Assembly: GCA_016841725.1 (NCBI GenBank)
Contig: JAENYP010000005.1
Location: forward strand, 59,493 to 123,492
Length of the DNA stretch: 64,000 nt
Direction of reading: 5' to 3'
Source of the DNA: Thermincola carboxydiphila
GTDB lineage: Bacteria > Bacillota > Thermincolia > Thermincolales > UBA2595
Shown: one piece after another, positions 1-64,000 of the stretch
Numbering within the stretch: position 1 is the stretch's first letter
Layout of the letters: every line of letters begins with the position of its first letter
The notes under the pieces: model-generated
What the model was told of the DNA's origin: nothing
The model's database searches: none
The model's input: only the letters and a program-made list of their open reading frames with translations
Translations under genes and position numbers: made by a program

Positions 1-62
1 TTTATCTCTTTATCTCTTTATCTCTTTATCTCTTTATCTCTTTATCTCTTTATCTCTTTATC
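1..62. repeat. Tandem octamer repeat TTTATCTC
   Basis: Seven exact copies of the 8-base unit TTTATCTC run from the window edge, followed by degenerate T-rich copies to about 120. On the minus strand this is a GAGATAAA array lying between the T-box terminator and the presumed pheS gene outside the window. No coding potential is seen. Confidence 0.85.
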
Positions 63-148
63 TTTATTTTTTCATCTCTTTATCTTTTGTTTATCTCTCT
101 CTTTTGTTTATTCCGCTCTTTTTATTTATTAATATTTTTATGTATGTG

Positions 149-405
149 CTTAGGAAATGACCGTAGAATGTGGTGAGGTGCTGCACAAGATTTTCCTTGC
201 AGCGCCACTGTGAGAAATGTTGCCGCCGTTCCGCTAAGCGAAGTACGGGACGCGGGCCATGGACGGCCCGCGCCGCCACTGAGGCAGGAGCCGAATTGGC
301 GGTGTTCCCGTGCTTCGCCAGGAACAAGGCTACTTTTCTCCAGCGGCGCTGCGGAAAATCGGTGCAGCAGCTCACCACATTCGCTCACGGTCATTTCCGG
401 AAGCC
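149..405. repeat. Palindromic interspersed repeat, copy A
   Basis: The outer arms are inverted: the left arm carries GGAAATGACCG and TGGTGAGGTGCTGCACAAG, the right arm carries GCAGCAGCTCACCACATTCG and CGGTCATTTCC. The centre (about 210-330) is unlike the other copies and contains GC-rich sequence. The same arms recur at 5599, 7378, 8677 and, as a half copy, 36950. This copy lies between the T-box terminator and the window edge, so it would sit in the leader of the downstream gene. Open frames through it are palindrome artefacts. Confidence 0.8.
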
Positions 406-427
406 TCCACCTAAATAAAAATCTAAA

Positions 428-722
428 AATAAAAAAGCCTTCACCCGGTAAGGGACGAAAGCTTGTATTCCGCGGTACCACCCTTTTAAGTTAAGATAAC
501 CCACTCATCTGCCAGGCGCATTTTTTGCTGCCTGCCTCCCTGTAACGGCGGAGAACTCCGGCCAGACCTACTATTGCCCGGACCGCTTGATACCGGAAAC
601 AAATTCAGCCCGCTGCTTCCGGGTGAACTTCACCTGATTTTTCCAATAAGGGCTTCCAGTCTGCGGCCCTTAATCCCTGATGGAAAAATGTCCAGATTAC
701 TTCTCCCGTTCATCACATTTGG
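428..722 (-). promoter_or_regulatory. T-box riboswitch leader, Phe-specific (UUC)
   Basis: The minus strand shows the T-box antiterminator core GGGTGGTACCGCGGAAT (about 468-484) and, upstream, a stem I with an AGTA-type segment (about 690-705). The specifier region reads GGTGAAG-TTC-ACC, placing UUC (Phe) at complement 625-627. A terminator follows. T-boxes bind uncharged tRNA and then allow read-through into aminoacyl-tRNA synthetase genes. A TrmH gene next to pheS is a common Firmicute arrangement, so the target is inferred to be pheST left of position 1. The gene itself is not visible. Confidence 0.9.
431..464 (-). terminator. T-box intrinsic terminator
   Basis: On the minus strand AAGCTTTCGTCCC pairs with GGGTGAAGGCTT and is followed by a run of T. 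It overlaps the usual T-box antitermination switch just downstream of the GGTACCGCGG core. Confidence 0.85.
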
Positions 723-753
723 GTAGCCTGTGAAATTGTATACTGATGTCCTG

Positions 754-867
754 TCAGTGGACAGCCAGTCTCTTACACTGCCCCACCAGCCTCCGGTAAT
801 TGATATAAGCGGTTACAGAACCGGTGGATTCGAATATCCTCCAAAAAAATTCGGCGGGTGACAACAT
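754..867 (-). CDS. Small YqzL-like protein (37 aa)
   Basis: A 37-codon frame starts with ATG at 867, ten bases after AAAGG, and ends at TGA 754-756. The peptide begins MLSPAEFFWRIFESTGSV and continues with TAYINYRRL, resembling the short Firmicute YqzL family (a W-x-x-F-x-x-T-G-S/N core followed by a Y-rich helix). The family's role is unknown. It lies between a good promoter (915-943) and the T-box, so its transcript would run into the T-box leader. The family call rests on motif memory only; a chance frame cannot be excluded, but the motif match is specific. Confidence 0.6.
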   Translation of the reverse strand: MLSPAEFFWRIFESTGSVTAYINYRRLVGQCKRLAVH

Positions 868-914
868 GAGACCACTACCTTTCACATCTCTTTTTTGGGG
901 ACCTTTCGAAAACG

Positions 915-943
915 ATTATAACATAACCTATCGTTATTTACAA
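915..943 (-). promoter_or_regulatory. Promoter for yqzL-like gene / T-box leader
   Basis: On the minus strand TTGTAA (938-943) is separated by exactly 17 bases from TATAAT (915-920). It lies just after the stop of the TrmH gene and points into the YqzL-like frame and T-box leader. Confidence 0.65.
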
Positions 944-950
944 GTTAGAC

Positions 951-1778
951 TTACATACTGCCGCGCCGGCAGCAGGCTTCATATAATGTGATTCCGGCGG
1001 CAACCGCCACATTTAGGGATTCCGCCCTGCCAGGCATGGGTATTTTTACCAGAATGTCGGCCGCCTCACAAAATTCAGGGGCCACCCCCCGGGCCTCACT
1101 TCCGAAAACAACCGCCAACGGCCATGCCAGCCTCGCTTCGGGAAGCGATATGGCATTATCACCTGGGGATGTTGCTGCCACAGTTATGCCCCTTTCCTTT
1201 AACAGTACCAGCAATTCGCCAGGCTCTGCATCACGGACAACCGGGAGGTGAAAAACCGAGCCCATGGTGGCCCGCAGGACTTTTCCATTATATATATCGA
1301 CACAGCCGCCGGTTGTGACCACAGCATCAGCTCCAAAGGCATCTGCCGCCCTGATTATTGTCCCGACATTGCCAGGGTCCTGGACCCCGTCAATTATCAC
1401 CAGCAGCGCCCGGAGCCCTGTCTGCAGCGCGGCCAGAGACGCCAGGCCCGCTTCCGGCATACCGGCCAGGCCAATTAACCCCGGCGGAGTCTCTGTCTCA
1501 CTCATGTATTCCATGATATCATTACTGACTACAATTACTTCGGAATGCAGGTCAGGACGGTTCACCAGTTCCGTCACAGCCCGCTGTTCCAGGGCATGCT
1601 GGGAAACTATGATTTTTTCAGGAGAGACACCTGAGGAAAGAGCCTCATTGACTATCTTATGCCCCTCAATGACAAAAACCCCTTCCGCCTCCCTGGCACG
1701 CCTGCTGCCCAGCCCCCTGACGAGCTTCACCAGGCTGTTCTGCCTGCTGGTAATCACCGGACCCCTATTCACGTTCAA
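951..1778 (-). CDS. TrmH/SpoU-family RNA 2'-O-methyltransferase
   Basis: This 275-residue protein methylates RNA ribose with S-adenosylmethionine. The N-terminal part (about 1-95) is the substrate-binding region typical of RlmB/TrmH-like enzymes. The SPOUT knot motifs are plain: DGVQDPGNVGTIIRAA (near 130), VVFGSEARGV (near 225) and IPMPGRAESLNVAVAAGI (near 247). The start is GTG at 1778, eight bases after AGGAG. It overlaps the 3' end of ktrA by 14 bases, so the two are co-transcribed. It is probably an rRNA methylase of the YsgA type that precedes pheST in many Firmicutes; the exact RNA target cannot be told from sequence. Confidence 0.92.
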   Translation of the reverse strand: MNVNRGPVITSRQNSLVKLVRGLGSRRAREAEGVFVIEGHKIVNEALSSGVSPEKIIVSQHALEQRAVTELVNRPDLHSEVIVVSNDIMEYMSETETPPGLIGLAGMPEAGLASLAALQTGLRALLVIIDGVQDPGNVGTIIRAADAFGADAVVTTGGCVDIYNGKVLRATMGSVFHLPVVRDAEPGELLVLLKERGITVAATSPGDNAISLPEARLAWPLAVVFGSEARGVAPEFCEAADILVKIPMPGRAESLNVAVAAGITLYEACCRRGSM

Positions 1779-2412
1779 TTCTCCTCAGGTTGTCATTGTC
1801 CCCGATAGCTACCAGGATATCATTTTCCCTGATGGGGTCTTCGGGTGACGGGGATACGATAATCTCCCCACCTCTTTTGATCGCCATGATGGTTATTTTA
1901 TATTTGGCCCTTAGTGCAGACTCCTTCAGGGTTTTGCCGACAAGGTTATCAGGGGCAACAACCTCAAGAATACTGTGATCAGGAGAAAGTTCTATGTGGT
2001 CCAGCACATTGGAAGATACCAGGGAATGAGCCAGCCGTGCCCCCATATCCCGCTCCGGGAAAACGACCTTGTCAGCCCCTACCTTGGCCAGGACTTTGCC
2101 GTGCAGTTCTGTCTGTGCTTTGGTAACAACACACTTAACCCCCAGTTCCTTCAGGAGAACAGTGACCAGGATGCTTGCCTGCATATCCTGGCCGATGGCG
2201 ACAATAACCACATCAAAATTCCTGATGCCCAGGGCCTTCAGGGCCTGTTCATCTTTGGCATCAGCCTGGATGGCATGGGTAACATCATTAATAACTTCCT
2301 GGATTCTCTCCTGGTCATCATCAATGACCAGTACTTCATATCCCATTGTATTCAGTGTTTTGGCAACTCCGGTACCAAACCGGCCAAGTCCGATTACCGC
2401 AAACTGTTTCAT
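1765..2412 (-). CDS. ktrA: KtrA/TrkA-type potassium channel regulatory subunit
   Basis: About 215 residues. An N-terminal RCK domain has a Rossmann nucleotide site, GLGRFGTGVAKTL, with acidic residues VIDDD at the end of strand 2. A C-terminal RCK_C domain covers about 135-215. It forms a cytoplasmic ring that gates the membrane subunit KtrB in response to ATP/ADP or NAD(H) and, in Firmicutes, c-di-AMP. The start was moved to ATG 2412 because GGGAGG lies ten bases upstream; the longer frame starts inside that site. The neighbouring ktrB lies 43 bases upstream in the same direction. Confidence 0.92.
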   Translation of the reverse strand: MKQFAVIGLGRFGTGVAKTLNTMGYEVLVIDDDQERIQEVINDVTHAIQADAKDEQALKALGIRNFDVVIVAIGQDMQASILVTVLLKELGVKCVVTKAQTELHGKVLAKVGADKVVFPERDMGARLAHSLVSSNVLDHIELSPDHSILEVVAPDNLVGKTLKESALRAKYKITIMAIKRGGEIIVSPSPEDPIRENDILVAIGDNDNLRRIERE

Positions 2413-2454
2413 AAAATATACCTCCCGTCCCACAATAAGTTTCCGGTTAGCAGG

Positions 2455-3804
2455 TTAACCTACCATTATTTTTTCCTCAGCAAGGTGATACAGGGCCTTC
2501 TGCCTTCTCTGGGCGAGCGCAAAAGCTATCGTCAGCGGCCCCAGCCTTCCCGCATACATAGTAAGGATTATTACTGATTTCCCCAGGACGGTAAGCTTTG
2601 CTGTAAGACCCATACTAAGCCCCACAGTGCCGAAAGCGGAAACTGCCTCAAACAGCACTGCCAGGAAATCGGCCTGTTCCGTTATGGTCAAAATCATTGT
2701 AATCAAAATGACAAAAACAATCGAAGCAGCTACAATTGTCAGGGAACGGTGCACAATATCTCTGGGAAGCCTGCGGCCAAACATCTCCACATCCTCTTTG
2801 CCCCTGATCATTGCGATTACAGCCATAACAAGGGCTGCAAAGGTGGATGTCTTCACCCCTCCGCCGGTAGACCCCGGTGATGCCCCGATAAACATAAAGA
2901 TTATGATCAGAAACTGGGTAGCATGCCTTAAGCCGGCAATATCCAGGGTATTAAAACCCGCCGTCCGGGGTGTCATACCCTGAAACCATGATGCCATAAG
3001 TTTTGTCTGCAGCGGCAGACCCTTCATGGTTGCCGCATTGTTGAACTCCAGCAGAAAAACCGCTGCCATTCCGGCAGCCAGCAGTATCGCTGTTGTACTG
3101 ATAACAATCTTGGTATGCAGGGAAAAAACCCGCCATTTTCTTTTGCTTAAAATGTCTACAGCTACACTGAAACCCAGTCCGCCCAGGATAACCAAAACCG
3201 AGATTACCAGGTTTACCGGAATGTCTGAGGCATAACCTGTCAGGCTCCTAAAATCGCCCAACAGGTCAAAACCGGCATTATTGAAGGCCGATACCGAGTG
3301 AAACAGCCCGTAATACATTCCCCGCGCCAGCCCGAACTCTCCGGCAAACCTGAAGCCAAGGATCAGGGCAGCTATCCCCTCAATCAAAAAGGTAATTGCC
3401 AGGACGGCCTTGGCCAGCCTGACAACCCCTTCTATAGACATCTTATTATAGGCTTCCTTCATAATCAGCCTTTCCCGGAGACTGATTTTCTTACCCAGCA
3501 GCAGGGCAAAGAGGGTGCCCATAGTCATAAAACCCAAGCCGCCGATCTGAATCAACAGAAGGATGACGATCTGGCCAAAAGTGGAATAATATGTTCCCGT
3601 GTCCACCACAACCAGCCCGGTAACACAAACAGCGGAAGTGGCGGTAAATAATGCGTCAATAAAGTTAGTCGGCTCCCCGGCAGCGCTGGACAGCGGCAGT
3701 GACAGTAAAACAGCGCCAAACAGAATCAAGCCGGCAAACCCTGTTACAAGTATCTGTGACGGGGTAAACCGGTTAAATATGCTGCCGTGTATTTTTGCTT
3801 TCAT
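2455..3804 (-). CDS. ktrB: KtrB/TrkH-type potassium transporter
   Basis: About 449 residues with repeated membrane segments in the four-fold M1-P-M2 arrangement. Selectivity-filter-like stretches are visible: ATSAVCVTGL near 70, NNAGFDLLG in the second repeat, SPGSTGGGVK in the third and SAFGTVGLS in the last. It mediates Na+- or H+-coupled K+ uptake with KtrA encoded directly downstream. ATG 3804 was chosen over 3849 because GGAGG lies nine bases before it. The KtrA-KtrB-TrmH order suggests one transcript. Confidence 0.93.
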   Translation of the reverse strand: MKAKIHGSIFNRFTPSQILVTGFAGLILFGAVLLSLPLSSAAGEPTNFIDALFTATSAVCVTGLVVVDTGTYYSTFGQIVILLLIQIGGLGFMTMGTLFALLLGKKISLRERLIMKEAYNKMSIEGVVRLAKAVLAITFLIEGIAALILGFRFAGEFGLARGMYYGLFHSVSAFNNAGFDLLGDFRSLTGYASDIPVNLVISVLVILGGLGFSVAVDILSKRKWRVFSLHTKIVISTTAILLAAGMAAVFLLEFNNAATMKGLPLQTKLMASWFQGMTPRTAGFNTLDIAGLRHATQFLIIIFMFIGASPGSTGGGVKTSTFAALVMAVIAMIRGKEDVEMFGRRLPRDIVHRSLTIVAASIVFVILITMILTITEQADFLAVLFEAVSAFGTVGLSMGLTAKLTVLGKSVIILTMYAGRLGPLTIAFALAQRRQKALYHLAEEKIMVG

Positions 3805-3911
3805 TGCCTTTTTGCCTCCAAGTAACCCTTTTGTTTCCGTCAAAATCATTAATTCCCATTATAGAACTAATTCATTCTTTTGGCAAACCCTATTTACACG
3901 TTTACCAGGTC

Positions 3912-5516
3912 TTATTTGGAGAAAACAGACCACTTCTTCTTATTCTCCAGCGGAGGCAGAACAGGTTCCAGCATTTTCGTGTAAAATCCTTCTGTTTCCG
4001 GGGTCAATTTGAAGGGGGCTGGGGCAAAAGGTATTGGCAGACAGGTATGGGGAATCTCTTTATTTATCTTGTGGAAAAGATACATTTCGGGGGTCCTGAA
4101 GGCAAACCGCCAGCTCCCGGCTGCCGGTTCCCGGAGGTATGGGGCCAGGTCCTTCAACTGCCAGACGGCTGCCCCGGCTGCCAGTATCGTCAGGTCAGCC
4201 CTGACCATTTCATCATACCTTGGCGTTTTCTCAAAAATGCCTTTGGCCCCGGTCCTGCAGACCACTCCCAGGTCCAGCACCAGGTAATGATACCCGGCCC
4301 TGATCACCTTAATCAGCATATCATTGCTGCCCGCCGGGCCCTGACTGTAAAAGTCCACCCCGCTGTGCCGGAACGACCCTTCCAGCAGCCCTGCTTCCGG
4401 GTATTCCTCCTGAATTGTATAATAAACGGGGTTTTCATTCAGCTCCAGTAAAGCTGTCTTAAAACCCTTCCCGGCAAGAAAAGCTGCTGCCGCAATCGCA
4501 GTATGGGTACAGCCTGTTCCCCTGGAAGCGCCGCCAACCGCAATAACCACTGTCCCGATTAATCCTCTCCCGGGATTAATCCCTTCCCTCCATACACTCG
4601 GCCGTTCTTTCCGGAGACTATCCCGTTCTTTCCGGAAACTATCCCGGTCCCTGCGCAGCAGGCTGCCGGCAACCGTTCCGATTATGGTTTTCAATGTACT
4701 GCCGCTCCTGCCTCCGGGTTCAATGGACTCTAATGTCTCTAAAGCGTTTAATGCCTCCAGCGCTTCTGCCGCACCCTGGTAACGTTTTCCCGGGTCTGCC
4801 TGCACACACCGGGAAATAAAATGCTCCAATCCCTCAGAAATAACCGGGTTCAGCTGCCGCACCGGGACCATCTCAAACGGCGGCTGCCCTGGATTCGCCC
4901 CGGTAACCACGTGATAAAGGGTGGCTCCCAGCCCGTAGATATCAGTCCTCTCATCAGACTGGCCGTCAACGGAAAACTGTTCCGGTGCCGCATACCCCCG
5001 TGTCCCGATAAAGGTGGTATCACTTGAACCGCCCCGCTTAAATTCCCGGGCGATGCCGAAATCAATCAGCCTGACCTGGTTCTCCCTGTCTATTATTATG
5101 TTGCCTGGCTTCATATCCCTGTAGATAATCGGGTTAGGCTCCAGACCGTGGAGATATATCAATATCTCACACAACTGTTTTGCCCAGTGAATAGCATTAT
5201 CCTCAGTGCACATTTCCCTGGTCCCGATTACTTCCTTCAGGCCGATGCCTTCGAAATAGTCTTCTATTATATAAAGGAAATTCCCGCTGCGGAAAATATC
5301 AATAATTCTCGGCAGACTGCTGTGATTCAGCTTTTTCAGAATCTCCGGCTCAGCCAGGAAATTAACCCGGAATTCCTGGGCTGTTTCTATCTCCTTAACC
5401 GCCCACCGGTTGCCCACCTTAAGGTTCTCGGCAAGGTAAACATGGCCCCATCCCCCCTGACCCAGCAGCCTGATGATACGGTATTTCCCTTCCAGCACAT
5501 CCCCGGCATTAAGCAT
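3912..5516 (-). CDS. Ser/Thr protein kinase fused to degenerate ParA/MinD-like domain
   Basis: 534 residues. The N-terminal Hanks-type kinase (about 10-265) has the glycine loop GQGGWGHVYLAE, lysine in WAVKEIE, the catalytic loop YRDMKPGNIII (Y replaces the H of HRD), DFG in IDFGIAREF and APEQFS. After a basic, repetitive linker (RKERDSLRKER) comes a second domain (about 320-490) that looks like a CpaE/MinD P-loop protein: GGASRGTGCTHTAIAAA, ALLELNENP, LVLDLGV. Its Walker A lacks the essential lysine, so nucleotide binding is doubtful. No extracytoplasmic sensor is present. It lies downstream of an FHA protein and the Tad pilus genes, so phospho-signalling to that system is inferred. GTP/ATP use by the second domain is unlikely but untested. 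Confidence 0.9.
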   Translation of the reverse strand: MLNAGDVLEGKYRIIRLLGQGGWGHVYLAENLKVGNRWAVKEIETAQEFRVNFLAEPEILKKLNHSSLPRIIDIFRSGNFLYIIEDYFEGIGLKEVIGTREMCTEDNAIHWAKQLCEILIYLHGLEPNPIIYRDMKPGNIIIDRENQVRLIDFGIAREFKRGGSSDTTFIGTRGYAAPEQFSVDGQSDERTDIYGLGATLYHVVTGANPGQPPFEMVPVRQLNPVISEGLEHFISRCVQADPGKRYQGAAEALEALNALETLESIEPGGRSGSTLKTIIGTVAGSLLRRDRDSFRKERDSLRKERPSVWREGINPGRGLIGTVVIAVGGASRGTGCTHTAIAAAAFLAGKGFKTALLELNENPVYYTIQEEYPEAGLLEGSFRHSGVDFYSQGPAGSNDMLIKVIRAGYHYLVLDLGVVCRTGAKGIFEKTPRYDEMVRADLTILAAGAAVWQLKDLAPYLREPAAGSWRFAFRTPEMYLFHKINKEIPHTCLPIPFAPAPFKLTPETEGFYTKMLEPVLPPLENKKKWSVFSK

Positions 5517-5598
5517 ACTACACCTCCCAAATCTTTTTTCTGTTTATGCATTTTTGTTTTCCCTTCGTTAATATCGTAAATTGTTTTCCCTTTGATTT

Positions 5599-5781
5599 TG
5601 GCTCTGGAAATAAGGCGGGATGTGGTGAGGTGTTGTATAAGGTTTTCCTGGCACCGCTGCCGTTATGAGTCTTGCTGCAAATCACCGGCAACAAGGCAGG
5701 TAGGCAGCAGCATAGACCCATAGGCAGCGGTGCGGAAAACCGTTACAATACCTCACCTTATCTCAGCCTTAATCCGGAGCC
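5599..5781. repeat. Palindromic interspersed repeat, copy B
   Basis: Left arm GGCTCTGGAAATAAGGCGGG then TGTGGTGAGGTGTTGTATAA; right arm AATACCTCACCTTATC then AATCCGGAGCC. The internal segment GGCAGCAGCATAGACCCATA is shared with copy D. On the minus strand the element starts immediately after the TAG stop of the FHA gene (TAG-GCTCCGG), and fills the gap before the kinase gene. Confidence 0.85.
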
Positions 5782-7325
5782 TACTTAACCCGAAAACAAT
5801 ATTCCACGTTCGCAAAAGCGACCCTGTCATTATGCTTCAACTCATACTGCTGGCTGCTCAGAATCCTGGTATTATTTATTAAGGTGCCGTTTTTGGAATC
5901 CATGTCCAGGATGTAATAGACATTATCAACGGCTTTTATCCTGGCATGGGCCCTTCCGATGCTCCTGTCCCTGATGGCATAATCACAGGCGCCCTCATTC
6001 CTTCCTATGATAAACTCAGGTTTGTCGATTACTATTGTCTCATCCCCGTTAACAGCCATCAAAAACGGATAATCCACTCCTCCCAGCAGCACTGTTTCTT
6101 CTGTCAGCATAGCTTCATCTGACACGGCTCCTGCATTCGGCACATTTACTGCATCCGGCAAATCTGATGGAACAGGCATATTTGCTATATCCGGCACCTT
6201 TGAAGAAACAGGCACATTATATGCATCCAGTTTCTCTTTAGGTTCAGACTGGTTGATCTCGGCCACAAATCTCTGCAGACCGGCATGACGGCTGACGGTT
6301 TCCTCTTCCGGCGGCCTTCCGGACTTCTTCCCGGAACTGACCAGCCAGACCACTGCCCCGCCTGCTACCAGGAGCGCTATTGCCCCTGCAGGCAGATATC
6401 CGGCCAACTGTGAATCAGCCAGAATATCACCAAAGCTTCCTATGCTGTTATAAATATTGGATAATATGGCCCCGGTAACAGCAATCACAGCCAGCGCCGC
6501 CAGGGCTATTGTCCTGGTATTTTTCCCTGCTCCCGTAACAGTGGTATCCAAAGGCTGCAGCTCACAGGAAACCCCTGCTGCGGCAGCCTTATCCGTATTC
6601 ACTAAGCCGGGCGGCACGTTAATCCCGGTCGAACCCGTCTCACCGCTTATACATGCTGCACCGATTTCCTGATTCGCCATGCTGCAATCATCCACATCAA
6701 TAGTTTTCAAGCGCCTGCAAAATTCACCGGGGTTAAAAGCGCCACTGCCAAAAAGCTTCAGCAGCTTCTGGACAAAATTGTCTGCAGTATCTATATTGGC
6801 GCTGCAGATCAGGGTATTGACCACCATCGTTTTAAAGGACTGGCCTGTGTCCTGCTGAATTCCGGCCGGAATGTATATCAGAAAAACGTCTTTGGTTACC
6901 GGATTCAGGTAAATAAAGTCCTCATTAAATACAAAAGAGCTGCTGTCCAGATAGTACCTGCAGCCATCAGATAGAACCGAAACCATACCCTCCAGCAGCC
7001 GGATAAATTCAATCTTACTGATGCACTGCCTCTTCAGGTGATTTCTCAGGCTTACCAGTCCGGTCAGGTCATAATAAATTTCCAGCTCGGCATTCTTTTC
7101 CCTTATCTGAATCTGCACAATACCGGGAATATTATTGTTTGCCAGCATTTCCACCTGAAAACCCAGAATATCTCCGCTTTCAAGCCCATCTTTGCTGAGA
7201 ACGAGAAAATTTTTCCCTGAATCGACCCTGCACTCCGTCTTAAATCCCCACAGAACACCTGTCACTTTCACATCAACCTCCCGGTAATATATAAGTCTCT
7301 CGGTTAAACCTCTCACAAGTTTCAT
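5781..7325 (-). CDS. DUF6382-like/FHA-domain membrane protein
   Basis: About 514 residues. The N-terminal 180 residues (VKVTGVLWGF, LEIYYDLTGLVSLRNHL) look like the DUF6382 domain often fused to FHA in Clostridia. Two hydrophobic segments follow (near 280-300 and 325-345), then a linker rich in V/P/D/N repeats (SSKVPDIANMPVPSDLPDAV), then a C-terminal FHA domain: FIIGRNEGACDYAI, RSIGRAHARI, DMDSKNGTLIN with the conserved G-R, S/H and N residues that bind phosphothreonine. It is the likely partner or substrate of the kinase encoded next. ATG 7325 (GGAG ten bases upstream) was chosen; the longer open frame to 7472 runs through repeat copy C and is not a real N-terminus. Confidence 0.85.
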   Translation of the reverse strand: MKLVRGLTERLIYYREVDVKVTGVLWGFKTECRVDSGKNFLVLSKDGLESGDILGFQVEMLANNNIPGIVQIQIREKNAELEIYYDLTGLVSLRNHLKRQCISKIEFIRLLEGMVSVLSDGCRYYLDSSSFVFNEDFIYLNPVTKDVFLIYIPAGIQQDTGQSFKTMVVNTLICSANIDTADNFVQKLLKLFGSGAFNPGEFCRRLKTIDVDDCSMANQEIGAACISGETGSTGINVPPGLVNTDKAAAAGVSCELQPLDTTVTGAGKNTRTIALAALAVIAVTGAILSNIYNSIGSFGDILADSQLAGYLPAGAIALLVAGGAVVWLVSSGKKSGRPPEEETVSRHAGLQRFVAEINQSEPKEKLDAYNVPVSSKVPDIANMPVPSDLPDAVNVPNAGAVSDEAMLTEETVLLGGVDYPFLMAVNGDETIVIDKPEFIIGRNEGACDYAIRDRSIGRAHARIKAVDNVYYILDMDSKNGTLINNTRILSSQQYELKHNDRVAFANVEYCFRVK

Positions 7326-7377
7326 CCTATTCATGCTCCAGGGCTTGCTTAATGGGTTTTGTTTGCATCTTATCTTT

Positions 7378-7493
7378 GGCTCAGGAAATGACCGTGAAAT
7401 ATGGTGAGGTGTTGTACAAGATTTCTCCGGCAGTACTGCGGAAAACCGGTACAATAGCTCACCATATTTCAATTCCGGTCATTTCCTAAAGCC
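7378..7493. repeat. Palindromic interspersed repeat, copy C (compact, near-perfect)
   Basis: The most compact copy, about 116 bases. GGCTCAGGAAATGACCG and ATATGGTGAGGTGTTGTAC on the left pair with GTACAATAGCTCACCATAT and CCGGTCATTTCCTAAAGCC on the right around a short centre containing CAGTACTG. On the minus strand the prepilin peptidase stop codon TAG lies inside its first bases (GGCTT-TAG-GAAATGACC). As RNA it would fold into one long hairpin. Confidence 0.9.
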
Positions 7494-8016
7494 AAACATA
7501 CACTATAACCCAGTTAACAATCGTCCCTGGAACAATGGCTAATGTAAAAATAAACTTGGAATCTTTGTCCCCCTTCATACTGTAGGGGAAAAGCCTCCCT
7601 GTCAGGAGTATGGTTTTGGCATAGCCATAAAGTTTCCACATCCTGTCCCGAAACTGTCCCCTCCGGATTAACAGCCAGCACGCTATGACACCTCCAATAT
7701 ATACGGAGAAAAGAAAACAGTACACCACAAAGGGAAGGCCCATAATCGCCCCTATAGCGGCAAAGAGCTTGATATCTCCGGCGCCCATAACATTTATGTA
7801 GTAAAGGATAAACAGCGCCAGTACCGGAAGAAGCCAGCCTTTCACAGCCAGCAGCGCTCCCGGAGCGCCGCGCTCCGCAAAATTAACCAGGAGACCGGCA
7901 GCGGCTGCCGGAAAGGTAACAGCGTTTTTTATCCGGCAGTACCTGATATCAAAAAACAGCGCTGCTGCCAGGGTAACGGCCAATATCAGGGTCTTTGCCG
8001 CAAACAAACCGGTCAT
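7486..8016 (-). CDS. tadV: Prepilin peptidase, TadV/CpaA type
   Basis: 176 residues with about six hydrophobic segments. The two active-site aspartates of type IV prepilin peptidases are visible: LFFDIRYCRIKN (near 22) and the GxGD-type motif MGAGDIKLFAA (near 90). It lacks the N-terminal methylase domain, as usual for Tad systems. It would cleave the Flp-like pilin and TadE-like pseudopilins encoded upstream. Start ATG 8016 overlaps the TGA of the preceding tadE (ATGA). The stop lies at the edge of repeat copy C. Confidence 0.92.
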   Translation of the reverse strand: MTGLFAAKTLILAVTLAAALFFDIRYCRIKNAVTFPAAAAGLLVNFAERGAPGALLAVKGWLLPVLALFILYYINVMGAGDIKLFAAIGAIMGLPFVVYCFLFSVYIGGVIACWLLIRRGQFRDRMWKLYGYAKTILLTGRLFPYSMKGDKDSKFIFTLAIVPGTIVNWVIVYVWL

Positions 8017-8630
8017 AGGACACCTGCCTCTCCGGGGTCATTGAGAGGGGTCTGGCCATCAGCCCAGGCCCTTTCAACCGCTGTAGCGGAAAGGGGAATC
8101 ATTCTGCTGAAAAAGGGTATCAGGAGCTTGACCCGGTATTCCACCACAATGGCCACATCTTCATTATTCAGGGAGACATTATTGATCGGGCTGCTGCTGC
8201 CAGCCGTACCATTAGGGTTATATACGGAAACCCTGGAGATCTGAAGATCAGCGTCATCCAGCTCCCCCAGAGGATAGATCTCTTTGATTCGTTCCCGGGC
8301 AATCTCTTTGATAACTGTTTCCAGTGCCAGACTGCTCCCCTTGGCCACAACCCGGTTAAAAATTTCGCCAATAATTCCCGCTTGAGACATTTTTTCTCCT
8401 GTGAGCAAATTCAGTGTTTTGCTGTCGGTTTTTAATTCTTTCAGAGGGTATGCATGTGCAGCAATCTGCTTCACAGTCTCACTGACAGCGTGGTCCATGG
8501 CCACGTAAACCATAACCACATTAATGAAATTAATAATTGCCATCATCATAGCCAGAAACACCGGGAATATTATGGCTGCTTCCACAGTAAGACTACCCCT
8601 GGAATCCTCCAAAACTCTTCTTAGTATCAA
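8013..8630 (-). CDS. tadE: TadE-like pseudopilin/pilus assembly protein
   Basis: 205 residues. A short basic leader is followed by RGSLTVEAAIIFPVFLA, the TadE-type processing site and hydrophobic helix (G-[S/x]-x-x-V-E at the junction). The remaining 150 residues form an exported domain without cysteines. In Tad systems these minor pseudopilins help assemble the Flp fibre. The TTG start at 8630 follows AGGAG by about twelve bases. It is translationally coupled to the prepilin peptidase. Confidence 0.85.
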   Translation of the reverse strand: MILRRVLEDSRGSLTVEAAIIFPVFLAMMMAIINFINVVMVYVAMDHAVSETVKQIAAHAYPLKELKTDSKTLNLLTGEKMSQAGIIGEIFNRVVAKGSSLALETVIKEIARERIKEIYPLGELDDADLQISRVSVYNPNGTAGSSSPINNVSLNNEDVAIVVEYRVKLLIPFFSRMIPLSATAVERAWADGQTPLNDPGEAGVL

Positions 8631-8676
8631 TGTTTTTTTCTGCTCCTATCAATTCATTCTTTTATTTTTTAGGGCA

Positions 8677-8835
8677 GGCTCCGGAAATGACCGCGGCATA
8701 TGGTGAGGTTTGAGCCATCGAGTTCGGGGACGCTGCCTTGTTGCCGGGGAGGCAGCAGCATAGACTCATAGGCGGCACTGCGGAAAATCGGTATAACAGC
8801 TCACCATATGTCATTCCCGGTCATTTCCCAGAGCC
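8677..8835. repeat. Palindromic interspersed repeat, copy D
   Basis: Left arm GGCTCCGGAAATGACCGCGG and CATATGGTGAGG; right arm ACAGCTCACCATATG and CCGGTCATTTCCCAGAGCC. The inner part GGCAGCAGCATAGACTCATA matches copy B. On the minus strand it starts directly at the stop of the DUF5702-like gene (CAG-TAG-GCTCTGGG), between that gene and tadE. Confidence 0.88.
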
Positions 8836-10811
8836 TACTGGTACCCAAACTCAACCTCTTTGGTGATATAACACCTGCCCTCCCTGATCTCAGAATCAAA
8901 CGGCCCTGCCTTCAGATTGCCGAAACCCGCCAGGGGCAGAAACCACATTTTCACTGAGACCGTTATATAGCCATCAGCCAGGGTCGGCAGTTCCCCGGTA
9001 TCAATGCCGGACCTTTCCCTGACGAGTTCGTCGATTCTGCCCAGCTTTGCCTCTTCAGCGGAATGCAGCAGCATAAACAGCCTCAGGTGGTCCTTATAGC
9101 TCAGCGGAGGGGTTCTTCCCAGCGGATTGTCAGGGAACATGGAGGCAACAGGGACACTGTCCTGTGCAATTAACGCCTTATATGTATCTGCCGCAGCTTC
9201 AAGGGCCCCCATGATGAGGGAATAAACCGTCCTTGCCGGCAGGTCGGCAGGCGCCTTGCTGAAGGCAAAATAGGCCGCACTGTCCAGAGCAAACCTGGTA
9301 AAGTAAAGTTCACTTACAGCCAGGGCCATTGGCGCCCCGGTTCCGTAACAGATGTATTCAGCTTCGGTGTTCCGGTAAGGGTAAGGGGGGGACCCCTTGG
9401 GCTGGGAGGTGAGAAACGAAAAGTAGGTCAGCACATACTCATTGATATAGATTTCATCCCTGAGTTCAGTTAACCGCTCCCCCACATTAATAATGCCGAA
9501 AATCTTCCGGAACAGGCCTGAGATGGAATCAGCCCTGGAACCATACCTGTCCGCAAACCTTTTCACATCCCCATCGATAATCTCAGGCGAAAAGAGCGCC
9601 TCAAGCTCATCAGCTCCCGGAGTACTCTCTGTTCCCGGACTACTCTCTGTTCCCGGACTACTCTCTGTTCCCGGACTGCCGTCTGTTCCCGATGTGTACT
9701 GCTCTATTTGATCCTGCAGCTGCTCCGCGTGTAGGGCTGTCCCGCCTGTTTGCGGGGAAACCGGGGTTTTCGCGGCTGCTGAGATTCTTTCATAAGCCTT
9801 TGTTGCCGCATCAATACCGATTTTCTCAAAAATACTATCATCCGCTTCCTGGGCGCGGGCCTCTGATTCCAGGGCCTCCCTGGTCTGTTTCACATTGGCG
9901 TCAATCCCCTGCAAATCCAGGGACAGCCGGTCAATAATGGTCCCGATGCCCCGGTTAACCGTCTCCTCACCGGTGACTGCGGCCCCGCTCCCTGCGGGAC
10001 CATAGTTCCGGTAAACATCCGAATCGGGGAATTCCTCCAGCTTTTTGATTTCCTGCTCGATTTCGTTCCTGGCAATCTCAGTCTTGTCCACTTCCCCTGC
10101 AATCGCCAAGCGGTTTGCGGCCATTTTGTCTTCAAGGCGCGCCTTCCTCTGTATCAGTTCACCCAGCCGGTCATTATCACTGCGGGAATCCGGGTTCCGC
10201 AGCCGGGTTATCTCCCTTTTGACATTAATCAGTTCTGTTTTGTCCTCCCGCAGTTCATTTTTAAAGCCTTTAATGCTGCGGTTATTTTCATGGATGCCTT
10301 CCAACTTATCATTTATCTTGGAGTAACTCTTTCTTTTTTCATTATTGACATCAAAAAACCGGGCCATATCCCCTATCTGGCGGAATTTATCAATTAATTC
10401 CCTGGTAATATCAACCGGGGCCCTGTACTTCATGGCCTCAAGGATCTGCTGTCTGAGAACCTCGTTCCTGCTGACGGGACGGGTCAAGTAAATATTCCCC
10501 TCTTCATACCTCAGGTCCAGTAACTTGAAATCCTTCCGGGAAGTGTCCGGGAGATTGGCTGTAACATATTTTTTAAAATCTGCCGCAAAGTCAGACCTGT
10601 TAGCCCCAAACAGCATGTAACCGCTCTTCAGTCCGGTATGATAATCTGCCATCACGGAACGTGCCGAGCTATCGGCGATTCTCCGCAGGTGGTTCTGGGC
10701 AGCCTTGATTCTGGCCAGGTCCACAAAAAGTCCGGTAACGAATAGTATCGCCGTGAACACTATCACCAGGTAAACTGTAATTGTTCCCTTCTCCCTCTGT
10801 GACAGCATCAT
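8835..10811 (-). CDS. DUF5702-like Tad-associated surface protein
   Basis: 658 residues. It begins REKGTITVYLVIVFTAIL, a TadE/TadG-like processing region and single membrane helix, followed by IKAAQNHLRRIADSSARSVM, typical of TadG/DUF5702 proteins. Residues about 160-265 are charged and heptad-like (coiled coil). Near 375-400 there is a repeat of SSPGTE units encoded by an 18-base tandem repeat. The C-terminal third (LTYFSFLTSQPKG and onward) is the conserved part. It is expected at the cell surface as part of or tip to the Flp pilus; its exact role is unknown. ATG 10811 follows AGGAG by six bases. Confidence 0.75.
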   Translation of the reverse strand: MMLSQREKGTITVYLVIVFTAILFVTGLFVDLARIKAAQNHLRRIADSSARSVMADYHTGLKSGYMLFGANRSDFAADFKKYVTANLPDTSRKDFKLLDLRYEEGNIYLTRPVSRNEVLRQQILEAMKYRAPVDITRELIDKFRQIGDMARFFDVNNEKRKSYSKINDKLEGIHENNRSIKGFKNELREDKTELINVKREITRLRNPDSRSDNDRLGELIQRKARLEDKMAANRLAIAGEVDKTEIARNEIEQEIKKLEEFPDSDVYRNYGPAGSGAAVTGEETVNRGIGTIIDRLSLDLQGIDANVKQTREALESEARAQEADDSIFEKIGIDAATKAYERISAAAKTPVSPQTGGTALHAEQLQDQIEQYTSGTDGSPGTESSPGTESSPGTESTPGADELEALFSPEIIDGDVKRFADRYGSRADSISGLFRKIFGIINVGERLTELRDEIYINEYVLTYFSFLTSQPKGSPPYPYRNTEAEYICYGTGAPMALAVSELYFTRFALDSAAYFAFSKAPADLPARTVYSLIMGALEAAADTYKALIAQDSVPVASMFPDNPLGRTPPLSYKDHLRLFMLLHSAEEAKLGRIDELVRERSGIDTGELPTLADGYITVSVKMWFLPLAGFGNLKAGPFDSEIREGRCYITKEVEFGYQ

Positions 10812-10847
10812 TTTCCACTCCTGAATCTCTATTTGCGCCCGACGATA

Positions 10848-11642
10848 CTATTTGCGCCCGATGATACTCTTTGTACAGTCAACACAAATATGGTATCCCC
10901 CGGCATTGGCTTCATCTACGGAAGAAAACTCCAGAATATTCTCCTGCTTCATATTCCCGATATGCCTGCAGCCGGGATAATGGTATACCTTTTTGCCATT
11001 GACATCACTTTTAGCGCTGGCAATAATTGTTTTGGAGTCCCCGGTTGCGGCCTTTTCGGCGGCAAAATCAGTGAGGAAATTCCTGGCTTCACTGATGTAC
11101 CCGGCAGCCAGTTCCCAATTCCTGATAAACTCCACCGGCTCAGCAATAACAGCAGCAGCGCTCCCGGATATCAAAGAATCAAGCCTGCCTGCCGGCAGCG
11201 CCGGGGATACTGCTGCCTTGCGGCTGATATCAACAGATACGGTCCTTTGGACCAGACTATTGCGGTAAGCCACAGAAATAGCGGCCGGCTCGCGGTCACC
11301 GGGTACGCCGCCCCGGATCCGGGTTTTGATCAGGGCAGCGGCGCCGGCTGTTTTCTGCTTCACCAGGGAGGACCCGCTGTAGTCGCCGGTGAGCCTCCAG
11401 TACAGGCCGTCGGTCCGGAAGTCTCCCCCAAGGGAACCGGTTTCCGGGTCCTTCCTGCTGTTATCCCAGGTATCCGCTGCCTGCCTGGCGGAATAAACTG
11501 CAGTATCCAGCAGCACCAATTTCTCATAAATATATATAGAAAAGAACATGATTCCCAGAAGAACTGTCAGGATAACCGGAACAACCAGTGACGCTTCCAG
11601 GGTATAACTGCCTTTCTGGTCAGCAAACACTCTGCTTGGCAT
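10848..11642 (-). CDS. TadE-like pilus protein with C-terminal Cys/His tail
   Basis: 264 residues. KGSYTLEASLVVPVILTVLL is a TadE-type processing site and helix near residue 10. The middle (about 50-190) is an exported domain. The last 50 residues, VYHYPGCRHIG ... FSSVDEANAGGYHICVDC, match the short metal-binding motif best known from Ada-like and competence proteins (C, H, then G-Y-x-x-C-x-x-C). This tail is unusual on a pseudopilin. ATG 11642 follows GGAG by seven bases. It sits between the pilin and the DUF5702-like gene. Confidence 0.8.
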   Translation of the reverse strand: MPSRVFADQKGSYTLEASLVVPVILTVLLGIMFFSIYIYEKLVLLDTAVYSARQAADTWDNSRKDPETGSLGGDFRTDGLYWRLTGDYSGSSLVKQKTAGAAALIKTRIRGGVPGDREPAAISVAYRNSLVQRTVSVDISRKAAVSPALPAGRLDSLISGSAAAVIAEPVEFIRNWELAAGYISEARNFLTDFAAEKAATGDSKTIIASAKSDVNGKKVYHYPGCRHIGNMKQENILEFSSVDEANAGGYHICVDCTKSIIGRK

Positions 11643-11678
11643 GGAACCACTCCATCCGGTCCGGGCTTAACCGGTCCG

Positions 11679-11879
11679 CTATTTTTTTAACAGACTCGGG
11701 GCATCCTTAACCTCACCGACATCTGTATTGATACTCTCACTGATCAGTTCGTTGTACCACTTGACTATTGTCTTGCGGAACATAAAGGCAATACTCACCA
11801 GAACAACTAAGATGATCACCATTTCAATTGTCTCCATACCGTCTTCATCCCGGAAAAACCCGGTTATCAACTGCTTCAT
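11679..11879 (-). CDS. Flp-like type IVb pilin
   Basis: 66 residues. A leader ending EDG is followed by METIEMVIILVVLVSIAF, fitting the Flp rule of cleavage after glycine with glutamate at +5 of the mature pilin, and a hydrophobic helix. The rest (FRKTIVKWYNELISESINT) is short, as in Flp pilins. The EY pair of classical Flp is EM here. It is encoded between tadC and the TadE-like genes and is the probable major pilin, cut by TadV. Confidence 0.8.
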   Translation of the reverse strand: MKQLITGFFRDEDGMETIEMVIILVVLVSIAFMFRKTIVKWYNELISESINTDVGEVKDAPSLLKK

Positions 11880-11944
11880 TATAGCGTCTGACCTCCTTTC
11901 AGCTAAAGGCTGCTATAAACAAATTATGACAGCGCCACCCGCTG

Positions 11945-12832
11945 CTACCTGCCCATACTCTGCATGGCCGGGGCCAATACAATGATCGCTATGGCCACAA
12001 ACACCATCACCATAGGGAAAACAAGCTTGGTGGAGGCCTCCTCACCCTGTTTCCGGGCCAGGTCCTTTCTCTTATCCCAGGCCTCCTGAGCAAGTGTCCT
12101 GAGGACATAGACCATATCCCGGTTACCCCTGTTGAGGTTCTGCAGCACAGCAGAGACAAACCGGGTAACCTCAGGCACCTTGCACCGGAACGCCATGTCT
12201 TCATAAGCCCTGGCAGCAGGCTTTCCGGCGCTGATTTCGGATAGCATAAAATTCACTTCCTTATACAGAGGCCTTTCTCTGTCACTATCCCTGACCGCCT
12301 TGAGGACTGCGGCAGAAAACGGCAGTCCTGCATTTATCATCAGGGCCAGGGTATTGATAAATCCGGCCAGGTCGATGATGATATCCCGTTTTTTCTGTTT
12401 CAGTTTTTTGTCCAGTTCGGCATCTGTCTGGTAATAGACTAAGACTATGATTAAAACTGCAAAGAAATAAAAAGACCTGTCAACATTTCCCAGCAGTGAA
12501 ACCATCATAAAAATGAAGGCAAGCGCCATAACCAGGGCTATTTTTTGAGCCATATGGACCGTAAAAAAGATATCCGCCCGCCGCTGTCCATATAAGTCGG
12601 CAATTTTAGCCCTGATTTTTCTGTTATAGGAATCAAAATTCCAGGGGAGCCTTGCATATATATACAGACCGGCAGAAGCCAGAAAAGGGATCTTGAAGCG
12701 GTATTCCTCCAGTGCGGCCCGGTAACCGGCGCTCCGGTCCCGGGATATCACTATCAGAGCCGCCAAAAAAATCACCAGTCCGAGGGCCGCAGCCTGTTTA
12801 ATAATGAAAACAAGGTTTTCCAAAAGCCTCAC
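11945..12832 (-). CDS. tadC: TadC-type inner membrane platform protein (T2SSF)
   Basis: 295 residues with a membrane segment at the N-terminus (FIIKQAAALGLVIFLAALI), a pair in the middle and one at the C-terminus (AIAIIVLAPAM). The T2SSF domain (about 125-265) includes AGFINTLALMINAGLPFSAAV, typical of type II/Tad secretion F proteins. With TadB it forms the membrane platform driven by TadA. The start is GTG 12832 with only a weak upstream site. Confidence 0.88.
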   Translation of the reverse strand: MRLLENLVFIIKQAAALGLVIFLAALIVISRDRSAGYRAALEEYRFKIPFLASAGLYIYARLPWNFDSYNRKIRAKIADLYGQRRADIFFTVHMAQKIALVMALAFIFMMVSLLGNVDRSFYFFAVLIIVLVYYQTDAELDKKLKQKKRDIIIDLAGFINTLALMINAGLPFSAAVLKAVRDSDRERPLYKEVNFMLSEISAGKPAARAYEDMAFRCKVPEVTRFVSAVLQNLNRGNRDMVYVLRTLAQEAWDKRKDLARKQGEEASTKLVFPMVMVFVAIAIIVLAPAMQSMGR

Positions 12833-12852
12833 ACCTTATCAGTGATTTATCA

Positions 12853-13596
12853 TCATACTTTGATGTCCATGATTCTCCCGGAAACAAGGTAAGAGAGGGC
12901 CAGAATGGCCAGGGCTGCGCCCATCAGCAGGTAGCCGCGGGGATTGGTATACAGTGCATCCATGTAGCCGCCTCCGGCAAACCTGATCAGGGCAATGAAT
13001 ACAAAAGGCATGATATTGAGTATTTTACGCTCATAATTCTGCCTGGTCAGGAGCAGTTCTATCTCCTGGCTGACTTCGATCCGGTCACTGATCATGTTTG
13101 AGGTGTTTTTGACCACCTGGACCAGGTTGCCCCCGGTTCGCTTGCAGATTGCAACCACATCGGCAAAATTCCTGATATCCTCCAGCCCCGACCTCTGCGC
13201 CAAGTCAAGCAGGGCTTTTTCCAGGGGTTCATTGATTTCCATTCTCCTGCAGATATATTCTAATTCCCGGACTATACAGGTATCCTTTTCCGGGTATAAG
13301 ACCCTCAGGTCCTTCAAGGCCTCCCGAAAAGATGACTCCAGCGAATTACCTGCACTGAGAGCTGATGAAAGAGAATAAAGGGCATCTTTAAACTGCAGGT
13401 TCAGTTCGGCCTTCCTTTTCTCAGCCAGCTTCCGGCCCGCATAGCGCGGGTACAGGAATGACCCCAGGGACATTGCCAGCGCTGCCGGCAGGTTATTAAA
13501 AAAAATGTACCCTGCCCCAAAGAGACCGGCTGCAGCCAGCAAAATACAGCGTATTTTTTCGGCCCTGTTCATCAGGTAGATATTATAATCAGTCAC
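12853..13596 (-). CDS. tadB: TadB-type inner membrane platform protein (T2SSF)
   Basis: About 247 residues. Two hydrophobic segments near 15-45, a T2SSF domain (LKDALYSLSSALSAGNSLESSF-like region, given here in part: ALYSLSSALSAGNS) and two terminal membrane helices. GTG 13596 was chosen because GGAG lies eight bases before it. It pairs with TadC downstream and follows tadA. Confidence 0.88.
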   Translation of the reverse strand: MTDYNIYLMNRAEKIRCILLAAAGLFGAGYIFFNNLPAALAMSLGSFLYPRYAGRKLAEKRKAELNLQFKDALYSLSSALSAGNSLESSFREALKDLRVLYPEKDTCIVRELEYICRRMEINEPLEKALLDLAQRSGLEDIRNFADVVAICKRTGGNLVQVVKNTSNMISDRIEVSQEIELLLTRQNYERKILNIMPFVFIALIRFAGGGYMDALYTNPRGYLLMGAALAILALSYLVSGRIMDIKV

Positions 13597-13611
13597 CCTA
13601 ATCACTCCGTT

Positions 13612-14850
13612 TTAATCCAACTCAATCCCAGCCATCCGGGCCTTAACCGTTTTGGTGAGCCTGTTTCCCGTATCTTCAAGGGCGCCCAGGACCCGGCCCC
13701 CGTCTTCTCCTTTTTCCCGGAAGGCGAACAGGGTATTGAGGATGATGTCACCTGCAGAAAAACCCTGGACCTCAGATATCTCCAATACCTTTCTGGACCC
13801 GTCACGGAGCCTCCCCAGGTGTATAATTAAATCCAGCGCGGCAGCTATCTGTTTCCTGATAACCTCAACAGGCAGCGGCGCCCCGCTGAGGACCATTGTT
13901 TCCAGGCGGCTGAGCATATCTCCGGAGTTATTGGCATGACCGGTGGACAGAGACCCGTCATGGCCTGTATTCATGGCCTGAAGCATGTCCAACGCCTCTG
14001 CGCCGCGCACCTCGCCAACTATAATCCGGTCCGGCCTCATTCTCAGGGATGTTTTAATTAGTTCCCTGATGGTTATCTCCCCCCTGCCCTCGGTATTGGA
14101 GTTGCGGGTTTCCATACTGACAAGGTTGTCAATATTAACAATCTGCAGCTCTGCAGAATCTTCTATAGTTATGATCCGTTCATTTTCCGGGATAAACCCT
14201 GCCAGGGCATTCAGGAAGGTGGTTTTGCCGGAGCCGGTGCCGCCGCTGATAAAGATGTTGTATTTGGCCCTGACAAGCTTCTCCAGCAGGCTGGCCGCCT
14301 CTGCACAAATGCTGCCTCTCTTTATCAGATCCCCCATGGAAAAGGGTTTTTCGGGGAATTTACGGATTGTCATTACAGGGCCGTTGAGGGCCACCGGGAA
14401 TAAGACCACACTCACCCTGGAGCCGTCACGCAGCCTGGCATCTACAATGGGGGAAGCCTCATTAACTGTCCGGTTCACCTTGGCAACAATGAACTGGATG
14501 ACATTTTCCAGCTTTTCGGCGCTCTCAAAATGAAGGTCCACCCGGCGTACATGGCCGTCCTGTTCAATGAAAATCCGTTCCGGGCCGTTAATCATTATTT
14601 CGGTAACAGATTCATCTTCCAGAAGGGGTTGAATCACATCAAGCCTGCGCATGGAATTAAAGACAGCTGAAATCAGTTCCTGTTTCTCCGCAAGCCTGAG
14701 ATAGCGCTCCCGGCTCTCATCCATGACGGCTCCGGCAATAGTTTCCCTGATATCTTCATCCCGCAGGTCGGCAGACAGGTCCAGCCTGCTGCCAACCTCT
14801 TCCCTTATCCTGTTTAACAGGCTCTCCGAAAACTTTGGCGGCATGGTCAT
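13612..14850 (-). CDS. tadA: TadA/CpaF secretion ATPase
   Basis: 412 residues, the hexameric ATPase that powers Flp pilus assembly. The N-terminal domain is followed by Walker A ISGGTGSGKTTFLNALAGF (near 215), the Asp box/Walker B IIVGEVRGAEALDML (near 285) and a His box STGHANNSGDMLSRLE (near 308). Length and motifs match CpaF. ATG 14850 overlaps the stop of cpaE by four bases, so translation is coupled. Confidence 0.95.
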   Translation of the reverse strand: MTMPPKFSESLLNRIREEVGSRLDLSADLRDEDIRETIAGAVMDESRERYLRLAEKQELISAVFNSMRRLDVIQPLLEDESVTEIMINGPERIFIEQDGHVRRVDLHFESAEKLENVIQFIVAKVNRTVNEASPIVDARLRDGSRVSVVLFPVALNGPVMTIRKFPEKPFSMGDLIKRGSICAEAASLLEKLVRAKYNIFISGGTGSGKTTFLNALAGFIPENERIITIEDSAELQIVNIDNLVSMETRNSNTEGRGEITIRELIKTSLRMRPDRIIVGEVRGAEALDMLQAMNTGHDGSLSTGHANNSGDMLSRLETMVLSGAPLPVEVIRKQIAAALDLIIHLGRLRDGSRKVLEISEVQGFSAGDIILNTLFAFREKGEDGGRVLGALEDTGNRLTKTVKARMAGIELD

Positions 14851-16034
14851 CTTTGCCCCGATACCAGCAGCCGGGCTAAAGGATCAATGGCGCTGCGGAA
14901 CACCTGCCCGGGGTCAAAGCTGAATTTTCCTTCATTAGAAGTCCAGAGGTCAGGTATGTACGGCACAGAAAATCTCACCGGCAAACCTGTCTTATCTGGC
15001 AAACCATACTCATCAGGTGAACCATGTATATCAGGTGAACCATGTATATCAGGCAAACCATATTCATTAGGCGGCAATATGCCGCCACTGCCTGTCTTGT
15101 TGGCTAGCGGAAGCAGTTTTCCGGGGTCAATGATTTCCGGAAACATCCCGCTGTGTCCGGCCTGTCTGAAAAACTCCCCTGTTTTATACCTGCAGACATG
15201 GTCTGCAGCCACCACCAGCACAATATGGTCACTGAGCCCCAGAATCCTCATGGCGCTGCCAATAACGGTCGAATCAAGGTCGGCAATAATGGCATCATAC
15301 ACCCCGGTCTCTTTGAGTTTGGTAAACAACAGTCCCCAATCACCCTGCATCTCCGCATATTCCATAAACGACTCCGGGGGTTCAAAAAAATCCAGATTAA
15401 ATTCGGAGGACCGTTTTTTATACAGTTCCAGCTTGAGGGGCAGGGTGTCGGGGTCTTCACCAAACCCCAGGAGCATCCGTGTCATGCCACATTCACCCGT
15501 ACCGGGCAGCACTGCCGCCATGGAATTAATACTCTCCCAGTTCAGGTAAAGTACTGAGCTGCCATAGTCCCCCATCCTGGAGGCCAGGGCAAAGGCAGCC
15601 GATGTTTTGCCAACCCCGCCTGCAGGTGAATAGACCGTAATCAGCCGGGATTCTTTCATCCCTGATACTGCTTTGGCGACATTGGGATTCCGTTCCGCAT
15701 ACATTTCCAAAATGCGGCCAAGCATTTTGTCACCGGGCTGATACTTGAAAACACTCAGACAGTCCGGGAGTCCGTTATTAACCCTTCCGTCTGCCAGGAC
15801 AACCACCAGTTCGAAGCAACTCCTGAGATCAGGCATGGCATCGATAAACCCCGGGTGTGCCAATAGGATATCGGCTTTTTCGCCTCCTGAGGCAAGAAAA
15901 TCTGCCAGCCTCTGTACATCAGTGAAAGAAGATACCCGCAATCCGGCACAAAAAGACGAAGAATTGATAAATCCGGTTACCCTGTCCAGATAGCTGACGT
16001 CAAAATCAGCCAAAACCAGTTTGATTTTATACAA
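14847..16034 (-). CDS. cpaE: CpaE/TadZ-like localisation ATPase
   Basis: 395 residues. An atypical receiver-like N-terminal domain (VLADFDVSYLDRVTGF, about 1-120) lacks an obvious phospho-acceptor context. It precedes a MinD/ParA-like ATPase with a good deviant Walker A, YSPAGGVGKTSAAFALAS (near 138). Walker B-like IIADLDSTVIG lies near 255. It positions Tad systems in the cell. A low-complexity insertion near 310-350 repeats G-x-P-D-x-x-G units and is encoded by an 18-base tandem repeat (15000-15070). TTG 16034 follows AGGGGA. It is the first gene of the Tad operon. Confidence 0.9.
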   Translation of the reverse strand: MYKIKLVLADFDVSYLDRVTGFINSSSFCAGLRVSSFTDVQRLADFLASGGEKADILLAHPGFIDAMPDLRSCFELVVVLADGRVNNGLPDCLSVFKYQPGDKMLGRILEMYAERNPNVAKAVSGMKESRLITVYSPAGGVGKTSAAFALASRMGDYGSSVLYLNWESINSMAAVLPGTGECGMTRMLLGFGEDPDTLPLKLELYKKRSSEFNLDFFEPPESFMEYAEMQGDWGLLFTKLKETGVYDAIIADLDSTVIGSAMRILGLSDHIVLVVAADHVCRYKTGEFFRQAGHSGMFPEIIDPGKLLPLANKTGSGGILPPNEYGLPDIHGSPDIHGSPDEYGLPDKTGLPVRFSVPYIPDLWTSNEGKFSFDPGQVFRSAIDPLARLLVSGQR

Positions 16035-16150
16035 TAATATCCCCTGCCTCTGACCTGATTGAATTGTTCTGCAAAATCTACAAAAGATATTTTATATTAT
16101 ACTAAATTTTCCCAGAATTTCCTGTCGAACCCTGTCAGCGTTTTGTAATT

Positions 16151-16444
16151 TTGTTAATTTTTTTATTTATTTATATTTTCTTCCTTATTGCAGCTGGGAT
16201 TGTAATTAATGGCAAACAATTAAAAATTGTGCATGAAACATCAGAACCAGTTTTTTTGACCAAGAATGGACATGGTGATATGGTTGTTATGAGCATTGAA
16301 GCCTATGAACGCAAGTTGTTTAAGGATGAAGTCCACTTTAAATTAAAGGAAGCTGAACTGGAAGCAAAATCTACTGATAAGCGCTATACCCACGAAGAAG
16401 TATTTTCTAAATTGAGGTCCAGCCTTGATGATGACAGGGCATAA
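16151..16444 (+). CDS. Phd/YefM-like antitoxin, N-terminus degenerate, no toxin partner
   Basis: The centre HETSEPVFLTKNGHGDMVVMS followed by IEAYER (given in parts) is the classic Phd/YefM antitoxin core. The expected DNA-binding N-terminus is replaced by a phenylalanine/isoleucine-rich run (LIFLFIYIFFLIAAG) from an AT-rich stretch with only a TTG start and no clear ribosome site. No toxin gene follows; a terminator starts four bases after the stop. The gene is probably a decaying orphan. C-terminal residues 65-97 are charged and helical. Confidence 0.6.
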   Translation: MLIFLFIYIFFLIAAGIVINGKQLKIVHETSEPVFLTKNGHGDMVVMSIEAYERKLFKDEVHFKLKEAELEAKSTDKRYTHEEVFSKLRSSLDDDRA

Positions 16445-16447
16445 ATA

Positions 16448-16482
16448 AACCGGTGCAGCATTTTTGCCACACCGGTTCTTTT
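16448..16482 (+). terminator. Terminator after orphan antitoxin gene
   Basis: AACCGGTGCAGCA and TTGCCACACCGGTT form a stem with a short loop, followed by CTTTTATTC. It directly follows the stop at 16444. Confidence 0.75.
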
Positions 16483-16553
16483 ATTCTCTTTTTTTTACCC
16501 AACATTCTTGAATTTGCTTTTGGGCGCCCCGCAGGCACTCAAAAAAACTCCGC

Positions 16554-18197
16554 TTAATATATTATTTCTTCTCTGATATGATCCCTGGCGAATTCGCCGG
16601 GGTCAGGGTCAAAGTACTTCTCGCTGAATTCCCTGACAAACCGGTCTCCCTCAATGTACCCGGCATCCCAGGTCGCATCCATGACGAGCCATCTGCCGTC
16701 AATTTTTACCTCTGTCCAGCCGTGGCCGTTAGGGTTAATCCTGCCGTCTTCAATAGTCTTCCCCCCGACAAACCTGGCCTCAAGACCTGCTGCCCGGGCC
16801 AAGGCAATGCTGAGAAAGGTAAAGTCCTGACAGACGCCCTCTCTGGTCCTTAGGGTCTTTAGGGCACTGTCATCTGCCTCAAAATCAAGGTTGACCGATT
16901 TCTGCACATCATAAGAGATGTTCCCGGCGACCCAGTCATGAATAGCCTTTGCCTTCTCCCTAGCACTCACCTTGCCCTCTGTTAGCTGCCGGGACAGGCG
17001 GATAATATCCGGATGGTCACTCTCAATGCCCCTTCCCGGAGCCAGGTCTCTGATATCATCTGCCCCGGTGTTTGCGACCTGTAATTTGGCCACAAATGTA
17101 ATGTCATGGCTGCCATCCATACTGGGAAGCCCAATAGAAACCTCGTATTCCCCCGGACCGAATCTCAGCCAGATATTGCCTTTAAAGCGCCCTTCGGCCA
17201 CTCCGACCCAATCATGAGCGGTTTCCGCCCCGGGGCCTGTTTTTTTAGTTTCAATATATAATCCGGAATTTTCGGCCCTGTATTTCTCATAAAGCTCCGG
17301 CACAAAAGAACCTTCAAGAACCAGTTGGTTATCGGCGCTGATTCCCGGTCTGAGGAAATCATCAAGCAGCAGCCCGCGCCGGAAATAACCATGGTAGAAC
17401 TGAACAGGTGCAAACACTTTGGCTTCAGTGTTTTCCACATCATATCCGGCAACACCCAGGTAAAGGTTTTCCGACCCCTGCTTGGGAACCATCACCTCTA
17501 CCCTGTATTTTCCCGGCCCCATGGGGAGATAGACCGTATTCCTGAATTCCCCGCCCCGAATCCGGGCAAACTGGTCAAACTTTTCATTTTCTCCGGCCTT
17601 CTGGCTTCTAATCAGTATAGCTGTATTTTCTTCATAATCATTAATTTTCCCTGACAATTCAAATTTTCCAGAAACACTGCCGGAAGGCTCTGCGGTAAAC
17701 CTGAGCCCCTTCCTGAACATCACCTGGGAGTACTCGGGAAAACTGACCGTCTCAGAATTATTATTGTATACCACAAAAGCGGCCAGACTCTCAAACCACT
17801 CGGTATCGGCGCTGTCTGCAGCCAAAATACTGACTTCATATGTGCCTTTCCCGAAGGGCAGATATACCCTGCCGGAAAAAGCTGAACCCTCTACCCCGAC
17901 AAACTGCTTAGAGGTCCGGCCGTTTCCGGCCACACTCACCATTAAATAATTGACCTCCTCCGGTAATTCTACTGTCCCTTTGATTTCAAAAACAGAGTCC
18001 ACCGCAAAATTGCCCCTGCCGGGACTGGTGAGCTGAAAGCTTAAGCTGTCGGCTTTCCGGCTCCGGTCAATTTTCTGCTGCTGCCCACACCCGGCTGAAA
18101 GTGACAGCATAATCAACAGCATTACAGCCACAACCAGGCTCGCCGCTCCCGGAACCCGATATCCGATTTTCTTATCTGAGTTAATTTTAAATATCAC
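16554..18197 (-). CDS. Transglutaminase-like lipoprotein
   Basis: 547 residues. A signal peptide ends in a lipobox (LSLSAGC, Cys near 37), so it is anchored outside the membrane. Three beta-rich repeats of about 110 residues follow, each holding a G-x-Y-E/R-V-x-V-type strand (KGTYEVSIL, PGKYRVEVM, PGEYEVSIG). The C-terminal transglutaminase/protease-like core has the triad Cys in REGVCQDF, His in NPNGHGWTEV and Asp in VMDATWD. These enzymes act as peptidases or cross-linkers of surface proteins; the substrate is unknown. GTG 18197 follows GAGGGG. Confidence 0.85.
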   Translation of the reverse strand: MIFKINSDKKIGYRVPGAASLVVAVMLLIMLSLSAGCGQQQKIDRSRKADSLSFQLTSPGRGNFAVDSVFEIKGTVELPEEVNYLMVSVAGNGRTSKQFVGVEGSAFSGRVYLPFGKGTYEVSILAADSADTEWFESLAAFVVYNNNSETVSFPEYSQVMFRKGLRFTAEPSGSVSGKFELSGKINDYEENTAILIRSQKAGENEKFDQFARIRGGEFRNTVYLPMGPGKYRVEVMVPKQGSENLYLGVAGYDVENTEAKVFAPVQFYHGYFRRGLLLDDFLRPGISADNQLVLEGSFVPELYEKYRAENSGLYIETKKTGPGAETAHDWVGVAEGRFKGNIWLRFGPGEYEVSIGLPSMDGSHDITFVAKLQVANTGADDIRDLAPGRGIESDHPDIIRLSRQLTEGKVSAREKAKAIHDWVAGNISYDVQKSVNLDFEADDSALKTLRTREGVCQDFTFLSIALARAAGLEARFVGGKTIEDGRINPNGHGWTEVKIDGRWLVMDATWDAGYIEGDRFVREFSEKYFDPDPGEFARDHIREEIIY

Positions 18198-18288
18198 TTA
18201 AAAACCCCTCTTAGTAAAAAAAGGTTATCCCATATCCCCTGGTGAAATCCCATGGCGGAAATGCAATAACCTGTTTTGGGCAGTAAAA

Positions 18289-18365
18289 TGGTCGGGATGA
18301 CAGGATTTGAACCTGCGACCTCACGGTCCCGAACCGTGCGCTCTACCAAACTGAGCCACATCCCG
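18289..18365 (-). tRNA. tRNA-Pro (CGG)
   Basis: The minus strand folds as a full cloverleaf: acceptor CGGGATG/CATCCCG, D arm with AGTTTGGTAGA, anticodon arm CACGG-TTCGGGA-CCGTG giving anticodon CGG, T arm CAGGTTTGAATCCTG, discriminator A and an encoded CCA. Confidence 0.96.
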
Positions 18366-18576
18366 ACTGTCAGTATAAATGTCGCTGAAAACACCAAACT
18401 ATTTTCTTCTGACAATATACAATTATATATCCTGATAAGACATTTTGCAACCTCAAACATATAAATTCCAGATAATTTCAGAAGGAACCCCCTGCCTTTA
18501 TCCAGAATTAATAATCAACGCTTAATTGAACATGCCCAAACGATCCTGAGAAACCACAGCATAAAAGGAGTACCTG

Positions 18577-19842
18577 ATGAAATTCTTAAAACTTTTACCT
18601 CAAAAAGACTACATACTTATCCCAGACACGATATGGGACGGTTTCTCTGCCGAACCCGTCCGGGGCCTGGCTGTGCATATCAGCCGTGGTATTATCACCG
18701 GGCTGACTCCTGTGGCAGAATTTATGGGCGCCGGGACAGATACCGGTATAGATACAGAACCCGGCGGCTTTACCGGGGAAGTGATACCTCTTCCGGGTAT
18801 AACTCTCATGCCCGGCCTGATTGACTGTCATGTCCATTTTTCCATGAATAGTGAAAACCTTTTTCAGGCCATTGATGACTGGGCGAATGACCCTGCAGGA
18901 GTTAACGCCAAATGCAGGCAGTATGCCCTCGCCTACCTTGAAAACGGTGTACTTTCGGTAAGAGACGGAAGTGACAGGATGAATATCGGGCTCAGGGTAC
19001 GCAATGCCATCATGGAAGGGCAATATCCCGGGCCTGTGGTCACAGCCACCGGAAGGGCAATATACCGCAAAGGCTGCTATGGAAATTTCCTGGGCCCCGG
19101 TGTGGCTTCGGTTGAGGAGGCTCTGACCCAAATTGACAGCTTTGCCGGGGAAGGCATCGACCAGCTGAAGGTTGTGGTATCAGGACTGGTCAGTTTTAAG
19201 GAATTTGGGTCCATCGGCGCCCAGCAGTTCACTGTGACAGAACTGTCGGCTATTGTTAACCGGGCCCATTCCCTGGGGCTCAGGGTCATGGCCCATGTAA
19301 GCTCTGCTATCGCTGTGGAAACAGCGGTCAAGGCCGGAGTCGATTCCATAGAACACGGCTACTTTCTGGAAACCCGCCAGCTCAAGTTGATGGCCCAACA
19401 AAAAACCGCCTGGATACCAACACTGGCCCCTCTCGGGAACCTGGCAGCAGGCGGCATTGTTCCATATGATGGCGCTGACCTCAGTGTTATCAGCAAAAGT
19501 GTCGCCATACAGCTGGCCCGGGTCAGGGAAGCCCACGCAATGGGCGTAACTATCGGGGTAGGAACAGACGCCGGAGCCAACCATGTCCCTCACGGGTCTT
19601 CCTATTATGATGAATTGCACTATTACTCCGTGGCAGGATTAGACAACTATGCCATTCTTTCCATGGCCACCCGTATCTCAGCACAAATCCTCGGCCGGGA
19701 CAATATTTCAGGTATTATTGCACCAGGCAGCAAACCATACCTGATCGGGGTCAGCGGAAATCCAATGAAATCACTGGAAGTCCTGAAAAAACCGGCGCTT
19801 GCAGTCCTGCCTGTTTCAGGCCTTTCTCCGTTCACTCCGTGA
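18577..19842 (+). CDS. Metal-dependent amidohydrolase (imidazolonepropionase-like)
   Basis: 421 residues. The TIM-barrel metal site is visible: PGLIDCHVHFSMN (near 85), MAHVSS (near 240), DSIEHGYFL (near 262) and GTDAGANHVPHG (near 328). A beta-sandwich strand region at both ends fits the family. This subgroup includes prolidases and imidazolonepropionase-like hydrolases; the substrate is not predictable. ATG 18577 follows AAAGGAG by six bases. The gene converges with the signalling protein at 19816 and overlaps it by 27 bases at the 3' end. Confidence 0.88.
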   Translation: MKFLKLLPQKDYILIPDTIWDGFSAEPVRGLAVHISRGIITGLTPVAEFMGAGTDTGIDTEPGGFTGEVIPLPGITLMPGLIDCHVHFSMNSENLFQAIDDWANDPAGVNAKCRQYALAYLENGVLSVRDGSDRMNIGLRVRNAIMEGQYPGPVVTATGRAIYRKGCYGNFLGPGVASVEEALTQIDSFAGEGIDQLKVVVSGLVSFKEFGSIGAQQFTVTELSAIVNRAHSLGLRVMAHVSSAIAVETAVKAGVDSIEHGYFLETRQLKLMAQQKTAWIPTLAPLGNLAAGGIVPYDGADLSVISKSVAIQLARVREAHAMGVTIGVGTDAGANHVPHGSSYYDELHYYSVAGLDNYAILSMATRISAQILGRDNISGIIAPGSKPYLIGVSGNPMKSLEVLKKPALAVLPVSGLSPFTP

Positions 19843-22794
19843 TGGCTCAAGCATTTCCCTCGTAACCCAGTTAACAAAAACATCCACAATCTCCGGGTCA
19901 TACTGGGTTCCCTTCTTATTAACCAGTTCCCCTACCGCCCATTCCACCGGCTGGGCCTTCCGGTACGGCCGGTTAGAGGTCATAGCATCAAACCCGTCAA
20001 CAACTGTCAGGATACGGGCGCTTATGGGAATATCCTCACCCTTTAATCCATCCGGGTATCCCGATCCGTTATACCACTCGTGATGGTGGTATACGATGGG
20101 GATAATTTTTCGCAGTTCCGTGATTGGTGCCAACAGGTTGGCCCCAACAACAGGATGAAGCTTTAATGACGCAAATTCATCCTCTGTCAGGGGACCCTTT
20201 TTATTTACAATCTCCGAGTGCACGTGGATTTTGCCGATATCGTGGAGGTAACCCGTCAGCCTGAGATGGTACTTTTGAATATCGGTCATCCCCAGTTCTC
20301 CGGCCAGTTTCACAGCATAGCTGGCTACCTGGCGGGAGTGCTCCCAGGTATACCGGTCTCTGGAATCCAGCATTTGTATAAGCACCTTGATGGTATCAAA
20401 AAATGCCTTTTCAGATGCAGTAAATTCTTTTTCCAGTTCGGTAAAGTCCGAAAGGTACTTCTGTGACTTGTTTTTAACCTGGCGTTTTACCCTGTACATG
20501 GCCTGATCAGCGCTGTCGATAAGGGTTCTGGCAGTTAAGGCATCATCCGGGAAGGTAGCTATACCTATAGATGCAGTAATCCCAAAAACCTTGTCCTCCT
20601 CAGGATCGGTAAATGTCATTTGAGATATCTCACAGCGGATCCGTTCCGCAATCTGAAAAGCCCGTTCCTTTGATGTGCCGGTAAGAATTACAACGAACTC
20701 GTCCCCCCCGTACCTGGCTATGATATCATCATTGCGCACATTATGCCTGAGAACATCAGCGGTTTCCTTCAAAATGATGTCACCTACGGTATGACCGTAT
20801 TTATCGTTACAGTATTTGAAGTCATTCAGGTCAATCATAATCAGGGAAAGGTTGGCTTTTTTCTTTACCGCCTTTAGGAGCTGCCGTGACAGGTTTTTCA
20901 AGAAATAGTTATGGTCATACAGACCGGTCAGCCCATCTGTGCATGCCAGGAGTCTGGTTCGCTGAAACAACCGGGCATTTACTACAGCAGGTCCTATTTG
21001 GCTGGACAGTGTCTGCAGAAATTGCATTTTATCTTCATTAAAAAAATTTGCCTGCCGGCTGTAGGCGCTGATAACTCCAACAATTTCTGACCCCACAATT
21101 ACCGGGGAACAGATAATTGATTTTGTTCCTGTAAATTTGTTAAGTTCCTTGGAAAAATACCCGGCAAAATTCTCTTCTGCAAATTCGGAATCCCTATCGG
21201 TATCCTTGATAATTACCGGTTCTCCTTTACTGGCAACAAAATATTCGATAGTTTTTTTCCAGTTGATTCCTCTTGGTGGCCTTTTATTGTCATAAAAACC
21301 CATTATCGGAAAACTGTCCTTTTTTTTGTCATATACAAAAACAGCGCAGCCGTCTACCTGAAAGAAACTGCCTACCGTTTGCACAACCTGGTTAATGATA
21401 AACTTCAGATTCAGGGAAGAATTGAGCAGGTTACTCAATTGGTGAACTGCGGCCAGTTCTTCATAAAGAACCTGATTCCTTTTCGCTGTAAGAGATAATT
21501 CTTCATAGAGTATTTTATTTTTAAAGGCTACCGAAGAGGCGCTGTTCAGTTCATCAGCGATCATCAATCCCGTAACTGAATAATCATAATACCGGGAAAC
21601 CCCTTCATCATTTACCCCTACCTCGCCATACCCTATAAAACCCGCATAATCAATGAACAGGTTGTTTTTCCTTAAGGCATTAACTGAATCCCGCACTTCT
21701 TTTTTCATCCCATCCATAGAAAATACATGCAGCCGGTATACAGATGAGAAAACCAAAAAAGCCAACGGCTTGTTGATCTTAGCCCGTGACATGGTCTTAG
21801 CCACAAGTTCCGCGGCAGAACCTTCCAGTTCTTCACTGCCCACCTTCATTACAGTAACAGTCATATTGGTATATGGTTTTTTCAGGCACCGGATTCCATG
21901 GTCAGGGGTTATTTCCTGGCCCATCAATATGGAGTAATTCCCAAAATCATCACAGATCCCCATAGGATTATGTATGAAATATTTAAGCGGATCTTTCCTC
22001 AAGTCTTCTATTTTGACATTAATAAGTTTGGCATAATAATCGGCAGCGGGTTTATCATTGAATTCCATGATGTCATAGTCATTAACTTTTGTTATTGATG
22101 CCTGCAGTATTGTGGGGCGGTGATTGATAAAAGTAGCTGTACCGAACTTCAGGTGGGTTTCCACAACGGCCAGTATGAAACAATCAGAAATTGCCTCTCC
22201 GTTATAGAACTGGGAAGTCTTTTCCCATCTCAAACCATCTCCGGTACATGCGCCGACTATCGGGAAAGCATTGAGGGACCGTTTTCGGAGCATGTCAACT
22301 ACTTCAGCAGAGTACGATTTTTGGTGCAGCGGAACTCCGGGCAGGAACACCATGGCAAAGGTTTTTCTGGCATAATTTAGTTCAAGTTCATTTGTTGAGT
22401 CTTTTGACTGGTATTCACCAAAGTAATCCCCGCTTCCCGAAGTGTTTATGGCTTCCTCAACCGCTCTCCGGTAGTTAAGGCTCAGGTCACGTCCCACACC
22501 GATACTTACGGAAAGGTATGGAGAAGCCATGACAGAAACAGCCACGCTCCCCACATGAAAACCGCGGCATACTTCTCCCGCAGAGGTGCCTCCCACGAGG
22601 GGTGTTTCTCCGGTAACTTCGCGCACACCCTGCAGCACCTGCTGCAAGTCATAGTCACCCGAACAGGAAACCATTACCATTTTGGGTTTGTATTTTGTTA
22701 TCTTCCTGCAGGCTATCTCTGCCGCTGTCTTACCGGCAGCAAACCCTTTTCCGGCAGCGCTGTAACCTGTTCCGAATTCCAGATAATTCCCCAT
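19816..22794 (-). CDS. FIST-GAF-GGDEF-HD-GYP c-di-GMP signalling protein
   Basis: About 992 residues. Residues 25-370 form FIST_N/FIST_C ligand-binding domains (VGGTSAGEVCRGF, VFSSVYRLH). A short coiled region leads to a GAF domain (about 455-615). A diguanylate cyclase domain follows with the intact active site RYGGDEFVVIL (near 695). The HD-GYP phosphodiesterase has LHDIGKIHVHSEI (near 849), HHHEWYNGSGYPDGL and DGFDAMTSNRPYR. It can therefore in principle make and degrade c-di-GMP in response to small ligands. No membrane segment is present. ATG 22794 (AGGTGAT upstream) was preferred over 22809. Confidence 0.93.
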   Translation of the reverse strand: MGNYLEFGTGYSAAGKGFAAGKTAAEIACRKITKYKPKMVMVSCSGDYDLQQVLQGVREVTGETPLVGGTSAGEVCRGFHVGSVAVSVMASPYLSVSIGVGRDLSLNYRRAVEEAINTSGSGDYFGEYQSKDSTNELELNYARKTFAMVFLPGVPLHQKSYSAEVVDMLRKRSLNAFPIVGACTGDGLRWEKTSQFYNGEAISDCFILAVVETHLKFGTATFINHRPTILQASITKVNDYDIMEFNDKPAADYYAKLINVKIEDLRKDPLKYFIHNPMGICDDFGNYSILMGQEITPDHGIRCLKKPYTNMTVTVMKVGSEELEGSAAELVAKTMSRAKINKPLAFLVFSSVYRLHVFSMDGMKKEVRDSVNALRKNNLFIDYAGFIGYGEVGVNDEGVSRYYDYSVTGLMIADELNSASSVAFKNKILYEELSLTAKRNQVLYEELAAVHQLSNLLNSSLNLKFIINQVVQTVGSFFQVDGCAVFVYDKKKDSFPIMGFYDNKRPPRGINWKKTIEYFVASKGEPVIIKDTDRDSEFAEENFAGYFSKELNKFTGTKSIICSPVIVGSEIVGVISAYSRQANFFNEDKMQFLQTLSSQIGPAVVNARLFQRTRLLACTDGLTGLYDHNYFLKNLSRQLLKAVKKKANLSLIMIDLNDFKYCNDKYGHTVGDIILKETADVLRHNVRNDDIIARYGGDEFVVILTGTSKERAFQIAERIRCEISQMTFTDPEEDKVFGITASIGIATFPDDALTARTLIDSADQAMYRVKRQVKNKSQKYLSDFTELEKEFTASEKAFFDTIKVLIQMLDSRDRYTWEHSRQVASYAVKLAGELGMTDIQKYHLRLTGYLHDIGKIHVHSEIVNKKGPLTEDEFASLKLHPVVGANLLAPITELRKIIPIVYHHHEWYNGSGYPDGLKGEDIPISARILTVVDGFDAMTSNRPYRKAQPVEWAVGELVNKKGTQYDPEIVDVFVNWVTREMLEPSRSERRKA

Positions 22795-22925
22795 ATCATC
22801 ACCTGTCATATTTCGTCAAGTTAATTCCATTATATACATTTTTCTACCTGACAGGCACTTTTCCCTGCACTTTCCATTAAAGAAATTTCATGTTATTAAT
22901 GAAAATTTATTGATTACGATAATCA

Positions 22926-23402
22926 TTAGCCCCTCATTTCATCCATGGAATCGCGCAGTTCTACCAGGTGCATCTTCTCCTGTTCCAGAATTTCGCTTAA
23001 GATTTCCCTTACTTTTTCTGATTCAGTAGAATTATATAATTCCTGGTAGAACAGAATTGCGTCCTTTTCGGCCTGAATACCAAAGGCAAGCGCATCGACG
23101 GGACTTTTAATATTATCATTAGTGATTTCCGAATGCTTGGGGAAAATGTCACCGGCATCTGCCGGCAGCCGAAAATAGCCTTCTCTATCTGTTTTTAGAG
23201 GTGCAGCGGCTTCCGGCAAACTAAGAATTTTTTTAAAAATCCCGGTATGTTCCTTCTCCTCTTCTGCCAGCCTCATGAACATGTTCTTTATGGAAATGTC
23301 CCGGAACTGCTCTGCTGCCCATCTGTAAAAAAGCATCCCCTTTTCTTCCATGGTGATGGCCATCTGTGTAATCTCTCCCACAGTCAGAGTGTGAACTCCC
23401 AT
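22926..23402 (-). CDS. Rubrerythrin-like ferritin-fold protein
   Basis: 158 residues. Two E-x-x-H carboxylate/histidine motifs typical of di-iron four-helix bundles are present: EEKG ... EEEKEHTGIFKK in the first half and QAEKDAILFY ... EQEKMHLVEL in the second. No C-terminal rubredoxin domain. Such proteins scavenge peroxide or sense metal in anaerobes. ATG 23402 follows GGGGG by seven bases. Confidence 0.88.
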   Translation of the reverse strand: MGVHTLTVGEITQMAITMEEKGMLFYRWAAEQFRDISIKNMFMRLAEEEKEHTGIFKKILSLPEAAAPLKTDREGYFRLPADAGDIFPKHSEITNDNIKSPVDALAFGIQAEKDAILFYQELYNSTESEKVREILSEILEQEKMHLVELRDSMDEMRG

Positions 23403-23442
23403 GAAAATACCCCCTTTTCCCTCATATTATTCTGCTTGAGGG

Positions 23443-23512
23443 GTTTTTTATTCAGGAGGTCTTTTATTCAGGAGGTCTTTTATTCAGGCGCTTTTTTATT
23501 CAGGAGGTTTTT
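23443..23512 (+). repeat. Tandem repeat TTTTATTCAGGAGGTC (about four units)
   Basis: Units of 16-18 bases repeat four times; three carry ATTCAGGAGG, a perfect Shine-Dalgarno core. The array lies upstream of the gene starting at 23600 and within the divergent intergenic region. The real ribosome site of that gene (AGAAGGAGG at 23582) is separate. Confidence 0.8.
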
Positions 23513-23599
23513 CTTCCGGTTTATTTCTTGAAATCCTGCAAAGAATATAAGAGACTCCCGGAATACTATTTCTCATATATCAGAAGGAGGGGATATCAA

Positions 23600-24031
23600 T
23601 TGGAAGATCAAAAAAATGATAACCTGGTGACCCTGTGGGAAAATATGGGCGCCGAAACAGGCGGTTTTCTGGGGAGGCTGATAGGCTATGCCGCCCAGAG
23701 TACCTTGCAAATGTATGAACAGACAGTAAATAATCCGCTGCAGCAGATGAATAACTCCTACAGCGGATCAACAGGCGAGCCGGCGGGAGGGCCAACAGGT
23801 GAACCTGACGAGCCTCCTGATATCAGGCAGCAGACCTGGAACGAAATGGGAAGGGAGTTCGGGGAGTCACTGGGCAACTCCATTGGCATGTCCATGGACC
23901 TGCTGATAAAAAATCTGAAAAGCTCGGCAGCCATGATGCCCGGGTTTAATCAAAATATCCCGGGGCATAACCCGGAGCATAACCCGGAAAATAACCCGGG
24001 AAATAATCAGGATAATAACCCGGGGACATAA
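23600..24031 (+). CDS. Hypothetical protein with glycine-zipper segments and Asn/Pro tail
   Basis: 143 residues from TTG 23600, chosen because AGAAGGAGG lies nine bases before; the upstream ATG at 23528 has no site. Two similar segments, NMGAETGGFLGRLIGYAAQ (near 14) and MGREFGESLGNSIGMSMDL (near 84), have small residues every four positions, suggesting helix packing or membrane association. The tail repeats N-P-E/G-x-N units (NPEHNPENNPGNN). I do not recognise a family. It converges on another low-complexity gene 23 bases downstream. Confidence 0.6.
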   Translation: MEDQKNDNLVTLWENMGAETGGFLGRLIGYAAQSTLQMYEQTVNNPLQQMNNSYSGSTGEPAGGPTGEPDEPPDIRQQTWNEMGREFGESLGNSIGMSMDLLIKNLKSSAAMMPGFNQNIPGHNPEHNPENNPGNNQDNNPGT

Positions 24032-24054
24032 ACCCGGGGAGAACGGCAATAACG

Positions 24055-24450
24055 CTATTCACAGCCCGGCTGCCCCTCATTGCCAGCCTGCTGCCCGCTG
24101 CCTGGCTGCTGCCCATGCTGCCCATGCTGCCCATGCTGCCCATGCTGCCCATGCTGCCCATGCTGCCCGCTGCCTGTTTGCTGCCCGGGTTTTTGCTGCT
24201 GTCCCGGCATCATCACCGGCATCATCATTGGAACCGGCATCATCCCGGGCGGCATCATTACCGGCGGCGTCATCATCGGCGGCATCACTACGGGTGGCAT
24301 CATTACCGGCGGCGTAGGAACCATCATTGGCGGCATCGGGGCAGCCATTGGCGGCATGGGAAAAGGCATGCCCATACCCATACCTTGTCCGGTTTTACCC
24401 CCTGCGGCAGCTTCGTTCTGTAAATGTTTATCATTCTTTCCCTGGTTCAC
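24055..24450 (-). CDS. Met/Pro-rich protein with GQH tandem repeats
   Basis: About 131 residues from GTG 24450 (AAGGTGG eight bases before). A charged head (NQGKNDKHLQNEAAAGG) leads to about 55 residues almost entirely of M, P, V and T with PPMM/PPVM units, then QQQKPGQQ and six GQH triplets encoded by exact 9-base repeats (about 24110-24165). It ends in GCE. Methionine and histidine density could bind copper or other soft metals, or it may be a spore/coat protein; neither is shown. Convergent with the gene at 23600. Confidence 0.5.
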   Translation of the reverse strand: MNQGKNDKHLQNEAAAGGKTGQGMGMGMPFPMPPMAAPMPPMMVPTPPVMMPPVVMPPMMTPPVMMPPGMMPVPMMMPVMMPGQQQKPGQQTGSGQHGQHGQHGQHGQHGQHGQQPGSGQQAGNEGQPGCE

Positions 24451-24564
24451 CTTAACACCCACCTTCATTTTATATTGAATCCGGTCAGTGTTAGGTGTTG
24501 CCAGATAGACTTGATAATATACAAGGCTTAAGATATTTCAGCAGCATCATTTACACCGGCATTT

Positions 24565-24706
24565 ATCATTGGTTGATTTTGCTAAATTCAAACTTTGGGC
24601 CATGCCTCTCATATTTAGGTCCTCAATAGCAACAACATCATAGGCATTGACTATCTGCCTTAACGATTGATGCAATTGTTTCCGAAGAAACTTTTCAGCC
24701 TGTTTT
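24565..24706 (-). pseudogene. IS605-family TnpB remnant
   Basis: About 45 codons on the minus strand read QLHQSLRQIVNAYDVVAIED then LNMRGMAQSLNLAKSTND. This closely matches the middle of TnpB at 52090-52200 (ANAYDGVAIENLNMRGMAQ). The nucleotide match is also strong (CATGCCTCTCATATTTAGGT in both). No start, zinc finger or ends remain. It marks an old insertion at the edge of the MntA/HepT-Wadjet island. Confidence 0.85.
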
Positions 24707-24728
24707 AGAGCAGCATAAATCCATCAAC

Positions 24729-25145
24729 CTAGAATAATTTCTTTGAAACTGCCCTAACAAACAGTGAAAAATCACCCAGGTGTTTTTGTAGGATTTTATG
24801 TATTTCGTCATTATCAACTTCGTGGTACAGATGTACCACCCTGTTGCGAAATTTTATCATCTGAGCGAAAAGTTCCAGCTCATTAGAATCAAAATAACCA
24901 TGTTTCTTCAAAGTCTGCAATGCCTCAAAACTTGTCCCGGGAGTCGGCCACCTGTTACGGGCAATGATATGGTTGGCTATGTCAATCATGGCCTCAATAG
25001 CAACCTGTAACAAGTGTTTTGCAGCTTCAATATTCCGAAAATCATCAGATAATTCCTGTACTGATAATTCTTTCAGCTGTTCCAGCTTGGCCTTGTTTTC
25101 CTCTATATATTGAATTTTGCGCCGCATTTTTTCTTTATCTACCAT
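24729..25145 (-). CDS. hepT: HepT-like ribonuclease toxin (DUF86)
   Basis: 138 residues from ATG 25145 (GGAGG nine bases before). All-helical HepT/DUF86 protein with the catalytic R-x4-6-H type motif in KFRNRVVHLYHEV near 105, and AIEAMIDIANHIIA typical of the family. HepT cleaves RNA or tRNA ends and is silenced by oligo-AMPylation of the tyrosine of the R-N-x-x-x-H-x-Y motif by MntA; here R-N-R-V-V-H-L-Y is intact. It overlaps the mntA gene by 11 bases. Confidence 0.88.
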   Translation of the reverse strand: MVDKEKMRRKIQYIEENKAKLEQLKELSVQELSDDFRNIEAAKHLLQVAIEAMIDIANHIIARNRWPTPGTSFEALQTLKKHGYFDSNELELFAQMIKFRNRVVHLYHEVDNDEIHKILQKHLGDFSLFVRAVSKKLF

Positions 25146-25566
25146 CGAAATATGCCTCCTTAAGGGCCTCATCATATTCCCGGTAAAAATGGTTCAAGTC
25201 AATCGAATAATCTTGATATAGCCCCATGACACTCTCTATGTAGTCACATGTGGCAATAAAGTCCTTTTCGTACACAATTCTACCCTCTGAAACAGCCCTG
25301 AACTGAATATTAAGAGGCGCTTTGTTTAGGTTCACCATATCTGTGCGGTCTGTCCCCAGGACATCCTCAATTTTGCACTGGATTTTCATTTCATCCATTA
25401 ACCCGATTTTCCGGTCAAAATACACCGCAAAATCAATATCACTCAAATTTGTCTGGTATTCCGTTCCATAAGACCCAAACAGGAAAACAGCCATCACTTC
25501 CGGCATATGGGCAAACAATTCAGGCAGCTTTGCCAGCTGTTCATCTAATTTAAGAAGTTCGGCCAC
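25135..25566 (-). CDS. mntA: MntA-like minimal nucleotidyltransferase antitoxin
   Basis: 143 residues. The nucleotidyltransferase motif FLFGSYGTEYQTNLSDIDFA (near 28-47) has G-S-Y-G and D-x-D, as in MntA antitoxins that AMPylate HepT. GTG 25566 follows GGAGG. The first gene of a two-gene toxin-antitoxin operon just downstream of jetD. Confidence 0.9.
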   Translation of the reverse strand: MAELLKLDEQLAKLPELFAHMPEVMAVFLFGSYGTEYQTNLSDIDFAVYFDRKIGLMDEMKIQCKIEDVLGTDRTDMVNLNKAPLNIQFRAVSEGRIVYEKDFIATCDYIESVMGLYQDYSIDLNHFYREYDEALKEAYFDGR

Positions 25567-25665
25567 AGGCTTCCGCCTCCTCTCAACTCACCACCATTCT
25601 ACCAGGAAGGCGTAAATCAGTCAATGACTGGAATTTGTCGCTTTCACTTCCCGATATGCGCCTTA

Positions 25666-26982
25666 TTAACATTTTTTCTTCAATTCCCCAACCATACCTT
25701 CAACCAATACCTCCTGGAATACAACATATCCACGGTCAAGCATTTTGTCTCCCAACTGCCGGTCCCAGGGGATTTTGAGGGTTCCGACCCTGCTAACCTG
25801 TTCGGTGGTCAAGGGTATCCCTGCCGCCGCCTTCTCATATGTCCCGGCATCAAAAAACCACGGTGCAAAAGCATCCCTGTATCTGTGCCAAAGCGCCGCC
25901 CCTATCTCCAGGCCCTTCCAGTCAAAATCCCCGCTGTAAAATATCCTGGCCCCATTTGCCGCCAGTTCATCCAGGAGCCTCAGGGCCGCCACGCTTGGCT
26001 GGCCGCTGGGGCACACCATTGGCGGGCAGCCCGGTCCATCCCAGGCATCCAAAATTGCGCTTAATACAGTTGGGTTTTCCAGCACATAAACAGAATCAAA
26101 AGAAAACCAGCGGGTCTCCTGATCAAAAAACCTCAAGGGAAGGATTAGCGGGCTCCGACTGTGCCAAGCGCCTTCAAACAAGCCGGCCCTGGGTTCATCA
26201 GCCTCAGTCCTGAGCCCGGCGGTAATCACATTCGAAGACAGGTCATCTTCCTCCAATCCCGCACGGCTGAATACCTCACGCACCTTTTCGGCCGGCCGCC
26301 GTCCTGCCGCCCCACTCCAGGCACCGCCATCTGACTCATCTGACTCCCCCAGGACATACAGAATCCCGGGATACAGCAGCCGGCCCAGCCAAGTATTCCG
26401 GTCCATTCCGTGAGGCGTGCCTGTCAGGAGGGCCGCAAAAACCGTCCTGCGACGCCGCTCCCCTTTCAGGGCCGGCAGTTCATCAAGGGCCTGCAGACAG
26501 GTCCTGAGTACGCCTGCCGCCTCATCCCGGTTTTCCCGGTACAGTCCTAAGAAGGTCCGGCATCCGGCTCCGGTCCCATCTCTAATAGTCCTGAGCCACT
26601 CCCGTGTCCTGGCCCCCCGGCCATACCCTTCCATATCATCAAAAAAACGTTCCCACTCATCTTCCTGCTCCTGAGCCAGTTCCCGGTTGCTTCGCAGCTC
26701 TTCCCGGAAATATAGCGGGATCAGTTCCTCCAGGCCGATGGCAAACCTGCTCTCCCTGGTAATCCGGTCAACTTCCGCCACTTCAGCCGTCAAGGTCAAC
26801 TGGCCGTTCAGGCTGCGGCCAAAGAACCCCCCCAGGGTTTGCTGCTCCTCAGGGGTAAGGCTGCGCAGCTGCACCTTGCCGCCAATGCGGCCCAGGGACA
26901 TGTATTTTCTCCTGACTCCCCGCAGCAACCGCCGGAATCCCGGCTGGGAAAAATATTTGATCACATCATTCTGAGAAACCAT
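25666..26982 (-). CDS. jetD: Wadjet type II nuclease subunit JetD (DUF3323/DUF2399)
   Basis: 438 residues of the TIGR02679 family. The N-terminal part is DUF3323-like (GFRRLLRGVRRKYMSLGRIG). The C-terminal DUF2399 Toprim-like domain contains FYSGDFDWKGLEIGAALW, with the D-x-D expected of a metal-dependent nuclease. In Wadjet systems JetD cuts plasmid DNA that has been extruded by the SMC complex JetABC. ATG 26982 begins just after the stop of jetC. Confidence 0.9.
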   Translation of the reverse strand: MVSQNDVIKYFSQPGFRRLLRGVRRKYMSLGRIGGKVQLRSLTPEEQQTLGGFFGRSLNGQLTLTAEVAEVDRITRESRFAIGLEELIPLYFREELRSNRELAQEQEDEWERFFDDMEGYGRGARTREWLRTIRDGTGAGCRTFLGLYRENRDEAAGVLRTCLQALDELPALKGERRRRTVFAALLTGTPHGMDRNTWLGRLLYPGILYVLGESDESDGGAWSGAAGRRPAEKVREVFSRAGLEEDDLSSNVITAGLRTEADEPRAGLFEGAWHSRSPLILPLRFFDQETRWFSFDSVYVLENPTVLSAILDAWDGPGCPPMVCPSGQPSVAALRLLDELAANGARIFYSGDFDWKGLEIGAALWHRYRDAFAPWFFDAGTYEKAAAGIPLTTEQVSRVGTLKIPWDRQLGDKMLDRGYVVFQEVLVEGMVGELKKKC

Positions 26983-26985
26983 TGC

Positions 26986-29900
26986 TTACCCCCCCGGAGA
27001 TGTCTCTCCCCCTTCCGGCATTTCCGCTGCCGCAGCCACATCTGAAGCCACATCTGAAGCCACATCTGAAGCTGCGCCCGCAGTTACATCTGCATCGCCG
27101 GCCATTTCATCCACCAACATCCGTCGGTATCCGTTCCAGTGATACCTGATCAGGGTCACAAATTCGGCATCACCGGGGCGGTACAGTTCGTAAACCGACA
27201 GCTCAGGCACCGTATCATAACAGCCCCACAGAACCTGACTGGTCATCATATAGTCAAAATCAAGCTGTGTCAACAGCTCAAACATATCCCGCATGTTCTC
27301 TTCATCAACCCCGGCAAAAGCCTCATCAAGAGAAATAATCTTGGGTGAATCAGGCCGGGAGTCACTATACCGGGAAAATACAGCGGCAAAGAGCGGAATA
27401 TACATGGCCATAGCTTTTTCCCCGCCGCTTAACACATTAAACCTGGCATCTGTAAGTTCCCGCCTTGACTGGTCGCCCTTTTCATATTCCAGTGTAAAGC
27501 GGAACCACTGCCGGTAATCCAGGAGCTGGGTAATCCAGTGTCTCAAGGTCTCCTTATGTTCCTCCGACTCCCTTTTGGCCCAGGTAATCCGTGAGCGGAA
27601 GTGGTTCACCATCTGTTCAATCTGCTCATCCCTCAGCAGGTTGGCATCTGTCTTCAGGAGTTTTACCAGCTGGGCGGTATCCAATTCCTGTTCATTCCTT
27701 GCTGCCCGCGGCTCCCATTTAAGGAGCAGTTTCATCCCACTGGAGGTCACCCTCTGCTGCATCAGACTGTTCATCTGCCTGACCCACTCTTCAGCCCTGA
27801 ATATCTTCTGCCTGATAGCCCGGCCCACACTGTGGATAATGATTTGTTCATAAAGCTCCCGGTCTTTTTCGCTTAAAAGCATTCTCTGCTCCTCCAGAGC
27901 ATCCCGCAGTTCCTGCAGCAGGCGCCCCGGAGTAACCGGGTTTTGCCTGTCCCGGGCGAAAACTACCAGCATGCGGCCCGTATCGGGCTCGGTAACCAAT
28001 TCCGGTGTATACTCATGCAGGCTCTGCCTGATCTGGTAAAACTGTTCATACAGGCGGTTAGTGAAATTCTCTTTAGTCTTTTGCTCATATTTTGTCCGGC
28101 ACTGCTGCCAAACCCGCCTGGCAAGAGCATGGACGGCTGCTTCAGTATCCTCAAAGGGTTCGGCCTGCCAATCTGCCACCAGTTGCCTCTTCCATTCCCT
28201 GACCCAGGAATCCAGAGCTGCCTTAAACACATTCTCCTGTTCCTGCCACAACTGCCGGCCGGTTTCAGTTTCGTTCCGGCATATGCCAAGGTTGACCTTA
28301 CTACCATTTAAGCCCTCCCGAACTGTTTCAATTTCCTTTTCCAGCCGGTCGGCCTTTTCCTTTAATTCATCCATTTTTTGGTGGAGGTCATAAATGCCCA
28401 TTTCCTGAAGCAGCTCTGTATAAATGCTTATCTGGGCGCTGATGTCCCGGAACCGTTGCTGCTTCTCACTTAAGTATTCACTCTCTGCCGCCGCATTTTC
28501 AGCGGCCTCTTCCCAGCTGCCTGCCGCGTCGGCTGCAGACCTTTGCAGAGCCAGGGCATTTGTCCACCGGGCCTTGAGGTCACTGTAAAGCGACCGGTAA
28601 GAGCGCAGGGTATCCAGGGCATCAGATATCCCCTGTTCACTCCTGGGAACACTCCAGTCCTCCATAAAACTGTGAAAACGCCCCCGGGCAGCCGACCATT
28701 CTTCATTTACCCTGCGGAAGCGGTCATGCCTCCTGCCTTCCTCATCCCGGGCATTTTCAAAAGCCCTCTGCCTGGTTTCCACAATTGAATACGCCTGGTA
28801 GAGGCTTTCACCACCAGGAAAATTACTGAGGTCTTCCCTCATCTGCCGTTCCTGTTCATTAATCTCTTCAAGTTTTTCGTCACACCCGGCAGCAGCCTCC
28901 TGCTCCCCGCAGATCAATTCCTCCAGGCGGGCCATTTCGGCCAGTCGGGTCAGACGGCGGCTCTCCCTGCCGATGTACTCTGCCCTTGCCTTAACCGGCC
29001 CCCTGCCTTCCACAGGTCCCAGCCGGAACGCCCCTTTTTCCGGGGCCAACACCGCATTTGAGCCTTCTCCCGGCTCACCTATCAGGATTGTCCGCAATAC
29101 CTCGTCAATAATTTCCGCAGAAATAGAACCATCCTCCGGGGGAGTGGCAAAAAGGTAGTCGGCCAGAGTGTGTGCCAGGAGCTGTGGAGAAGGCTTTACC
29201 CAGACCTCTTCCTCATCTGCCCCGGCAATTTCAAGACCACCACTGCTAATCCATGCATCCAGGATCCCGGCCTGAGACAGGGCGGATTCAATGCCTGCCT
29301 TAACCTCTTCAGACAGCCCTTCGCGGAATTCACACACCGCATAGAGGGCCCCCCCCTTATCCCCGTCCCTGAGCCGCCTGGTCCGTGATCTCTCCCGGGC
29401 CTCGCTCCTTGGGGGTTCCGGTTCCTTTTTGTCTTTCCATTCCTGAAGCTGTCTCAGCAGTTCCTGTTTGCAATCAAGATGAGCCTGTCTCCGGTGTTCC
29501 AGCTCAGCACGCTCACGGCTTAACTCCCGGTAAACCCTTTCAAATACTTGCCTGGCCGGAGCGCTTACATTCTCATACGCAATTTCCGGATACCTGGCGA
29601 GCAGGTGGAGTATTTCCTGAAACGCCTCATCAGAAAGCGGCAGCTTATTAAGCCCTTTTCTCCAGGTGAAAGCCATGCCCTGGTGCGCTTCACGGGCATT
29701 ATCCCAATTCTGTTCAGCCTGGCGGAGGTCGGCCTCAGCCCTGTCCCTCTGTTCCCTGGCCTCGCTTAAATCCTTTTCCGCCTCCCGGACTCTGCGGTTC
29801 AGATCCCTCTCTTCCCTTGCCAATCCAAGGGCTTCCTGCAGCTTTTGTTCATGCTGCCCGGCATCAAGCTTCCACGAATCCCAGGAGACATCATCTGACT

Positions 29901-31173
29901 CAATTCCCCTCTGCCACTGGCGGTGATACATATCATGGAGATGGAAATCACAGTCCCGGGCAGCTGCTTCCATTTCAGTTACCAGTTCGTGTTGTTCCCC
30001 AAGGTTTTCCGACAGCTTACGGGAGAATTCCTCTTGGTCCCGGTCGGCCTTGTCCCGGCGTCTTTCCCATTCAGCCAGACGCCTTCCGGCAGCCTCAATT
30101 TCACTCCCGGTGTTTTTCTCATCATCCTTCAGCCGCTCCAGTTCGGCCTCTTTTTCTACAGCTTCACTCTGGGAAATTGTTTCATGCTCTGTTTTCGTGT
30201 CCCTGAGCTTCGCCTTTAAACCTTCCAAACGTTCTTCCCCGGTCGCAATATCACCGGACAGCCTATGCACATCCTCTTCCAGCCGGCGATAATTCTTCTC
30301 CCGTTCCTCACACAGGCGGCGTTCCTCCAAAAGCATCCGGGATTCATTAAACAACAGGTACTCATTATATGAATTGTAGTCCCTGTCAAGCCTCTCGGAC
30401 TCCTTGCAGTGGACAGACAATTCCTCCAGGCGGTCACTGATCTGGTCCATGTCTTCCAGGACCTCCGACAGAGGCCTCAGCTCATCCTCCTGCAGAGCCG
30501 GCAGGGCATCTGTCAGAATCTCATATATGGTGGAGGGTTTGAAGTCCTTGGACAATTTGGGGCTGCGCAGTTGAATCAGGAGGTCCAAAAGCTCCTGGTA
30601 GGCCTGGATATCTAAAAAACCAAACAGGTGCTTATTCATCAGTTTACGGTATTCACCCTGTTCGGTTACCAGTTCTCCGCCGGAACCGATAACTTCTGCC
30701 AATTGGCTTTTGGTCAGGGGTATTTTGGTCTCCTGGCCCTGGCTGTAATCTTTGTTATACAAAAAAAAGTCTTTGCCAATACGCCGGTTATCAGTGACCA
30801 CAAATCCCCAGAATCTTGTTCCCGGCACATTGCGCCTGGCCCGGAGCCCAATACCGGCGGTAAGATAGCGGTCCTGTTCCGGGTGATAAAATTCCAGGTA
30901 CAGGTATCCGGTCCTGTCAGTAATGCCGCTGTTTTCATCAAGCAGCAGGTAATACTCTATTTTCCGGTCCCTGGAACCAAAGGGGTCAAGCCGCCAGGGA
31001 CGTTTGTCCCCATCCAGGACCAGAGGCAGGAAACTCTGCATGGTGACGGATTTCCCGGAACCGTTGGTGCCGCGGAGAATCAACCTCCCCCCGGAAAGCT
31101 GAAATTCGGCTTCATCATGGTAATACCAGAAATTGATTAGTCCTGCCCTTTCCAACTGCCATCGTGTGTGCAA
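26986..31173 (-). CDS. jetC: Wadjet type II SMC-like ATPase JetC
   Basis: 1395 residues, TIGR02680/SbcC-like. Walker A LRGTNGSGKSVTMQSF lies near the N-terminus. Long coiled coils (about 225-560 and 660-960) surround a hinge. The C-terminal signature NVLSGGEKAMAMYIPL and Walker B/D-loop PKIISLDEAFAGVDEENM complete the ABC ATPase. A low-complexity tail with ASDV units comes from a 12-base tandem repeat (27035-27075). JetC is the loop-extruding motor of the anti-plasmid complex. TTG 31173 was chosen because GGAGGG lies seven bases upstream. Confidence 0.93.
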   Translation of the reverse strand: MHTRWQLERAGLINFWYYHDEAEFQLSGGRLILRGTNGSGKSVTMQSFLPLVLDGDKRPWRLDPFGSRDRKIEYYLLLDENSGITDRTGYLYLEFYHPEQDRYLTAGIGLRARRNVPGTRFWGFVVTDNRRIGKDFFLYNKDYSQGQETKIPLTKSQLAEVIGSGGELVTEQGEYRKLMNKHLFGFLDIQAYQELLDLLIQLRSPKLSKDFKPSTIYEILTDALPALQEDELRPLSEVLEDMDQISDRLEELSVHCKESERLDRDYNSYNEYLLFNESRMLLEERRLCEEREKNYRRLEEDVHRLSGDIATGEERLEGLKAKLRDTKTEHETISQSEAVEKEAELERLKDDEKNTGSEIEAAGRRLAEWERRRDKADRDQEEFSRKLSENLGEQHELVTEMEAAARDCDFHLHDMYHRQWQRGIESDDVSWDSWKLDAGQHEQKLQEALGLAREERDLNRRVREAEKDLSEAREQRDRAEADLRQAEQNWDNAREAHQGMAFTWRKGLNKLPLSDEAFQEILHLLARYPEIAYENVSAPARQVFERVYRELSRERAELEHRRQAHLDCKQELLRQLQEWKDKKEPEPPRSEARERSRTRRLRDGDKGGALYAVCEFREGLSEEVKAGIESALSQAGILDAWISSGGLEIAGADEEEVWVKPSPQLLAHTLADYLFATPPEDGSISAEIIDEVLRTILIGEPGEGSNAVLAPEKGAFRLGPVEGRGPVKARAEYIGRESRRLTRLAEMARLEELICGEQEAAAGCDEKLEEINEQERQMREDLSNFPGGESLYQAYSIVETRQRAFENARDEEGRRHDRFRRVNEEWSAARGRFHSFMEDWSVPRSEQGISDALDTLRSYRSLYSDLKARWTNALALQRSAADAAGSWEEAAENAAAESEYLSEKQQRFRDISAQISIYTELLQEMGIYDLHQKMDELKEKADRLEKEIETVREGLNGSKVNLGICRNETETGRQLWQEQENVFKAALDSWVREWKRQLVADWQAEPFEDTEAAVHALARRVWQQCRTKYEQKTKENFTNRLYEQFYQIRQSLHEYTPELVTEPDTGRMLVVFARDRQNPVTPGRLLQELRDALEEQRMLLSEKDRELYEQIIIHSVGRAIRQKIFRAEEWVRQMNSLMQQRVTSSGMKLLLKWEPRAARNEQELDTAQLVKLLKTDANLLRDEQIEQMVNHFRSRITWAKRESEEHKETLRHWITQLLDYRQWFRFTLEYEKGDQSRRELTDARFNVLSGGEKAMAMYIPLFAAVFSRYSDSRPDSPKIISLDEAFAGVDEENMRDMFELLTQLDFDYMMTSQVLWGCYDTVPELSVYELYRPGDAEFVTLIRYHWNGYRRMLVDEMAGDADVTAGAASDVASDVASDVAAAAEMPEGGETSPGG

Positions 31174-31222
31174 AGCTGTTCCCTCCAAAAAACATCTGAA
31201 TTTTTCACCATTTCATCTATTG

Positions 31223-32425
31223 TCATTTCCGGGAACCGAAGCTGTCATATACCCCGTTCCAGCGGGCGAGTCCGGGGTATATCCAGACAGATTGGCTGTC
31301 TTCCCCTTCCTCATGCCGGCCCTGCCGGCCGCCCAGGCCCCATTCCTCAAAATGGGCCACCAACTCCCGGGCCAGTTCCCGCGCAGTTGCCTGGCGATGC
31401 TGTTTGCTCCAGTATTCCCGGTGCTTTTCCCTAATCCTGAGGATAATTCCCTCCAGCCTTACCCAATCAATTTCTGCCCTCCCCTTTTCATCCAGATACA
31501 TGCCGTCCTGGCCTGCTGCCAGCATACGCCGCAATTCCCCTCCCAGGATAAGGGCCAGGTCGGAAATTCCCCTGCCGGTGGGAAAAAGGGCGCTTTCCCC
31601 TGTCAGGTCGGGATGAAAGAACACCAGCGCTTCACGGTATCTCTGCCCTTCCAGTCCCAGCATGTTCTCAAGCTGGTCAATAATCGACCTCCTCTGGGTA
31701 AGGACATAATACCTTTCATCTTCCGTCCATTCCCAGTCATAGACAATTGGTTCCTGCAGCAGTCTGCGGTATACCCTGTGTTTCCGCCGTTTCAGCTGTC
31801 CCTCGGGTGTATCTGCATATATGCCTTCTCCCAGGGAATTGATGTCATTATAGGAATTCAGGTCTCTGGGGAACCTCCGCAGGACGTATCTGGACCATGG
31901 GGAGCACTCATAAAGGACATTGTTTTGCACCCCTCCGCTTCTGGCCCATTCCAGTTCATCCCCGTCAACCACTGTCAGGACACCGATATCTTTAAGCAGT
32001 CTTAATGCCCTGGCCATAGAAAGGCGGTGGTCATAAAGGGTCCAATCCAGAAAAACATCCTGGCTGACCAGGTGTTCCCTGATTTCCTCCACCATTTCCG
32101 TCAATAGGAACTGGTCATTCTCCCCCATTCCCTCAAGGAACCACAGGCCATAAGCAAAAAGGGCATAATCCCGCGGCTGCAGGAAACTGCCAAAACCCAT
32201 CCAGGGCCTGGCCTTTCCCGGAACCTTCTCCAGTTTGGCAAACTGCCTGGTTACCAGCAGGGTAAAACCACAGTGTTCCTGGAACCAGTCCCTAAGTACA
32301 TCATAATGGCTTTTGACCAGTTGAAAGAGCTCCGGGTCATCCTCCTTGGCAACCCAGTTCCTGTTTAGCAGGGCCTGGACGCACTGCTGTTTTTCTTCTT
32401 TTAATCTTCTGTCATTACCGGCCAT
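31223..32425 (-). CDS. jetB: Wadjet type II subunit JetB (DUF2398)
   Basis: 400 residues of the TIGR02678/DUF2398 family, recognised from ALLNRNWVAKEDDPELF near the start, PRDYALFAYGLWFLE and the winged-helix-like region LDWTLYDHRLSMARALRLL. It is the kite-like subunit that joins JetA to JetC. ATG 32425 follows AAGGAG by eight bases. It sits between jetA and jetC. Confidence 0.9.
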   Translation of the reverse strand: MAGNDRRLKEEKQQCVQALLNRNWVAKEDDPELFQLVKSHYDVLRDWFQEHCGFTLLVTRQFAKLEKVPGKARPWMGFGSFLQPRDYALFAYGLWFLEGMGENDQFLLTEMVEEIREHLVSQDVFLDWTLYDHRLSMARALRLLKDIGVLTVVDGDELEWARSGGVQNNVLYECSPWSRYVLRRFPRDLNSYNDINSLGEGIYADTPEGQLKRRKHRVYRRLLQEPIVYDWEWTEDERYYVLTQRRSIIDQLENMLGLEGQRYREALVFFHPDLTGESALFPTGRGISDLALILGGELRRMLAAGQDGMYLDEKGRAEIDWVRLEGIILRIREKHREYWSKQHRQATARELARELVAHFEEWGLGGRQGRHEEGEDSQSVWIYPGLARWNGVYDSFGSRK

Positions 32426-32449
32426 TTATATTTCTCCTTAATCTTCTCC

Positions 32450-33955
32450 TTAATCTGCCGCCACGGCCATCAACTGTCCCGACGGGTCGCTGAATATCAG
32501 AGTGTAATCAGGCATATCCAGGCTGCCGTCTTCACATCTAAGCAGAGTCCGTCTCCCACCGGGCGGCGGGACCAGTCTGATCTGTACCCCTTCAGCCGTC
32601 CGGATGGTCCCTGACCTGCTGCCCATACATTGTCCGATCCAATACAACAGTTGATACCGTAAAGCAGGCGGCACATCCTGAAGGTCTGAAATCGTAAGTT
32701 CACCGGCCTGCACATAAGCCTTCAGCAGAGCTTCCTTTTCCCGCCTTCTTGTCAGGTAATCCTTTCGGGCCCTTTCCTCCCACTCCCGGCTGGACTCAAT
32801 TGCCTGTGTCCCCCCGTCCTTGCGCCTGCTGCGGCTTCGCGAGTGAAGTGAGCGTACATTGGGACCTGTATCCCACATGGAGATTTCAGCTGAATCTGTC
32901 CCTTTGTTGTCAATTCCCTGAAAATGCCGGGTTCTGTACAGCCCAAAGGTGTAAGCAGCCAGTTCATGGGCTTCATCCATTGCTGAGAGGCTGAAAAACC
33001 AACGGCCCAGGTAATCCAGTTCCCGTTTCCGACTGACCCCGGAACGCTGCTTTTCCTGTATCCTCAAAGCACAACGGACAATTTTGGCAATAGTATCCTT
33101 AGTGGCCTGTTCCAGAAACTGCAGGTCACTCACCGCCCTGGCATCACCCAGGAACCACCTGACCAGACTGTCCCATTCCTGTTCCAGGAGATGCCGTTCT
33201 TCATCGGGTGAGGAAATGTCATCCAATTGCGGCATCCCGGCCCTGTCATCCATGACGGCTGTAAAGAAGCTATCCCGCCTGGAGGGGGTAATCCGGAGCA
33301 GCATCCCCTCTACCTTCATTCCGTGTACCTGCAGTCCCCGGACAAAGTTCTGCAGGTATCTGGTGAGGGAGTTTTTATACACCAGGAAAGCTTCACTGAG
33401 CATAAGTTCCTCAGCCTTGGCGCTCTGCAGGCTGGCTATATAGTCCGCTGCTTCCTGGGTCAGCTGGGTAAAAACTTCATAAGTGGCTTTCCAGGTCTGG
33501 TGAGCCTCACCTTCCCCAAAACGGCCGGTTTCTTCTATAGTCTTAAGTCCCCTGGCTATTGCCTCCAGCAGGGTTGGCTCCAATGAGCCGCCATACCCGC
33601 GTATCTTCTCAAGTCCTTCCAGGAGACGTTCAATTTCAACCGAGTAAGGGGTCATCTGATACCGGAACTTTTTCCTGAGGTATTCCTCAACAGTACTGGC
33701 GCGGCCCCCGTCATGCCGCGGAATAAGGTTTTTCCATTCCATCAGCTGGTCCAGGTCCTTCTGGCACTGTTCCATGGTATAGTCACCCAGCGCCCCATAG
33801 CCAAACACCCCATCAAATACTTCTTCAGGCTTAAGCCAGTACCTGAGCCGCTGGTGCTGTTCATAGAAATACCGCATAACACAACGGTATCTGGCAACAT
33901 TTATGGCTGTAAGATAACTTGTTTCCACAACAGGTTTTAACAGGTTTTCTGTCAC
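32450..33955 (-). CDS. jetA: Wadjet type II subunit JetA (DUF2397)
   Basis: 501 residues of the TIGR02677/DUF2397 family; markers are YLTAINVARYRCVMRYFYEQ (near 15), RKKFRYQMTPYSVEIERLL and DYLGRWFFSLSAMDEAHELA. It acts as the kleisin that closes the JetC ring. GTG 33955 was chosen because GGAGG lies seven bases upstream; the longer frame to 34072 has no such site. First gene of jetABCD. Confidence 0.9.
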   Translation of the reverse strand: MTENLLKPVVETSYLTAINVARYRCVMRYFYEQHQRLRYWLKPEEVFDGVFGYGALGDYTMEQCQKDLDQLMEWKNLIPRHDGGRASTVEEYLRKKFRYQMTPYSVEIERLLEGLEKIRGYGGSLEPTLLEAIARGLKTIEETGRFGEGEAHQTWKATYEVFTQLTQEAADYIASLQSAKAEELMLSEAFLVYKNSLTRYLQNFVRGLQVHGMKVEGMLLRITPSRRDSFFTAVMDDRAGMPQLDDISSPDEERHLLEQEWDSLVRWFLGDARAVSDLQFLEQATKDTIAKIVRCALRIQEKQRSGVSRKRELDYLGRWFFSLSAMDEAHELAAYTFGLYRTRHFQGIDNKGTDSAEISMWDTGPNVRSLHSRSRSRRKDGGTQAIESSREWEERARKDYLTRRREKEALLKAYVQAGELTISDLQDVPPALRYQLLYWIGQCMGSRSGTIRTAEGVQIRLVPPPGGRRTLLRCEDGSLDMPDYTLIFSDPSGQLMAVAAD

Positions 33956-34096
33956 GAGTTTACCTCCGTTAAGAGCTGATTTCCCCTTCGTCAAAAGCTG
34001 TTTTTCCGACAAACTATAACTTCTATTTCCCCGTAGCTTTTCCTGCGTCTGATCTGGTTTATTACATACCATTTTAACCCAATAGATGCAAAATTT

Positions 34097-34130
34097 AAAC
34101 CGGAACCCCGCATTTGGAGTTCCGGCACAA
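34097..34130 (-). terminator. Terminator after cytochrome gene
   Basis: On the minus strand CCGGAACTCC and GGGGTTCCGG form a stem followed by TTTAAATTTT. It separates the cytochrome gene from jetA. Confidence 0.6.
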
Positions 34131-34144
34131 AATTGTCCTTATTA

Positions 34145-35197
34145 TCATTTAAACCAGTGACAGCTGTTGCAATAAACCTTGTTCACCGGGCCGCGGTCCT
34201 GTGGGTTTTTATTTTCATTGATGTCATGACAGCCAAAACAGTTTTCGATTCCCCTTGTTTTGGTTAATTCCGCATGAAGCTTCCCAAAGTCCTCATCTTT
34301 ATGTGTTGATGGCTTTTGCAGATGGCAGTTGAAACAGAAGGAGTTTGTCTTAATATAATCCCTTACGTTTATTTCCAGCAGGTCAACAGGTTTTGTCATT
34401 GAATATGAGTGACACAGATTACATGGTTTAAAGTCCTCCTGGGCCGTCCGGCCATGGTCTCTCTCAAACCCATTGGACTTATGACTGGCAGGCACAATCT
34501 GCCGGGAATGACATACCGAACACTTTTCGGTAACCTGCCTCTTCCCATGACAGTCAAGGCATACAGCCATACGGGGGGTGGTATATTTAAAGTCCATCTG
34601 CTCTTTTGCCAGAGCCTGATTCCATTCATCAGGATTTACCTTTTCGGTTACTCCCCGTTCCACAATCCTTCCATGGGCTAAACCGGCATGACAGGTAGCA
34701 CAATTAACCCCTGCTTTCCGGTGCTTCTCATGAGGGACCACCGTATCAGATGACGGGCTGTAGCTGCGGTTTTCCGAATGACAGCCAAGGCAGGCAGAAT
34801 CTGGCACTGCTACATCGCCCGGACCATCCCCGGCAGCCCTTTTTCCCCCTGAGTCCTTTTTATCTTCTGCACCCTTTTTCTTGTCTGCATCCCTGGCACC
34901 GGGATAAAATATATTACCGATAATTCTGCCCTGATAGCTTAAAAAGTTCTGCATCCCCGATTCCCGGTGACAGTCTTTGCACTGAAATTGTGCATGACTG
35001 GATTGCTGCCAGGTCAGGTATTCGGGTGTCATGGCATGGCAGCGGGCACAATAAGCAGCCTCATTGCTTCCGGCTGCCGGCACATAATACCATAACATCA
35101 TAAACAAAACAAACACCCCGGCTAAAATTACCGCGGCGATAGCATATTTACGCACTTTGCAGGGACCCGGACGTTTTACTTCCTTTAAGTGATCCAT
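34145..35197 (-). CDS. Membrane-anchored decahaem c-type cytochrome (NapC/NirT-like N-terminus)
   Basis: About 350 residues. One N-terminal membrane anchor (AIAAVILAGVFVLFMMLWYYV) is followed by ten C-x-x-C-H haem sites: CARCH, CKDCH, CLGCH, CATCH, CLDCH, CSVCH, CNLCH, CFNCH, CFGCH and CNSCH. The first two are spaced as in NapC/NrfH quinol-oxidising proteins. A Lys/Asp/Gly-rich insert separates sites 2 and 3. It probably carries electrons from the membrane pool to a terminal or extracellular acceptor. No other respiratory subunit is next to it. The start is ambiguous: ATG 35197 (GGGG nine bases before) was taken over GTG 35230. Confidence 0.88.
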   Translation of the reverse strand: MDHLKEVKRPGPCKVRKYAIAAVILAGVFVLFMMLWYYVPAAGSNEAAYCARCHAMTPEYLTWQQSSHAQFQCKDCHRESGMQNFLSYQGRIIGNIFYPGARDADKKKGAEDKKDSGGKRAAGDGPGDVAVPDSACLGCHSENRSYSPSSDTVVPHEKHRKAGVNCATCHAGLAHGRIVERGVTEKVNPDEWNQALAKEQMDFKYTTPRMAVCLDCHGKRQVTEKCSVCHSRQIVPASHKSNGFERDHGRTAQEDFKPCNLCHSYSMTKPVDLLEINVRDYIKTNSFCFNCHLQKPSTHKDEDFGKLHAELTKTRGIENCFGCHDINENKNPQDRGPVNKVYCNSCHWFK

Positions 35198-35300
35198 AGT
35201 GTTCAACCCCAGGTTTGTATTATCAGGCACAATCCCTGTTCATATTGTAACACTTAAATAACTTTCGCGTCATGTCCCAAAAGGTATGTACAAAAGTACT

Positions 35301-35699
35301 TTACTTACTGATCAGACCCATTTTCCTTATTTTTCGGAGCAGTTTTTGCTTATCTATGGGTTTACCCAGATATTCTTCACAGTTGTTCTTAAATGCCTTC
35401 ATAATATTGTTGGGATCCTTAAGCGACGTTGTCATAATTACTTTTACTGCATCCACAATTTTAAGATTCCTCTGAGCTTCAAGGCGCCTGATTTCGCTAA
35501 GAACTTCATGGCCATCCATTTCAGGCAGCAATATGTCCAGGCATATCAGGTCATAGGGACAGTTTTTCTCCCATGACCTTGTAAAGGCCTCAACAGCCTC
35601 CTTTCCGTTAACGGCAGCATCACATATCCCATAGGGACCGAGAATTGCCTGCAGGAGACGCCTGCTGATAAACTCGTCCTCAACGATTAAGGTTTTCAA
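35301..35699 (-). CDS. Stand-alone response regulator (CheY-like)
   Basis: About 132 residues, a single receiver domain. Acidic pocket IVEDEF, phospho-acceptor Asp in LICLDILLPEMDG, Thr in VIMTTSL and Lys in YLGKPIDK are all present. There is no output domain. TTG 35699 (GGGAGG ten bases before) was chosen. Directly upstream lies a broken small gene that probably encoded its partner. Confidence 0.88.
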   Translation of the reverse strand: MKTLIVEDEFISRRLLQAILGPYGICDAAVNGKEAVEAFTRSWEKNCPYDLICLDILLPEMDGHEVLSEIRRLEAQRNLKIVDAVKVIMTTSLKDPNNIMKAFKNNCEEYLGKPIDKQKLLRKIRKMGLISK

Positions 35700-35717
35700 T
35701 TTCCCATCTCCTCCCAA

Positions 35718-35958
35718 CTAAAACTGGTATCCATGTATCTGTCCCAGATAAGATTTCACACTGCCCATTTCCTCTTCAAGCATGGATAACAATTCTGCAG
35801 CCCCCCCTGAACATGTGGATAAAGCGGCTCGCAGCTCCGGTATTCCCTGTACTTACGAAACTGCGTATCTGTTCGAACTGTCAATCTGGCTGAAAGTCTC
35901 AAAAATCCGGCAGATTTTCTCTTACTTCTATATTTACTTTTTCAACATATTTTACCAA
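35718..35958 (-). pseudogene. Broken small gene upstream of response regulator (HPt-like?)
   Basis: A strong site AGGAGG lies before TTG 35958. The frame MVKYVEKVNIEVRENLPDF is cut by TGA, runs five codons to a second TGA, then continues QFEQIRSFVSTGNTGAASRF. A run of seven G (about 35801-35807) shifts the frame; with six G the reading continues RGAAELLSMLEEEMGSVKSY to a TAG two bases before the regulator's TTG. The all-helical, roughly 80-residue product and its place suggest a phosphotransfer (HPt) or similar partner, by inference. Two stops plus a frameshift point to a pseudogene. Confidence 0.6.
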
Positions 35959-35994
35959 AATACCTCCTGAATGCAGAAGGAATTCCGGCAAAAA

Positions 35995-36276
35995 TTATCT
36001 TCTCACTATCTTTCCCTGCTCGTACCTGCTCCTCTCTGAGCCGTCACTCTTCCGGTGTTCCACCATGCTGAAGTCTTCAACATCAAGCCCATGATCCTCA
36101 CATACCGGTACCATCTCAGTGACCACCGATTCCACCCTGCCAACCTTGCTAAACTCATAGCCCCCGGGTTCGGTTTTAAACTGGTAACCCACCGGAGAAA
36201 GCCTTTCTATCACTCCGCCGATATCCCCATTGTCTGCCCTTGCCCTGTCTATTCTGCCAATCACATATGTTTCCAA
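35995..36276 (-). CDS. Hypothetical protein (93 aa)
   Basis: I recognise no family. The protein starts METYVIGRIDRARADNG and is hydrophilic, with short beta-like segments (YQFKTEPGGYEFSKVGRV) and a basic tail KIVRR. TTG 36276 follows AGGAGGTG by seven bases. That ribosome site lies within the right arm of a perfect 12-bp inverted repeat. It shares orientation with the unknown gene at 36336. Confidence 0.6.
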   Translation of the reverse strand: METYVIGRIDRARADNGDIGGVIERLSPVGYQFKTEPGGYEFSKVGRVESVVTEMVPVCEDHGLDVEDFSMVEHRKSDGSERSRYEQGKIVRR

Positions 36277-36278
36277 TT

Positions 36279-36314
36279 AAATACACCTCCTATAATAATA
36301 TGGGAGGTGTATTT
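36279..36314 (-). promoter_or_regulatory. Hairpin enclosing a Shine-Dalgarno site
   Basis: AAATACACCTCC (36279-36290) and GGAGGTGTATTT (36303-36314) are perfectly complementary around a 12-base AT-rich loop. On the minus strand the last arm holds the AGGAGGTG that serves the TTG at 36276, so the folded RNA would hide the ribosome site. It could also be a weak terminator for the upstream gene, but no T-run follows. Confidence 0.65.
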
Positions 36315-36335
36315 CTTATTTATGCACTTAATGTT

Positions 36336-36854
36336 TTACTGCAGGCTTCTTTTTCCGGTAAAGGTAAATAGCAGGGGAGATTCGTCTGTGATAAAATGTG
36401 CCTCCCTGGTAGGTTCAAAACCTGCAACCTGCCATGTGTTCCACGTATTTAGAGCCATCACAAAATCCGCATAGGTTCCTGAATGTTTTCTTACATTGCC
36501 TTCATTTGGCAGCTCCTCCTGAAAGAATAATACAGATACTGAATCCACATCGCGGTTGTCAATGGTCTCCCCGACAAAATCAAAAAAACGGCTTTTTTTA
36601 TCCAGCTTGGCGCTAATCCGGATATCGTGGTCAATGTCACAGGCACAGTGTGGTTCAGCCAGGTCATGAACCTCAAAAATTATTTCCGGTTGGGAAAGTA
36701 TCCGGAAAACCTCTTCCCCGGCACCGGGCAGCAGTTCGTCCCGCCCCAGGGCAATCCCATACCCATACAACTCTCCCAGCTGTCTGACCCGCTCCTTTAT
36801 GGCATCGGCCTGCTGCTTATCTGCATTTAACGCAAAAAATATAGAAATACACAT
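36336..36854 (-). CDS. Hypothetical protein (172 aa)
   Basis: No family recognised. The sequence begins MCISIFFALNADKQQADAI and has a mixed alpha/beta pattern. It contains EPHCACDIDHDIRIS, a Cys/His/Asp-rich stretch near 70, and the C-terminal WNTWQVAGFEP. No signal peptide or membrane segment. It ends 21 bases before the hairpin that precedes the 93-residue gene, suggesting co-transcription. Confidence 0.6.
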   Translation of the reverse strand: MCISIFFALNADKQQADAIKERVRQLGELYGYGIALGRDELLPGAGEEVFRILSQPEIIFEVHDLAEPHCACDIDHDIRISAKLDKKSRFFDFVGETIDNRDVDSVSVLFFQEELPNEGNVRKHSGTYADFVMALNTWNTWQVAGFEPTREAHFITDESPLLFTFTGKRSLQ

Positions 36855-36949
36855 ATCCCCGACCTCACAATTGTTTTATTTACACTAAGTTAAATATAGC
36901 TATTCTAACATAATAATTATATTAATACCTAGGAAAACTAATGTAAAGA

Positions 36950-37008
36950 GGTAGGTAAGGTGTTGTACCGATTTTCCGCACCGCCGCCTATGAATCTAGA
37001 CTGCCAAC
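36950..37008. repeat. Palindromic interspersed repeat, half copy E
   Basis: AGGTAAGGTGTTGTACCGAT followed by TTTCCGCACCGCCGCCTATG matches, with some changes, one arm and the inner part of copies B and D (TATACCGATTTTCCGCAGTG, CCGCCTATGAGTC on the opposite strand). The second arm is missing. It is upstream of the small gene at 37034. Confidence 0.65.
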
Positions 37009-37033
37009 AGAAAAAAACAAAGGGAGGCTGCAC

Positions 37034-37252
37034 ATGGAAAACAGAAAGCATTCAAAACAACCGGGGGACAAAGGGCCACAGGTATACGACCCGGGAAATC
37101 CTACGCCCGAGATGCTGCAAAGCAAGGGAGAGCTTGTCGTGGAGGGAAAGCATGACCTGGAACCGTCAGAAGAATTCATGAAAAACAATCCCTTTAAAAC
37201 AGCTCCCAATAACCTGACCTCAAAGGGGATGTCTGATAAGGAAAAAGGGTGA
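37034..37252 (+). CDS. Small hydrophilic hypothetical protein (72 aa)
   Basis: ATG 37034 follows AGGGAGG by six bases. The protein is very hydrophilic and rich in K, P, G, N and E (MENRKHSKQPGDKGPQVYD), so it is probably disordered. No family recognised; it could be a small spore or stress protein. A hairpin terminator begins at its stop codon and also serves the convergent diaphorase operon. Confidence 0.6.
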   Translation: MENRKHSKQPGDKGPQVYDPGNPTPEMLQSKGELVVEGKHDLEPSEEFMKNNPFKTAPNNLTSKGMSDKEKG

Positions 37253-37272
37253 TGCGGAACATCACCCTTTTC
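37242..37272. terminator. Bidirectional terminator
   Basis: AAAAAGGGTGAT and ATCACCCTTTT form a perfect stem with a GCGGAAC loop, flanked by A- and T-runs, between convergent genes. Confidence 0.88.
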
Positions 37273-37278
37273 GCTTTG

Positions 37279-37992
37279 CTATTTCTTCATAGCCAGGGCG
37301 CCCACCGGGCAGGCCTGAACACATTCACCGCACTGGGTACAGTTGGATTCTGCCAGGGTGGTTTCACCAAAGGCAGCCACCTTTCGCCCCATACCCCTCC
37401 TGACCAGACCGATTGCCCCCACCTTGGCCACATTATGGTCAACCCACACACAGCGCCCACAGAGGACACATTTTGCCGGGTCATATGAAAAGTTTTCCGG
37501 GCTGTCATCTACAGGGGCTTCAATATCCAGTTTCCGCATCCGGCTGACCCTTAATTTGAGGCCCCTCTCTTTGGCTATCTTCTGCAGTTCACAGCTGCCG
37601 TTGGCAGCACACTTGCCACAGTTGAGCCTGTGATTGGAAAGCAGCAGCTCAAAGGCGTTTTTGACCATCCTGTCAATACGCTTACTGCGGGTCCGCACAA
37701 TCATGCCCTCTTTTACAGGCTGGGTACAGGAAGTAGTGGGGTTCAAAAAACCTTCAATCTCCACAAAACACAGGCGGCAGCCTGCCGATGGCTTCTCTTC
37801 CTCTTCGATACCACAAAGGTGGGGAATGTATACCCCGTTTTCCAGCGCCGCCCAGAGAAGCCTGGTGCCTTCAGGAACCTCATACTTTTTATCATCAATC
37901 GTTATAGTTACCATTTTCCCTTTACCGCCAATATTGCTGCCAGTGTTGTTACTGTCTTTGTTGCCGTTATTATTTCCGTTATTGTTACTCAC
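37279..37992 (-). CDS. NuoG/HoxU-like iron-sulfur subunit (no catalytic domain)
   Basis: 237 residues. After a 25-residue Asn/Gly-rich head comes a 2Fe-2S domain (IPHLCGIEEE, AGCRLCFVEIEG, TTSCTQPV), then the NuoG His/Cys cluster region (NHRLNCGKCAANGSCELQ) and a C-terminal pair of 4Fe-4S sites (CVLCGRCVWV, CTQCGECVQACPVGAL). It ends there, lacking the molybdopterin or H-cluster domain of full NuoG, formate dehydrogenase or hydrogenase, so it resembles HoxU. GTG 37992 overlaps nuoF by eight bases; an internal ATG after the Asn/Gly head is a possible alternative. Confidence 0.88.
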   Translation of the reverse strand: MSNNNGNNNGNKDSNNTGSNIGGKGKMVTITIDDKKYEVPEGTRLLWAALENGVYIPHLCGIEEEEKPSAGCRLCFVEIEGFLNPTTSCTQPVKEGMIVRTRSKRIDRMVKNAFELLLSNHRLNCGKCAANGSCELQKIAKERGLKLRVSRMRKLDIEAPVDDSPENFSYDPAKCVLCGRCVWVDHNVAKVGAIGLVRRGMGRKVAAFGETTLAESNCTQCGECVQACPVGALAMKK

Positions 37993-39904
37993 TTGCGCTA
38001 CCCCCTTCCACTGCCACGGTTACGGGTGGTGATACTTTTTCCACGGCATCGTACAGCGGCAGGCAGGTTACCAGGCAGTTGTCACACTTGACACACTTTT
38101 CCAGGTCAATTTCCTTAAGCATATCTGGCCTGGTAAATACTGCTTCCACCGGACAGCTGGCAATACAGGCATCACACAGCTTGCTGCATTTCTGGGCAAC
38201 AATCCGGTAAGTGATCAGATCCTTACATTTACGGGCGGGACAGCGTCCCTCATGAATATGAACTTCATACTCGTCCCGGAAGAACCTGAGGGTGCTCAGG
38301 ACAGGATTGGGAGCCGTTTTCCCAAGGCCGCAGAGAGAGCCGGCCTTGATATCTTCGGCCAGTTCCCATAACAGATCCAGATCCTCGGGCTTACCCTGTC
38401 CTTTAGTGATATCAGTTAAAATCTCAAGCATCTGCTTGGTGCCCAGGCGGCAGAAAGTACATTTGCCGCAGGACTCGTTCTGGGTAAATTCCAGGAAGAA
38501 ACGCGCTATTTCAACCATACAGTCATCTTCATCCAGAACAACAAGGCCTCCTGACCCCATCATTGCCCCCGCATGCTGCAGGGAGTCAAAATCTATGGTC
38601 AGGTCCAGGGCTGATTCCGGCAGGCAGCCTCCGGAGGGCCCGCCAATCTGGACTGCCTTGAATCCCTTGTCATCCTTAATACCGTTACCCACATCATATA
38701 TCAGGGTCCTTAACGAAGTACCCATGGGCACCTCCACCAGACCGGTGCCGACAACTTTACCGGCCAGGGCAAAAACTGCTGTTCCCGGGCTCTCCGGTGT
38801 CCCGATCCCCTTGAACCAGTCGGCGCCATTGCGCATAATGTGAGGCACATATGAAAGGGTCTTTACATTATCTATCAGAGTCGGTTTTCCCCGCAGTCCT
38901 GATACCGCCGGAAATGGCGGCCTATGGCTGGGGATACCGGGTTTGCCCTCAATTGAAGCTATCAGTGCGGTTTCCTCCCCGCAGACAAAAGCGCCTGACC
39001 CTTTAAAAATACGAATATCAAAACTGAATCCGCTTCCCAGGATGTCGTCACCCAATAACCCGTTATCGCGGGCCTGCTGCAGGGCTGTACGCAGCCTTTC
39101 AATGGCCAGCGGATATTCTGCCCGTACATAGATATATCCCTGAGATGCACCAACAGCATATCCTGCAATAATCAGGCCTTCAATCAGCTGGTGCGGGTTT
39201 GATTCCAGAAGGGCCCTGTCCATAAAGGCCCCGGGGTCGCCTTCATCTGCATTGCAGATAACATACTTAACATCTGCCTTAGCATCATGGCATATCCCCC
39301 ACTTTCTGCCGGTGGGGAAACCTGCTCCACCCCTGCCGCGCAGTTTTGAGTTCCTGATTTCATCAACCACCACACCAGGTTCTGTGGCCAGCGTCTTCAC
39401 CAGAGCGCTGTAGCCCTCACGGGCAATATAGTGATCTATCTCTTCCGGGTCAATCAGGCCACAGGCTTCAAGGACAATCTTCTGTTCATAGACACCACGC
39501 GGGTAATCAGCAAAGGTGGGGAAAAAATCATTGGGTTCCAGGGCTGCCATGGCAAATTCGAAACAGGGGTCGTCACCAACCAGAAAATCGGAAACCAGGC
39601 GGGAGGCAATCCCCTCGTCAACATTGCCATAGCAGAGGGCCGGAAAACCTGGTTTATATACAATGACCATGGGCTCTGCATAGCAGTGTCCCAGGCAGCC
39701 CACTTCAATGACCTCAGTCTCAACCTGGTGTTTTTGGACCTGTTCTTTAAAAGTATCCAGTATTTTCAATGCCCCTGCGGCCCGGCCGCAGGTTGCGGTT
39801 CCTACCATCACATAAGGTTTTTCCTGCAGCATGCCTGCCTTTTCAGAGGCGCGGTTTTTCATTTCCTGGTAATTGGTCCCCATCACAGTCATATCAGCGC
39901 TCAC
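37985..39904 (-). CDS. NuoF-like NADH-oxidising diaphorase subunit
   Basis: 639 residues. N-terminal thioredoxin-like 2Fe-2S domain (GTATCGRAAGA, EVGCLGHCYAEPM), then the FMN/NADH domain with LRGRGGAGFPTGRKWG and CNADEGDPGAFMDR, then the 4Fe-4S site ESCGKCTFCRLGTKQ, and a C-terminal pair of ferredoxin clusters (CSKLCDACIASCPVEAV, CVKCDNCLVTC). This matches HndC/HydB-type subunits that pass electrons between NAD(H) and ferredoxin-linked partners. It overlaps nuoE by four bases (GTGA). Confidence 0.93.
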   Translation of the reverse strand: MSADMTVMGTNYQEMKNRASEKAGMLQEKPYVMVGTATCGRAAGALKILDTFKEQVQKHQVETEVIEVGCLGHCYAEPMVIVYKPGFPALCYGNVDEGIASRLVSDFLVGDDPCFEFAMAALEPNDFFPTFADYPRGVYEQKIVLEACGLIDPEEIDHYIAREGYSALVKTLATEPGVVVDEIRNSKLRGRGGAGFPTGRKWGICHDAKADVKYVICNADEGDPGAFMDRALLESNPHQLIEGLIIAGYAVGASQGYIYVRAEYPLAIERLRTALQQARDNGLLGDDILGSGFSFDIRIFKGSGAFVCGEETALIASIEGKPGIPSHRPPFPAVSGLRGKPTLIDNVKTLSYVPHIMRNGADWFKGIGTPESPGTAVFALAGKVVGTGLVEVPMGTSLRTLIYDVGNGIKDDKGFKAVQIGGPSGGCLPESALDLTIDFDSLQHAGAMMGSGGLVVLDEDDCMVEIARFFLEFTQNESCGKCTFCRLGTKQMLEILTDITKGQGKPEDLDLLWELAEDIKAGSLCGLGKTAPNPVLSTLRFFRDEYEVHIHEGRCPARKCKDLITYRIVAQKCSKLCDACIASCPVEAVFTRPDMLKEIDLEKCVKCDNCLVTCLPLYDAVEKVSPPVTVAVEGGSASE

Positions 39905-40476
39905 CTGGCGTCACCCGCTTCCTGTGTGGAAACATCCCGGGGTACTGCAGAATCCTGGGCCTTATCTTCCGGCCTGGCCTCCTTCTTGGGAAGCTCCTTC
40001 CCGAGTCCCAGCAGGATGCCGTCAACCCTGGTCGGCCTGACCTTGGCTTCTACCTCTTCATTAACCAGAACAACCGGGGCCAGCGCACAACAGCCGACAC
40101 AGGCTACTCTCTCCAGGCTGAACTCGCGATCCTTTGTAGTCTCACCCTCCTCGATTTCCAGGCGGCGCTCAAAGGAATCCATGATAATGTTGCCTCCTGT
40201 CATGTGACAGGCTGTACCCATACATACCTTGATCTGGTTTTTACCGGGCGGGCTAAGCCTAAACTGATTGTAAAAGGTTCCCACACTGTAAACATCGACT
40301 TCAGGAATCTCCACTGCAGCAGCAACCATCTTCATAGCTTCCCTGGGAAGATATCCGAGCCTCCCCTGGACAGCCTGCAGGATGGGAAGCAGCTGTTCTC
40401 TGTCTGCATCAAATTTCTCCAGGACTTCTCCAACAGCAGACTGAATTTGTTCCAGTTCACCTTCCATAAGTTCCAC
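39901..40476 (-). CDS. NuoE-like 2Fe-2S subunit
   Basis: 191 residues. Helical N-terminus (LLPILQAVQGRLGYLPREA) and thioredoxin-like 2Fe-2S domain with VCMGTACHMTGG and RVACVGCCALAPVV, the four expected cysteines. The last 35 residues are charged and repetitive. First gene of the three-subunit diaphorase operon. GTG 40476 follows GGAGG. Confidence 0.92.
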   Translation of the reverse strand: MELMEGELEQIQSAVGEVLEKFDADREQLLPILQAVQGRLGYLPREAMKMVAAAVEIPEVDVYSVGTFYNQFRLSPPGKNQIKVCMGTACHMTGGNIIMDSFERRLEIEEGETTKDREFSLERVACVGCCALAPVVLVNEEVEAKVRPTRVDGILLGLGKELPKKEARPEDKAQDSAVPRDVSTQEAGDAR

Positions 40477-40526
40477 TTTGACATCCTCCTCCCAAACAAT
40501 TCAAAATTACAAAAAAGCAAAATTTT

Positions 40527-41081
40527 TTAGCCTGACCCATCTTCAATCCCCGGGATTTTACGACACTTGACACTTGACAGAATACAGTTTTCAACATGTT
40601 CTTTGCCGCAGTGCAGGCATATCTGAGGAAACAGCTCGTCATCCGTGACCGCAGCCAGCAGAAAGGACTCAATACCCCTTCTCAGGTTCTTCAGATCTTT
40701 TGGGGGCATTTTATTGAGCAGTGACCCCAGTCTTTTCAGTTTTTCGGGCTTAACCTTGCTGGTGACCTCTTCTCCCAGAGTGGTAATCTCTACAAAAATA
40801 TTCCGCCTGTCCTCAGGGTCGTGTTTTCTTATCACCAGCCCCTTTTCTGCCAGCCTTGATATGGCCTTGGTAGCTGCCGGGTAACTTATCCCCAGTCCCC
40901 TGGACACATCTCCAACCGTAACCACTTCATGGGCCATAATGAGGCAGAGACACCTGACCTGCCCTACTGTGAGCTGCTCATTGCAGACCTCTTCCACGAT
41001 TCCCTGTGAAAGAAGTTCCCTCACTATGGCTACAAAAAGTCCGATGTCCCTGTCTACTGTCTGTAATGTTTCAAAATCCAT
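40527..41081 (-). CDS. MarR-family regulator with Cys-rich tail
   Basis: 184 residues. Winged helix of the MarR type: VTVGDVSRGLGISYPAATKA (recognition helix near 70) and wing DPEDRRNIFVEIT. The C-terminus adds ICLHCGKEHVENC and a further C (SSVKCRK), a possible metal or redox site not usual in MarR proteins. A perfect 31-base palindrome lies in its promoter region, fitting autoregulation. It may also control the diaphorase genes downstream and the divergent transporter. Confidence 0.88.
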   Translation of the reverse strand: MDFETLQTVDRDIGLFVAIVRELLSQGIVEEVCNEQLTVGQVRCLCLIMAHEVVTVGDVSRGLGISYPAATKAISRLAEKGLVIRKHDPEDRRNIFVEITTLGEEVTSKVKPEKLKRLGSLLNKMPPKDLKNLRRGIESFLLAAVTDDELFPQICLHCGKEHVENCILSSVKCRKIPGIEDGSG

Positions 41082-41136
41082 TACAATCTCCCCTAATAAA
41101 ATATTGAGCCAATCTGATTATAACAGCTTAAAATCC

Positions 41137-41167
41137 ACTTATTATTTAACCTAGTTAAATAATAAGT
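41137..41167. promoter_or_regulatory. Operator palindrome for MarR-type regulator
   Basis: ACTTATTATTTAAC and GTTAAATAATAAGT are perfect inverted repeats separated by CTA. The site lies 56 bases upstream of the marR-like start, in the divergent region before the OFA transporter. Size and symmetry fit a MarR dimer site. Confidence 0.75.
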
Positions 41168-41437
41168 CATGTTTTCAATGTTGTCAACCACTATTATTCT
41201 ATTTTTCGACCGTTTACCGGTCGTTTTTGGCTGTTACTGCCGGTAAGAAGTCAGTGATTTTCCCGCTTACCTGCAAAAAACAACCATTCCCCCTTGAAGT
41301 GCGGCCGTTAAAGGATAAATAAGTGCAATCCACCTGAGCCGATGATAGAATCTATAACAGGTAAAGCTCTGTTCACGGGCAGATTATATGTGGACATAAG
41401 AGTGAATGGGCAATACGGCATTTTCGGAGGGGGGGCT

Positions 41438-41473
41438 TTGATTACACCTGATTACCTGAAAACGAAAGAATGA
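41438..41473 (+). CDS. Possible leader peptide (11 aa)
   Basis: TTG 41438 directly follows GGAGGGGGGG and encodes MITPDYLKTKE before TGA. The stop overlaps an ATG (gaATGA) that opens a frame in phase with the transporter 129 bases before its likely start. It could couple translation or be chance. Confidence 0.3.
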   Translation: MITPDYLKTKE

Positions 41474-41598
41474 AACGAAAGTGTACCGAGAAGCGCTTTC
41501 CTGTAGATATGGCACCGTTTATCCTTGGGGGGAGAGTTACGGTCAGATATCCAGGTCAACTGCTTCAAAAAATCTATTCGAGGGGTGTGTGTATTTAC

Positions 41599-42903
41599 AT
41601 GAGTTCTAGTCAGTCAGCCGGCAAAGGGTGGCTTGTTACCTTATCCGGAACAGGAATTAACCTTGCTCTCGGTGTTTTATATGCCTGGAGTGTTATCGCC
41701 AAGTCCCTTACCAATGATTGGGGCTGGAGTGCAACCATGGCTTCCAAGCCTTATGCTGTTGCCTGCGGAGTCTTTGCTGTAATGATGGTCTTTGCCGGAA
41801 GGGCCCAGGACAAATACGGGCCAAAGATTGTAGCATCTCTGGGCGGCGCCCTGACCGGTATCGGTATGATTATTTCCAGTTTTGCTTCCCAAGGTGATAA
41901 TACACTTATGATTATCGGCTTTGGTATCCTTGCCGGTACAGGTATCGGCCTTGGTTATGCGTCTGCTACCCCGCCGGCCGTCAAGTGGTTCCCACCGGCC
42001 AAAAAAGGCCTGATTACAGGAATCGTTGTCAGCGGTTTCGGCCTGGCATCTGTATATATTTCCCCGCTCACAAACAACCTGTTAGCAAATGTAGGCATCA
42101 GCAGGACATTTATGATTCTTGGGATTGCATTCTTCATCGTTAGTGTGCTGTTATCCCAGTTCCTGGTTAACCCTCCTGCAGGTTTTGTCCCCAAAGGCAT
42201 GCCCGTACAAAGCAAGGCTGCGGCATCAGCTAATAAGAAGCATGACTACGAATGGCACGAAATGCTCAAAACTCCACAGTTCTATCTGCTTTGGCTGATG
42301 TATGCCTTTGCATCCTTTGCAGGACTGATGATAATCGGTCATATGGCTAAGATTGCCGGCAAACAGCTTCCCGGCACTGAGCTTGGTTTTATCCTGGTGG
42401 CTATTCTTGCCATAGGCAATGCCGGCGGTCGTATTATAGCCGGTGTGGTTTCAGATAAACTTGGCCGTACCCGCACCATGCTCTTGGTATTTACTTTACA
42501 GGCAATTGTCATGATACTTCTGGCAAAAGCAACCACTGTGCCGCTTCTGATTGTGGGAGCGCTGATGGTAGGCTTTAACTATGGTTCGAACCTGTCACTG
42601 TTCCCATCAACAACAGCTGACTATTTCGGCACCAAGAACCTCGGAGTCAACTATGGCCTGGTATTTACCGCCTGGGGTGTCGGTGGTGTGTTCGGTTCCA
42701 TGGTAGCCGGTAAAATCGTTGACGCTACCGGGTCTTACAGTTCAGCATTTATGGTGGCTGCTGTCCTCTGTGTCGTCGCGGCTGCAGTAACATTCATTAC
42801 CAAGGCGCCTAAAACCATTACAGTTGACAAACCGTTCCGGGCTGCCGGGATTCCCCAGATGGTTAACCCACTGATTGATGAAAAAGAAACCAAGAGCAAA
42901 TAA
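41599..42903 (+). CDS. OFA-family MFS transporter (oxalate/formate antiporter-like)
   Basis: 434 residues with twelve membrane segments. The N-terminus GWLVTLSGTGINLALGVLYAW is typical of the OFA family; WGVGGVFGSMVAGKI and GRTRTML (loop motif) fit MFS. OFA members exchange oxalate, formate or other small acids; substrate is not decided by sequence. ATG 41599 begins the conserved protein; an in-frame ATG at 41470 would add 43 unconserved residues. It diverges from the MarR gene. Confidence 0.88.
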   Translation: MSSSQSAGKGWLVTLSGTGINLALGVLYAWSVIAKSLTNDWGWSATMASKPYAVACGVFAVMMVFAGRAQDKYGPKIVASLGGALTGIGMIISSFASQGDNTLMIIGFGILAGTGIGLGYASATPPAVKWFPPAKKGLITGIVVSGFGLASVYISPLTNNLLANVGISRTFMILGIAFFIVSVLLSQFLVNPPAGFVPKGMPVQSKAAASANKKHDYEWHEMLKTPQFYLLWLMYAFASFAGLMIIGHMAKIAGKQLPGTELGFILVAILAIGNAGGRIIAGVVSDKLGRTRTMLLVFTLQAIVMILLAKATTVPLLIVGALMVGFNYGSNLSLFPSTTADYFGTKNLGVNYGLVFTAWGVGGVFGSMVAGKIVDATGSYSSAFMVAAVLCVVAAAVTFITKAPKTITVDKPFRAAGIPQMVNPLIDEKETKSK

Positions 42904-42965
42904 AAATCTTCTTTAATGAAACTTTATGATAACTTCTTCATTATAACTCATAATCATTATTAGTT

Positions 42966-42995
42966 AAAGGACCGGGTTAAAATAACCCGGTCCTT
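42966..42995. terminator. Bidirectional terminator
   Basis: AAAGGACCGGGTT and AACCCGGTCCTTT form a perfect 13-bp stem between convergent transporter and phosphotransferase-like genes. Confidence 0.9.
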
Positions 42996-43005
42996 TGTAA
43001 CATCC

Positions 43006-45507
43006 TCAGGCACGCTGAATAACGCCTGTGGTGCCATTAACTGAAATGGGTTCCCCATCTTTGAACATTTCAGTTGCCCTGATAACACCCATAACTGCCG
43101 GAATGCCATATTCCCTGGCAATAATGGCCGCATGGGAAGCAGCTCCCCCGGTTTCTACCAATAACCCTGCAGCAGTGGTAAACAACGGTGTCCAGGCAGG
43201 GTTTGTATAGGGAGCTACCAGGATATCTCCCTTCCTGACCCGGTGGAAGTCCCCCGGGTCTTTGATTATCCTGGCAATTCCTTTTACCAGCCCCTGGCTG
43301 GCCGGTACTCCCCTGATTACCTCAGAATCGCCGACAGGCTGGCTGCGCATGCTCCAGCGTGCCATCCGGCGCACCTGCTCATCCTTCCTTGACATAATCC
43401 TGGCATTCAGTTCCTTTACATTGACGTCCTCAAGCCCGTGATATATGATGAGAAGAATCTCCTTGATTTCAAAATAGGTCAGGTAATAGATATCCCCCAG
43501 GTCTTTTATTAGTCCCATCCTTACAAAGCGCTTGCCCAGTTCGGCAAAGAGTATTCTGAACACGTGCAGGCTCCGGGTAACATCATAGTGGCTGTCTTCA
43601 CGGAAGGCCGCAAAACTCCGGGCATGTCTGACCAGTTTTTGAAACAATTTATCGGCTTTTAACAGGGAATAGATGCCCTTTGACAGCCGGGAACCTACCA
43701 GTTCTTCAGCTTCTTTGGCCTTTACGGCCCTGTCCGCTTCCCTGGTCCTGAATTCATCAGGGTCCTCATCCAGCATAGCCCTGATTATCCCGAAAACAAC
43801 TTCCGGAGAATCCTGCCAGGTGGGAGAACCTATCCCGCCTAGTCCCATATTTGTTTCCCGTTCTCCGAATTCAAGCAGGAATTCATTAAATTTACCGAGG
43901 AATTCCCGGCCGGCTTCAGTTTCCTCAAGCCGGGTGAGAATTTTATCAGGAGGAATGTTTTCAAACAAGGCGCTGACCTCCCGGCTCTTTGCCGCCTCTG
44001 CAGCCAGTTCCCGGACTGCCCGGTTGGTCCGGAGGGTTGCATTGTCAAGCCCGGTAACCAGCTTCTCATATACTGCCACAGCCTTATCCCCAAACATAAA
44101 GCGCATCCATCTCAGAAGGATGGCGCCGGGAATCCTGTTCTGCGCAAAATACCTGTATCTTAACACATTAAAGTAGTGGAAATGATGTAATCCCTCAGTA
44201 ATATAATCAAGGACAACTTCCAGAGGCAGTGTGGACATGTCCCTTCTCTTCAGCTTTTCAAGCATATCCAGGAGGTATACCTGCTCGGCGGCCCATTCCC
44301 CTGCCGGGTCGGATCCCAGAGTTTTGCCCACCCGGAAATACTGCCAGAGCCTTTTAAAACCCAGTCTGATCGTCGGAGGCACAAAAAATTCCGGAAAGAT
44401 CCCCCTGTCAACCCGGCTCCAATCCGTTTCACCAATCGTATAGCCAAAATTCTGCATAGCCTCAAACTGGGCCATGAAAAGCACCTTGACTACTACCCCG
44501 TCAATAGGCATAATGGGGTCCGGAAACCTCTCGGCAACCCAGGCCATGACTTCCTGCCTGTCCTTATTCATGGCAGACCGGTCAATATCAGGCAGGTCTT
44601 CATCCCTCAGGGTGGTAATGGGTCTGGTCTGCAGGAAGTACATTTTGCCCCTGCAATATGCCCACTCAATGTCCTGGTAATTGCCATAGTAGATTTCGAT
44701 TTTTAGTCCGGTATGGGCCAGTTCCCTGATATCATAATCTGTAAGCATCTGACCGTTTCCCGGATCACTGATATCCTTGGAAACCAGTTCAATATTGGCT
44801 TCACCGCTTTTCTTCAGCACATAAACATCACCGGCAGCATGCCCTGAAACCAACTGCTCCCCCAGACCCCTGACAGCTTCAATACGTATCTCTTCCCTGG
44901 AGTTAGTTACCGGATTGGCAGTAAACATAACCCCTGCCACCTGTGCCGGAATCATCTCCTGGACAATTACCGCCATTTTTACCAAATGGTGTTCAAAACC
45001 GTTGCGTTCCCGGTAGTGGATTGCCCTGGTGGTCCATAAGGAGGCCCAGCACTTCTTAACTGCCTTGAGGACATTTTCTATGCCCTCGACTTCAAGAAAC
45101 GTTTCCTGCTGGCCTGCAAAAGACGCCCCCACCAGGTCTTCAGCAGTAGCTGATGACCTGACCGCAACCTGCAGCCCGTCTTTGCCTTCAGCCAAGCGGT
45201 TAAAGGCAGCGGTCACGGCATTCTCATAATCCGGCAGCAGGGGCATCGCTGTAACCATCTCACCGATTTCCAGACTTACCTGCTCCAGGGCATCGATATT
45301 CCCGGTATCAATCAAGGCCAGTTTTTCCTTGATTTTTTGATCTATACCATAATGCTTCAGGTTTTGGTAGCAGGCATCAGCCACCAGGCAGAACCCGGCC
45401 GGACATGGCAGGTTCCGGGCCAGGTCCCCGAGGTTGGCTGCCTTGCCACCTACCTTATCTGTATCATCCTGATAAATTTCCGTTAACCAGTACACATTTT
45501 TCCCCAT
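43006..45507 (-). CDS. PEP synthase-related / rifampin phosphotransferase-like enzyme
   Basis: 833 residues. N-terminal pyruvate-phosphate-dikinase ATP-grasp domain (VGGKAANLGDLA, VRSSATAEDLVGASFAGQQE, about 1-310), a long helical middle (about 320-740) and a C-terminal phosphohistidine domain, ETGGAASHAAIIAREYG (about 780). The TIM-barrel PEP/pyruvate-binding domain of true PEP synthase is missing after it. This order equals rifampin phosphotransferase, which moves the beta-phosphate of ATP to the drug; many homologues have unknown substrates. ATG 45507 follows GGGGGAG. A TetR gene lies just upstream. Confidence 0.85.
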   Translation of the reverse strand: MGKNVYWLTEIYQDDTDKVGGKAANLGDLARNLPCPAGFCLVADACYQNLKHYGIDQKIKEKLALIDTGNIDALEQVSLEIGEMVTAMPLLPDYENAVTAAFNRLAEGKDGLQVAVRSSATAEDLVGASFAGQQETFLEVEGIENVLKAVKKCWASLWTTRAIHYRERNGFEHHLVKMAVIVQEMIPAQVAGVMFTANPVTNSREEIRIEAVRGLGEQLVSGHAAGDVYVLKKSGEANIELVSKDISDPGNGQMLTDYDIRELAHTGLKIEIYYGNYQDIEWAYCRGKMYFLQTRPITTLRDEDLPDIDRSAMNKDRQEVMAWVAERFPDPIMPIDGVVVKVLFMAQFEAMQNFGYTIGETDWSRVDRGIFPEFFVPPTIRLGFKRLWQYFRVGKTLGSDPAGEWAAEQVYLLDMLEKLKRRDMSTLPLEVVLDYITEGLHHFHYFNVLRYRYFAQNRIPGAILLRWMRFMFGDKAVAVYEKLVTGLDNATLRTNRAVRELAAEAAKSREVSALFENIPPDKILTRLEETEAGREFLGKFNEFLLEFGERETNMGLGGIGSPTWQDSPEVVFGIIRAMLDEDPDEFRTREADRAVKAKEAEELVGSRLSKGIYSLLKADKLFQKLVRHARSFAAFREDSHYDVTRSLHVFRILFAELGKRFVRMGLIKDLGDIYYLTYFEIKEILLIIYHGLEDVNVKELNARIMSRKDEQVRRMARWSMRSQPVGDSEVIRGVPASQGLVKGIARIIKDPGDFHRVRKGDILVAPYTNPAWTPLFTTAAGLLVETGGAASHAAIIAREYGIPAVMGVIRATEMFKDGEPISVNGTTGVIQRA

Positions 45508-45572
45508 TACGCTCCCCCATTCCGGTTAAGTTGCCATATTCAGTCAGCGCCCCTATTAGTCCGAACTCAATA

Positions 45573-46172
45573 CTAGTCAGCGCTCAGCGCCCCGATAAGG
45601 AAAAAATCCACACCTCGCATGTAAAGACGGTACAGCCCCTGGCCGGCACCTGATTCAAACCAGCGGCACATAATCATCATAGTGATACCCATCAGGTGGT
45701 CCACCATCTCCATGACATCTATATCATCCCTGATATCTCCCATTTCCTGACCCATTTTCAATACTTCAGCAATAAACAGTTCAAAGTGCATTCTATAATT
45801 GAGCGGGTCACTGAGTTTAGTATTTACCCTCTCCAACTGGTAAACCCGTATCAGTTCAGGATATTCCTCAAACCAGGCGGCCAGACTCTGATAAGTCCTG
45901 GCCAGGCGCTGCCGGGTATCTTTAATCGCCATGACCTCGGCCCAGATTTTCTCGCTTCTTTGAATACTCAGGTTCTCCATGAACTCATGAAGAATCGCTT
46001 CCTTGGAAGGAAAATAATTATAAAATGTTCCTTTCCCTATATCTGCTCTCTCTGTAATCTGGTCTACCGTAGTATTGTCATACCCCTGTTCCACAAATAA
46101 CCTGAAGGATACATCAAGAAGCTTCTGCCTTGTCTCTTCCTTTTTTCGCTCCCTGCGGGTCTGCTGTTCCAT
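45573..46172 (-). CDS. TetR-family regulator
   Basis: 199 residues. The N-terminal helix-turn-helix ADIGKGTFYNYFPSKEAIL is canonical. The C-terminal ligand-binding domain (about 60-199) is diverse. It lies 66 bases upstream of the phosphotransferase-like gene in the same direction and probably controls it and itself. Confidence 0.92.
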   Translation of the reverse strand: MEQQTRRERKKEETRQKLLDVSFRLFVEQGYDNTTVDQITERADIGKGTFYNYFPSKEAILHEFMENLSIQRSEKIWAEVMAIKDTRQRLARTYQSLAAWFEEYPELIRVYQLERVNTKLSDPLNYRMHFELFIAEVLKMGQEMGDIRDDIDVMEMVDHLMGITMMIMCRWFESGAGQGLYRLYMRGVDFFLIGALSAD

Positions 46173-46297
46173 CTCCCCACCTCTTTTAATAATAATCGAT
46201 ATTTTTGGCGTTATATGACTATGGTCATTTATGTTCTCCAGTCATATTTTAGCACTGTCATGATTGCAGGTCAACTAAAAAGTTTAGCCATAAAGAA

Positions 46298-46338
46298 TTA
46301 CGGGACTGTCTCATTTTTCATGGAGACAACCCCGTAAA
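46298..46338. terminator. Hairpin terminator
   Basis: TTACGGGACTGTCTC and GAGACAACCCCGTAA form a long stem around ATTTTTCATG; read on the minus strand it follows the gene ending at 46394. Confidence 0.65.
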
Positions 46339-46393
46339 TTTCTTATGATATCATTATGGAGTTTTTGAATTCTCTTTTGTCATTGTTATGTAA

Positions 46394-46687
46394 TTAAGCC
46401 TCATACCTGGAGTTTATGGTTTGGTATTCCTGTTCGGATATTTTCCTGGCGCCACTGATAAACCTGGATAACATTGTATCTGCAAAGATTCTTTTTGCTG
46501 AATCAAGGTCGTATTGGTCAGACGGGTACATTTGGGATAAGGTTCTTCGGATTTTTTCCTTTTTAAGGTTAGTCACTTTAACATCCGTGTGGACCACAAT
46601 AGACTCATCACTACTTGCGACTGAGGCCTTCACGGGAGTCACCTTGTAAGCTATTCCCCGCTCCTCATCATAGTAATAAAAACACAT
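46394..46687 (-). CDS. Hypothetical protein (97 aa)
   Basis: No family recognised. It begins MCFYYYDEERGIAYKVTPVK, then beta-like strands (DESIVVHTDVKVTNL) and a helical end (SAKRIFADTMLSRFISGARK). No signal peptide. ATG 46687 was chosen because AGGAGGGG lies eight bases before it. Confidence 0.6.
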   Translation of the reverse strand: MCFYYYDEERGIAYKVTPVKASVASSDESIVVHTDVKVTNLKKEKIRRTLSQMYPSDQYDLDSAKRIFADTMLSRFISGARKISEQEYQTINSRYEA

Positions 46688-46693
46688 CGCCAA

Positions 46694-47037
46694 CCCCTCC
46701 TTAAAATTTAAACGACCATCTTAATTCAGGCATCTTATTATACAGTATGTAATTGTCATTATTAAATTTCGACACTGTTAATATTTTTCCTTGTCAGCTT
46801 TCAAAAAATATTTAACCAGCAGGAATATTAAACTATTTTTATTACATTGTAACATTTTTTATAAATTTTATTCATTAAATTTAAAATCTGGTAGAATTTT
46901 TAAGGTCCCCGGGTCAGAATCCTGAAACTGAGGGCAAAGATAAGAATAATTGCTGCAGTTATCACCAGCAGAATCTCCCTGAAGAGGCCAAATACTTCTC
47001 CTGCCTCAATATCAACACCAACCAGACATCATTTTTG
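46694..47037. other. AT-rich intergenic stretch with possible broken small frame
   Basis: Mostly AT-rich and featureless. On the minus strand about 46905-47030 reads LVGVDIEAGEVFGLFREILL then VITAAIILIFALSFRIL with a stop, a plausible single membrane helix, but no start or ribosome site precedes it. It could be the frameshifted end of a small membrane protein gene downstream of the one at 47038. Confidence 0.3.
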
Positions 47038-47253
47038 CTAAGGTTTTCTGTTTTTGGGGAACAGAAAGTAAAAAACTACAATTAAGATTACGGTTAAACT
47101 AAAAACCTTGACACCTACTGCCAGTGACTTTAATTCAATAATTGCTATCCCAAGCAAAATCAACATAACCCTGTTCCATCCCCGCTGAAAATAGGCAGCA
47201 ACAAAAAGGAACAGCGCCAGTAACCCAATTAACCAGAACATAATCCACCTCAT
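47038..47253 (-). CDS. Small membrane protein (71 aa)
   Basis: Two or three hydrophobic helices (FWLIGLLALFLFVAAYF, VMLILLGIAIIELKSLAVG, VFSLTVILIVVFYFLF) with a basic end PKNRKP. No family recognised. The start may be ATG 47253 or the second ATG at 47241; AGGTGG lies between them. Confidence 0.6.
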   Translation of the reverse strand: MRWIMFWLIGLLALFLFVAAYFQRGWNRVMLILLGIAIIELKSLAVGVKVFSLTVILIVVFYFLFPKNRKP

Positions 47254-47367
47254 TGATTTTTGTCATTATTTGCGGCCCTGTGTTACTTAATTAATGTTAT
47301 AACATTTTTCGTCATTCTTTGCAAAAACACCTCCTATGCCTTCGCTGTTAAAATAAATAATCTCCCT

Positions 47368-47400
47368 GAACTATTTTTCAAGGAGATTTTGATATCACCA
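47368..47400. terminator. Hairpin terminator
   Basis: AATCTCC and GGAGATT with pairing TGAA/TTCA inside form a stem around ACTATTTT; a T-rich run follows on both strands. It lies after the pseudo-receiver gene on the minus strand. Confidence 0.6.
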
Positions 47401-47439
47401 TAGATTGCTGTCATAGTTATTTCACTTGTCTGCTTGCAC

Positions 47440-47814
47440 CTATTCCGCCGAAACCTTCTGAGCCAAAACCATTTCCCTGATCAGGCGCATCATTTCCTGG
47501 GGTTTGAATGGTCTGGTCAAAGTGCGGATAGTACTCATCAGCCCGGCCGACTCCATACTATCGGTCTTCCTGCCGGCCATGGTAATTATCCTCGCATCAG
47601 GAAACTTTTCTTTTAACAGGGTAATTCCGTCCGGACTACCGCTGCCGGAATCGCAAAGGTGACCAATTACAAGGTCAGCATGATTTTGATGAAACAACCG
47701 CTCCCCTAGCTCACAATCGGGAGCTTCAATAACATCATAACCTGACTTTGCAATTACTTCACAAAGTATTGACCTTATCAGTTCATCTTCCTCAATAACC
47801 ATAATCAAAGCCAT
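47440..47814 (-). CDS. Receiver-domain protein lacking the phospho-acceptor Asp
   Basis: 124 residues with the fold pattern of a response regulator receiver: MVIEEDELIRSIL at the acidic pocket, ADLVIGHLCDSGSGSPDGI where the acceptor Asp should follow LVI (His/Gly here), and LTRPFKPQEMM where the conserved Lys is Arg. It cannot be phosphorylated in the usual way. No output domain. ATG 47814 follows GGGAGG. It may be a phosphorylation-independent signalling domain. Confidence 0.8.
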   Translation of the reverse strand: MALIMVIEEDELIRSILCEVIAKSGYDVIEAPDCELGERLFHQNHADLVIGHLCDSGSGSPDGITLLKEKFPDARIITMAGRKTDSMESAGLMSTIRTLTRPFKPQEMMRLIREMVLAQKVSAE

Positions 47815-47891
47815 TGCCTAAGCCTCCCTGATTAGATTTCTGACACCCCCGGTGGTTCAAAATGCGGTTTTCATGGTCTGAAATAAAGTTA

Positions 47892-48593
47892 TCAGGGCTC
47901 AAATATCCTGCTGTCATAAGCGGTTCCTGATGCCTGCCAGACATAGCTAACATAATTTCCGTTATAAATCTTGTGTTTAATATACCTGACTCCCGCTATG
48001 GTATCCATTTTCAGAAAAGCCGCAGTTACCCGCAGCGACTTCAGGGCTTCTGCTTTTTCTTCAAACAGTGAAGTTGACAATTGGGTATGTGGATATCCCT
48101 CATGACCCTCTTCTGACAGCGCCGTTATCCCAGTCTCATTTTCCATGGCAGCCTCAAATTCAGGAAATTCCTGAAAACACGCATCACACAACCTCTCGTA
48201 ATTCATGACACCAGGGCAGATATATGACAGCCTACCTGCAGATTTCAGGATACATCCCGAACAGAACTGACCAGAACATTTGTCACAAGTTAGTGAACAG
48301 CCTAAACAAACAGGCCGGCCGCACTGCCGGCACTTTGGGGCACAGCCAGGGCATATTATTGTATAACAGCCGCGGCACATTACATGACAGTCATAGCAGA
48401 TTTTCTGACCACATTCCTCGCATTCAATAAGACACCGGCGGCATGACAAACGACCACATTGATCACATTTTGCTTCCTCTTCTGTTCTTCTAACAGGTTT
48501 CTTACAGTGATAACATTCAAAATCTATTGTTATTAATGTACTGCTTTTTTTACAAATGTCTCTAATGGCGGCCGGAATCCTAAAAAGCCTCAT
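47892..48593 (-). CDS. Cysteine-rich zinc-binding protein with B-box/RING-like repeats
   Basis: About 233 residues. Residues 20-130 hold at least ten C-x-x-C pairs: CYHCKKP, CDQCGRLSCRRC, CEECGQKICYDCHVMCRGC, CPGCAPKCRQCGRPVC, CDKCSGQFCSGC. This looks like a row of treble-clef zinc fingers, rare in bacteria. The C-terminal 90 residues are ordinary and unrecognised. No membrane segment. ATG 48593 was preferred over GTG 48602. Its function is not known; nucleic acid or protein binding are both possible. Confidence 0.7.
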   Translation of the reverse strand: MRLFRIPAAIRDICKKSSTLITIDFECYHCKKPVRRTEEEAKCDQCGRLSCRRCLIECEECGQKICYDCHVMCRGCYTIICPGCAPKCRQCGRPVCLGCSLTCDKCSGQFCSGCILKSAGRLSYICPGVMNYERLCDACFQEFPEFEAAMENETGITALSEEGHEGYPHTQLSTSLFEEKAEALKSLRVTAAFLKMDTIAGVRYIKHKIYNGNYVSYVWQASGTAYDSRIFEP

Positions 48594-48783
48594 GGACCAC
48601 ACACCCTACATTTGCGCTTTGCAAAGGCTAAGCGGTAATATTACTTTCTTCGGCAAATCTCAAAAATTACCTTCCTGTTTTTCTACTTTATTCGTAAAAA
48701 GTTTAATTATACCAGAAATAAAGTCCGTGTACCTGGCTGATGCAAACTAAAAAACAGCAAAAAAACGGTCGGACGGGCGCACT

Positions 48784-49509
48784 CTAAATAACTGAATCGT
48801 CGTCTTCCACTTCCTGAATATACCGGGGATTGTCATTCCTGATATCAACATAAAAAGTGCCCTGTGTGGATAGAGTTGCCAGAAATACCTCACCTATATT
48901 TCTGATGCCTCTGGAATAAAGCTCGTTATAGAGCCACTCATGGCTTAAACTGTTTTGCTTCAGGTTTTGTTCAACAATCCTGCCGTCTCTGATTATTTCA
49001 GACGAGACTCCCTTGTAATTTGTACTTATATTCAGGTCCTTTGGAGTAACCGGTGTATACTGGCTCTTTTTTTGTATGCTGAGCTTTCCATGAGGTTCAA
49101 GAATGGCAAATTCAACTTCACCAATGTCAAAAACACTCTTTTCCCTTAACTGCATCAGCAGGTCATCGATGTTATAGCGGATTTTTTTCATATTTTTTTC
49201 AAAAATTTTTCCATTCTGAATCAGAATCATCGGTTCCCCTTCCAGCAGTTTTCGAAACGGAACACTCTTTAGAGAGATATATCCTGTCACGATAACTGAA
49301 AGGGTCAGGATAACCGGACTTATTAGAACATAAAAACCCTGTACCTCTGTCGTAACAAATGCTCCACCGATAGTTCCGATGGTAATGCCAATAACAAAAT
49401 CAAAAAAGGTCAGCTGTGACAGTAGTTTTTTCCCGATTAACCGGCTTAGGAAGACTAATAAGAAAAAAACTATCAGCGAATACAATACCACTTGGTAGAC
49501 ATCACTCAT
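48784..49509 (-). CDS. DUF421 (YetF/YcaP-like) membrane protein
   Basis: 241 residues. Three N-terminal membrane helices and the family signatures SRLIGKKLLSQLTFFDFVIG and GEPMILIQNGKI are present. The cytoplasmic DUF421 domain covers about 85-225. Function is unknown; the B. subtilis homologues are sporulation-linked. ATG 49509 follows AGGAGGG. Confidence 0.9.
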   Translation of the reverse strand: MSDVYQVVLYSLIVFFLLVFLSRLIGKKLLSQLTFFDFVIGITIGTIGGAFVTTEVQGFYVLISPVILTLSVIVTGYISLKSVPFRKLLEGEPMILIQNGKIFEKNMKKIRYNIDDLLMQLREKSVFDIGEVEFAILEPHGKLSIQKKSQYTPVTPKDLNISTNYKGVSSEIIRDGRIVEQNLKQNSLSHEWLYNELYSRGIRNIGEVFLATLSTQGTFYVDIRNDNPRYIQEVEDDDSVI

Positions 49510-49786
49510 TTTTTTGCACCCTCCTGCAGTGGTTGGTTAATTATCATTATGAGTTAATTATCTCCAATTGGCTTTAACTCTATCAGCCGTACTTTTCCTT
49601 GCTATAATTTACTACAGATTTACTTTGTGAAACAATAAAAATACCCCGTTTCACGGAAACAACATGGCCTGACCCGTACAGTTAGATTAAACTTGCCACG
49701 AGTTCAGGAGGTACAGGATAGTCTGCCTGAACCCCACCTTTTCATCAATCAAGATAGAAAAAATCAGTGGAATTTAATATCCTATA

Positions 49787-50344
49787 TTAATAACGAGAAT
49801 GATCTAACATATTTACATTCTGGGGATTAAATACAACCGTCTTCTCAAAGCACTTCATTTTGGCGTTAAATTTATAGTCGGTAACCAAAAACCCCGCACT
49901 GCAATTCTGCATTGTAGTTATATGTACAGTATTTTGTTCTGAGGTATATATCCAATAGTTTAATTCACCAAGTTGAACATAATCATCAAAAAGAATATAC
50001 TCATTATCACCATCAATAACTGTCAAAAGCCAGGGCTGACCATCATCCCAGGCAATTTGACCTTTAGGGTCTTTTTCAGCCGCTGTGTATAATTGAACTG
50101 ACTCTTCCTGTCCGTCTTGATTAATGTCAATCTTTGAATCATCAAGCAAAGTCAGCATATCCACGGTATTCTTTATTTTCGTCGCGTATATGAAATCTTC
50201 TTTTGTGTCAGTCTGCTGACCGTTAGGACTACTTGGCGATTGAATCTGGTTTTGACTGGCATTTTGTGTGTTTGAACACCCAACAAATAACCCCAAGAAA
50301 GTTACGATAAGTAAAACAAAAAATATCCTTATTCCCTGTTTCAA
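49787..50344 (-). CDS. Lipoprotein of unknown function (185 aa)
   Basis: Signal peptide with lipobox FVGC (Cys 23), then a low-complexity N/Q/S linker (SNTQNASQNQIQSPSSPNG) and a domain with KIDINQDGQEESVQLYT, a calcium-loop-like or FG-GAP-like D-x-N-x-D-G motif. It is expected on the outer face of the membrane. TTG 50344 follows GGAGGGGG. Its promoter region contains the deleted rluA copy. Confidence 0.75.
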   Translation of the reverse strand: MKQGIRIFFVLLIVTFLGLFVGCSNTQNASQNQIQSPSSPNGQQTDTKEDFIYATKIKNTVDMLTLLDDSKIDINQDGQEESVQLYTAAEKDPKGQIAWDDGQPWLLTVIDGDNEYILFDDYVQLGELNYWIYTSEQNTVHITTMQNCSAGFLVTDYKFNAKMKCFEKTVVFNPQNVNMLDHSRY

Positions 50345-50374
50345 AACCTTACCCCCTCCTATAATTCCGGTGAA

Positions 50375-50555
50375 AATTATTATTCTTCATATTACCATTT
50401 TAACTTATTTGGCCCCTTTTGTCTGTCCTAATTCCGGTATCGTTATATGTTTGAACAAGCTGCGCTTCACCCACCCCCGCAGCGGGAAAGAAGTAATTCT
50501 GGGTGTTCCATTGGCGGCGGACATACAGGCGGCTATTGATCATCCGGTTAAGTAG
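50375..50555 (+). pseudogene. Internally deleted copy of the rluA-like region
   Basis: 50375-50440 matches the non-coding region 53335-53400 upstream of the rluA-like gene (TTTTAACTTATTTGGC, TTTTGTCTGTC in both). At about 50450 it jumps to the 3' end of the gene, with AACAAGCTGCGCTTCACCCA and CGGTTAAGTAGTAAAAC matching 54288-54396. About 890 bases are missing. The remaining 34 codons (NKLRFTHPRSGKEVIL) cannot act alone. Confidence 0.85.
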
Positions 50556-50568
50556 TAAAACCCCTGCG

Positions 50569-51468
50569 CTATCTAATTTCTTTTTTAAACTGCTCTCCGT
50601 TTTCGTACTCCACTCTCAGGAATGAACGATCAAAAGTTGTGCTGCTATAATCATACTTTGCCCTAAAATTCCGGATACTTCCGTCAGGTTTCCCGCCGCT
50701 TTCAATAAGTTCGGTTTGGCCTACTCGCTTATCACCGTTGTATGCTTCCAAATAGGCCCCGTTCAATCTTACCTGACCAGGGCTGCTTATAAATTCTTCC
50801 AAGTCAATCTCATATATCTTTCTTTCCTGGTCAATAGTCACACCACAGGCTAGAGGCGCATATATGCCATCAGAGATACTGCCCATATTGAGACTTGCAA
50901 TTTCACTGCTTTTGAGACGGCTTCCGTCCTTGACGGTGATATAGTATTCCATACTCTGATGTTCACGCCCGGCCTCTTCTGCCACAATATTGGTCTTACT
51001 GTCCCCGTTTCCTCCCCCAATATAGTGCACTGCAGTTTTCCAGTACGGCTCTGTCTCCAGTTCCTCTTTCAGTTCAACCACAAATCTTCCGTCTCCCACA
51101 GAAGCGGCCTGTTGTGAAATAAAGTCAGTTTCGCCCTGCTTACGGTAGTGAAAGGTAACCGGAGCGCTGCCGGGATAGTCTTTTATTATCCAGGACAACA
51201 GCACTGCCGTGTTACCGCCCTCTTGTTTAATTCCGGCAATATCCACAGGGGTAACCCAGCGCTGTTCAGTTTCAACAATGTTCATGGTCTGGTTTATGCG
51301 GTCAGTACTCTGCTGGTTTGAAGACCTGACAGCATTGATTTCATTATGGATTGTATCTAAACGCATGTTCATCGTATTATTAAACTTGTTGACCTTTGTT
51401 ACCAATGCTGCGTTAATGGCGAGACTTATTGCCAGCAATGCAATTCCAATGCGAATTAAACGTTCCAA
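50569..51468 (-). CDS. Membrane-anchored hypothetical protein (299 aa)
   Basis: One N-terminal membrane helix (IGIALLAISLAINAALVT), a short coiled region (MNMRLDTIHNEINAVRSSNQ) and an outer domain with immunoglobulin-like beta strands (VTFHYRKQGETDF, WKTAVHYIGGG). No family recognised. TTG 51468 was chosen since GGGAGG lies eight bases upstream. It may sense or bind surface material; this is not shown. Confidence 0.65.
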   Translation of the reverse strand: MERLIRIGIALLAISLAINAALVTKVNKFNNTMNMRLDTIHNEINAVRSSNQQSTDRINQTMNIVETEQRWVTPVDIAGIKQEGGNTAVLLSWIIKDYPGSAPVTFHYRKQGETDFISQQAASVGDGRFVVELKEELETEPYWKTAVHYIGGGNGDSKTNIVAEEAGREHQSMEYYITVKDGSRLKSSEIASLNMGSISDGIYAPLACGVTIDQERKIYEIDLEEFISSPGQVRLNGAYLEAYNGDKRVGQTELIESGGKPDGSIRNFRAKYDYSSTTFDRSFLRVEYENGEQFKKEIR

Positions 51469-51584
51469 ATATTTTGCCTCCCTCAAATGTTACTTGAATT
51501 CTCACATGATAAAGGAACCAGAGCGTCTTTGAATCTTATTCTTTTATTTAACAAAGGCAGTATTCAGCCAAAGCACCGTTAATC

Positions 51585-51738
51585 GCGATTAAGTATGACA
51601 TCAACCATAGTCTTTCTTGGCTGGCAGAATAAATTTTCAACTTTATTTTGAAATTCTCCATACGTTATATGGTCTTCATGTGTTCCGGAAATGACTTTAA
51701 TATCAGGAAAGTTCTTTTCAACTGCTTCAATATATTTG
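51585..51738 (-). pseudogene. 3' fragment of a gene split by the IS200/IS605 element
   Basis: The minus-strand frame TTKYIEAVEKNFPDIKVISG then THEDHITYGEFQNKVEN ... VDVILNRD ends with TAA. It is open up to the right end of the insertion sequence. The 5' part (FTGEKVLWIPEFQENTGNDN) lies on the other side at 53250-53332. I cannot name the protein. Confidence 0.7.
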
Positions 51739-51742
51739 GTCG

Positions 51743-51860
51743 TGACGTACTCCCACCACCTACGCTAACGCTTAGAGGTAGGGGCTTCTTGGGACGTACC
51801 AACCCACGTTGGTATAATTACCAAGCTATCCCCGTTCGCCCAACGGTTATTTGATTATGT
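51743..51860 (-). ncRNA. Candidate TnpB guide (omega) RNA region
   Basis: The region from the tnpB stop to the right end can fold into hairpins (CCTACCTCTAAGCG/ CGCTAACG... GTAGG and AACCCACGTTGGTATAAT). In IS605 elements the omega RNA overlaps the tnpB 3' end and runs into the flank, which would act as guide (about 51720-51740). Placement is inferred from family knowledge. Confidence 0.4.
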
Positions 51861-52770
51861 CAGGCTATACCAAGTATCCGGCAGCCTTCATTTTTGATAT
51901 TGATGGCAGCGTTGACATCCCTGTCCAGTTCTGTTCCGCAGTGGGGGCAGGTCCAGTTTCTGTCTGCCAAGGTCAGTTCTTTATTTTCATGCTTGCATAT
52001 ATGACAGAGTTTGCTAGATGGATACCATTTATCGATAATGACAAGCTGTTTACCTTGATCCGCTAGTTTGTATGCCAAAAAGGTTTTTAGCATCCCAAAA
52101 CCATTATCATTGGTTGATTTTGCCAAATTCAAACCTTGGGCCATGCCTCTCATATTTAGGTTCTCTATGGCAACACCATCATAGGCATTGGCTATCTGCC
52201 TGGACAGTTGATGCAAAAAGTCCTTCCGCTGATTGGCAACCTTCTCATGAAGTTTGGCAACTTTACGGCGTTGTTTGGCCCTATTTTGACCGCCTTTTTT
52301 CCTTTTTGATAGTTTTCGTTGTTCTCTTTTCAGCCTGGCTTCTGCCTGGCGGTAATATTTCGGATAGTCCGGACTGTTTGTCTTACTATCAACAAATAGT
52401 GCTTTGGAAGAATAGTCAAGTCCGATTGTGGTTTCTACCGTGGGTGTTATTGGCTTTATTTGAACTTCATATTGAACCACAATAGCTATGTAATATTTCC
52501 CTGTTGGTGTTTGACTGATGGTTGCTGATTTGATGATGACGTTTTGTGGTAATGGCCTATGCATTTTAATGCGCACATCTTTTAATTTGGGTAATCGAAT
52601 GGCTTTACTGTCAATAAACCTTATGGTTCCTTTTTGGTTATTGGTTGTGTAGGATTTTTTATCATGATGCATATTCGATTGTATACAAACCGTACACAGC
52701 CAAAGGTTTTATTTATGAGAATGGCTTGCTCTTTGTTCGGATAAAGGCGGTATTTATATGCTTTATTCAC
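51860..52770 (-). pseudogene. tnpB: TnpB RNA-guided nuclease gene, frameshifted with deletion
   Basis: The GTG start at 52770 overlaps the tnpA stop (GTGA), and MNKAYKYRLYPNKEQAILIN is the normal TnpB start. At about 52675 the frame changes and a stretch of the N-terminal helical region is missing; the second frame then continues IRLPKLKDVRIKMHRPLP to the end. RuvC residues appear intact: D in TIGLDYSSKALF, E in VAIENLNMRG and D in ELDRDVNAAINI. The zinc finger CHICKHENKELTLADRNWTC is present. A 270-residue C-terminal piece could still be made, but it lacks a normal N-terminus. Confidence 0.85.
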
Positions 52771-53090
52771 AGCTTCTCACCCTGGCTTTCAATATATCTT
52801 TTTATCACCTCAAGCGGTGCACCACCGGTTGTAAGTATGCAAAAACTTCTTGACCAAAAGTTTTCTTCCCAGAGGCAGCTACGTATTTGCCGGTATTCTT
52901 TTTTTATCAGGCGTGATGATGCACTTTTATAGGCATTGATAAATTTTGATAATTGGGTGTTAGGATGAGCTTTGATTTCTTTCAGTCTATTTGAGATAAC
53001 ATCATCAATTACTTTTCTACGGTATTTTATAACAAGAACGAGGTGGTAATACATGAGAAATACTGAATGGTTATTATTATCTAACTCCAT
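52767..53090 (-). pseudogene. tnpA: TnpA Y1 transposase gene with internal deletion
   Basis: 107 residues instead of about 130-155. MYYHLVLVIKYRRKVID and the catalytic-Tyr region LSKFINAYKSASSRLIKKEY and LTTGGAPLEVIK are present. The segment between RLKEI and KAHPNTQ, which should hold the HUH metal motif, is missing. The product cannot carry out transposition. Confidence 0.85.
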
Positions 53091-53249
53091 TGTTTTATCT
53101 CCGTTTTCTATATTTACTACTGATTATATTTTACCTTAATTTGGGTCTTTTATCAATGGTTATCACGGAAAAGAATGGCGGCAATTCATCTCCCGCCTAC
53201 GCTCTCACTAGCGTGAGCAAGGTAGCTTAGCGGCGGGAGACTTCTTGCT

Positions 53250-53332
53250 GCAGGCGGTTAAAATGTTATCGTTACCTGTGTTCTCCTGAAATTCAGGAAT
53301 CCACAGCACCTTCTCCCCGGTGAAACTTGTTT
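53250..53332 (-). pseudogene. 5' fragment of the gene split by the IS element
   Basis: Minus strand reads SFTGEKVLWIPEFQENTGND then NILTACSK up to the left end of the element, in phase with the 3' fragment at 51738. A TAG lies upstream at the start of the segment shared with 50365-50440, so the true N-terminus is already lost. Short and unnamed. Confidence 0.55.
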
Positions 53333-53493
53333 TCTACATATTACTATTTTAACTTATTTGGCATCTTTTGTCTGTCTTGTTTTCTGTTATCAATATGTGT
53401 TTGAGTGCAGGGTGTGGCAGCCCTGGCTTTATTATCAGTGGTTTTTATGTTAGTATTGTAGTGAAATAATTAATCTCAAAGAGTGAGGGACAA

Positions 53494-54390
53494 TTGAACA
53501 ATACAAATTTAACATATACAGCAACTACTCTGGATCAGGATACTTTTCTAAGGGACATACTATCCGCTAAACTCTTGTTGTCCCATTCTCTGGTAGTACG
53601 GCTTAAGCAGCAGAACAAAATAAAGGTGAACGGGTATACGGCCCACGTAAACTACCTCATCAATGCAGGGGATATTATCACCATCGATATGGACCTCACT
53701 GAGGAGAGCAAAATCATACCCGAGCCGATTCCTCTGGACATAATCTACGAAGACGTGGACTTCCTGGTGGTGAACAAGCCCGCGGGTATGTCCACTCATC
53801 CATCCCGACAGGGAGGCACCGGCACCCTTGCTAACGCGGTAACTTATTACTGGCAGGAGTTGGGAAGGAACACCCTTTTTCGCCCGATAAACCGCCTGGA
53901 TAAAGACACTTCAGGGTTGATTCTGATAGGGAATAGCCAGTTTGCCCATCAGGGCATATTCAATCAGGTAAAGGGCCGCACTATTGAGCGAAGTTATATT
54001 GCCTTGGTAGAGGGATTGATGGCAAATGACAGCGGTCGTATCGACCAGCCAATCGCCCGGCAAGATGATAAAAGCCGCCGGAGAATAGTCCATTTAGACG
54101 GCCATCCAGCAGTCACCCATTATCAGGTACTCGATAAATATCCGGGACATACCCTGCTGTCATTAAGACTGGAGACCGGCCGCACCCACCAGATAAGGGT
54201 GCATCTGAGCTTTCTCGGTCATCCGATATGTGGTGACCTCCTTTACGGGTGTGCTTCACCATTGATAGACCGGCAAGCCCTGCACGCCAACAAGCTGCGC
54301 TTCACCCACCCCCGTAGTGGGAAGGAAGTAATTCTGGAGGTTCCATTGGCGGTGGACATACAGTCGGCTATTAATCATCTGGTTAAGTAG
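53494..54390 (+). CDS. RluA-family pseudouridine synthase
   Basis: 298 residues. N-terminal S4-like region (LLSHSLVVRLKQQNKIKVNG), then the catalytic motif RPINRLDKDTSGLILI with the nucleophile Asp, and DFLVVNKPAGMSTHPS. It converts uridine to pseudouridine in rRNA or tRNA. TTG 53494 follows GAGGGAC. A deleted copy of the same locus lies at 50375. Confidence 0.93.
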   Translation: MNNTNLTYTATTLDQDTFLRDILSAKLLLSHSLVVRLKQQNKIKVNGYTAHVNYLINAGDIITIDMDLTEESKIIPEPIPLDIIYEDVDFLVVNKPAGMSTHPSRQGGTGTLANAVTYYWQELGRNTLFRPINRLDKDTSGLILIGNSQFAHQGIFNQVKGRTIERSYIALVEGLMANDSGRIDQPIARQDDKSRRRIVHLDGHPAVTHYQVLDKYPGHTLLSLRLETGRTHQIRVHLSFLGHPICGDLLYGCASPLIDRQALHANKLRFTHPRSGKEVILEVPLAVDIQSAINHLVK

Positions 54391-54426
54391 TAAAACACCA
54401 CTTTTTTGTTCCCAATTATGGCAAAA

Positions 54427-54704
54427 TTACCTGACAGTCAGTCTGATAACTTCTTTCATCCCACTCCATTCTACTGTAACGATGATAACTGAATCATGTC
54501 TTATCAAGGCTACACCTTCACCGCCAACGCCACCTAATGTATTTATGTACCCGTCTTTATTCAGAGATTTTTCTCCGCTCCCACCACCATGTTGGGTTTC
54601 GTAAAAGTATTATCGCTTTTGCCTTTAAATGTTATGGAATTACTGTCCTTACACCCGGTCAAAAATAGCATAAAGACAACAAAAAGTATAAGAAAACGGC
54701 GCAT
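54427..54704 (-). pseudogene. Small lipoprotein gene with one frameshift
   Basis: ATG 54704 follows GGAGAAGGTG. MRRFLILFVVFMLFLTGC is a lipoprotein signal, followed by KDSNSITFKGKSDNTF. One base is missing in the TTTT run near 54608; restoring it gives YETQHGGGSGEKSLNKDGYI through to VEWSGMKEVIRLTVR and TAA. The start and end resemble the intact lipoprotein at 54735 (SFKGNSENW, VNWNGKEEVIRLIYK). It may be a true frameshift or a sequencing error in the homopolymer. Confidence 0.75.
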
Positions 54705-54734
54705 GGGATTTCACCTTCTCCTTTAAATCTTTTC

Positions 54735-55208
54735 TTATTTATAAATCAATCTGATTACTTCTTCCTTTCCGTTCCAGTTAACCTTCAGTAAAAATGTGCT
54801 TTCGATGTCAGGAAAATCAAATGATGGACGCGGAATTATATTTTTGGCCTGGAGCCTTAAAATTTCTGATGACTCTTCTCCTCTGACCGTTCCGGATATC
54901 GGAAAAATCGGCCCGGGGTCTATCTCTCCAGAACCCAAACGGTCGCCCGAATCGCCAAAGAATTGATATTCAATTTCACCCAGCGTTTGTTCTTCGCCGG
55001 TGTATTTTATTCGGTAATTGCGATCTACTAATCTTCGGTGACGGATTTTCCCTGCCTGAGCGGGTTCAAGCAATTCAGTGTATTTATAATTAAGTACTGC
55101 CTCCCAGTTTTCGCTGTTACCCTTGAAACTTAACTCTTTAATGTAATTAGCAGCACAACCACTTAGAAGTATAATTACTAACAACAAGGTTAATATTTGT
55201 TTCTTCAC
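54735..55208 (-). CDS. Lipoprotein of unknown function (157 aa)
   Basis: The signal peptide ends in LLSGC (Cys 18). The mature part is beta-rich (LSFKGNSENWEAVLNYKYTE, KVNWNGKEEVIRLIYK). GTG 55208 follows GGAGGTGG. A frameshifted shorter paralogue follows. No family recognised. Confidence 0.75.
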   Translation of the reverse strand: MKKQILTLLLVIILLSGCAANYIKELSFKGNSENWEAVLNYKYTELLEPAQAGKIRHRRLVDRNYRIKYTGEEQTLGEIEYQFFGDSGDRLGSGEIDPGPIFPISGTVRGEESSEILRLQAKNIIPRPSFDFPDIESTFLLKVNWNGKEEVIRLIYK

Positions 55209-55324
55209 TATGCCACCTCCAAAATTTACCTTTTATATACATTTCAACAGTATTTCCCGCCTAACCTTTTATTTTTTATCAATTATGTCCCTTTTGACTA
55301 CTCGTACATTTTTCGTTTAAATAA

Positions 55325-55354
55325 TTGACAATACCCTATTAAATAGGGTATGCT
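55325..55354 (+). promoter_or_regulatory. Promoter with operator palindrome of HigBA-like locus
   Basis: TTGACA (55325-55330) and TATGCT (55349-55354) are 18 bases apart. The spacer contains the perfect palindrome TACCCTATT-A-AATAGGGTA (55332-55350), which overlaps the -10. This is how HigA-type antitoxins repress their own promoter. Confidence 0.7.
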
Positions 55355-55359
55355 TTACT

Positions 55360-55533
55360 AACCAGGGTAAGAGTGGAAGTATTCGTATATTATATGTTGA
55401 TTTTATATGCTACGAGAAAATTTATTTAATCACGGCATATCCTAAAAATGAAAAGGAAAGTCTAACAAAAGAAGAACGAAATGAGGTAAAAAAATTTATT
55501 AAGAGTTTAGAAGAAGAGTTAAGAAAGAAGTGA
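55360..55533 (+). pseudogene. RelE/HigB-like toxin, 5' end missing
   Basis: The frame reads GKSGSIRILYVDFICYEKIY then LITAYPKNEKESLTKEERNE, typical of the second half of RelE/HigB toxins, up to TGA 55531. The first half and start codon are missing; the promoter lies directly before the remaining half. Thus the toxin has been lost while the antitoxin remains. Confidence 0.8.
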
Positions 55534-55538
55534 TTACT

Positions 55539-55859
55539 ATGGGTATATATGATAGTATTATTAAAGGTTTGGATGAAGCGGTTAAATATGAAAAAGGCGA
55601 ACTGAAGAATGTTAAAGTTGATCGCATCCGGATTGCTTCATTGCCTCGTTTCCATGGACAGCAAATTAAAGTTTTAAGAAAAAAACAAAATATGACACAA
55701 CAACTTTTTGCCAGTGCTTTGGGTGTATCCATAAAGACTGTAGAGGCATGGGAGGCAGGCAGAAATATCCCGGAAGGACCAGCACAAAGAATGTTGGGAC
55801 TAATGGAAAAAGATGAGAAATTGCTTGAGAAATATGCTATTGTGAGTCGAGAACAATAG
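55539..55859 (+). CDS. higA: HigA-like XRE antitoxin
   Basis: 106 residues. The C-terminal helix-turn-helix NMTQQLFASALGVSIKTVEA is canonical; the N-terminus GIYDSIIKGLDEAVKYEKGE matches HigA-type antitoxins. ATG 55539 lies five bases after the toxin stop; a GTG at 55530 overlaps that stop. With the toxin broken it acts, if at all, only on its own operator. Confidence 0.85.
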   Translation: MGIYDSIIKGLDEAVKYEKGELKNVKVDRIRIASLPRFHGQQIKVLRKKQNMTQQLFASALGVSIKTVEAWEAGRNIPEGPAQRMLGLMEKDEKLLEKYAIVSREQ

Positions 55860-55978
55860 CATAAATCATTAAACGAATAAAAGAAACTGTAAAAGCACAA
55901 TAGGTGAGCCTTTGGAAATCACGGAGGCTCTTTTCAAGAATATGAAGATCAAAATCGACCCGCTCAATAGGGCCAGAA

Positions 55979-56009
55979 TAGGGCTGACGGTAAATTCCCG
56001 TCAGCCCTA
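55979..56009 (-). terminator. Terminator after tRNA-Leu
   Basis: AGGGCTGACGG and CCGTCAGCCCT form an 11-bp stem around a short loop, downstream of the tRNA on the minus strand, followed by a weak T-rich stretch. Confidence 0.6.
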
Positions 56010-56025
56010 AAGAATTAAGCAAATT

Positions 56026-56109
56026 TGGTGCGGTCGGAGGGACTTGAACCCTCACGGTTAAACCACACGCCCCTCAAACGTGCGCGTCTGCCAGTTCCGC
56101 CACGACCGC
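56026..56109 (-). tRNA. tRNA-Leu (GAG)
   Basis: Minus-strand cloverleaf with long variable arm: acceptor GCGGTCG/CGACCGC, anticodon arm CACGT-TTGAGGG-GCGTG giving GAG, T arm GAGGGTTCAAGTCCCTC, discriminator A and encoded CCA. Confidence 0.95.
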
Positions 56110-56224
56110 ATTAGTGCTCCTGGCTGATTGCCAAGAGCAATTTAGATTATAACAGAAACATTATTCAAAATCAAGGGGATTTTCATACATATACCTGGTA
56201 TTTTGTGAGAAGCAAACTGCTATC

Positions 56225-56770
56225 TTACCATCCCCTGGTATAGTCTGCAAAACAGTCAGGGCAGACAGGTTTGCCGTCACTGAGGCGGGCCTTGGACTCC
56301 ATGACCCCTTCCCCGCAGCGGGCACATTTTACGGTCTTAAAAATTACTGCTTTTTCCGGCAGGTCCAGCTTTGCTTCCCTGATTTCAAACAGGTCCCCGG
56401 GGTCGCTTTCCAGAATATGTTTCATTTTATCTTCCCTGGATTCATCTTTCCCGGCTCCTGACAGGACTTCATACTTAGGGGCGATCCTGACAGCTTTGCC
56501 GTCATTCCTGCGCCCAACAGTGAATACCTGTTTCCCATTGTTGCGAAAAATCAGGTTTCCCTTCCCTGCCGTACAGCCGAGAATCAACTGGATGGCATCA
56601 ATAGAGCAGCTGTCATTCTCCACAATGGCCACCATTTCTTCATTTACATCCCTGGCATACCCCAGTTCCCTGATGGCAGCTTCTGCCGCCTTGAACCCTA
56701 TTGCCAGTCCCGGACAGGCATGGCCATGAAATTCCACTGCCTGCTCCCATGGAGTTTTTTCCATACACAC
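56225..56770 (-). CDS. FmdE-like protein with C-terminal zinc ribbon
   Basis: 181 residues. The FmdE domain (about 10-125) has FHGHACPGLAIGFKAAEAA and ENDSCSIDAIQLILGCTAGKG. The C-terminal zinc ribbon is CARCGEGVMESKARL ... KPVCPDCF. FmdE was named from formylmethanofuran dehydrogenase operons, but in bacteria it is found near molybdenum/tungsten enzymes and its role is unclear. GTG 56770 follows GGGGGAG; a promoter lies at 56820-56848. Confidence 0.9.
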   Translation of the reverse strand: MCMEKTPWEQAVEFHGHACPGLAIGFKAAEAAIRELGYARDVNEEMVAIVENDSCSIDAIQLILGCTAGKGNLIFRNNGKQVFTVGRRNDGKAVRIAPKYEVLSGAGKDESREDKMKHILESDPGDLFEIREAKLDLPEKAVIFKTVKCARCGEGVMESKARLSDGKPVCPDCFADYTRGW

Positions 56771-56819
56771 TGTTGACTCCCCCTTTCAAATGTTCCGTAC
56801 CCCCTTAGGGTATAATAAT

Positions 56820-56848
56820 ATGTTAGTCCTGAAAACCCAAGTTGTCAA
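56820..56848 (-). promoter_or_regulatory. Promoter for fmdE-like gene
   Basis: On the minus strand TTGACA and TAACAT are 17 bases apart, about 50 bases before the gene's start. Confidence 0.55.
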
Positions 56849-56972
56849 TGCCAATAAATGAAACTTACTTCAGCCAATGGCTGTCACAAATTGGTACTGC
56901 CTTTTTACAGGAAAAATTAATATTTTGTAGAAGTGAGTGTAGTCCATATTACATAATAGGGAGTGTTATAAT

Positions 56973-57704
56973 TTGTTTCCATACACACATATCTGCTTTG
57001 CCAATGATGTTTTGGGCAAAATAAGTGACGAAATAATCCTCGGCGCGGTATTCCCTGATACTATTATTGCCGGGTTTCTCGAGCATAGCACTGCACATAA
57101 CCAGGCCCCTGCCCTGCACAGTTATCTTAACGGACTGGCTGTTCTTGGGGACTTCTCCAGGGCAGTGATTACCCACAGCACCACACCGAGAGGCCTTGAT
57201 TACTACTGTGATGAAAAATATCTGGATTATGAAAAAGGCTATGCCTTTGAAATGGCCCGGCCCCTGGTGGAAAAGGTCATCAAAAGCTGTAACCTGCCTC
57301 AGGAAATGGGCTGGTGGAAGGCTCATAACTTTATCGAAATGGCAGCTGATGTATGGCTTTATCAAAAACGCCCGGAATTTCACGGGTGCCTCAAGAAAGC
57401 CCTGAACAATCAGACTCTGGTTCTTGCCATAAGTCAGGTCCTGGCTCCGTTTTTTGACGTTCCTGCCGCAAAACTGGCCATGAGTTTCCCCGTATATGGG
57501 GAATATGTGCCTACCGGTGAAATAACGCCAGTTGAAATAGCCACAAAGTACGGTATGCAGACCGCAAAAAAGCACGGCATCACTATTGATATCATGGCTG
57601 CTGCAAGTGTGATTGAAGAAGCAGTTGATATTGTGGAGAGTTCATTCCCGGATTTCATCCACCACTGCCGGCAAAATGTTGTCGAACTGCTAAATAACCT
57701 ATAA
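56973..57704 (+). CDS. Hypothetical His/Asp-rich helical protein (243 aa)
   Basis: Conserved-looking metal-type residues: FPYTHICFANDVL (start), GAVFPDT, HSTAHN, VITHSTTPRGLDYYCDE and WWKAHNFIEMAADVWL. The pattern resembles zinc-dependent phospholipase C/S1-P1-type helical enzymes or HD proteins, but this is only a guess. TTG 56973 follows AGGGAG by nine bases. No signal peptide. Confidence 0.6.
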   Translation: MFPYTHICFANDVLGKISDEIILGAVFPDTIIAGFLEHSTAHNQAPALHSYLNGLAVLGDFSRAVITHSTTPRGLDYYCDEKYLDYEKGYAFEMARPLVEKVIKSCNLPQEMGWWKAHNFIEMAADVWLYQKRPEFHGCLKKALNNQTLVLAISQVLAPFFDVPAAKLAMSFPVYGEYVPTGEITPVEIATKYGMQTAKKHGITIDIMAAASVIEEAVDIVESSFPDFIHHCRQNVVELLNNL

Positions 57705-57705
57705 G

Positions 57706-57740
57706 CTGAGGCGTGTCTCTTACAAAGAGGCACGCCTTTT
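57706..57740 (+). terminator. Terminator
   Basis: AGGCGTGTCTCTT and AAGAGGCACGCCT pair, followed by TTTT. Confidence 0.85.
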
Positions 57741-57750
57741 CGCTGCCGGT

Positions 57751-58473
57751 TTATCCAACCGAAAGGTTTTCGGCAATTTTATCCCGGATAATTGTGTGAA
57801 TATTTCCCTGTTCCTCTTTGGAGAGGCAGTCATAAATAATTGGCGGAGCGATTTTAACCGTAACTGCACCAGACCTGATCATGTTGTTATTTGCTTCCAT
57901 AATGCGGTATGTGCCGCTTATGGCAACAGGTATAACAGGAGCCCCTGACTTTTCCGCCACGCGCAGGCTGCCCTTTTTGAACTCTCCCATAACCGGCCCT
58001 TTGCTGCGGGTGCCTTCAGGGAAAATAACCATTGACTGCCCTTCTTTTAATACCTCAATACATCTTTGAATGGCCTTGATGGACTGCCTCATGTTACCCC
58101 TGTCAATTAATACACATTTCATTTTTTGCATCCATGAATGAACAACCGGTATCTTAGCAAGTTCTGCTTTGGCCAGAAAGCTCTTGGACTTATTTATACA
58201 GCCCAACATAACAAAAATATCAAAATTACTCTGATGGTTACCCACAAAAATCACCGGCCCCTCAGCCGGAACATTGTCAAGTCCCTGTATTTCAACCTTC
58301 ACAGCAGCAGCAGACAAAAGAATATTAGCCCAGTAATAAGCGACATAATGACCGCATTTATGCTGGGCGCCCTTCATGCCAAGCAGGCCAAAAAGATGCC
58401 AGACCGGCAGAAAAATTGTTGTCGCCAGCACGGATATCACAAGTACCATATAGAACCAGACTGTTCTTAGCAT
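57751..58473 (-). CDS. plsC: 1-acyl-sn-glycerol-3-phosphate acyltransferase
   Basis: 240 residues. N-terminal membrane anchor (YMVLVISVLATTIFLPVW), then acyltransferase motif I FVGNHQSNFDIFVM (H-x4-D as N-H-Q-S-N-F-D), motif III VIFPEGTRSKG and motif IV VIPVAISGTYR. It adds the second acyl chain to make phosphatidic acid. ATG 58473 was chosen for its position at the anchor and a GGATGGTG site; an in-frame TTG at 58530 is less likely. Confidence 0.9.
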   Translation of the reverse strand: MLRTVWFYMVLVISVLATTIFLPVWHLFGLLGMKGAQHKCGHYVAYYWANILLSAAAVKVEIQGLDNVPAEGPVIFVGNHQSNFDIFVMLGCINKSKSFLAKAELAKIPVVHSWMQKMKCVLIDRGNMRQSIKAIQRCIEVLKEGQSMVIFPEGTRSKGPVMGEFKKGSLRVAEKSGAPVIPVAISGTYRIMEANNNMIRSGAVTVKIAPPIIYDCLSKEEQGNIHTIIRDKIAENLSVG

Positions 58474-58652
58474 CTTTTCACCATCCACAGTTAGCACTGA
58501 TGTCTTCTTTAACTGAGCTAATTTTATCAAAGGGCAGGTGGTGCGTCAATGAAAAGGTTTACTTTCTTCAAATTCCGGGAAGGATAATAGCCCGGCAGTA
58601 TCGAATAAAGTTTAATCACATCTTAAGGAGATAGCAAGGAGGTTTAGTAGAT

Positions 58653-59090
58653 ATGGATTTTAAACCCGGAATGCTGTTGGCATTCAATATGGAAAGTGAT
58701 ACTTACGGAGTATGTAAAGTTACCGGTATTACAGAAACCAGTAAAGAACCAATTATCAGTGTCGTTACATACGCAGATTCTTTTGATTCAGTTCCGGAAG
58801 AAGTTAACCCCGCGGAATTGAGGCCCTTGGTTATACATATGCCCATGTATCTTCCTGCTTTGAAGTCTTCTAACTGTAAGGAGATTGGCATGGCTGAGAT
58901 TACCGAGGATGAAGCCAGGGGTTTTGATAACTGGCTGTTGGCATGGAAAGACAGGCGGGCCGGATTTTTCGAAAGGAGCATTCCCGATTCGATAGACTAT
59001 ATTCTCGAACAGATGGCTAATGTAGAAAACAGCACCCCTGAAGATTCGGTTTTCCGCGAGAGACTGATGAGACGCTTTCAGGGACAATAA
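58653..59090 (+). CDS. Hypothetical protein (145 aa)
   Basis: ATG 58653 follows AAGGAGG. The N-terminal half has beta strands (GMLLAFNMESDTYGVCKVTG, ISVVTYADSF) vaguely like Imm26-type immunity proteins. The second half is helical. No toxin gene lies next to it, so the resemblance is not relied on. Confidence 0.6.
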   Translation: MDFKPGMLLAFNMESDTYGVCKVTGITETSKEPIISVVTYADSFDSVPEEVNPAELRPLVIHMPMYLPALKSSNCKEIGMAEITEDEARGFDNWLLAWKDRRAGFFERSIPDSIDYILEQMANVENSTPEDSVFRERLMRRFQGQ

Positions 59091-59100
59091 CAGGCAGCAA

Positions 59101-59138
59101 AACAAGGATGCCCTTTGCTAAGGAGCATCCTTGTTTTT
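59101..59138. terminator. Bidirectional terminator
   Basis: AACAAGGATGC and GCATCCTTGTT form a perfect stem flanked by A- and T-runs, between convergent genes. Confidence 0.88.
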
Positions 59139-59469
59139 AGGTTTTTGCAATACCCATACTGTCAAGTTCTTCGGTTATTTCCATATAGTTCAGACCTGTA
59201 CCGGGCCTGATTATTTTGCCGCCAATGACCAAAAGAGGCAGCTGCATTCCTGACCTTTTTAGGTAATCTTCAATTTCAGGATAATCGTCCAGTTCGTCAT
59301 CGATGACATCAATATATTTTGTGTCAATCATATCGCCATATTTCTTTTTCAGGATTTCACCCAATACCCTGACAGTCTCAGCCTGAGACTGCACGGGTCC
59401 TCACCCGGTACGGCCGCAGTTGTCCAGAATCCGCGAGCCGAAAATCAGGATTTCAACTTTATCTATCAT
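59137..59469 (-). CDS. Thioredoxin-fold selenoprotein candidate (in-frame UGA)
   Basis: ATG 59469 follows GGAGTG by five bases. The frame reads MIDKVEILIFGSRILDNCGR, then TG, TGA (complement 59401-59403), then GPVQSQAETVRVLGEILKK and on to a normal stop: 110 residues if UGA is read. Strand 1 (VEILIFG), then the C-G-x-x-G-U-G-P active-site-like motif, helix, strand 2 (DTKYIDVIDD) and the cis-Pro-type LPLLVIGGKI give a complete thioredoxin fold. Without read-through the protein loses strand 1 and the active site. The hairpin starting 10 bases after the UGA fits a bacterial SECIS. A GTG at 59394 with weak GAGGA could restart translation, which is the main alternative. Confidence 0.75.
59373..59403 (-). 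promoter_or_regulatory. SECIS-like element after in-frame UGA
   Basis: After UGA and nine bases (GGACCCGTG), CAGTCTC-AGGCT-GAGACTG forms a perfect 7-bp stem with loop AGGCU. The loop starts 17 bases after the UGA, within the known bacterial range, and resembles the AGGUCU loop of the E. coli fdhF SECIS that SelB binds. Confidence 0.7.
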
Positions 59470-59495
59470 GATATCACTCCATTTTACCTGAGTAT

Positions 59496-60164
59496 TTATT
59501 CTATATAAGGAACCGGGTCGCTATACCCGGCTTCCCTGAACCCCCGTAGTCTTAACAGGCAGCTGTCACAGGAACCGCATGCCTTTTCTCCGCCCCGATA
59601 GCAGCTTGTAGTCATGTCCAGCGGGGCTCCGTTGGCCATCCCCAGTTTAATAATTTCCCCCTTGGACAGATTGATTAAGGGAGTTTCAACCTTAATTGTC
59701 TTCTGATCCTGTGCTGCGGCCCTGGTAGAGTAATCAGCCAACTGCTGGAACCTTTCGATAAACTCCGGGCGGCAGTCGGGATAACCTGAATAATCCACCG
59801 CATTAACCCCTATATATATCTTTCCCGCATCAAGGACCTCAGCATACCCCAGAGCATAACTCAGAAATATCAGATTCCGCGCCGGAACATAAGTAACCGG
59901 AATATCTTCCCTGGTATCGTCACCGTCAGGAACATCGATATCAGCCGTTAAAGCGCTGCCCCCGATAGCGCCCATATTTGTCGAAATAATCAGGTGCCTG
60001 GTAACACCGTAATATTCCGCTACCCTCTTGGCACATTCTGTTTCCCGGTCATGCCTCTGGCCATACGCAAAACTGATGGGATATATTTCATATCCCTCTT
60101 TTGCGGCCACACTCATACAGACAGTTGAATCCAGTCCCCCTGAAAGCAGGACAACAGCTTTCAT
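59496..60164 (-). CDS. queC: 7-cyano-7-deazaguanine synthase
   Basis: 222 residues. PP-loop VVLLSGGLDSTVCMSVA and C-terminal zinc site SCYRGGEKACGSCDSC identify QueC, which makes preQ0 for queuosine in tRNA. ATG 60164 (AGGGGGA eight bases upstream) replaces the longer frame that starts inside queD. Confidence 0.95.
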   Translation of the reverse strand: MKAVVLLSGGLDSTVCMSVAAKEGYEIYPISFAYGQRHDRETECAKRVAEYYGVTRHLIISTNMGAIGGSALTADIDVPDGDDTREDIPVTYVPARNLIFLSYALGYAEVLDAGKIYIGVNAVDYSGYPDCRPEFIERFQQLADYSTRAAAQDQKTIKVETPLINLSKGEIIKLGMANGAPLDMTTSCYRGGEKACGSCDSCLLRLRGFREAGYSDPVPYIE

Positions 60165-60177
60165 AATTAAAGTCCCC

Positions 60178-60558
60178 CTAAATGTCGTAATATGCTGCAG
60201 AAGCGTTTTCGGATTCCCAGACAGTAACCCTGGCAATGTTCACCTGACCTTGAGTACCGGCCTGCAGCCTGGCTTTCATTTCATCAAAAATCATTTTGGC
60301 AATATTCTCAGCAGTAGGGTTAAGCCGGTCAAAAGGGGGCACGTCATTTATCAGCTTGTGATCAAATATTTCCGTAACCTCTTTAAGGAGCTGCTTGACA
60401 TCCATAAAATCCACCAGGATGCCCAGGTCATTCAACTCGGAACCCGTAAGCCTTATGGCTACCTTCCAGCGGTGTCCGTGGATGTTGGCACACTTACCGG
60501 GGTAACCGCGCAGAAAATGAGCTGCATCAAAATGGCTTACTGCAGATATTTCATACAA
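60178..60558 (-). CDS. queD: 6-carboxy-5,6,7,8-tetrahydropterin synthase
   Basis: 126 residues. HFDAAHFL and the zinc-binding NIHGHRWKV histidines, plus the catalytic Cys in GKCANIHGH and Glu in WESENASA, identify QueD, the first deazaguanine-specific step before QueE and QueC. TTG 60558 follows AAGGTGGG. A promoter lies about 70 bases upstream. queE is not in the window. Confidence 0.93.
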   Translation of the reverse strand: MYEISAVSHFDAAHFLRGYPGKCANIHGHRWKVAIRLTGSELNDLGILVDFMDVKQLLKEVTEIFDHKLINDVPPFDRLNPTAENIAKMIFDEMKARLQAGTQGQVNIARVTVWESENASAAYYDI

Positions 60559-60619
60559 AAATATCCCACCTTCCCTATATCAAACATATATGAATATATT
60601 ATCATAACAATGTATGATT

Positions 60620-60648
60620 GTAATAGTTATAAAAATTCATTATGTCAA
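60620..60648 (-). promoter_or_regulatory. Promoter for queDC
   Basis: On the minus strand TTGACA (60643-60648) and TATTAC (60620-60625) are 17 bases apart, followed by an AT-rich leader. No clear preQ1 aptamer was recognised. Confidence 0.6.
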
Positions 60649-60664
60649 AGAAATACCCCTGCAT

Positions 60665-60718
60665 CAAAAGAGGCTGCCCTGTAATGAACTGACAGTTCAC
60701 TAATTCAGGACAGCCTCT
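60665..60718 (-). terminator. Terminator after moaD-like gene
   Basis: On the minus strand AGAGGCTGTCCTG pairs with CAGGGCAGCCTCT with an inner GAACTGTCAGTTC hairpin, followed by TTTTG. Confidence 0.8.
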
Positions 60719-60727
60719 GTATGGCTT

Positions 60728-60973
60728 TTAACCTCCGCCGACAGGAGGGAAAATACCCACCCTGTCTTTGTTTTTCAGTACCCAGTCATCGGGTCTGGAC
60801 ACCCCGTTTATCAGGCTGATCAGGGAAGTTTTCCGATCAAGACCAAGCATTCCGTGAAGTTCCCTGACTGTAATTTCATCCGGTGCATCCAGGTAAAATT
60901 CCTGTTTCCCGAAACAGGGGAGTTCCTGATTATTGCATTTTAGTCCGGTGAACAGCCTTATTTCCAGTTCCAC
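60728..60973 (-). CDS. MoaD/ThiS-like sulfur carrier
   Basis: 81 residues of the ubiquitin-like fold ending in PPVGGG, the C-terminal Gly-Gly that is adenylated and thiocarboxylated. GTG 60973 follows GGAGGTG. It lies 32 bases after the AOR gene, suggesting service to the tungsten/molybdenum pterin of that enzyme. Confidence 0.9.
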   Translation of the reverse strand: MELEIRLFTGLKCNNQELPCFGKQEFYLDAPDEITVRELHGMLGLDRKTSLISLINGVSRPDDWVLKNKDRVGIFPPVGGG

Positions 60974-61004
60974 GGGTACACCTCCAGGTTAATTAACAGT
61001 TCTG

Positions 61005-62729
61005 TTAGAAGTTCCAGAATGAGTCAATTTCTTCATCTGTAAAGTCCCAAATAGCATCATGGGGCGGGCAGGTTTCCCTCTTGAAGAATTCAGGCAGGCG
61101 GTCATGTTTGGCTGTAAACCCGGCGCCCTGGTTAAACGCACGTTCGGTCTTAAGTACGGTTTTACCCAGCTCTGTCACGTCATCAGCAGTCATGCTCAGA
61201 CCGTACTGGGCGTTGAGCATATCGATAATTGCCTGGAAGGCCTCGGCATTATCAAGGATACAGAAGGCCACAAACAGGCACAGGCCGGTACTGTCAACAG
61301 CAGCGGTAGCGATCTGCAGGTTTCGCGACAGATCGATGTTACCTTCTTTGACCAGGGGATTAATGTCCCCGCCGACCTTCAGAATATTGGTTGCCACCGA
61401 ATAACCCGCGGTATGGTCTGCACCCATGGTAGTAGTTGCATAGGTAATACCTATTCCCTTAACTGCTCTGGGATCATATGCAGGAATCGCCTGTCCCTTG
61501 ACAGCAGGCACTCTGGTTACCCCAAAGGCTTTACCGGTAAACTCAGCGCCATTTCCCAAAATCCTTCCCAGATAAGTTCCCTTTTCAATTTCACCCAACA
61601 GGTTCAGCATCCCCTGTCCGTCTCCAAAGGGAGAAACACCGCCTTCCATGGCCACACCTATGGTGACTGCAGTCTCAATAGTATCTATACCAATATCGTC
61701 ACAAATTCGGTCAGCCTGGGCGATAATATCAAGGTCGTCAATACAGCAGTCTGCGCCAAAGGCCCAGATTGTTTCATATTCAAAACCGGAGGTCACATAA
61801 TTACCGTCCTTATCGTTATAGACCTGGGAGCACCTGATAACACAACCGGGATGGCATGCATGAGTAGGTTTTCCGTTTCTGCTGACAATTATGTCATGCA
61901 TTGTTTCCCCACCGATTTTGTTTGCCCCTTTAAAGCGGCCTGCACTGAAGTTCATTGTCGGAAGACCGCCGGCCTCATTGACTATGTTAACTAAAACATC
62001 GGTACCATATGTCGGCAGTCCCTGCCCGGTAACCGGGTGCTCAGTCAGTCCCTTGGCAAAAACCCTGGCTGCCTCTTTGAACTTCTCGGGGTCAGCCACA
62101 GATACCCCGGGAGCATCTGTATCATCGATAGTAATATATTTAATTTTTTTGGAGCCCATAACCGCTCCCAGACCGCCGCGTCCCGCACTGCGCAGGCCGC
62201 CGTCGGGGTCCTTGACAGAAATGTTGGCTGACAGCATCTTGCGTTCCCCGGCCTGGCCAATTGTCATTACACCGATTTTTTCGTTGAATTTTTCGTTCAG
62301 TTTCTTGACAACTTCATAGTTGCCCTTTCCGACAAGGACTTGGTCCTCCTCAAGCTTAACCCCGTTTTTATCCACATGAAGGCAGTAAAAACCATCCCCC
62401 TGGGGCTGGCCTTCAATAACAATCGCCTTTACTCCCAGCCTGGCCAGTTTCTGGGATGCCGTACCACCAACGTTGCTCTCCTTGATAGTCCCGGTAAGGG
62501 GGCTTTTCGCTCCTACCGACATCCTCCCAGAGCTTGGAGCAGTCGTCCCTGACAGGAGTCCAGGGGCAAATACCAGTTTATTATTGGGCCCCAGCGCATG
62601 GCAGGTAGGCTCAACCTCTTTGGCAACTATAGCCGATGTCAGAGCTCTTCCCCCAAAGCCCTGCAACTCCTGAGGAACATCCTCAGCAGTAACCGTCTGG
62701 TTTGTCATGTTGACACGGAAAATTTTCAT
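61005..62729 (-). CDS. aor: Tungsten-type aldehyde:ferredoxin oxidoreductase
   Basis: 574 residues. N-terminal domain GFGGRALTSAIVAKEV and SGRMSVGAKSPLTG bind the bis-pterin cofactor. The 4Fe-4S site is HACHPGCVIRC plus a later Cys (DSTGLCLFVAF). Such enzymes oxidise aldehydes to acids with ferredoxin, or run in reverse. The length is slightly below the usual 600. ATG 62729 follows GGAGG. A structured leader precedes it. Confidence 0.93.
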   Translation of the reverse strand: MKIFRVNMTNQTVTAEDVPQELQGFGGRALTSAIVAKEVEPTCHALGPNNKLVFAPGLLSGTTAPSSGRMSVGAKSPLTGTIKESNVGGTASQKLARLGVKAIVIEGQPQGDGFYCLHVDKNGVKLEEDQVLVGKGNYEVVKKLNEKFNEKIGVMTIGQAGERKMLSANISVKDPDGGLRSAGRGGLGAVMGSKKIKYITIDDTDAPGVSVADPEKFKEAARVFAKGLTEHPVTGQGLPTYGTDVLVNIVNEAGGLPTMNFSAGRFKGANKIGGETMHDIIVSRNGKPTHACHPGCVIRCSQVYNDKDGNYVTSGFEYETIWAFGADCCIDDLDIIAQADRICDDIGIDTIETAVTIGVAMEGGVSPFGDGQGMLNLLGEIEKGTYLGRILGNGAEFTGKAFGVTRVPAVKGQAIPAYDPRAVKGIGITYATTTMGADHTAGYSVATNILKVGGDINPLVKEGNIDLSRNLQIATAAVDSTGLCLFVAFCILDNAEAFQAIIDMLNAQYGLSMTADDVTELGKTVLKTERAFNQGAGFTAKHDRLPEFFKRETCPPHDAIWDFTDEEIDSFWNF

Positions 62730-62869
62730 TCTATCTACCTCCCTCTTTATTTTACAGGCTCAACTGCCCATCTGTTGCCAGCCGGCAGGACCTAAAAATC
62801 GTTAAAAATCAGCCACTATATACATCATCATGGTAAATATGAAATGCCGGAAAAAGGTCGGAAAGCAGA

Positions 62870-62995
62870 AAAGCAAAGGGAAAGTTAACTCCGAAAAGTT
62901 ACCTTCCTTTGCTCAATGGCAGGCACCGGAATTGCTCCCAATACCCTTTCGTTTACACCGTCCCGTAAGGACGGGATAAATCGGAAGTGTACGTA
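62870..62995 (-). promoter_or_regulatory. Structured leader / possible riboswitch ahead of aor
   Basis: On the minus strand a hairpin TCCCGTCC-TTAC-GGGACGG is followed by AAAGGGTATTGGGAGCAATT and CCGGTGCCTGCCA, then by a strong hairpin (GCAAAGGAAGGTAAC with GTTAACTTTCCCTTTGC) and TTTTCTG. The last looks like an intrinsic terminator about 145 bases before the AOR start. The order aptamer-like fold then terminator fits a riboswitch; a Moco/Tuco sensor would suit the gene, but I cannot assign a class. Confidence 0.45.
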
Positions 62996-63047
62996 TGTGT
63001 AATAGTCATCCAAGGTCATATTACCATTTTTACTAAACAATGTAAAG

Positions 63048-63848
63048 TCATTTTTTGCTGCTAGACACCTCAGCTTTTAAGGCCCCATCAGGAGTAAACA
63101 TTCTCTTGTAGGACAACCCCACCAGCAGGAGACAGCCCAGGGCGACAGCGGCAGCAATCATCAGCATGACAACAATCTGGTATCTTACTGCTTCATGAGG
63201 GTCCGCTCCACTAAGAATCTGTCCTGTCATCATCCCGGGCAGGCTTACCAGTCCAACAACCATGAGGGAATTAATCGTAGGTGTCATTCCTGACCTGACC
63301 GCTTCCCGGACACAGTCCCTGACTGCCTCCCATGGCGTGGCCCCAAATGCCAGCAGACTCTCAATTTCATCCGCCCTGGATCTTACCTCTCCATAGAGCC
63401 GATCAAGGGAAAGGGCTATCCCGTTCATGGAATTTCCCAGAATCATGCCAAACACAGGTATCACTATCCTGGCGGAATACCACGGCTCGGGGTTGATAAT
63501 TATCCGAACAACCACAAACCCCACCAGAACTGTACTGGCCAAAATTGACCAGAATGCAAGGGTCACAGGGTAGTTGGGCACATTGGGGGTCCTTTTTACC
63601 GAGGCCCTGGCGGCAATGAAACACATTACCACAATAAGTCCTGCTATAATCCAAAGGTTGTTTGCCGCAAACACGTATTTCAGGATATACCCGACAAAAG
63701 TCAGCTGGACAAACGTCCTTACGGTCCCCCAGAGCAGTGAATTCAGCAGCCCCAGCCTCAGCAGAGCCGAAATACCCCCGGCAACCAGGACCAGGCTGAC
63801 ACTAAGGGCAAGCTGGACATCAGAAATGGGAATTATGCCATTGTTCAT
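63048..63848 (-). CDS. fetB: FetB-like ABC exporter permease (UPF0014)
   Basis: 266 residues with about seven membrane helices. RTFVQLTFVGYILKYVF and the signature MVVGLVSLPGMMTGQILSG near 210 identify the FetB/YbbM family, which with FetA exports iron or other metals. ATG 63848 overlaps the fetA stop (ATGA). Confidence 0.92.
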   Translation of the reverse strand: MNNGIIPISDVQLALSVSLVLVAGGISALLRLGLLNSLLWGTVRTFVQLTFVGYILKYVFAANNLWIIAGLIVVMCFIAARASVKRTPNVPNYPVTLAFWSILASTVLVGFVVVRIIINPEPWYSARIVIPVFGMILGNSMNGIALSLDRLYGEVRSRADEIESLLAFGATPWEAVRDCVREAVRSGMTPTINSLMVVGLVSLPGMMTGQILSGADPHEAVRYQIVVMLMIAAAVALGCLLLVGLSYKRMFTPDGALKAEVSSSKK

Positions 63849-64000
63849 TTAGAACCACCCTCTTCCACACCGGTTTCCACATAGGAAATCCCAGGAAGCG
63901 CTGCAATATCACCAGCGTGTGAGACTATCACCACACCCCGCCCCGGCTCCTCACAAGCCCACTCACAAACAAGGTCCGTAACAGCGGAAGCAGCTCTTAA
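63845..64000 (-). CDS. fetA: FetA-like ABC ATPase, C-terminal part (cut by window end)
   Basis: The last 51 codons: LRAASAVTDLVCEWACEEPG then RGVVIVSHAGDIAALPGISY. The H-loop (SHAGD) of an ABC ATPase is visible; Walker motifs lie outside the window. The stop overlaps the fetB start. Confidence 0.85.
   Translation of the reverse strand, partial: LRAASAVTDLVCEWACEEPGRGVVIVSHAGDIAALPGISYVETGVEEGGSK

Follow-up and report, generated by a model that had tools for sequence, protein, structure and literature searches.

GTAG-REPs are hairpins of 20–40 bp in which a terminal GTAG, or one of its listed degenerate forms, is conserved in >90%, and most of their host species carry a RAYT (Di Nocera 2013, PMC3733652, as far as the excerpted text goes). 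The Thermincola repeats described here resemble GTAG-REPs and REPINs in being non-coding gene-gap palindromes, found chiefly downstream of coding regions and between genes of the same direction, and like GTAG-REPs they sit just downstream of genes and have ends that often supply a TAG stop codon. However, the Thermincola repeats are mostly 96–320 bp long, carry the exact GTAG only in a minority, and had no RAYT that our searches could find. It should be noted that the main text of PMC3733652 contains no mention of Thermincola, Firmicutes or "Clostridi". Streptococcal BOX elements, regarded as parasitic with low activity, overlapped coding sequences at the 3' end in 36 of 58 cases, with the stop codon encoded by BOX (PMC3049150, excerpts). 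Likened by description and not by sequence, the Thermincola repeats are also modular intergenic repeats of variable length that donate stops; they differ in having common arms that enclose either of two palindromic cores, instead of boxA-B-C. Coxiella QMITE2 was inserted in frame at the 3' end of enhC and altered its C-terminus (PMC5896051, excerpts). Like such bacterial MITEs, the Thermincola repeats are long palindromes of 100–400 bp at gene 3' ends, and they share the short length, lack of coding capacity, terminal inverted repeats and numerous copies of MITEs. A target-site duplication, which is TA in many bacterial MITEs, was not clearly seen at the sites inspected, nor was a parent insertion sequence with the same ends among the places inspected.

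Template switching has been published as making and repairing hairpin stems (PMC8794818, excerpts). Homogenised arms, multi-base paired changes and new stems, all features of quasipalindrome switching (PMC8794818; PMC7202029, in the parts available), appear to recur in Thermincola. That process is known from RNA genes and Escherichia coli hotspots, whereas here it would act on a dispersed family and draw in host flanks. We consider the repeats to be, probably though by no means certainly, old, non-autonomous palindromic mobile-type elements (MITE/REPIN/BOX-like) homogenised by template switching.

Repeat copies in the Tad/kinase operon

The window, the whole 64,000-nt stretch of Thermincola carboxydiphila DNA that was analysed, contains copies A to E. 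Genes were called with a custom codon score, for which 27 window ORFs served as the training set; start positions are approximate. The features are as follows.

~147–406, minus strand: copy A, full palindrome with class II core, ~260 bp
3912–5516, minus strand: protein kinase gene, downstream of copy B
5599–5783, minus strand: copy B, class I palindrome, shortened internally
5781–5783, minus strand: TAG codon that ends the FHA gene, on the border of copy B
5781–7331, minus strand: FHA / DUF6382 gene, flanked by copies C and B
7296–7506, minus strand: copy C with its downstream flank, ~211 nt, absent from the G001 / T. ferriacetica MAG operon
7377–7494, minus strand: copy C, short palindrome, ~118 bp
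7486–7488, minus strand: TAG codon that ends the prepilin peptidase gene, ~7 nt inside copy C
7486–8016, minus strand: prepilin peptidase (Peptidase_A24) gene, upstream of copy C
8013–8630, minus strand: TadE-like gene, downstream of copy D
8677–8837, minus strand: copy D, class I core, shortened
8835–8837, minus strand: TAG codon that ends the Tad-domain gene, on the border of copy D
8835–10811, minus strand: Tad-domain (TadE/G-like) gene, upstream of copy D, called DUF5702-like in the earlier note
36953–37004, plus strand: copy E, a piece of the stop-facing arm alone

The earlier note had assigned shared inverted arms to all five copies. Copies A to D are indeed imperfect palindromes with common arms and long inverted repeats, whereas copy E is no more than part of one arm. 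Copy A matches the class II copy L033 at 85%, and its canonical orientation (stop-facing end first) is the minus strand. The note's placement of the starts of B, C and D at the TAG of the preceding gene holds exactly for B and D but only approximately for C, whose bases encode the last residues of the prepilin peptidase.

Relatives hold different versions of these sites. The site of copy B carries a full class I copy in G002 and a remnant in G001, that of copy D carries class II core sequence in both, and that of copy E carries a full class I copy in G002. The orthologous operon of the G001 / T. ferriacetica MAG lacks copy C, with 9 nt between the aligned flanks in place of the copy C segment.

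Family size, empty sites and the search for a partner

We catalogued 65 copies in this Thermincola genome, two of which are dubious (the second L010 and L058). They form two core classes (~317 and ~265 bp) plus shorter forms, with arms common to both classes; the copies in this genome with both ends measure 96–320 bp, apart from two outliers (378 and 418 bp). The family was present in 8 of 61 relatives and in 7 of 398 genomes of the phylum, and all carriers belong to one family or order. Empty sites were found in G001 (L014, L019 and copy C), in G002 (L047) and in both (L046). The many copies, the empty sites and the genus-to-order distribution bear out the earlier proposal of a dispersed REP/MITE-like element.

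Insertion at L014 and L047 fell exactly between TA and A of a TAA. Read by eye, the left side follows TA at two clean empty sites, the right side meets mostly AA or TA, and the flanks show no clear target-site duplication. The majority of the compared insertions are common to more than one species. An empty allele could reflect the loss of a copy instead of a site that was never filled. Orthologous copies differ in core class between species (copy D, L055 and L056) and in length (L016, 320 versus ~75–100; L034, 124 versus ~440; L039, 130 versus ~320).

Rfam covariance models run on the window and 51 loci gave no convincing match at the gathering score. The lone marginal overlap (TwoAYGGAY in L035, 43.1 versus 43 bits) is taken as chance on a long hairpin. 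Titles in the largely open-access literature on Thermincola repeats, palindromes and MITEs revealed no earlier description of the family. As to whether the arms belong to a known element family, which the earlier note had left open, nothing that was searched matched in sequence, while the behaviour is of known kinds; we read the Thermincola repeats as a new family of an already known kind.

Neither a partner transposase nor an autonomous full-length copy turned up in this genome or the relatives searched, and no inverted end pair 0.5–3 kb apart, as a parent insertion sequence would have, was seen by eye at ~100 of the 202 places listed. The Y1 transposase domain (PF01797) occurs in this genome as one intact protein plus fragments and in five of eight relatives (none in G001, G004 or G006). 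We take the Y1 proteins (L041 here, L186 and L190 in G002, L191 in G009) to resemble IS200/IS605 TnpA. No element arm lay near any of the 11 Y1 loci scanned, and a Y1 transposase as the driver was rejected on these two grounds.

These searches bear on the idea that the family is an outsized relative of the GTAG-REPs, that a RAYT-type Y1 transposase, since lost from the genome, spread it, and that the tag supplies the stops. Repeat ends do donate stops, as a TAG at the edge or as the TGA of GGAAATGA, and TAG or TAA is present in 33 of 53 left ends versus 16 of 55 right ends; GTAG-REP ends, too, "often provide" a TAG stop just after genes (PMC3733652, excerpts). However, exact GTAG, the only form counted, was found at 14 of 53 left and 8 of 55 right ends, far from the >90% of GTAG families, so the tag was rejected as a fixed feature. 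Since the repeats also far exceed 20–40 bp in length, and the TnpA-like Y1 loci have no arms beside them, we regard this origin as quite improbable.

Placement at gene ends

Among usable copies with a same-strand upstream gene, dubious ones left out, 27 of 39 have its stop codon within −15 to +18 nt of one defined end. Genome-wide, 38 copies have a left end as well as a downstream gene and an upstream gene on the same strand; in 28 of them the stop of that upstream gene lay inside the left end or ≤15 nt upstream of it. Uniform placement in the present gap predicted 7.1 and none of 200,000 simulations reached 28, although this null overstates the excess because the insertions themselves enlarged the present-day gaps. 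In the G001 and G002 tiles, 18 of 25 stops fell within −15 to +18 nt, many of them at identical ancestral insertions. Copies between co-oriented genes are mostly stop-facing (39 versus 9 reversed, P = 1.5e-5), and six copies sit between divergent genes. A directional link to gene ends, and a link to stops genome-wide, are supported.

The earlier note had also raised insertion specificity, and an enzyme that senses stop codons or translation termination would account for this excess of stops and for the two insertions within TAA. However, at five empty sites the ancestral gap, read by eye as stop to next start, was only ~14–34 nt, so that hugging of the stop is largely forced. Furthermore, some copies, L016 and L004 among them, are flanked by divergent genes and have a stop at neither end, and L019, L018 and L053 are placed 10–15 nt past the stop. 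The data support a link to gene ends but not insertion specificity for stop codons as such, and we judge a stop-sensing enzyme very unlikely.

Tolerance alone does not explain the orientation bias or the frequent extra motif beyond the right end. Some copies, though a minority, carry a conserved sequence ~12–36 nt past that end, which consists of an A-rich linker followed by roughly AGTCCAAGGCGCAAAGCCTTGAACATAAAGGAAATT..ATTTCCGAGAGACTTA. Built from 12 copies, the sequence model R1 matched the genome 29 times at E ≤ 1, and one right-end motif HMM had been trained on 11 of the copies that it then recovered. Some R1 matches are without a palindrome and directly 3' of a stop (L066, L073 and L080), and three of five matches in the G001 and G002 tiles adjoin a palindrome. 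The motif could be a module that accompanies the element. Its reading as a three-way-junction RNA leader was dropped, as RNAalifold gave no pairs and single folds were uneven. The first half of the motif resembles a reverse-strand intrinsic terminator.

Arm covariation, inverted flanks and upkeep of the family

The two arms change together: same-base double changes numbered 124, compared with a mean of 35.1 and a maximum of 52 in 500 partner shuffles. Such a pattern could come from transcribed RNA hairpins under selection, which would protect the upstream 3' end or set operon stoichiometry, helix selection producing the covariation. Copies B, C and D do fold strongly on the gene strand (−108.2, −63 and −67.5 kcal/mol; z = −12.3, −11.3 and −4.7), as the long RNA hairpins claimed in the earlier note would, and the common orientation of 39 of 48 copies and the sharing of most compared insertions among species are in line with a role in RNA. 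However, gene-strand arm mismatches comprised 92 G-U versus 150 A-C (two-sided P = 0.0002), the opposite of what helix selection predicts, and this spectrum argues against an RNA helix being selected on that strand. Any effect on expression or RNA stability, as proposed in the earlier note, is hypothetical. Orthologous copies vary greatly in length and even in core class, and the nine reversed copies and six between divergent genes also fit such selection poorly. We therefore think selected RNA hairpins unlikely.

Nor would RNA selection predict that coding DNA is copied in inverted form beyond the element. Within a copy, the two outer flanks complement each other (mean score 6.05 versus 2.92 across copies; 0 of 20,000 permutations), and these copy-specific inverted flanks include host coding DNA not found at empty sites. 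At L014 and L046, the inverted host copy adjoins the element and is missing from the empty allele. The inverted flanks could in part be host hairpins that were present beforehand. By eye, a terminator-like hairpin stands beside the element at several sites.

In our preferred reading, that of mobile-type palindromes homogenised by template switching, the elements would have spread in ancestors of Thermincola and its family and would now be mostly inherited in place. The inserting enzyme may act on hairpin ends, possibly in single-stranded DNA and often after TA. Copies would persist where the ribosome site of the next gene survives, and in tight operons the tolerated room would be the few bases between stop and Shine-Dalgarno. 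A replication template switch between the arms, at the DNA level, would correct one arm from the other and sometimes carry a copy of adjacent host DNA over to the opposite side, where it forms an inverted repeat. Recombination through the shared arms would exchange or remove cores, and no host regulatory duty would be required.

A bolder version, to which we give a limited chance, is that the palindromes are self-extending: hairpin template switching would, besides repairing the arms, write inverted host copies opposite, cores would be interchangeable cassettes flanked by the conserved arms, and spread may need replication fold-back and no dedicated transposase. If so, each copy would grow a locus-specific stem, turning operon gaps of ~20 nt into structured spacers of 200–450 nt, and the host sequence copied would be gene ends and terminator tracts.

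Arm covariation is usually taken to prove a functional RNA helix. The present family, which combines covariation without a G-U excess with host DNA in the stem, offers a test case for stem maintenance at the DNA level. It also shows one site exchanging its repeat core between species, and tight operon gaps becoming long structured spacers in which the stop codon is taken over by the repeat end.

Copies, sizes and distribution

The earlier note had treated five sequences of the window, A-E, as one palindromic repeat family. Sequence comparison bore out that copies A-D are imperfect palindromes with arms in common, but E is a fragment rather than a whole copy. In the whole genome (3.88 Mb in 40 contigs, with the window at G000:C15:59493-123492), 65 copies were found, 58 by BLAST and profile searches and seven by an end-pattern search, the second L010 copy and L058 being doubtful. 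Among copies with both ends, lengths centred on ~317 bp for the class I core and ~265 bp for the class II core, with a third group at 96-191 bp. At sites L024, L034, L037, L039, B and E, a same-genus relative (G001 or G002) has a long form where the genome carries a short one or a fragment, and from these comparisons we interpret the short forms as deletions in place.

The closest named relative found was a Thermincola ferriacetica MAG, whose FHA protein is 64% identical in its best-matching segment. A class I copy from the genome had matches in 8 of 61 genomes (its own, two of the genus, four of the family and one of the order). The core region of this copy matched 7 of the 398 phylum genomes, every one from the same group. 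Locus L100 of G009, from a different family of the same order, retains the class I core with differing, unrelated-looking arms, and L094 of G005 has a class II-like core, similar arms and, on the far side, the extra motif that also lies past the right end of some copies in the genome. At both loci, the core is still recognisable in other genera despite differing arms. These long palindromic intergenic repeats are a real family at the genus-to-order level. The kind of element is already known, and no description of this family was found in the literature searched, as judged by titles. Searches of the genome and its relatives found no RAYT, and there was no autonomous copy among the matches listed. 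Recent movement looks rare, since most compared sites are filled, or hold remnants, in G001 and G002.

Stop codons and empty sites

The left, stop-facing end was defined by a consensus near GTA-GGCTC(T)CGGAAATGACCG. Both neighbouring genes run left to right at 39 of the 65 copies and the opposite way at nine (P 1.5e-5); neighbours are divergent at six, convergent at two and without a context call at the remaining nine. Of the 41 copies that have a left end and lie downstream of a co-oriented gene, 19 have the stop of that gene overlapping the initial 29 nt of the element region, and in 10 it is 0-15 nt before the element; with the two doubtful copies omitted, 27/39 have it at -15 to +18. Often the stop is a TAG at the edge, as in L022, L024, L033 and D, and likewise in B, where the edge was placed by hand, or else the TGA of GGAAATGA supplies it in another frame, as in L003, L007, L046 and L048. 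In tiles from G001 and G002, 28 of 38 copies have co-oriented neighbours and 18 of 25 stops lie near the left end. Donation of stops by element ends, as in the Thermincola repeats, is known for GTAG-REPs (PMC3733652) and for BOX (PMC3049150).

Orthologous flanks were comparable at ~15 sites per relative, with L046 in both relatives and L055 in G002 as additional cases. Clean empty alleles, that is, orthologous gene gaps without the element, were found at L014, L019 and C in G001, at L047 in G002 and at L046 in both; the genome's own L046 locus has an additional gene behind the element. The earlier note had asked whether orthologous operons cleanly lack the copies, and that of G001 does so at C: its peptidase ends in W-V-L-F-Y-L-I, and the last codons in the Thermincola carboxydiphila window are element-derived (V-W-L-stop). 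The empty allele reads CAATAAAAAAGG at L014 and AACAGTTAACC at L047, and the filled sites read CAATA and AACAGTTA, respectively, followed by the element. The insertion point at both is TA^A within a TAA stop, which is changed to TAG.

At the five empty sites, the ancestral gap, read by eye, is ~14-34 nt with the ribosome site within it, so that any tolerated insertion falls beside a stop. The proposed link to stop codons is real, but we therefore attribute the stop-hugging mostly to tight operons, with a TA preference perhaps also at work in insertion. The directional bias of the copies is left without account by tight operon gaps.

Other features

420-560, minus strand: T-box-like stretch, AAGGGTGGTACCGCGG...TTTCGTCCCTTACCGGGTGAAGGCTTTTTTATTTTT, adjoining copy A
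51860-53090: Y1 transposase ORF (PF01797) and a second ORF, an element remnant
50268-50555 and 53494-54390: 111-nt repeat (91%), a duplicated gene 3' end

The first stretch, which we take to resemble a T-box leader's 3' portion, was not among the Rfam gathering-score matches. Copy A lies directly after the terminator of this T-box-like leader, and a similar leader is also present in G001 (L148). The Y1 transposase ORF is shorter in its middle than the intact copy L041, and the region is presumably the remnant of an IS200/IS605-like element with a TnpB-like ORF. The gene with the duplicated 3' end is, we assume, pseudouridylate-synthase-like.

A second conserved stretch lies ~12-36 nt past the right end at L006, L010, L033, L038, L039, L047, L052 and others. 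It looks like a terminator hairpin on the reverse strand, then a small GGAAATT/ATTTCC hairpin and GAGAGACTTA, and occurs, complete or partial, without the palindrome at L059, L066, L073 and L080. Copies at L021, L052, L171 and L172 adjoin near-identical terminator-like sequences, and c-di-GMP-I type riboswitches were called near L021 and L052, together suggesting that these loci may have been duplicated, repeat included.

Arms, flanks and cores

Arms were compared in 76 copies from the genome, G001 and G002, over 41 columns with agreeing arm consensuses. The same new base occurred in both arms in 124 cells, compared with 35.1 (max 52) after partner shuffling, although not all cells are independent events, some copies being orthologous. 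One-sided mismatches on the gene strand were of G-U type in 92 cases and of A-C type in 150 (two-sided P 0.0002), the opposite of what selection on an mRNA helix predicts. By symmetry, a G-U excess would fall on the other strand, so the spectrum may also reflect an antisense RNA or a strand mutation bias.

The match between the left flank and the reverse-complemented right flank averaged 6.05 within the same copy and 2.92 between different copies (65 pairs), and the same-copy sum was reached in 0 of 20,000 permutations. At L046, host coding sequence ATATATTCAAAC on the left faces GTTTGAATATAT on the right, and this right-hand inverted copy is missing from the empty G001 and G002 alleles. At L014 the matching flanks are ATCAGTCA and TGACTGAT, and the empty allele likewise lacks the inverted copy. 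The gene-end CCCATTAT of L055 is mirrored more completely in the genome than in G002, and terminator-like T-tracts in the left flanks of L034, L021 and L052 are mirrored as A-tracts on the right. Template switching during replication makes reverse-complement repeats and repairs stems (PMC8794818). It would keep arms and flanks as reverse complements and appears to be the simplest account of their matching.

Cores differ between orthologous copies. Copy D has a class I core in the genome and class II in G002 and G001; L056 is class II in the genome but class I in G001; L055, by eye, is class II in the genome but class I in G002, with site-specific arm features present in both. A core swap by recombination via the shared arms fits these differences, and independent insertions at the same base are a less likely source of them. 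The most novel element of our results is the apparent maintenance of arms and flanks at the DNA level.

Follow-up and report, generated by a model that had tools for sequence, protein, structure and literature searches.

Closest described systems

Two thioredoxin-fold families are the closest described relatives of the protein reported here. The first is DUF1462/YuzD (PF07315), represented by S. aureus SA0798 (PDB 1XG8), which has the fold in common with it and carries a C-A-S-C (CxxC) motif whose second cysteine aligns with residue 23 (U23) of the new protein. DUF1462 proteins have cysteine, whereas the new family has C-x4-U with G-P after the U. The second is the arsenite metallochaperone ArsD (PF06953, NF033727; PDB 3MWH, 3KGK, 3KTB), which has the same fold and the C-x4-C/U-G-P spacing. 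The adjacent Cys pair of ArsD is missing from the new family, Sec would take the place of the third ArsD cysteine, and no ars genes lie nearby. In the literature searched, no paper tied DUF1462, YuzD or ArsD to selenocysteine, and a single paper mentioned DUF1462, as a member of the thioredoxin clan.

Small thioredoxin-fold proteins with an active-site Sec and a bSECIS are also known, such as Sec-Trx, Sec-Grx, SaoT, the HUIPC-motif proteins, UXX-star and Trx-like Sec.1/Sec.2 (Table 1, PMC13188914). These likewise differ from the protein described here, as they belong to other families and have the motifs UxxC, CxxU, CxU and UxC (PMC13188914).

The locus

The window is the whole 64,000-nucleotide stretch of Thermincola carboxydiphila DNA that was analysed, and positions are counted within it. 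Its features around the gene of interest are as follows.

59137..59469, minus strand: predicted selenoprotein gene, TAA stop included, for a 110-aa thioredoxin-fold protein with Sec at residue 23 (from the frame, homologues and pN/pS)
59401..59403, minus strand: in-frame UGA, predicted to be read as selenocysteine, U23 of C18-x4-U23-G-P (UGA in 26 homologous sequences, Cys in L088 and L104)
59477..59480, minus strand: ribosome-binding site GGAG, 7 bases before the ATG (from the sequence)
59373..59391, minus strand: predicted bSECIS hairpin CAGTCTC-AGGCT-GAGACTG (from folding, covariation and synonymous recoding)
59099..59136, minus strand: intrinsic terminator-like hairpin ACAAGGATGC...GCATCCTTGTTTT, directly 3' of the stop codon (from the sequence)
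59496..60236, minus strand: queC (7-cyano-7-deazaguanine synthase), directly upstream with a 26 bp gap, a neighbour in 6/6 orthologous loci
60178..60558, minus strand: queD (6-carboxytetrahydropterin synthase), a conserved neighbour

The frame runs from the ATG at 59469-59467 to the TAA at 59137-59139, 110 codons with a single in-frame UGA at codon 23, and its 110-aa read-through product begins MIDKVEILIFGSRILDNCGRTGUGPVQSQ... The initial annotation had described a good ribosome site and ATG, one in-frame TGA at the thioredoxin active site and an open frame on both sides of it. All of this holds: GGAG at 59480-59477 precedes the ATG with a spacing of 7 bases, the TGA at 59401-59403 lies within C-x4-U-G-P, and the 110-codon frame is under purifying selection before and after the TGA.

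All six orthologous loci have the order queD-queC-selenoprotein, the genes being about -1 to 26 bp apart. Cotranscription of the gene with queDC may have a meaning or be incidental; we infer that the terminator-like hairpin at 59099..59136 closes the transcription unit. The three closest genomes have an aldehyde:ferredoxin oxidoreductase gene (window 61005-62729) and a MoaD-like gene (60728-60973) directly upstream of queD. On the other side, a gene for a conserved protein of 145 aa (window 58653-59090) faces the selenoprotein gene and is found at four of the loci; searches of Pfam and NCBIfam with this protein gave zero matches.

Fold and family

The AlphaFold2 model of the window protein has a pLDDT of 84, falling to 65-69 around residues 11-30, which is the active-site region. 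Its best PDB matches are ArsD, the DUF1462 protein 1XG8 and thioredoxins. The predicted order of elements is beta-alpha-beta-alpha-beta-beta-alpha (E5-11, H29-47, E48-54, H58-73, E79-82, E85-89, H95-104), and, as in the thioredoxin fold, the active-site Cys/Sec follows strand 1 and a conserved proline (P78, invariant) precedes strand 3.

A profile of 21 family members matches 1XG8 over its whole length (E 4.9e-8), and 16 of the 21 match Pfam DUF1462 (PF07315), the best at 2e-8. The window protein itself scores 19.3 bits against a PF07315 gathering score of 25. The ArsD cysteine pair (CC-x4-C-G-P) was also sought in the family, and one Cys only was found before the C-x4-U spacing. Since the DUF1462 score falls below its cut-off and the ArsD Cys pair is missing, the protein, though homologous to DUF1462, is a member of neither family by their own rules. 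The family that the initial annotation could not name is a thioredoxin-fold family between DUF1462/YuzD and ArsD.

Against NCBIfam (20.0) the window protein had no match above noise, and the table of a 2026 review, with 119 selenoprotein families, has no counterpart of it. The families of Haft and Gwadz 2023 and of Haft and Tolstoy 2025 were compared through NCBIfam and Table 1 of that review. Judged by these comparisons, the predicted protein represents a selenoprotein family absent from the 119-family list of 2026 and from NCBIfam 20.0.

Paralogues and proposed function

Paralogues with 37-42% identity to the window gene have redox genes for neighbours, where the window gene itself has queC and queD. 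At six of the paralogous loci a gene for thioredoxin reductase (TIGR01292, over cut-off) stands upstream in the same orientation; the paralogues downstream of it are L055, in the same genome as the window gene, and homologues in G001, G002, G005, G009 and G025. Between the reductase and the paralogue are either a ferredoxin-like gene or an FmdB-like gene of the zinc-ribbon type, together with a tiny gene that is conserved. The protein from this tiny gene (..KQRWPAHSVKPQMIEEMERIEDEIE..) is encoded directly upstream of the selenoprotein in the thioredoxin reductase clusters at L055, L056, L057, L058 and L069, and Pfam and NCBIfam searches with it returned zero matches. The L058 cluster also has a gene for a rhodanese lipoprotein. 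Upstream of that part of the operon which holds the ferredoxin or FmdB/selenoprotein genes, a palindrome lies near a -35/-10-like promoter:

L055:5337-5973, L056, L057, L058, L069: palindrome ATACCCC(N2-3)GGGGTAT

We regard it as likely that the gene at window 59137-59469 encodes a selenoprotein that is a small redoxin linked to thioredoxin reductase. The parts of this explanation differ in strength: we have hardly any doubt that Sec would be inserted at the window's UGA, and we lean towards the redoxin role and its reductant. The hairpin with the AGGCU loop would direct SelB and Sec-tRNA to read the UGA at codon 23 as selenocysteine. The product would be a single-domain thioredoxin-fold protein of 110 residues related to DUF1462/YuzD and ArsD. 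Its predicted active site, C18-x4-U23-G-P, would lie in the loop after strand 1 and face a conserved LP loop of the cis-Pro type (L77-P78). A reversible selenenylsulfide most likely forms between C18 and U23, so that the window protein may act as a small redoxin. It would reduce disulfides or other oxidised substrates and be re-reduced by thioredoxin reductase; we infer this last link from the gene adjacency of the paralogues.

The main rival function for the same selenoprotein, which we think unlikely, is that of an ArsD-like metal(loid) chaperone or sensor in which C18 and U23 bind soft metals, As(III), Hg(II) or Cu(I) for example, and there is no selenenylsulfide cycling. The CC-x4-C-G-P spacing of ArsD equals that of C-x4-U-G-P, structures of ArsD rank with the best fold matches, 13 of the 21 members hit the Pfam ArsD model (best 1.8e-5), and a profile comparison with ArsD sequences from related genomes gave 96% probability. 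The palindrome ATACCCCTAGGGGGTAT upstream of the paralogue's operon, which we take to resemble CsoR/CstR-type operators, also counts in favour of this reading. However, the family lacks the first cysteine of ArsD's CC pair, and the recurrent neighbours of the paralogues are thioredoxin reductase and a ferredoxin-like gene. There is no arsA, arsB or other arsenic gene around the loci examined, and near the window gene, where arsenite efflux genes were looked for, the neighbours are queC, queD, the MoaD-like gene and the aldehyde:ferredoxin oxidoreductase gene.

Returning to the redoxin, its paralogues may have a partner. An FmdB-like gene lies beside the selenoprotein gene in G000, G001, G002, G005, G009, G025, G013 and G059. 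Its own frame carries a UGA at or close to the last codon but one (..FGUG-stop), and a GG-loop hairpin stands immediately 3' of the stop. FmdB-like proteins ending in FG-U-G-stop occur in many genera (L125 at G000:C10:82176-82385, L123-L134, L137, L138, L140-L142). They belong to the same zinc-ribbon family, TIGR02605, as the FmdB-family selenoprotein from GOS, which has the motif CxxU (PMC2398784); in the neighbour the UGA is instead at or next to the penultimate codon and the hairpin comes after the stop. The FmdB-like protein is probably a second selenoprotein, distinct from the GOS form, and its ending recalls the C-terminal -GCUG of animal thioredoxin reductase. It is possible, and we offer it tentatively, that the family is one arm of an undescribed electron chain with two selenoproteins, running from thioredoxin reductase to the C-x4-U redoxin and to or through the FmdB-like Sec protein, with Sec having moved between two sites of the same fold.

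Conservation of the UGA

Homologues were found in 32 of 149 relatives, most of them with exactly one in-frame TGA, and a phylum-wide search gave matches in 73 of 398 genomes. A scan of genome contigs with the single window protein found only two near relatives, and a plasmid search for the family gave no match. The match L025/L095 (G097) starts at residue 29, lacks the active site and was left out as a degenerate copy.

The initial annotation had named three refuting outcomes, and none of them was found. Two concern homologues, whether they align across the UGA and which residue they carry there. They do align, and most keep the UGA: it is present at the U23 site in 26 translated homologous sequences, within the motif FGSRxxDxC-x4-U-G-P and close variants. 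Where the codon is not UGA it is Cys, in L088 (GGCGP) and in both tandem copies of L104 (CASC-GG and CSGC-QTG). In a second group, the U23 site is Cys (CGP) and a U or C stands a few residues upstream (GGUxC...CGP); this upstream residue is U in L024, L031 and L032 and C in L039 and L096. A UGA at this other site of the same loop was seen in L024, L028, L031, L032, L033, L034 and L038. A tree of 45 sequences needs no fewer than 9 changes of the Cys label, of which well-supported branches force 5, and there are several independent Sec/Cys exchanges. Sec appears to have moved within one fold between the GG-U-x-C upstream site and the U-G-P site, depending on lineage.

It is very improbable that the UGA is an ordinary stop, with a protein of 85 aa starting at the GTG at 59394 and the 22 upstream codons left as leader or remnant, even though that 85-aa ORF is what a standard gene caller would annotate. 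The upstream F-G-S-R-x-x-D-x-C segment has key residues that are invariant across the family, and a good ribosome site precedes the ATG at 59469. Among the six queDC-linked orthologues, pN/pS is 0.19-0.49 before the UGA and 0.14-0.27 after it, below 0.5 on either side for every pair, which indicates that both sides are under purifying selection as protein. The codon is UGA and never UAA or UAG, and the Cys homologues L088, L104, L039 and L096 translate straight through. An ordinary stop with an internal start is ruled out by the Cys homologues and by the upstream coding region, which is conserved.

A sequencing error, or decay to a pseudogene, at a codon that was originally Cys would take one point change from TGT/TGC to TGA and is less probable still. 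It is ruled out by the conservation of the same TGA in 22 genomes or more, among orthologues as far apart as 64% identity, and opposed by the low pN/pS after the TGA and the covarying hairpin.

The SECIS hairpin

The bacterial SECIS model has a loop of 3-9 nt, a stem of 4-16 bp, a spacing of 16-37 and an MFE of -7.5 or lower, with a G in the first two loop positions, an N1-G-G-N-N2 pattern and N1-N2 pairing (PMC13188914). The hairpin of the window gene satisfies every rule of this model. As the initial annotation had claimed, it is perfect and has an AGGCT (AGGCU) loop; its stem is 7 bp long. The claim that it starts 17 bases after the UGA is right for the loop, which begins at base 17 with 16 bases between the UGA and the apical loop, and wrong for the stem, which begins about 10 bases after the UGA. 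The 47 bases following the UGA have an MFE of -19.8 kcal/mol. The hairpin exceeds what chance would give: when the same residues were recoded synonymously, 98.7% of the recodings folded more weakly, and a SECIS-like hairpin as good was rarely reached (p = 0.010).

The structure is conserved across the family. In an alignment of 20 sequences 91.4% of cells are paired and three pairs have double-sided changes, with 17 double-sided cells observed vs 5.5 in shuffles (0/500); slid controls were far worse. The outer pairs covary (GC/AU/GU and AU/GC/CG/UA). Folding energy after the UGA has a mean z of -1.9 against synonymous recoding, compared with -0.07 for control windows in the same genes. For hairpins fitting the SECIS model, the combined p against recoding is 4.4e-12 over 14 representatives of the U-G-P group and only 0.017 in the group with the upstream U. 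In some UGA-bearing relatives of the upstream-Sec type, L031 among them, a convincing SECIS was looked for and none was seen. In L018 and L020 the usual hairpin is weak and there is another, CTCACC-GGTyT-GGTGAG, with its loop about 30 bases after the UGA; this alternative seems to have taken over the SECIS role.

Selenocysteine machinery

The sel genes that the initial annotation proposed to look for are present in the Thermincola genome. Its tRNA-Sec scores 71.7 bits vs a cut-off of 47, SelB is over cut-off, SelA is present, and two SelD genes are over cut-off, each with its own in-frame TGA. SelA is over cut-off in all 32 of the homologue-bearing relatives vs 73 of 117 others (Fisher p 4e-6), and every UGA-bearing genome examined has SelA and/or SelB. 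In G391, the genome of the Cys-form L104, neither SelA nor SelB is over cut-off. The SelA of G175 is split into two fragments, of which one lies at a contig end, and that genome has SelB. G330 is UGA-bearing and SelA was not detected there, which by itself would speak against Sec; its SelB is over cut-off, which makes a missed or unassembled selA the likelier reading.

Sec incorporation in the window gene, proposed in the initial annotation, is strongly supported by the UGA and Cys homologues, the hairpin covariation and the Sec machinery. The gene almost certainly encodes a selenium-containing redox protein, because its relatives in a wide range of anaerobic bacteria keep the same UGA, the same RNA hairpin, or a cysteine in the UGA's place.

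Significance

Calling UGA as a stop leads to systematic mis-annotation of selenoproteins, and standard annotation would cut the window selenoprotein to an 85-aa fragment. A thioredoxin-fold selenoprotein family across many Firmicutes families enlarges the selenoproteome. With Sec and Cys forms of one fold and two alternative Sec sites, it is a natural series in which the reasons for using Sec can be tested. Thioredoxin reductase and a second gene with a UGA are associated with the family, which points to a redox pathway of anaerobes that has yet to be studied.
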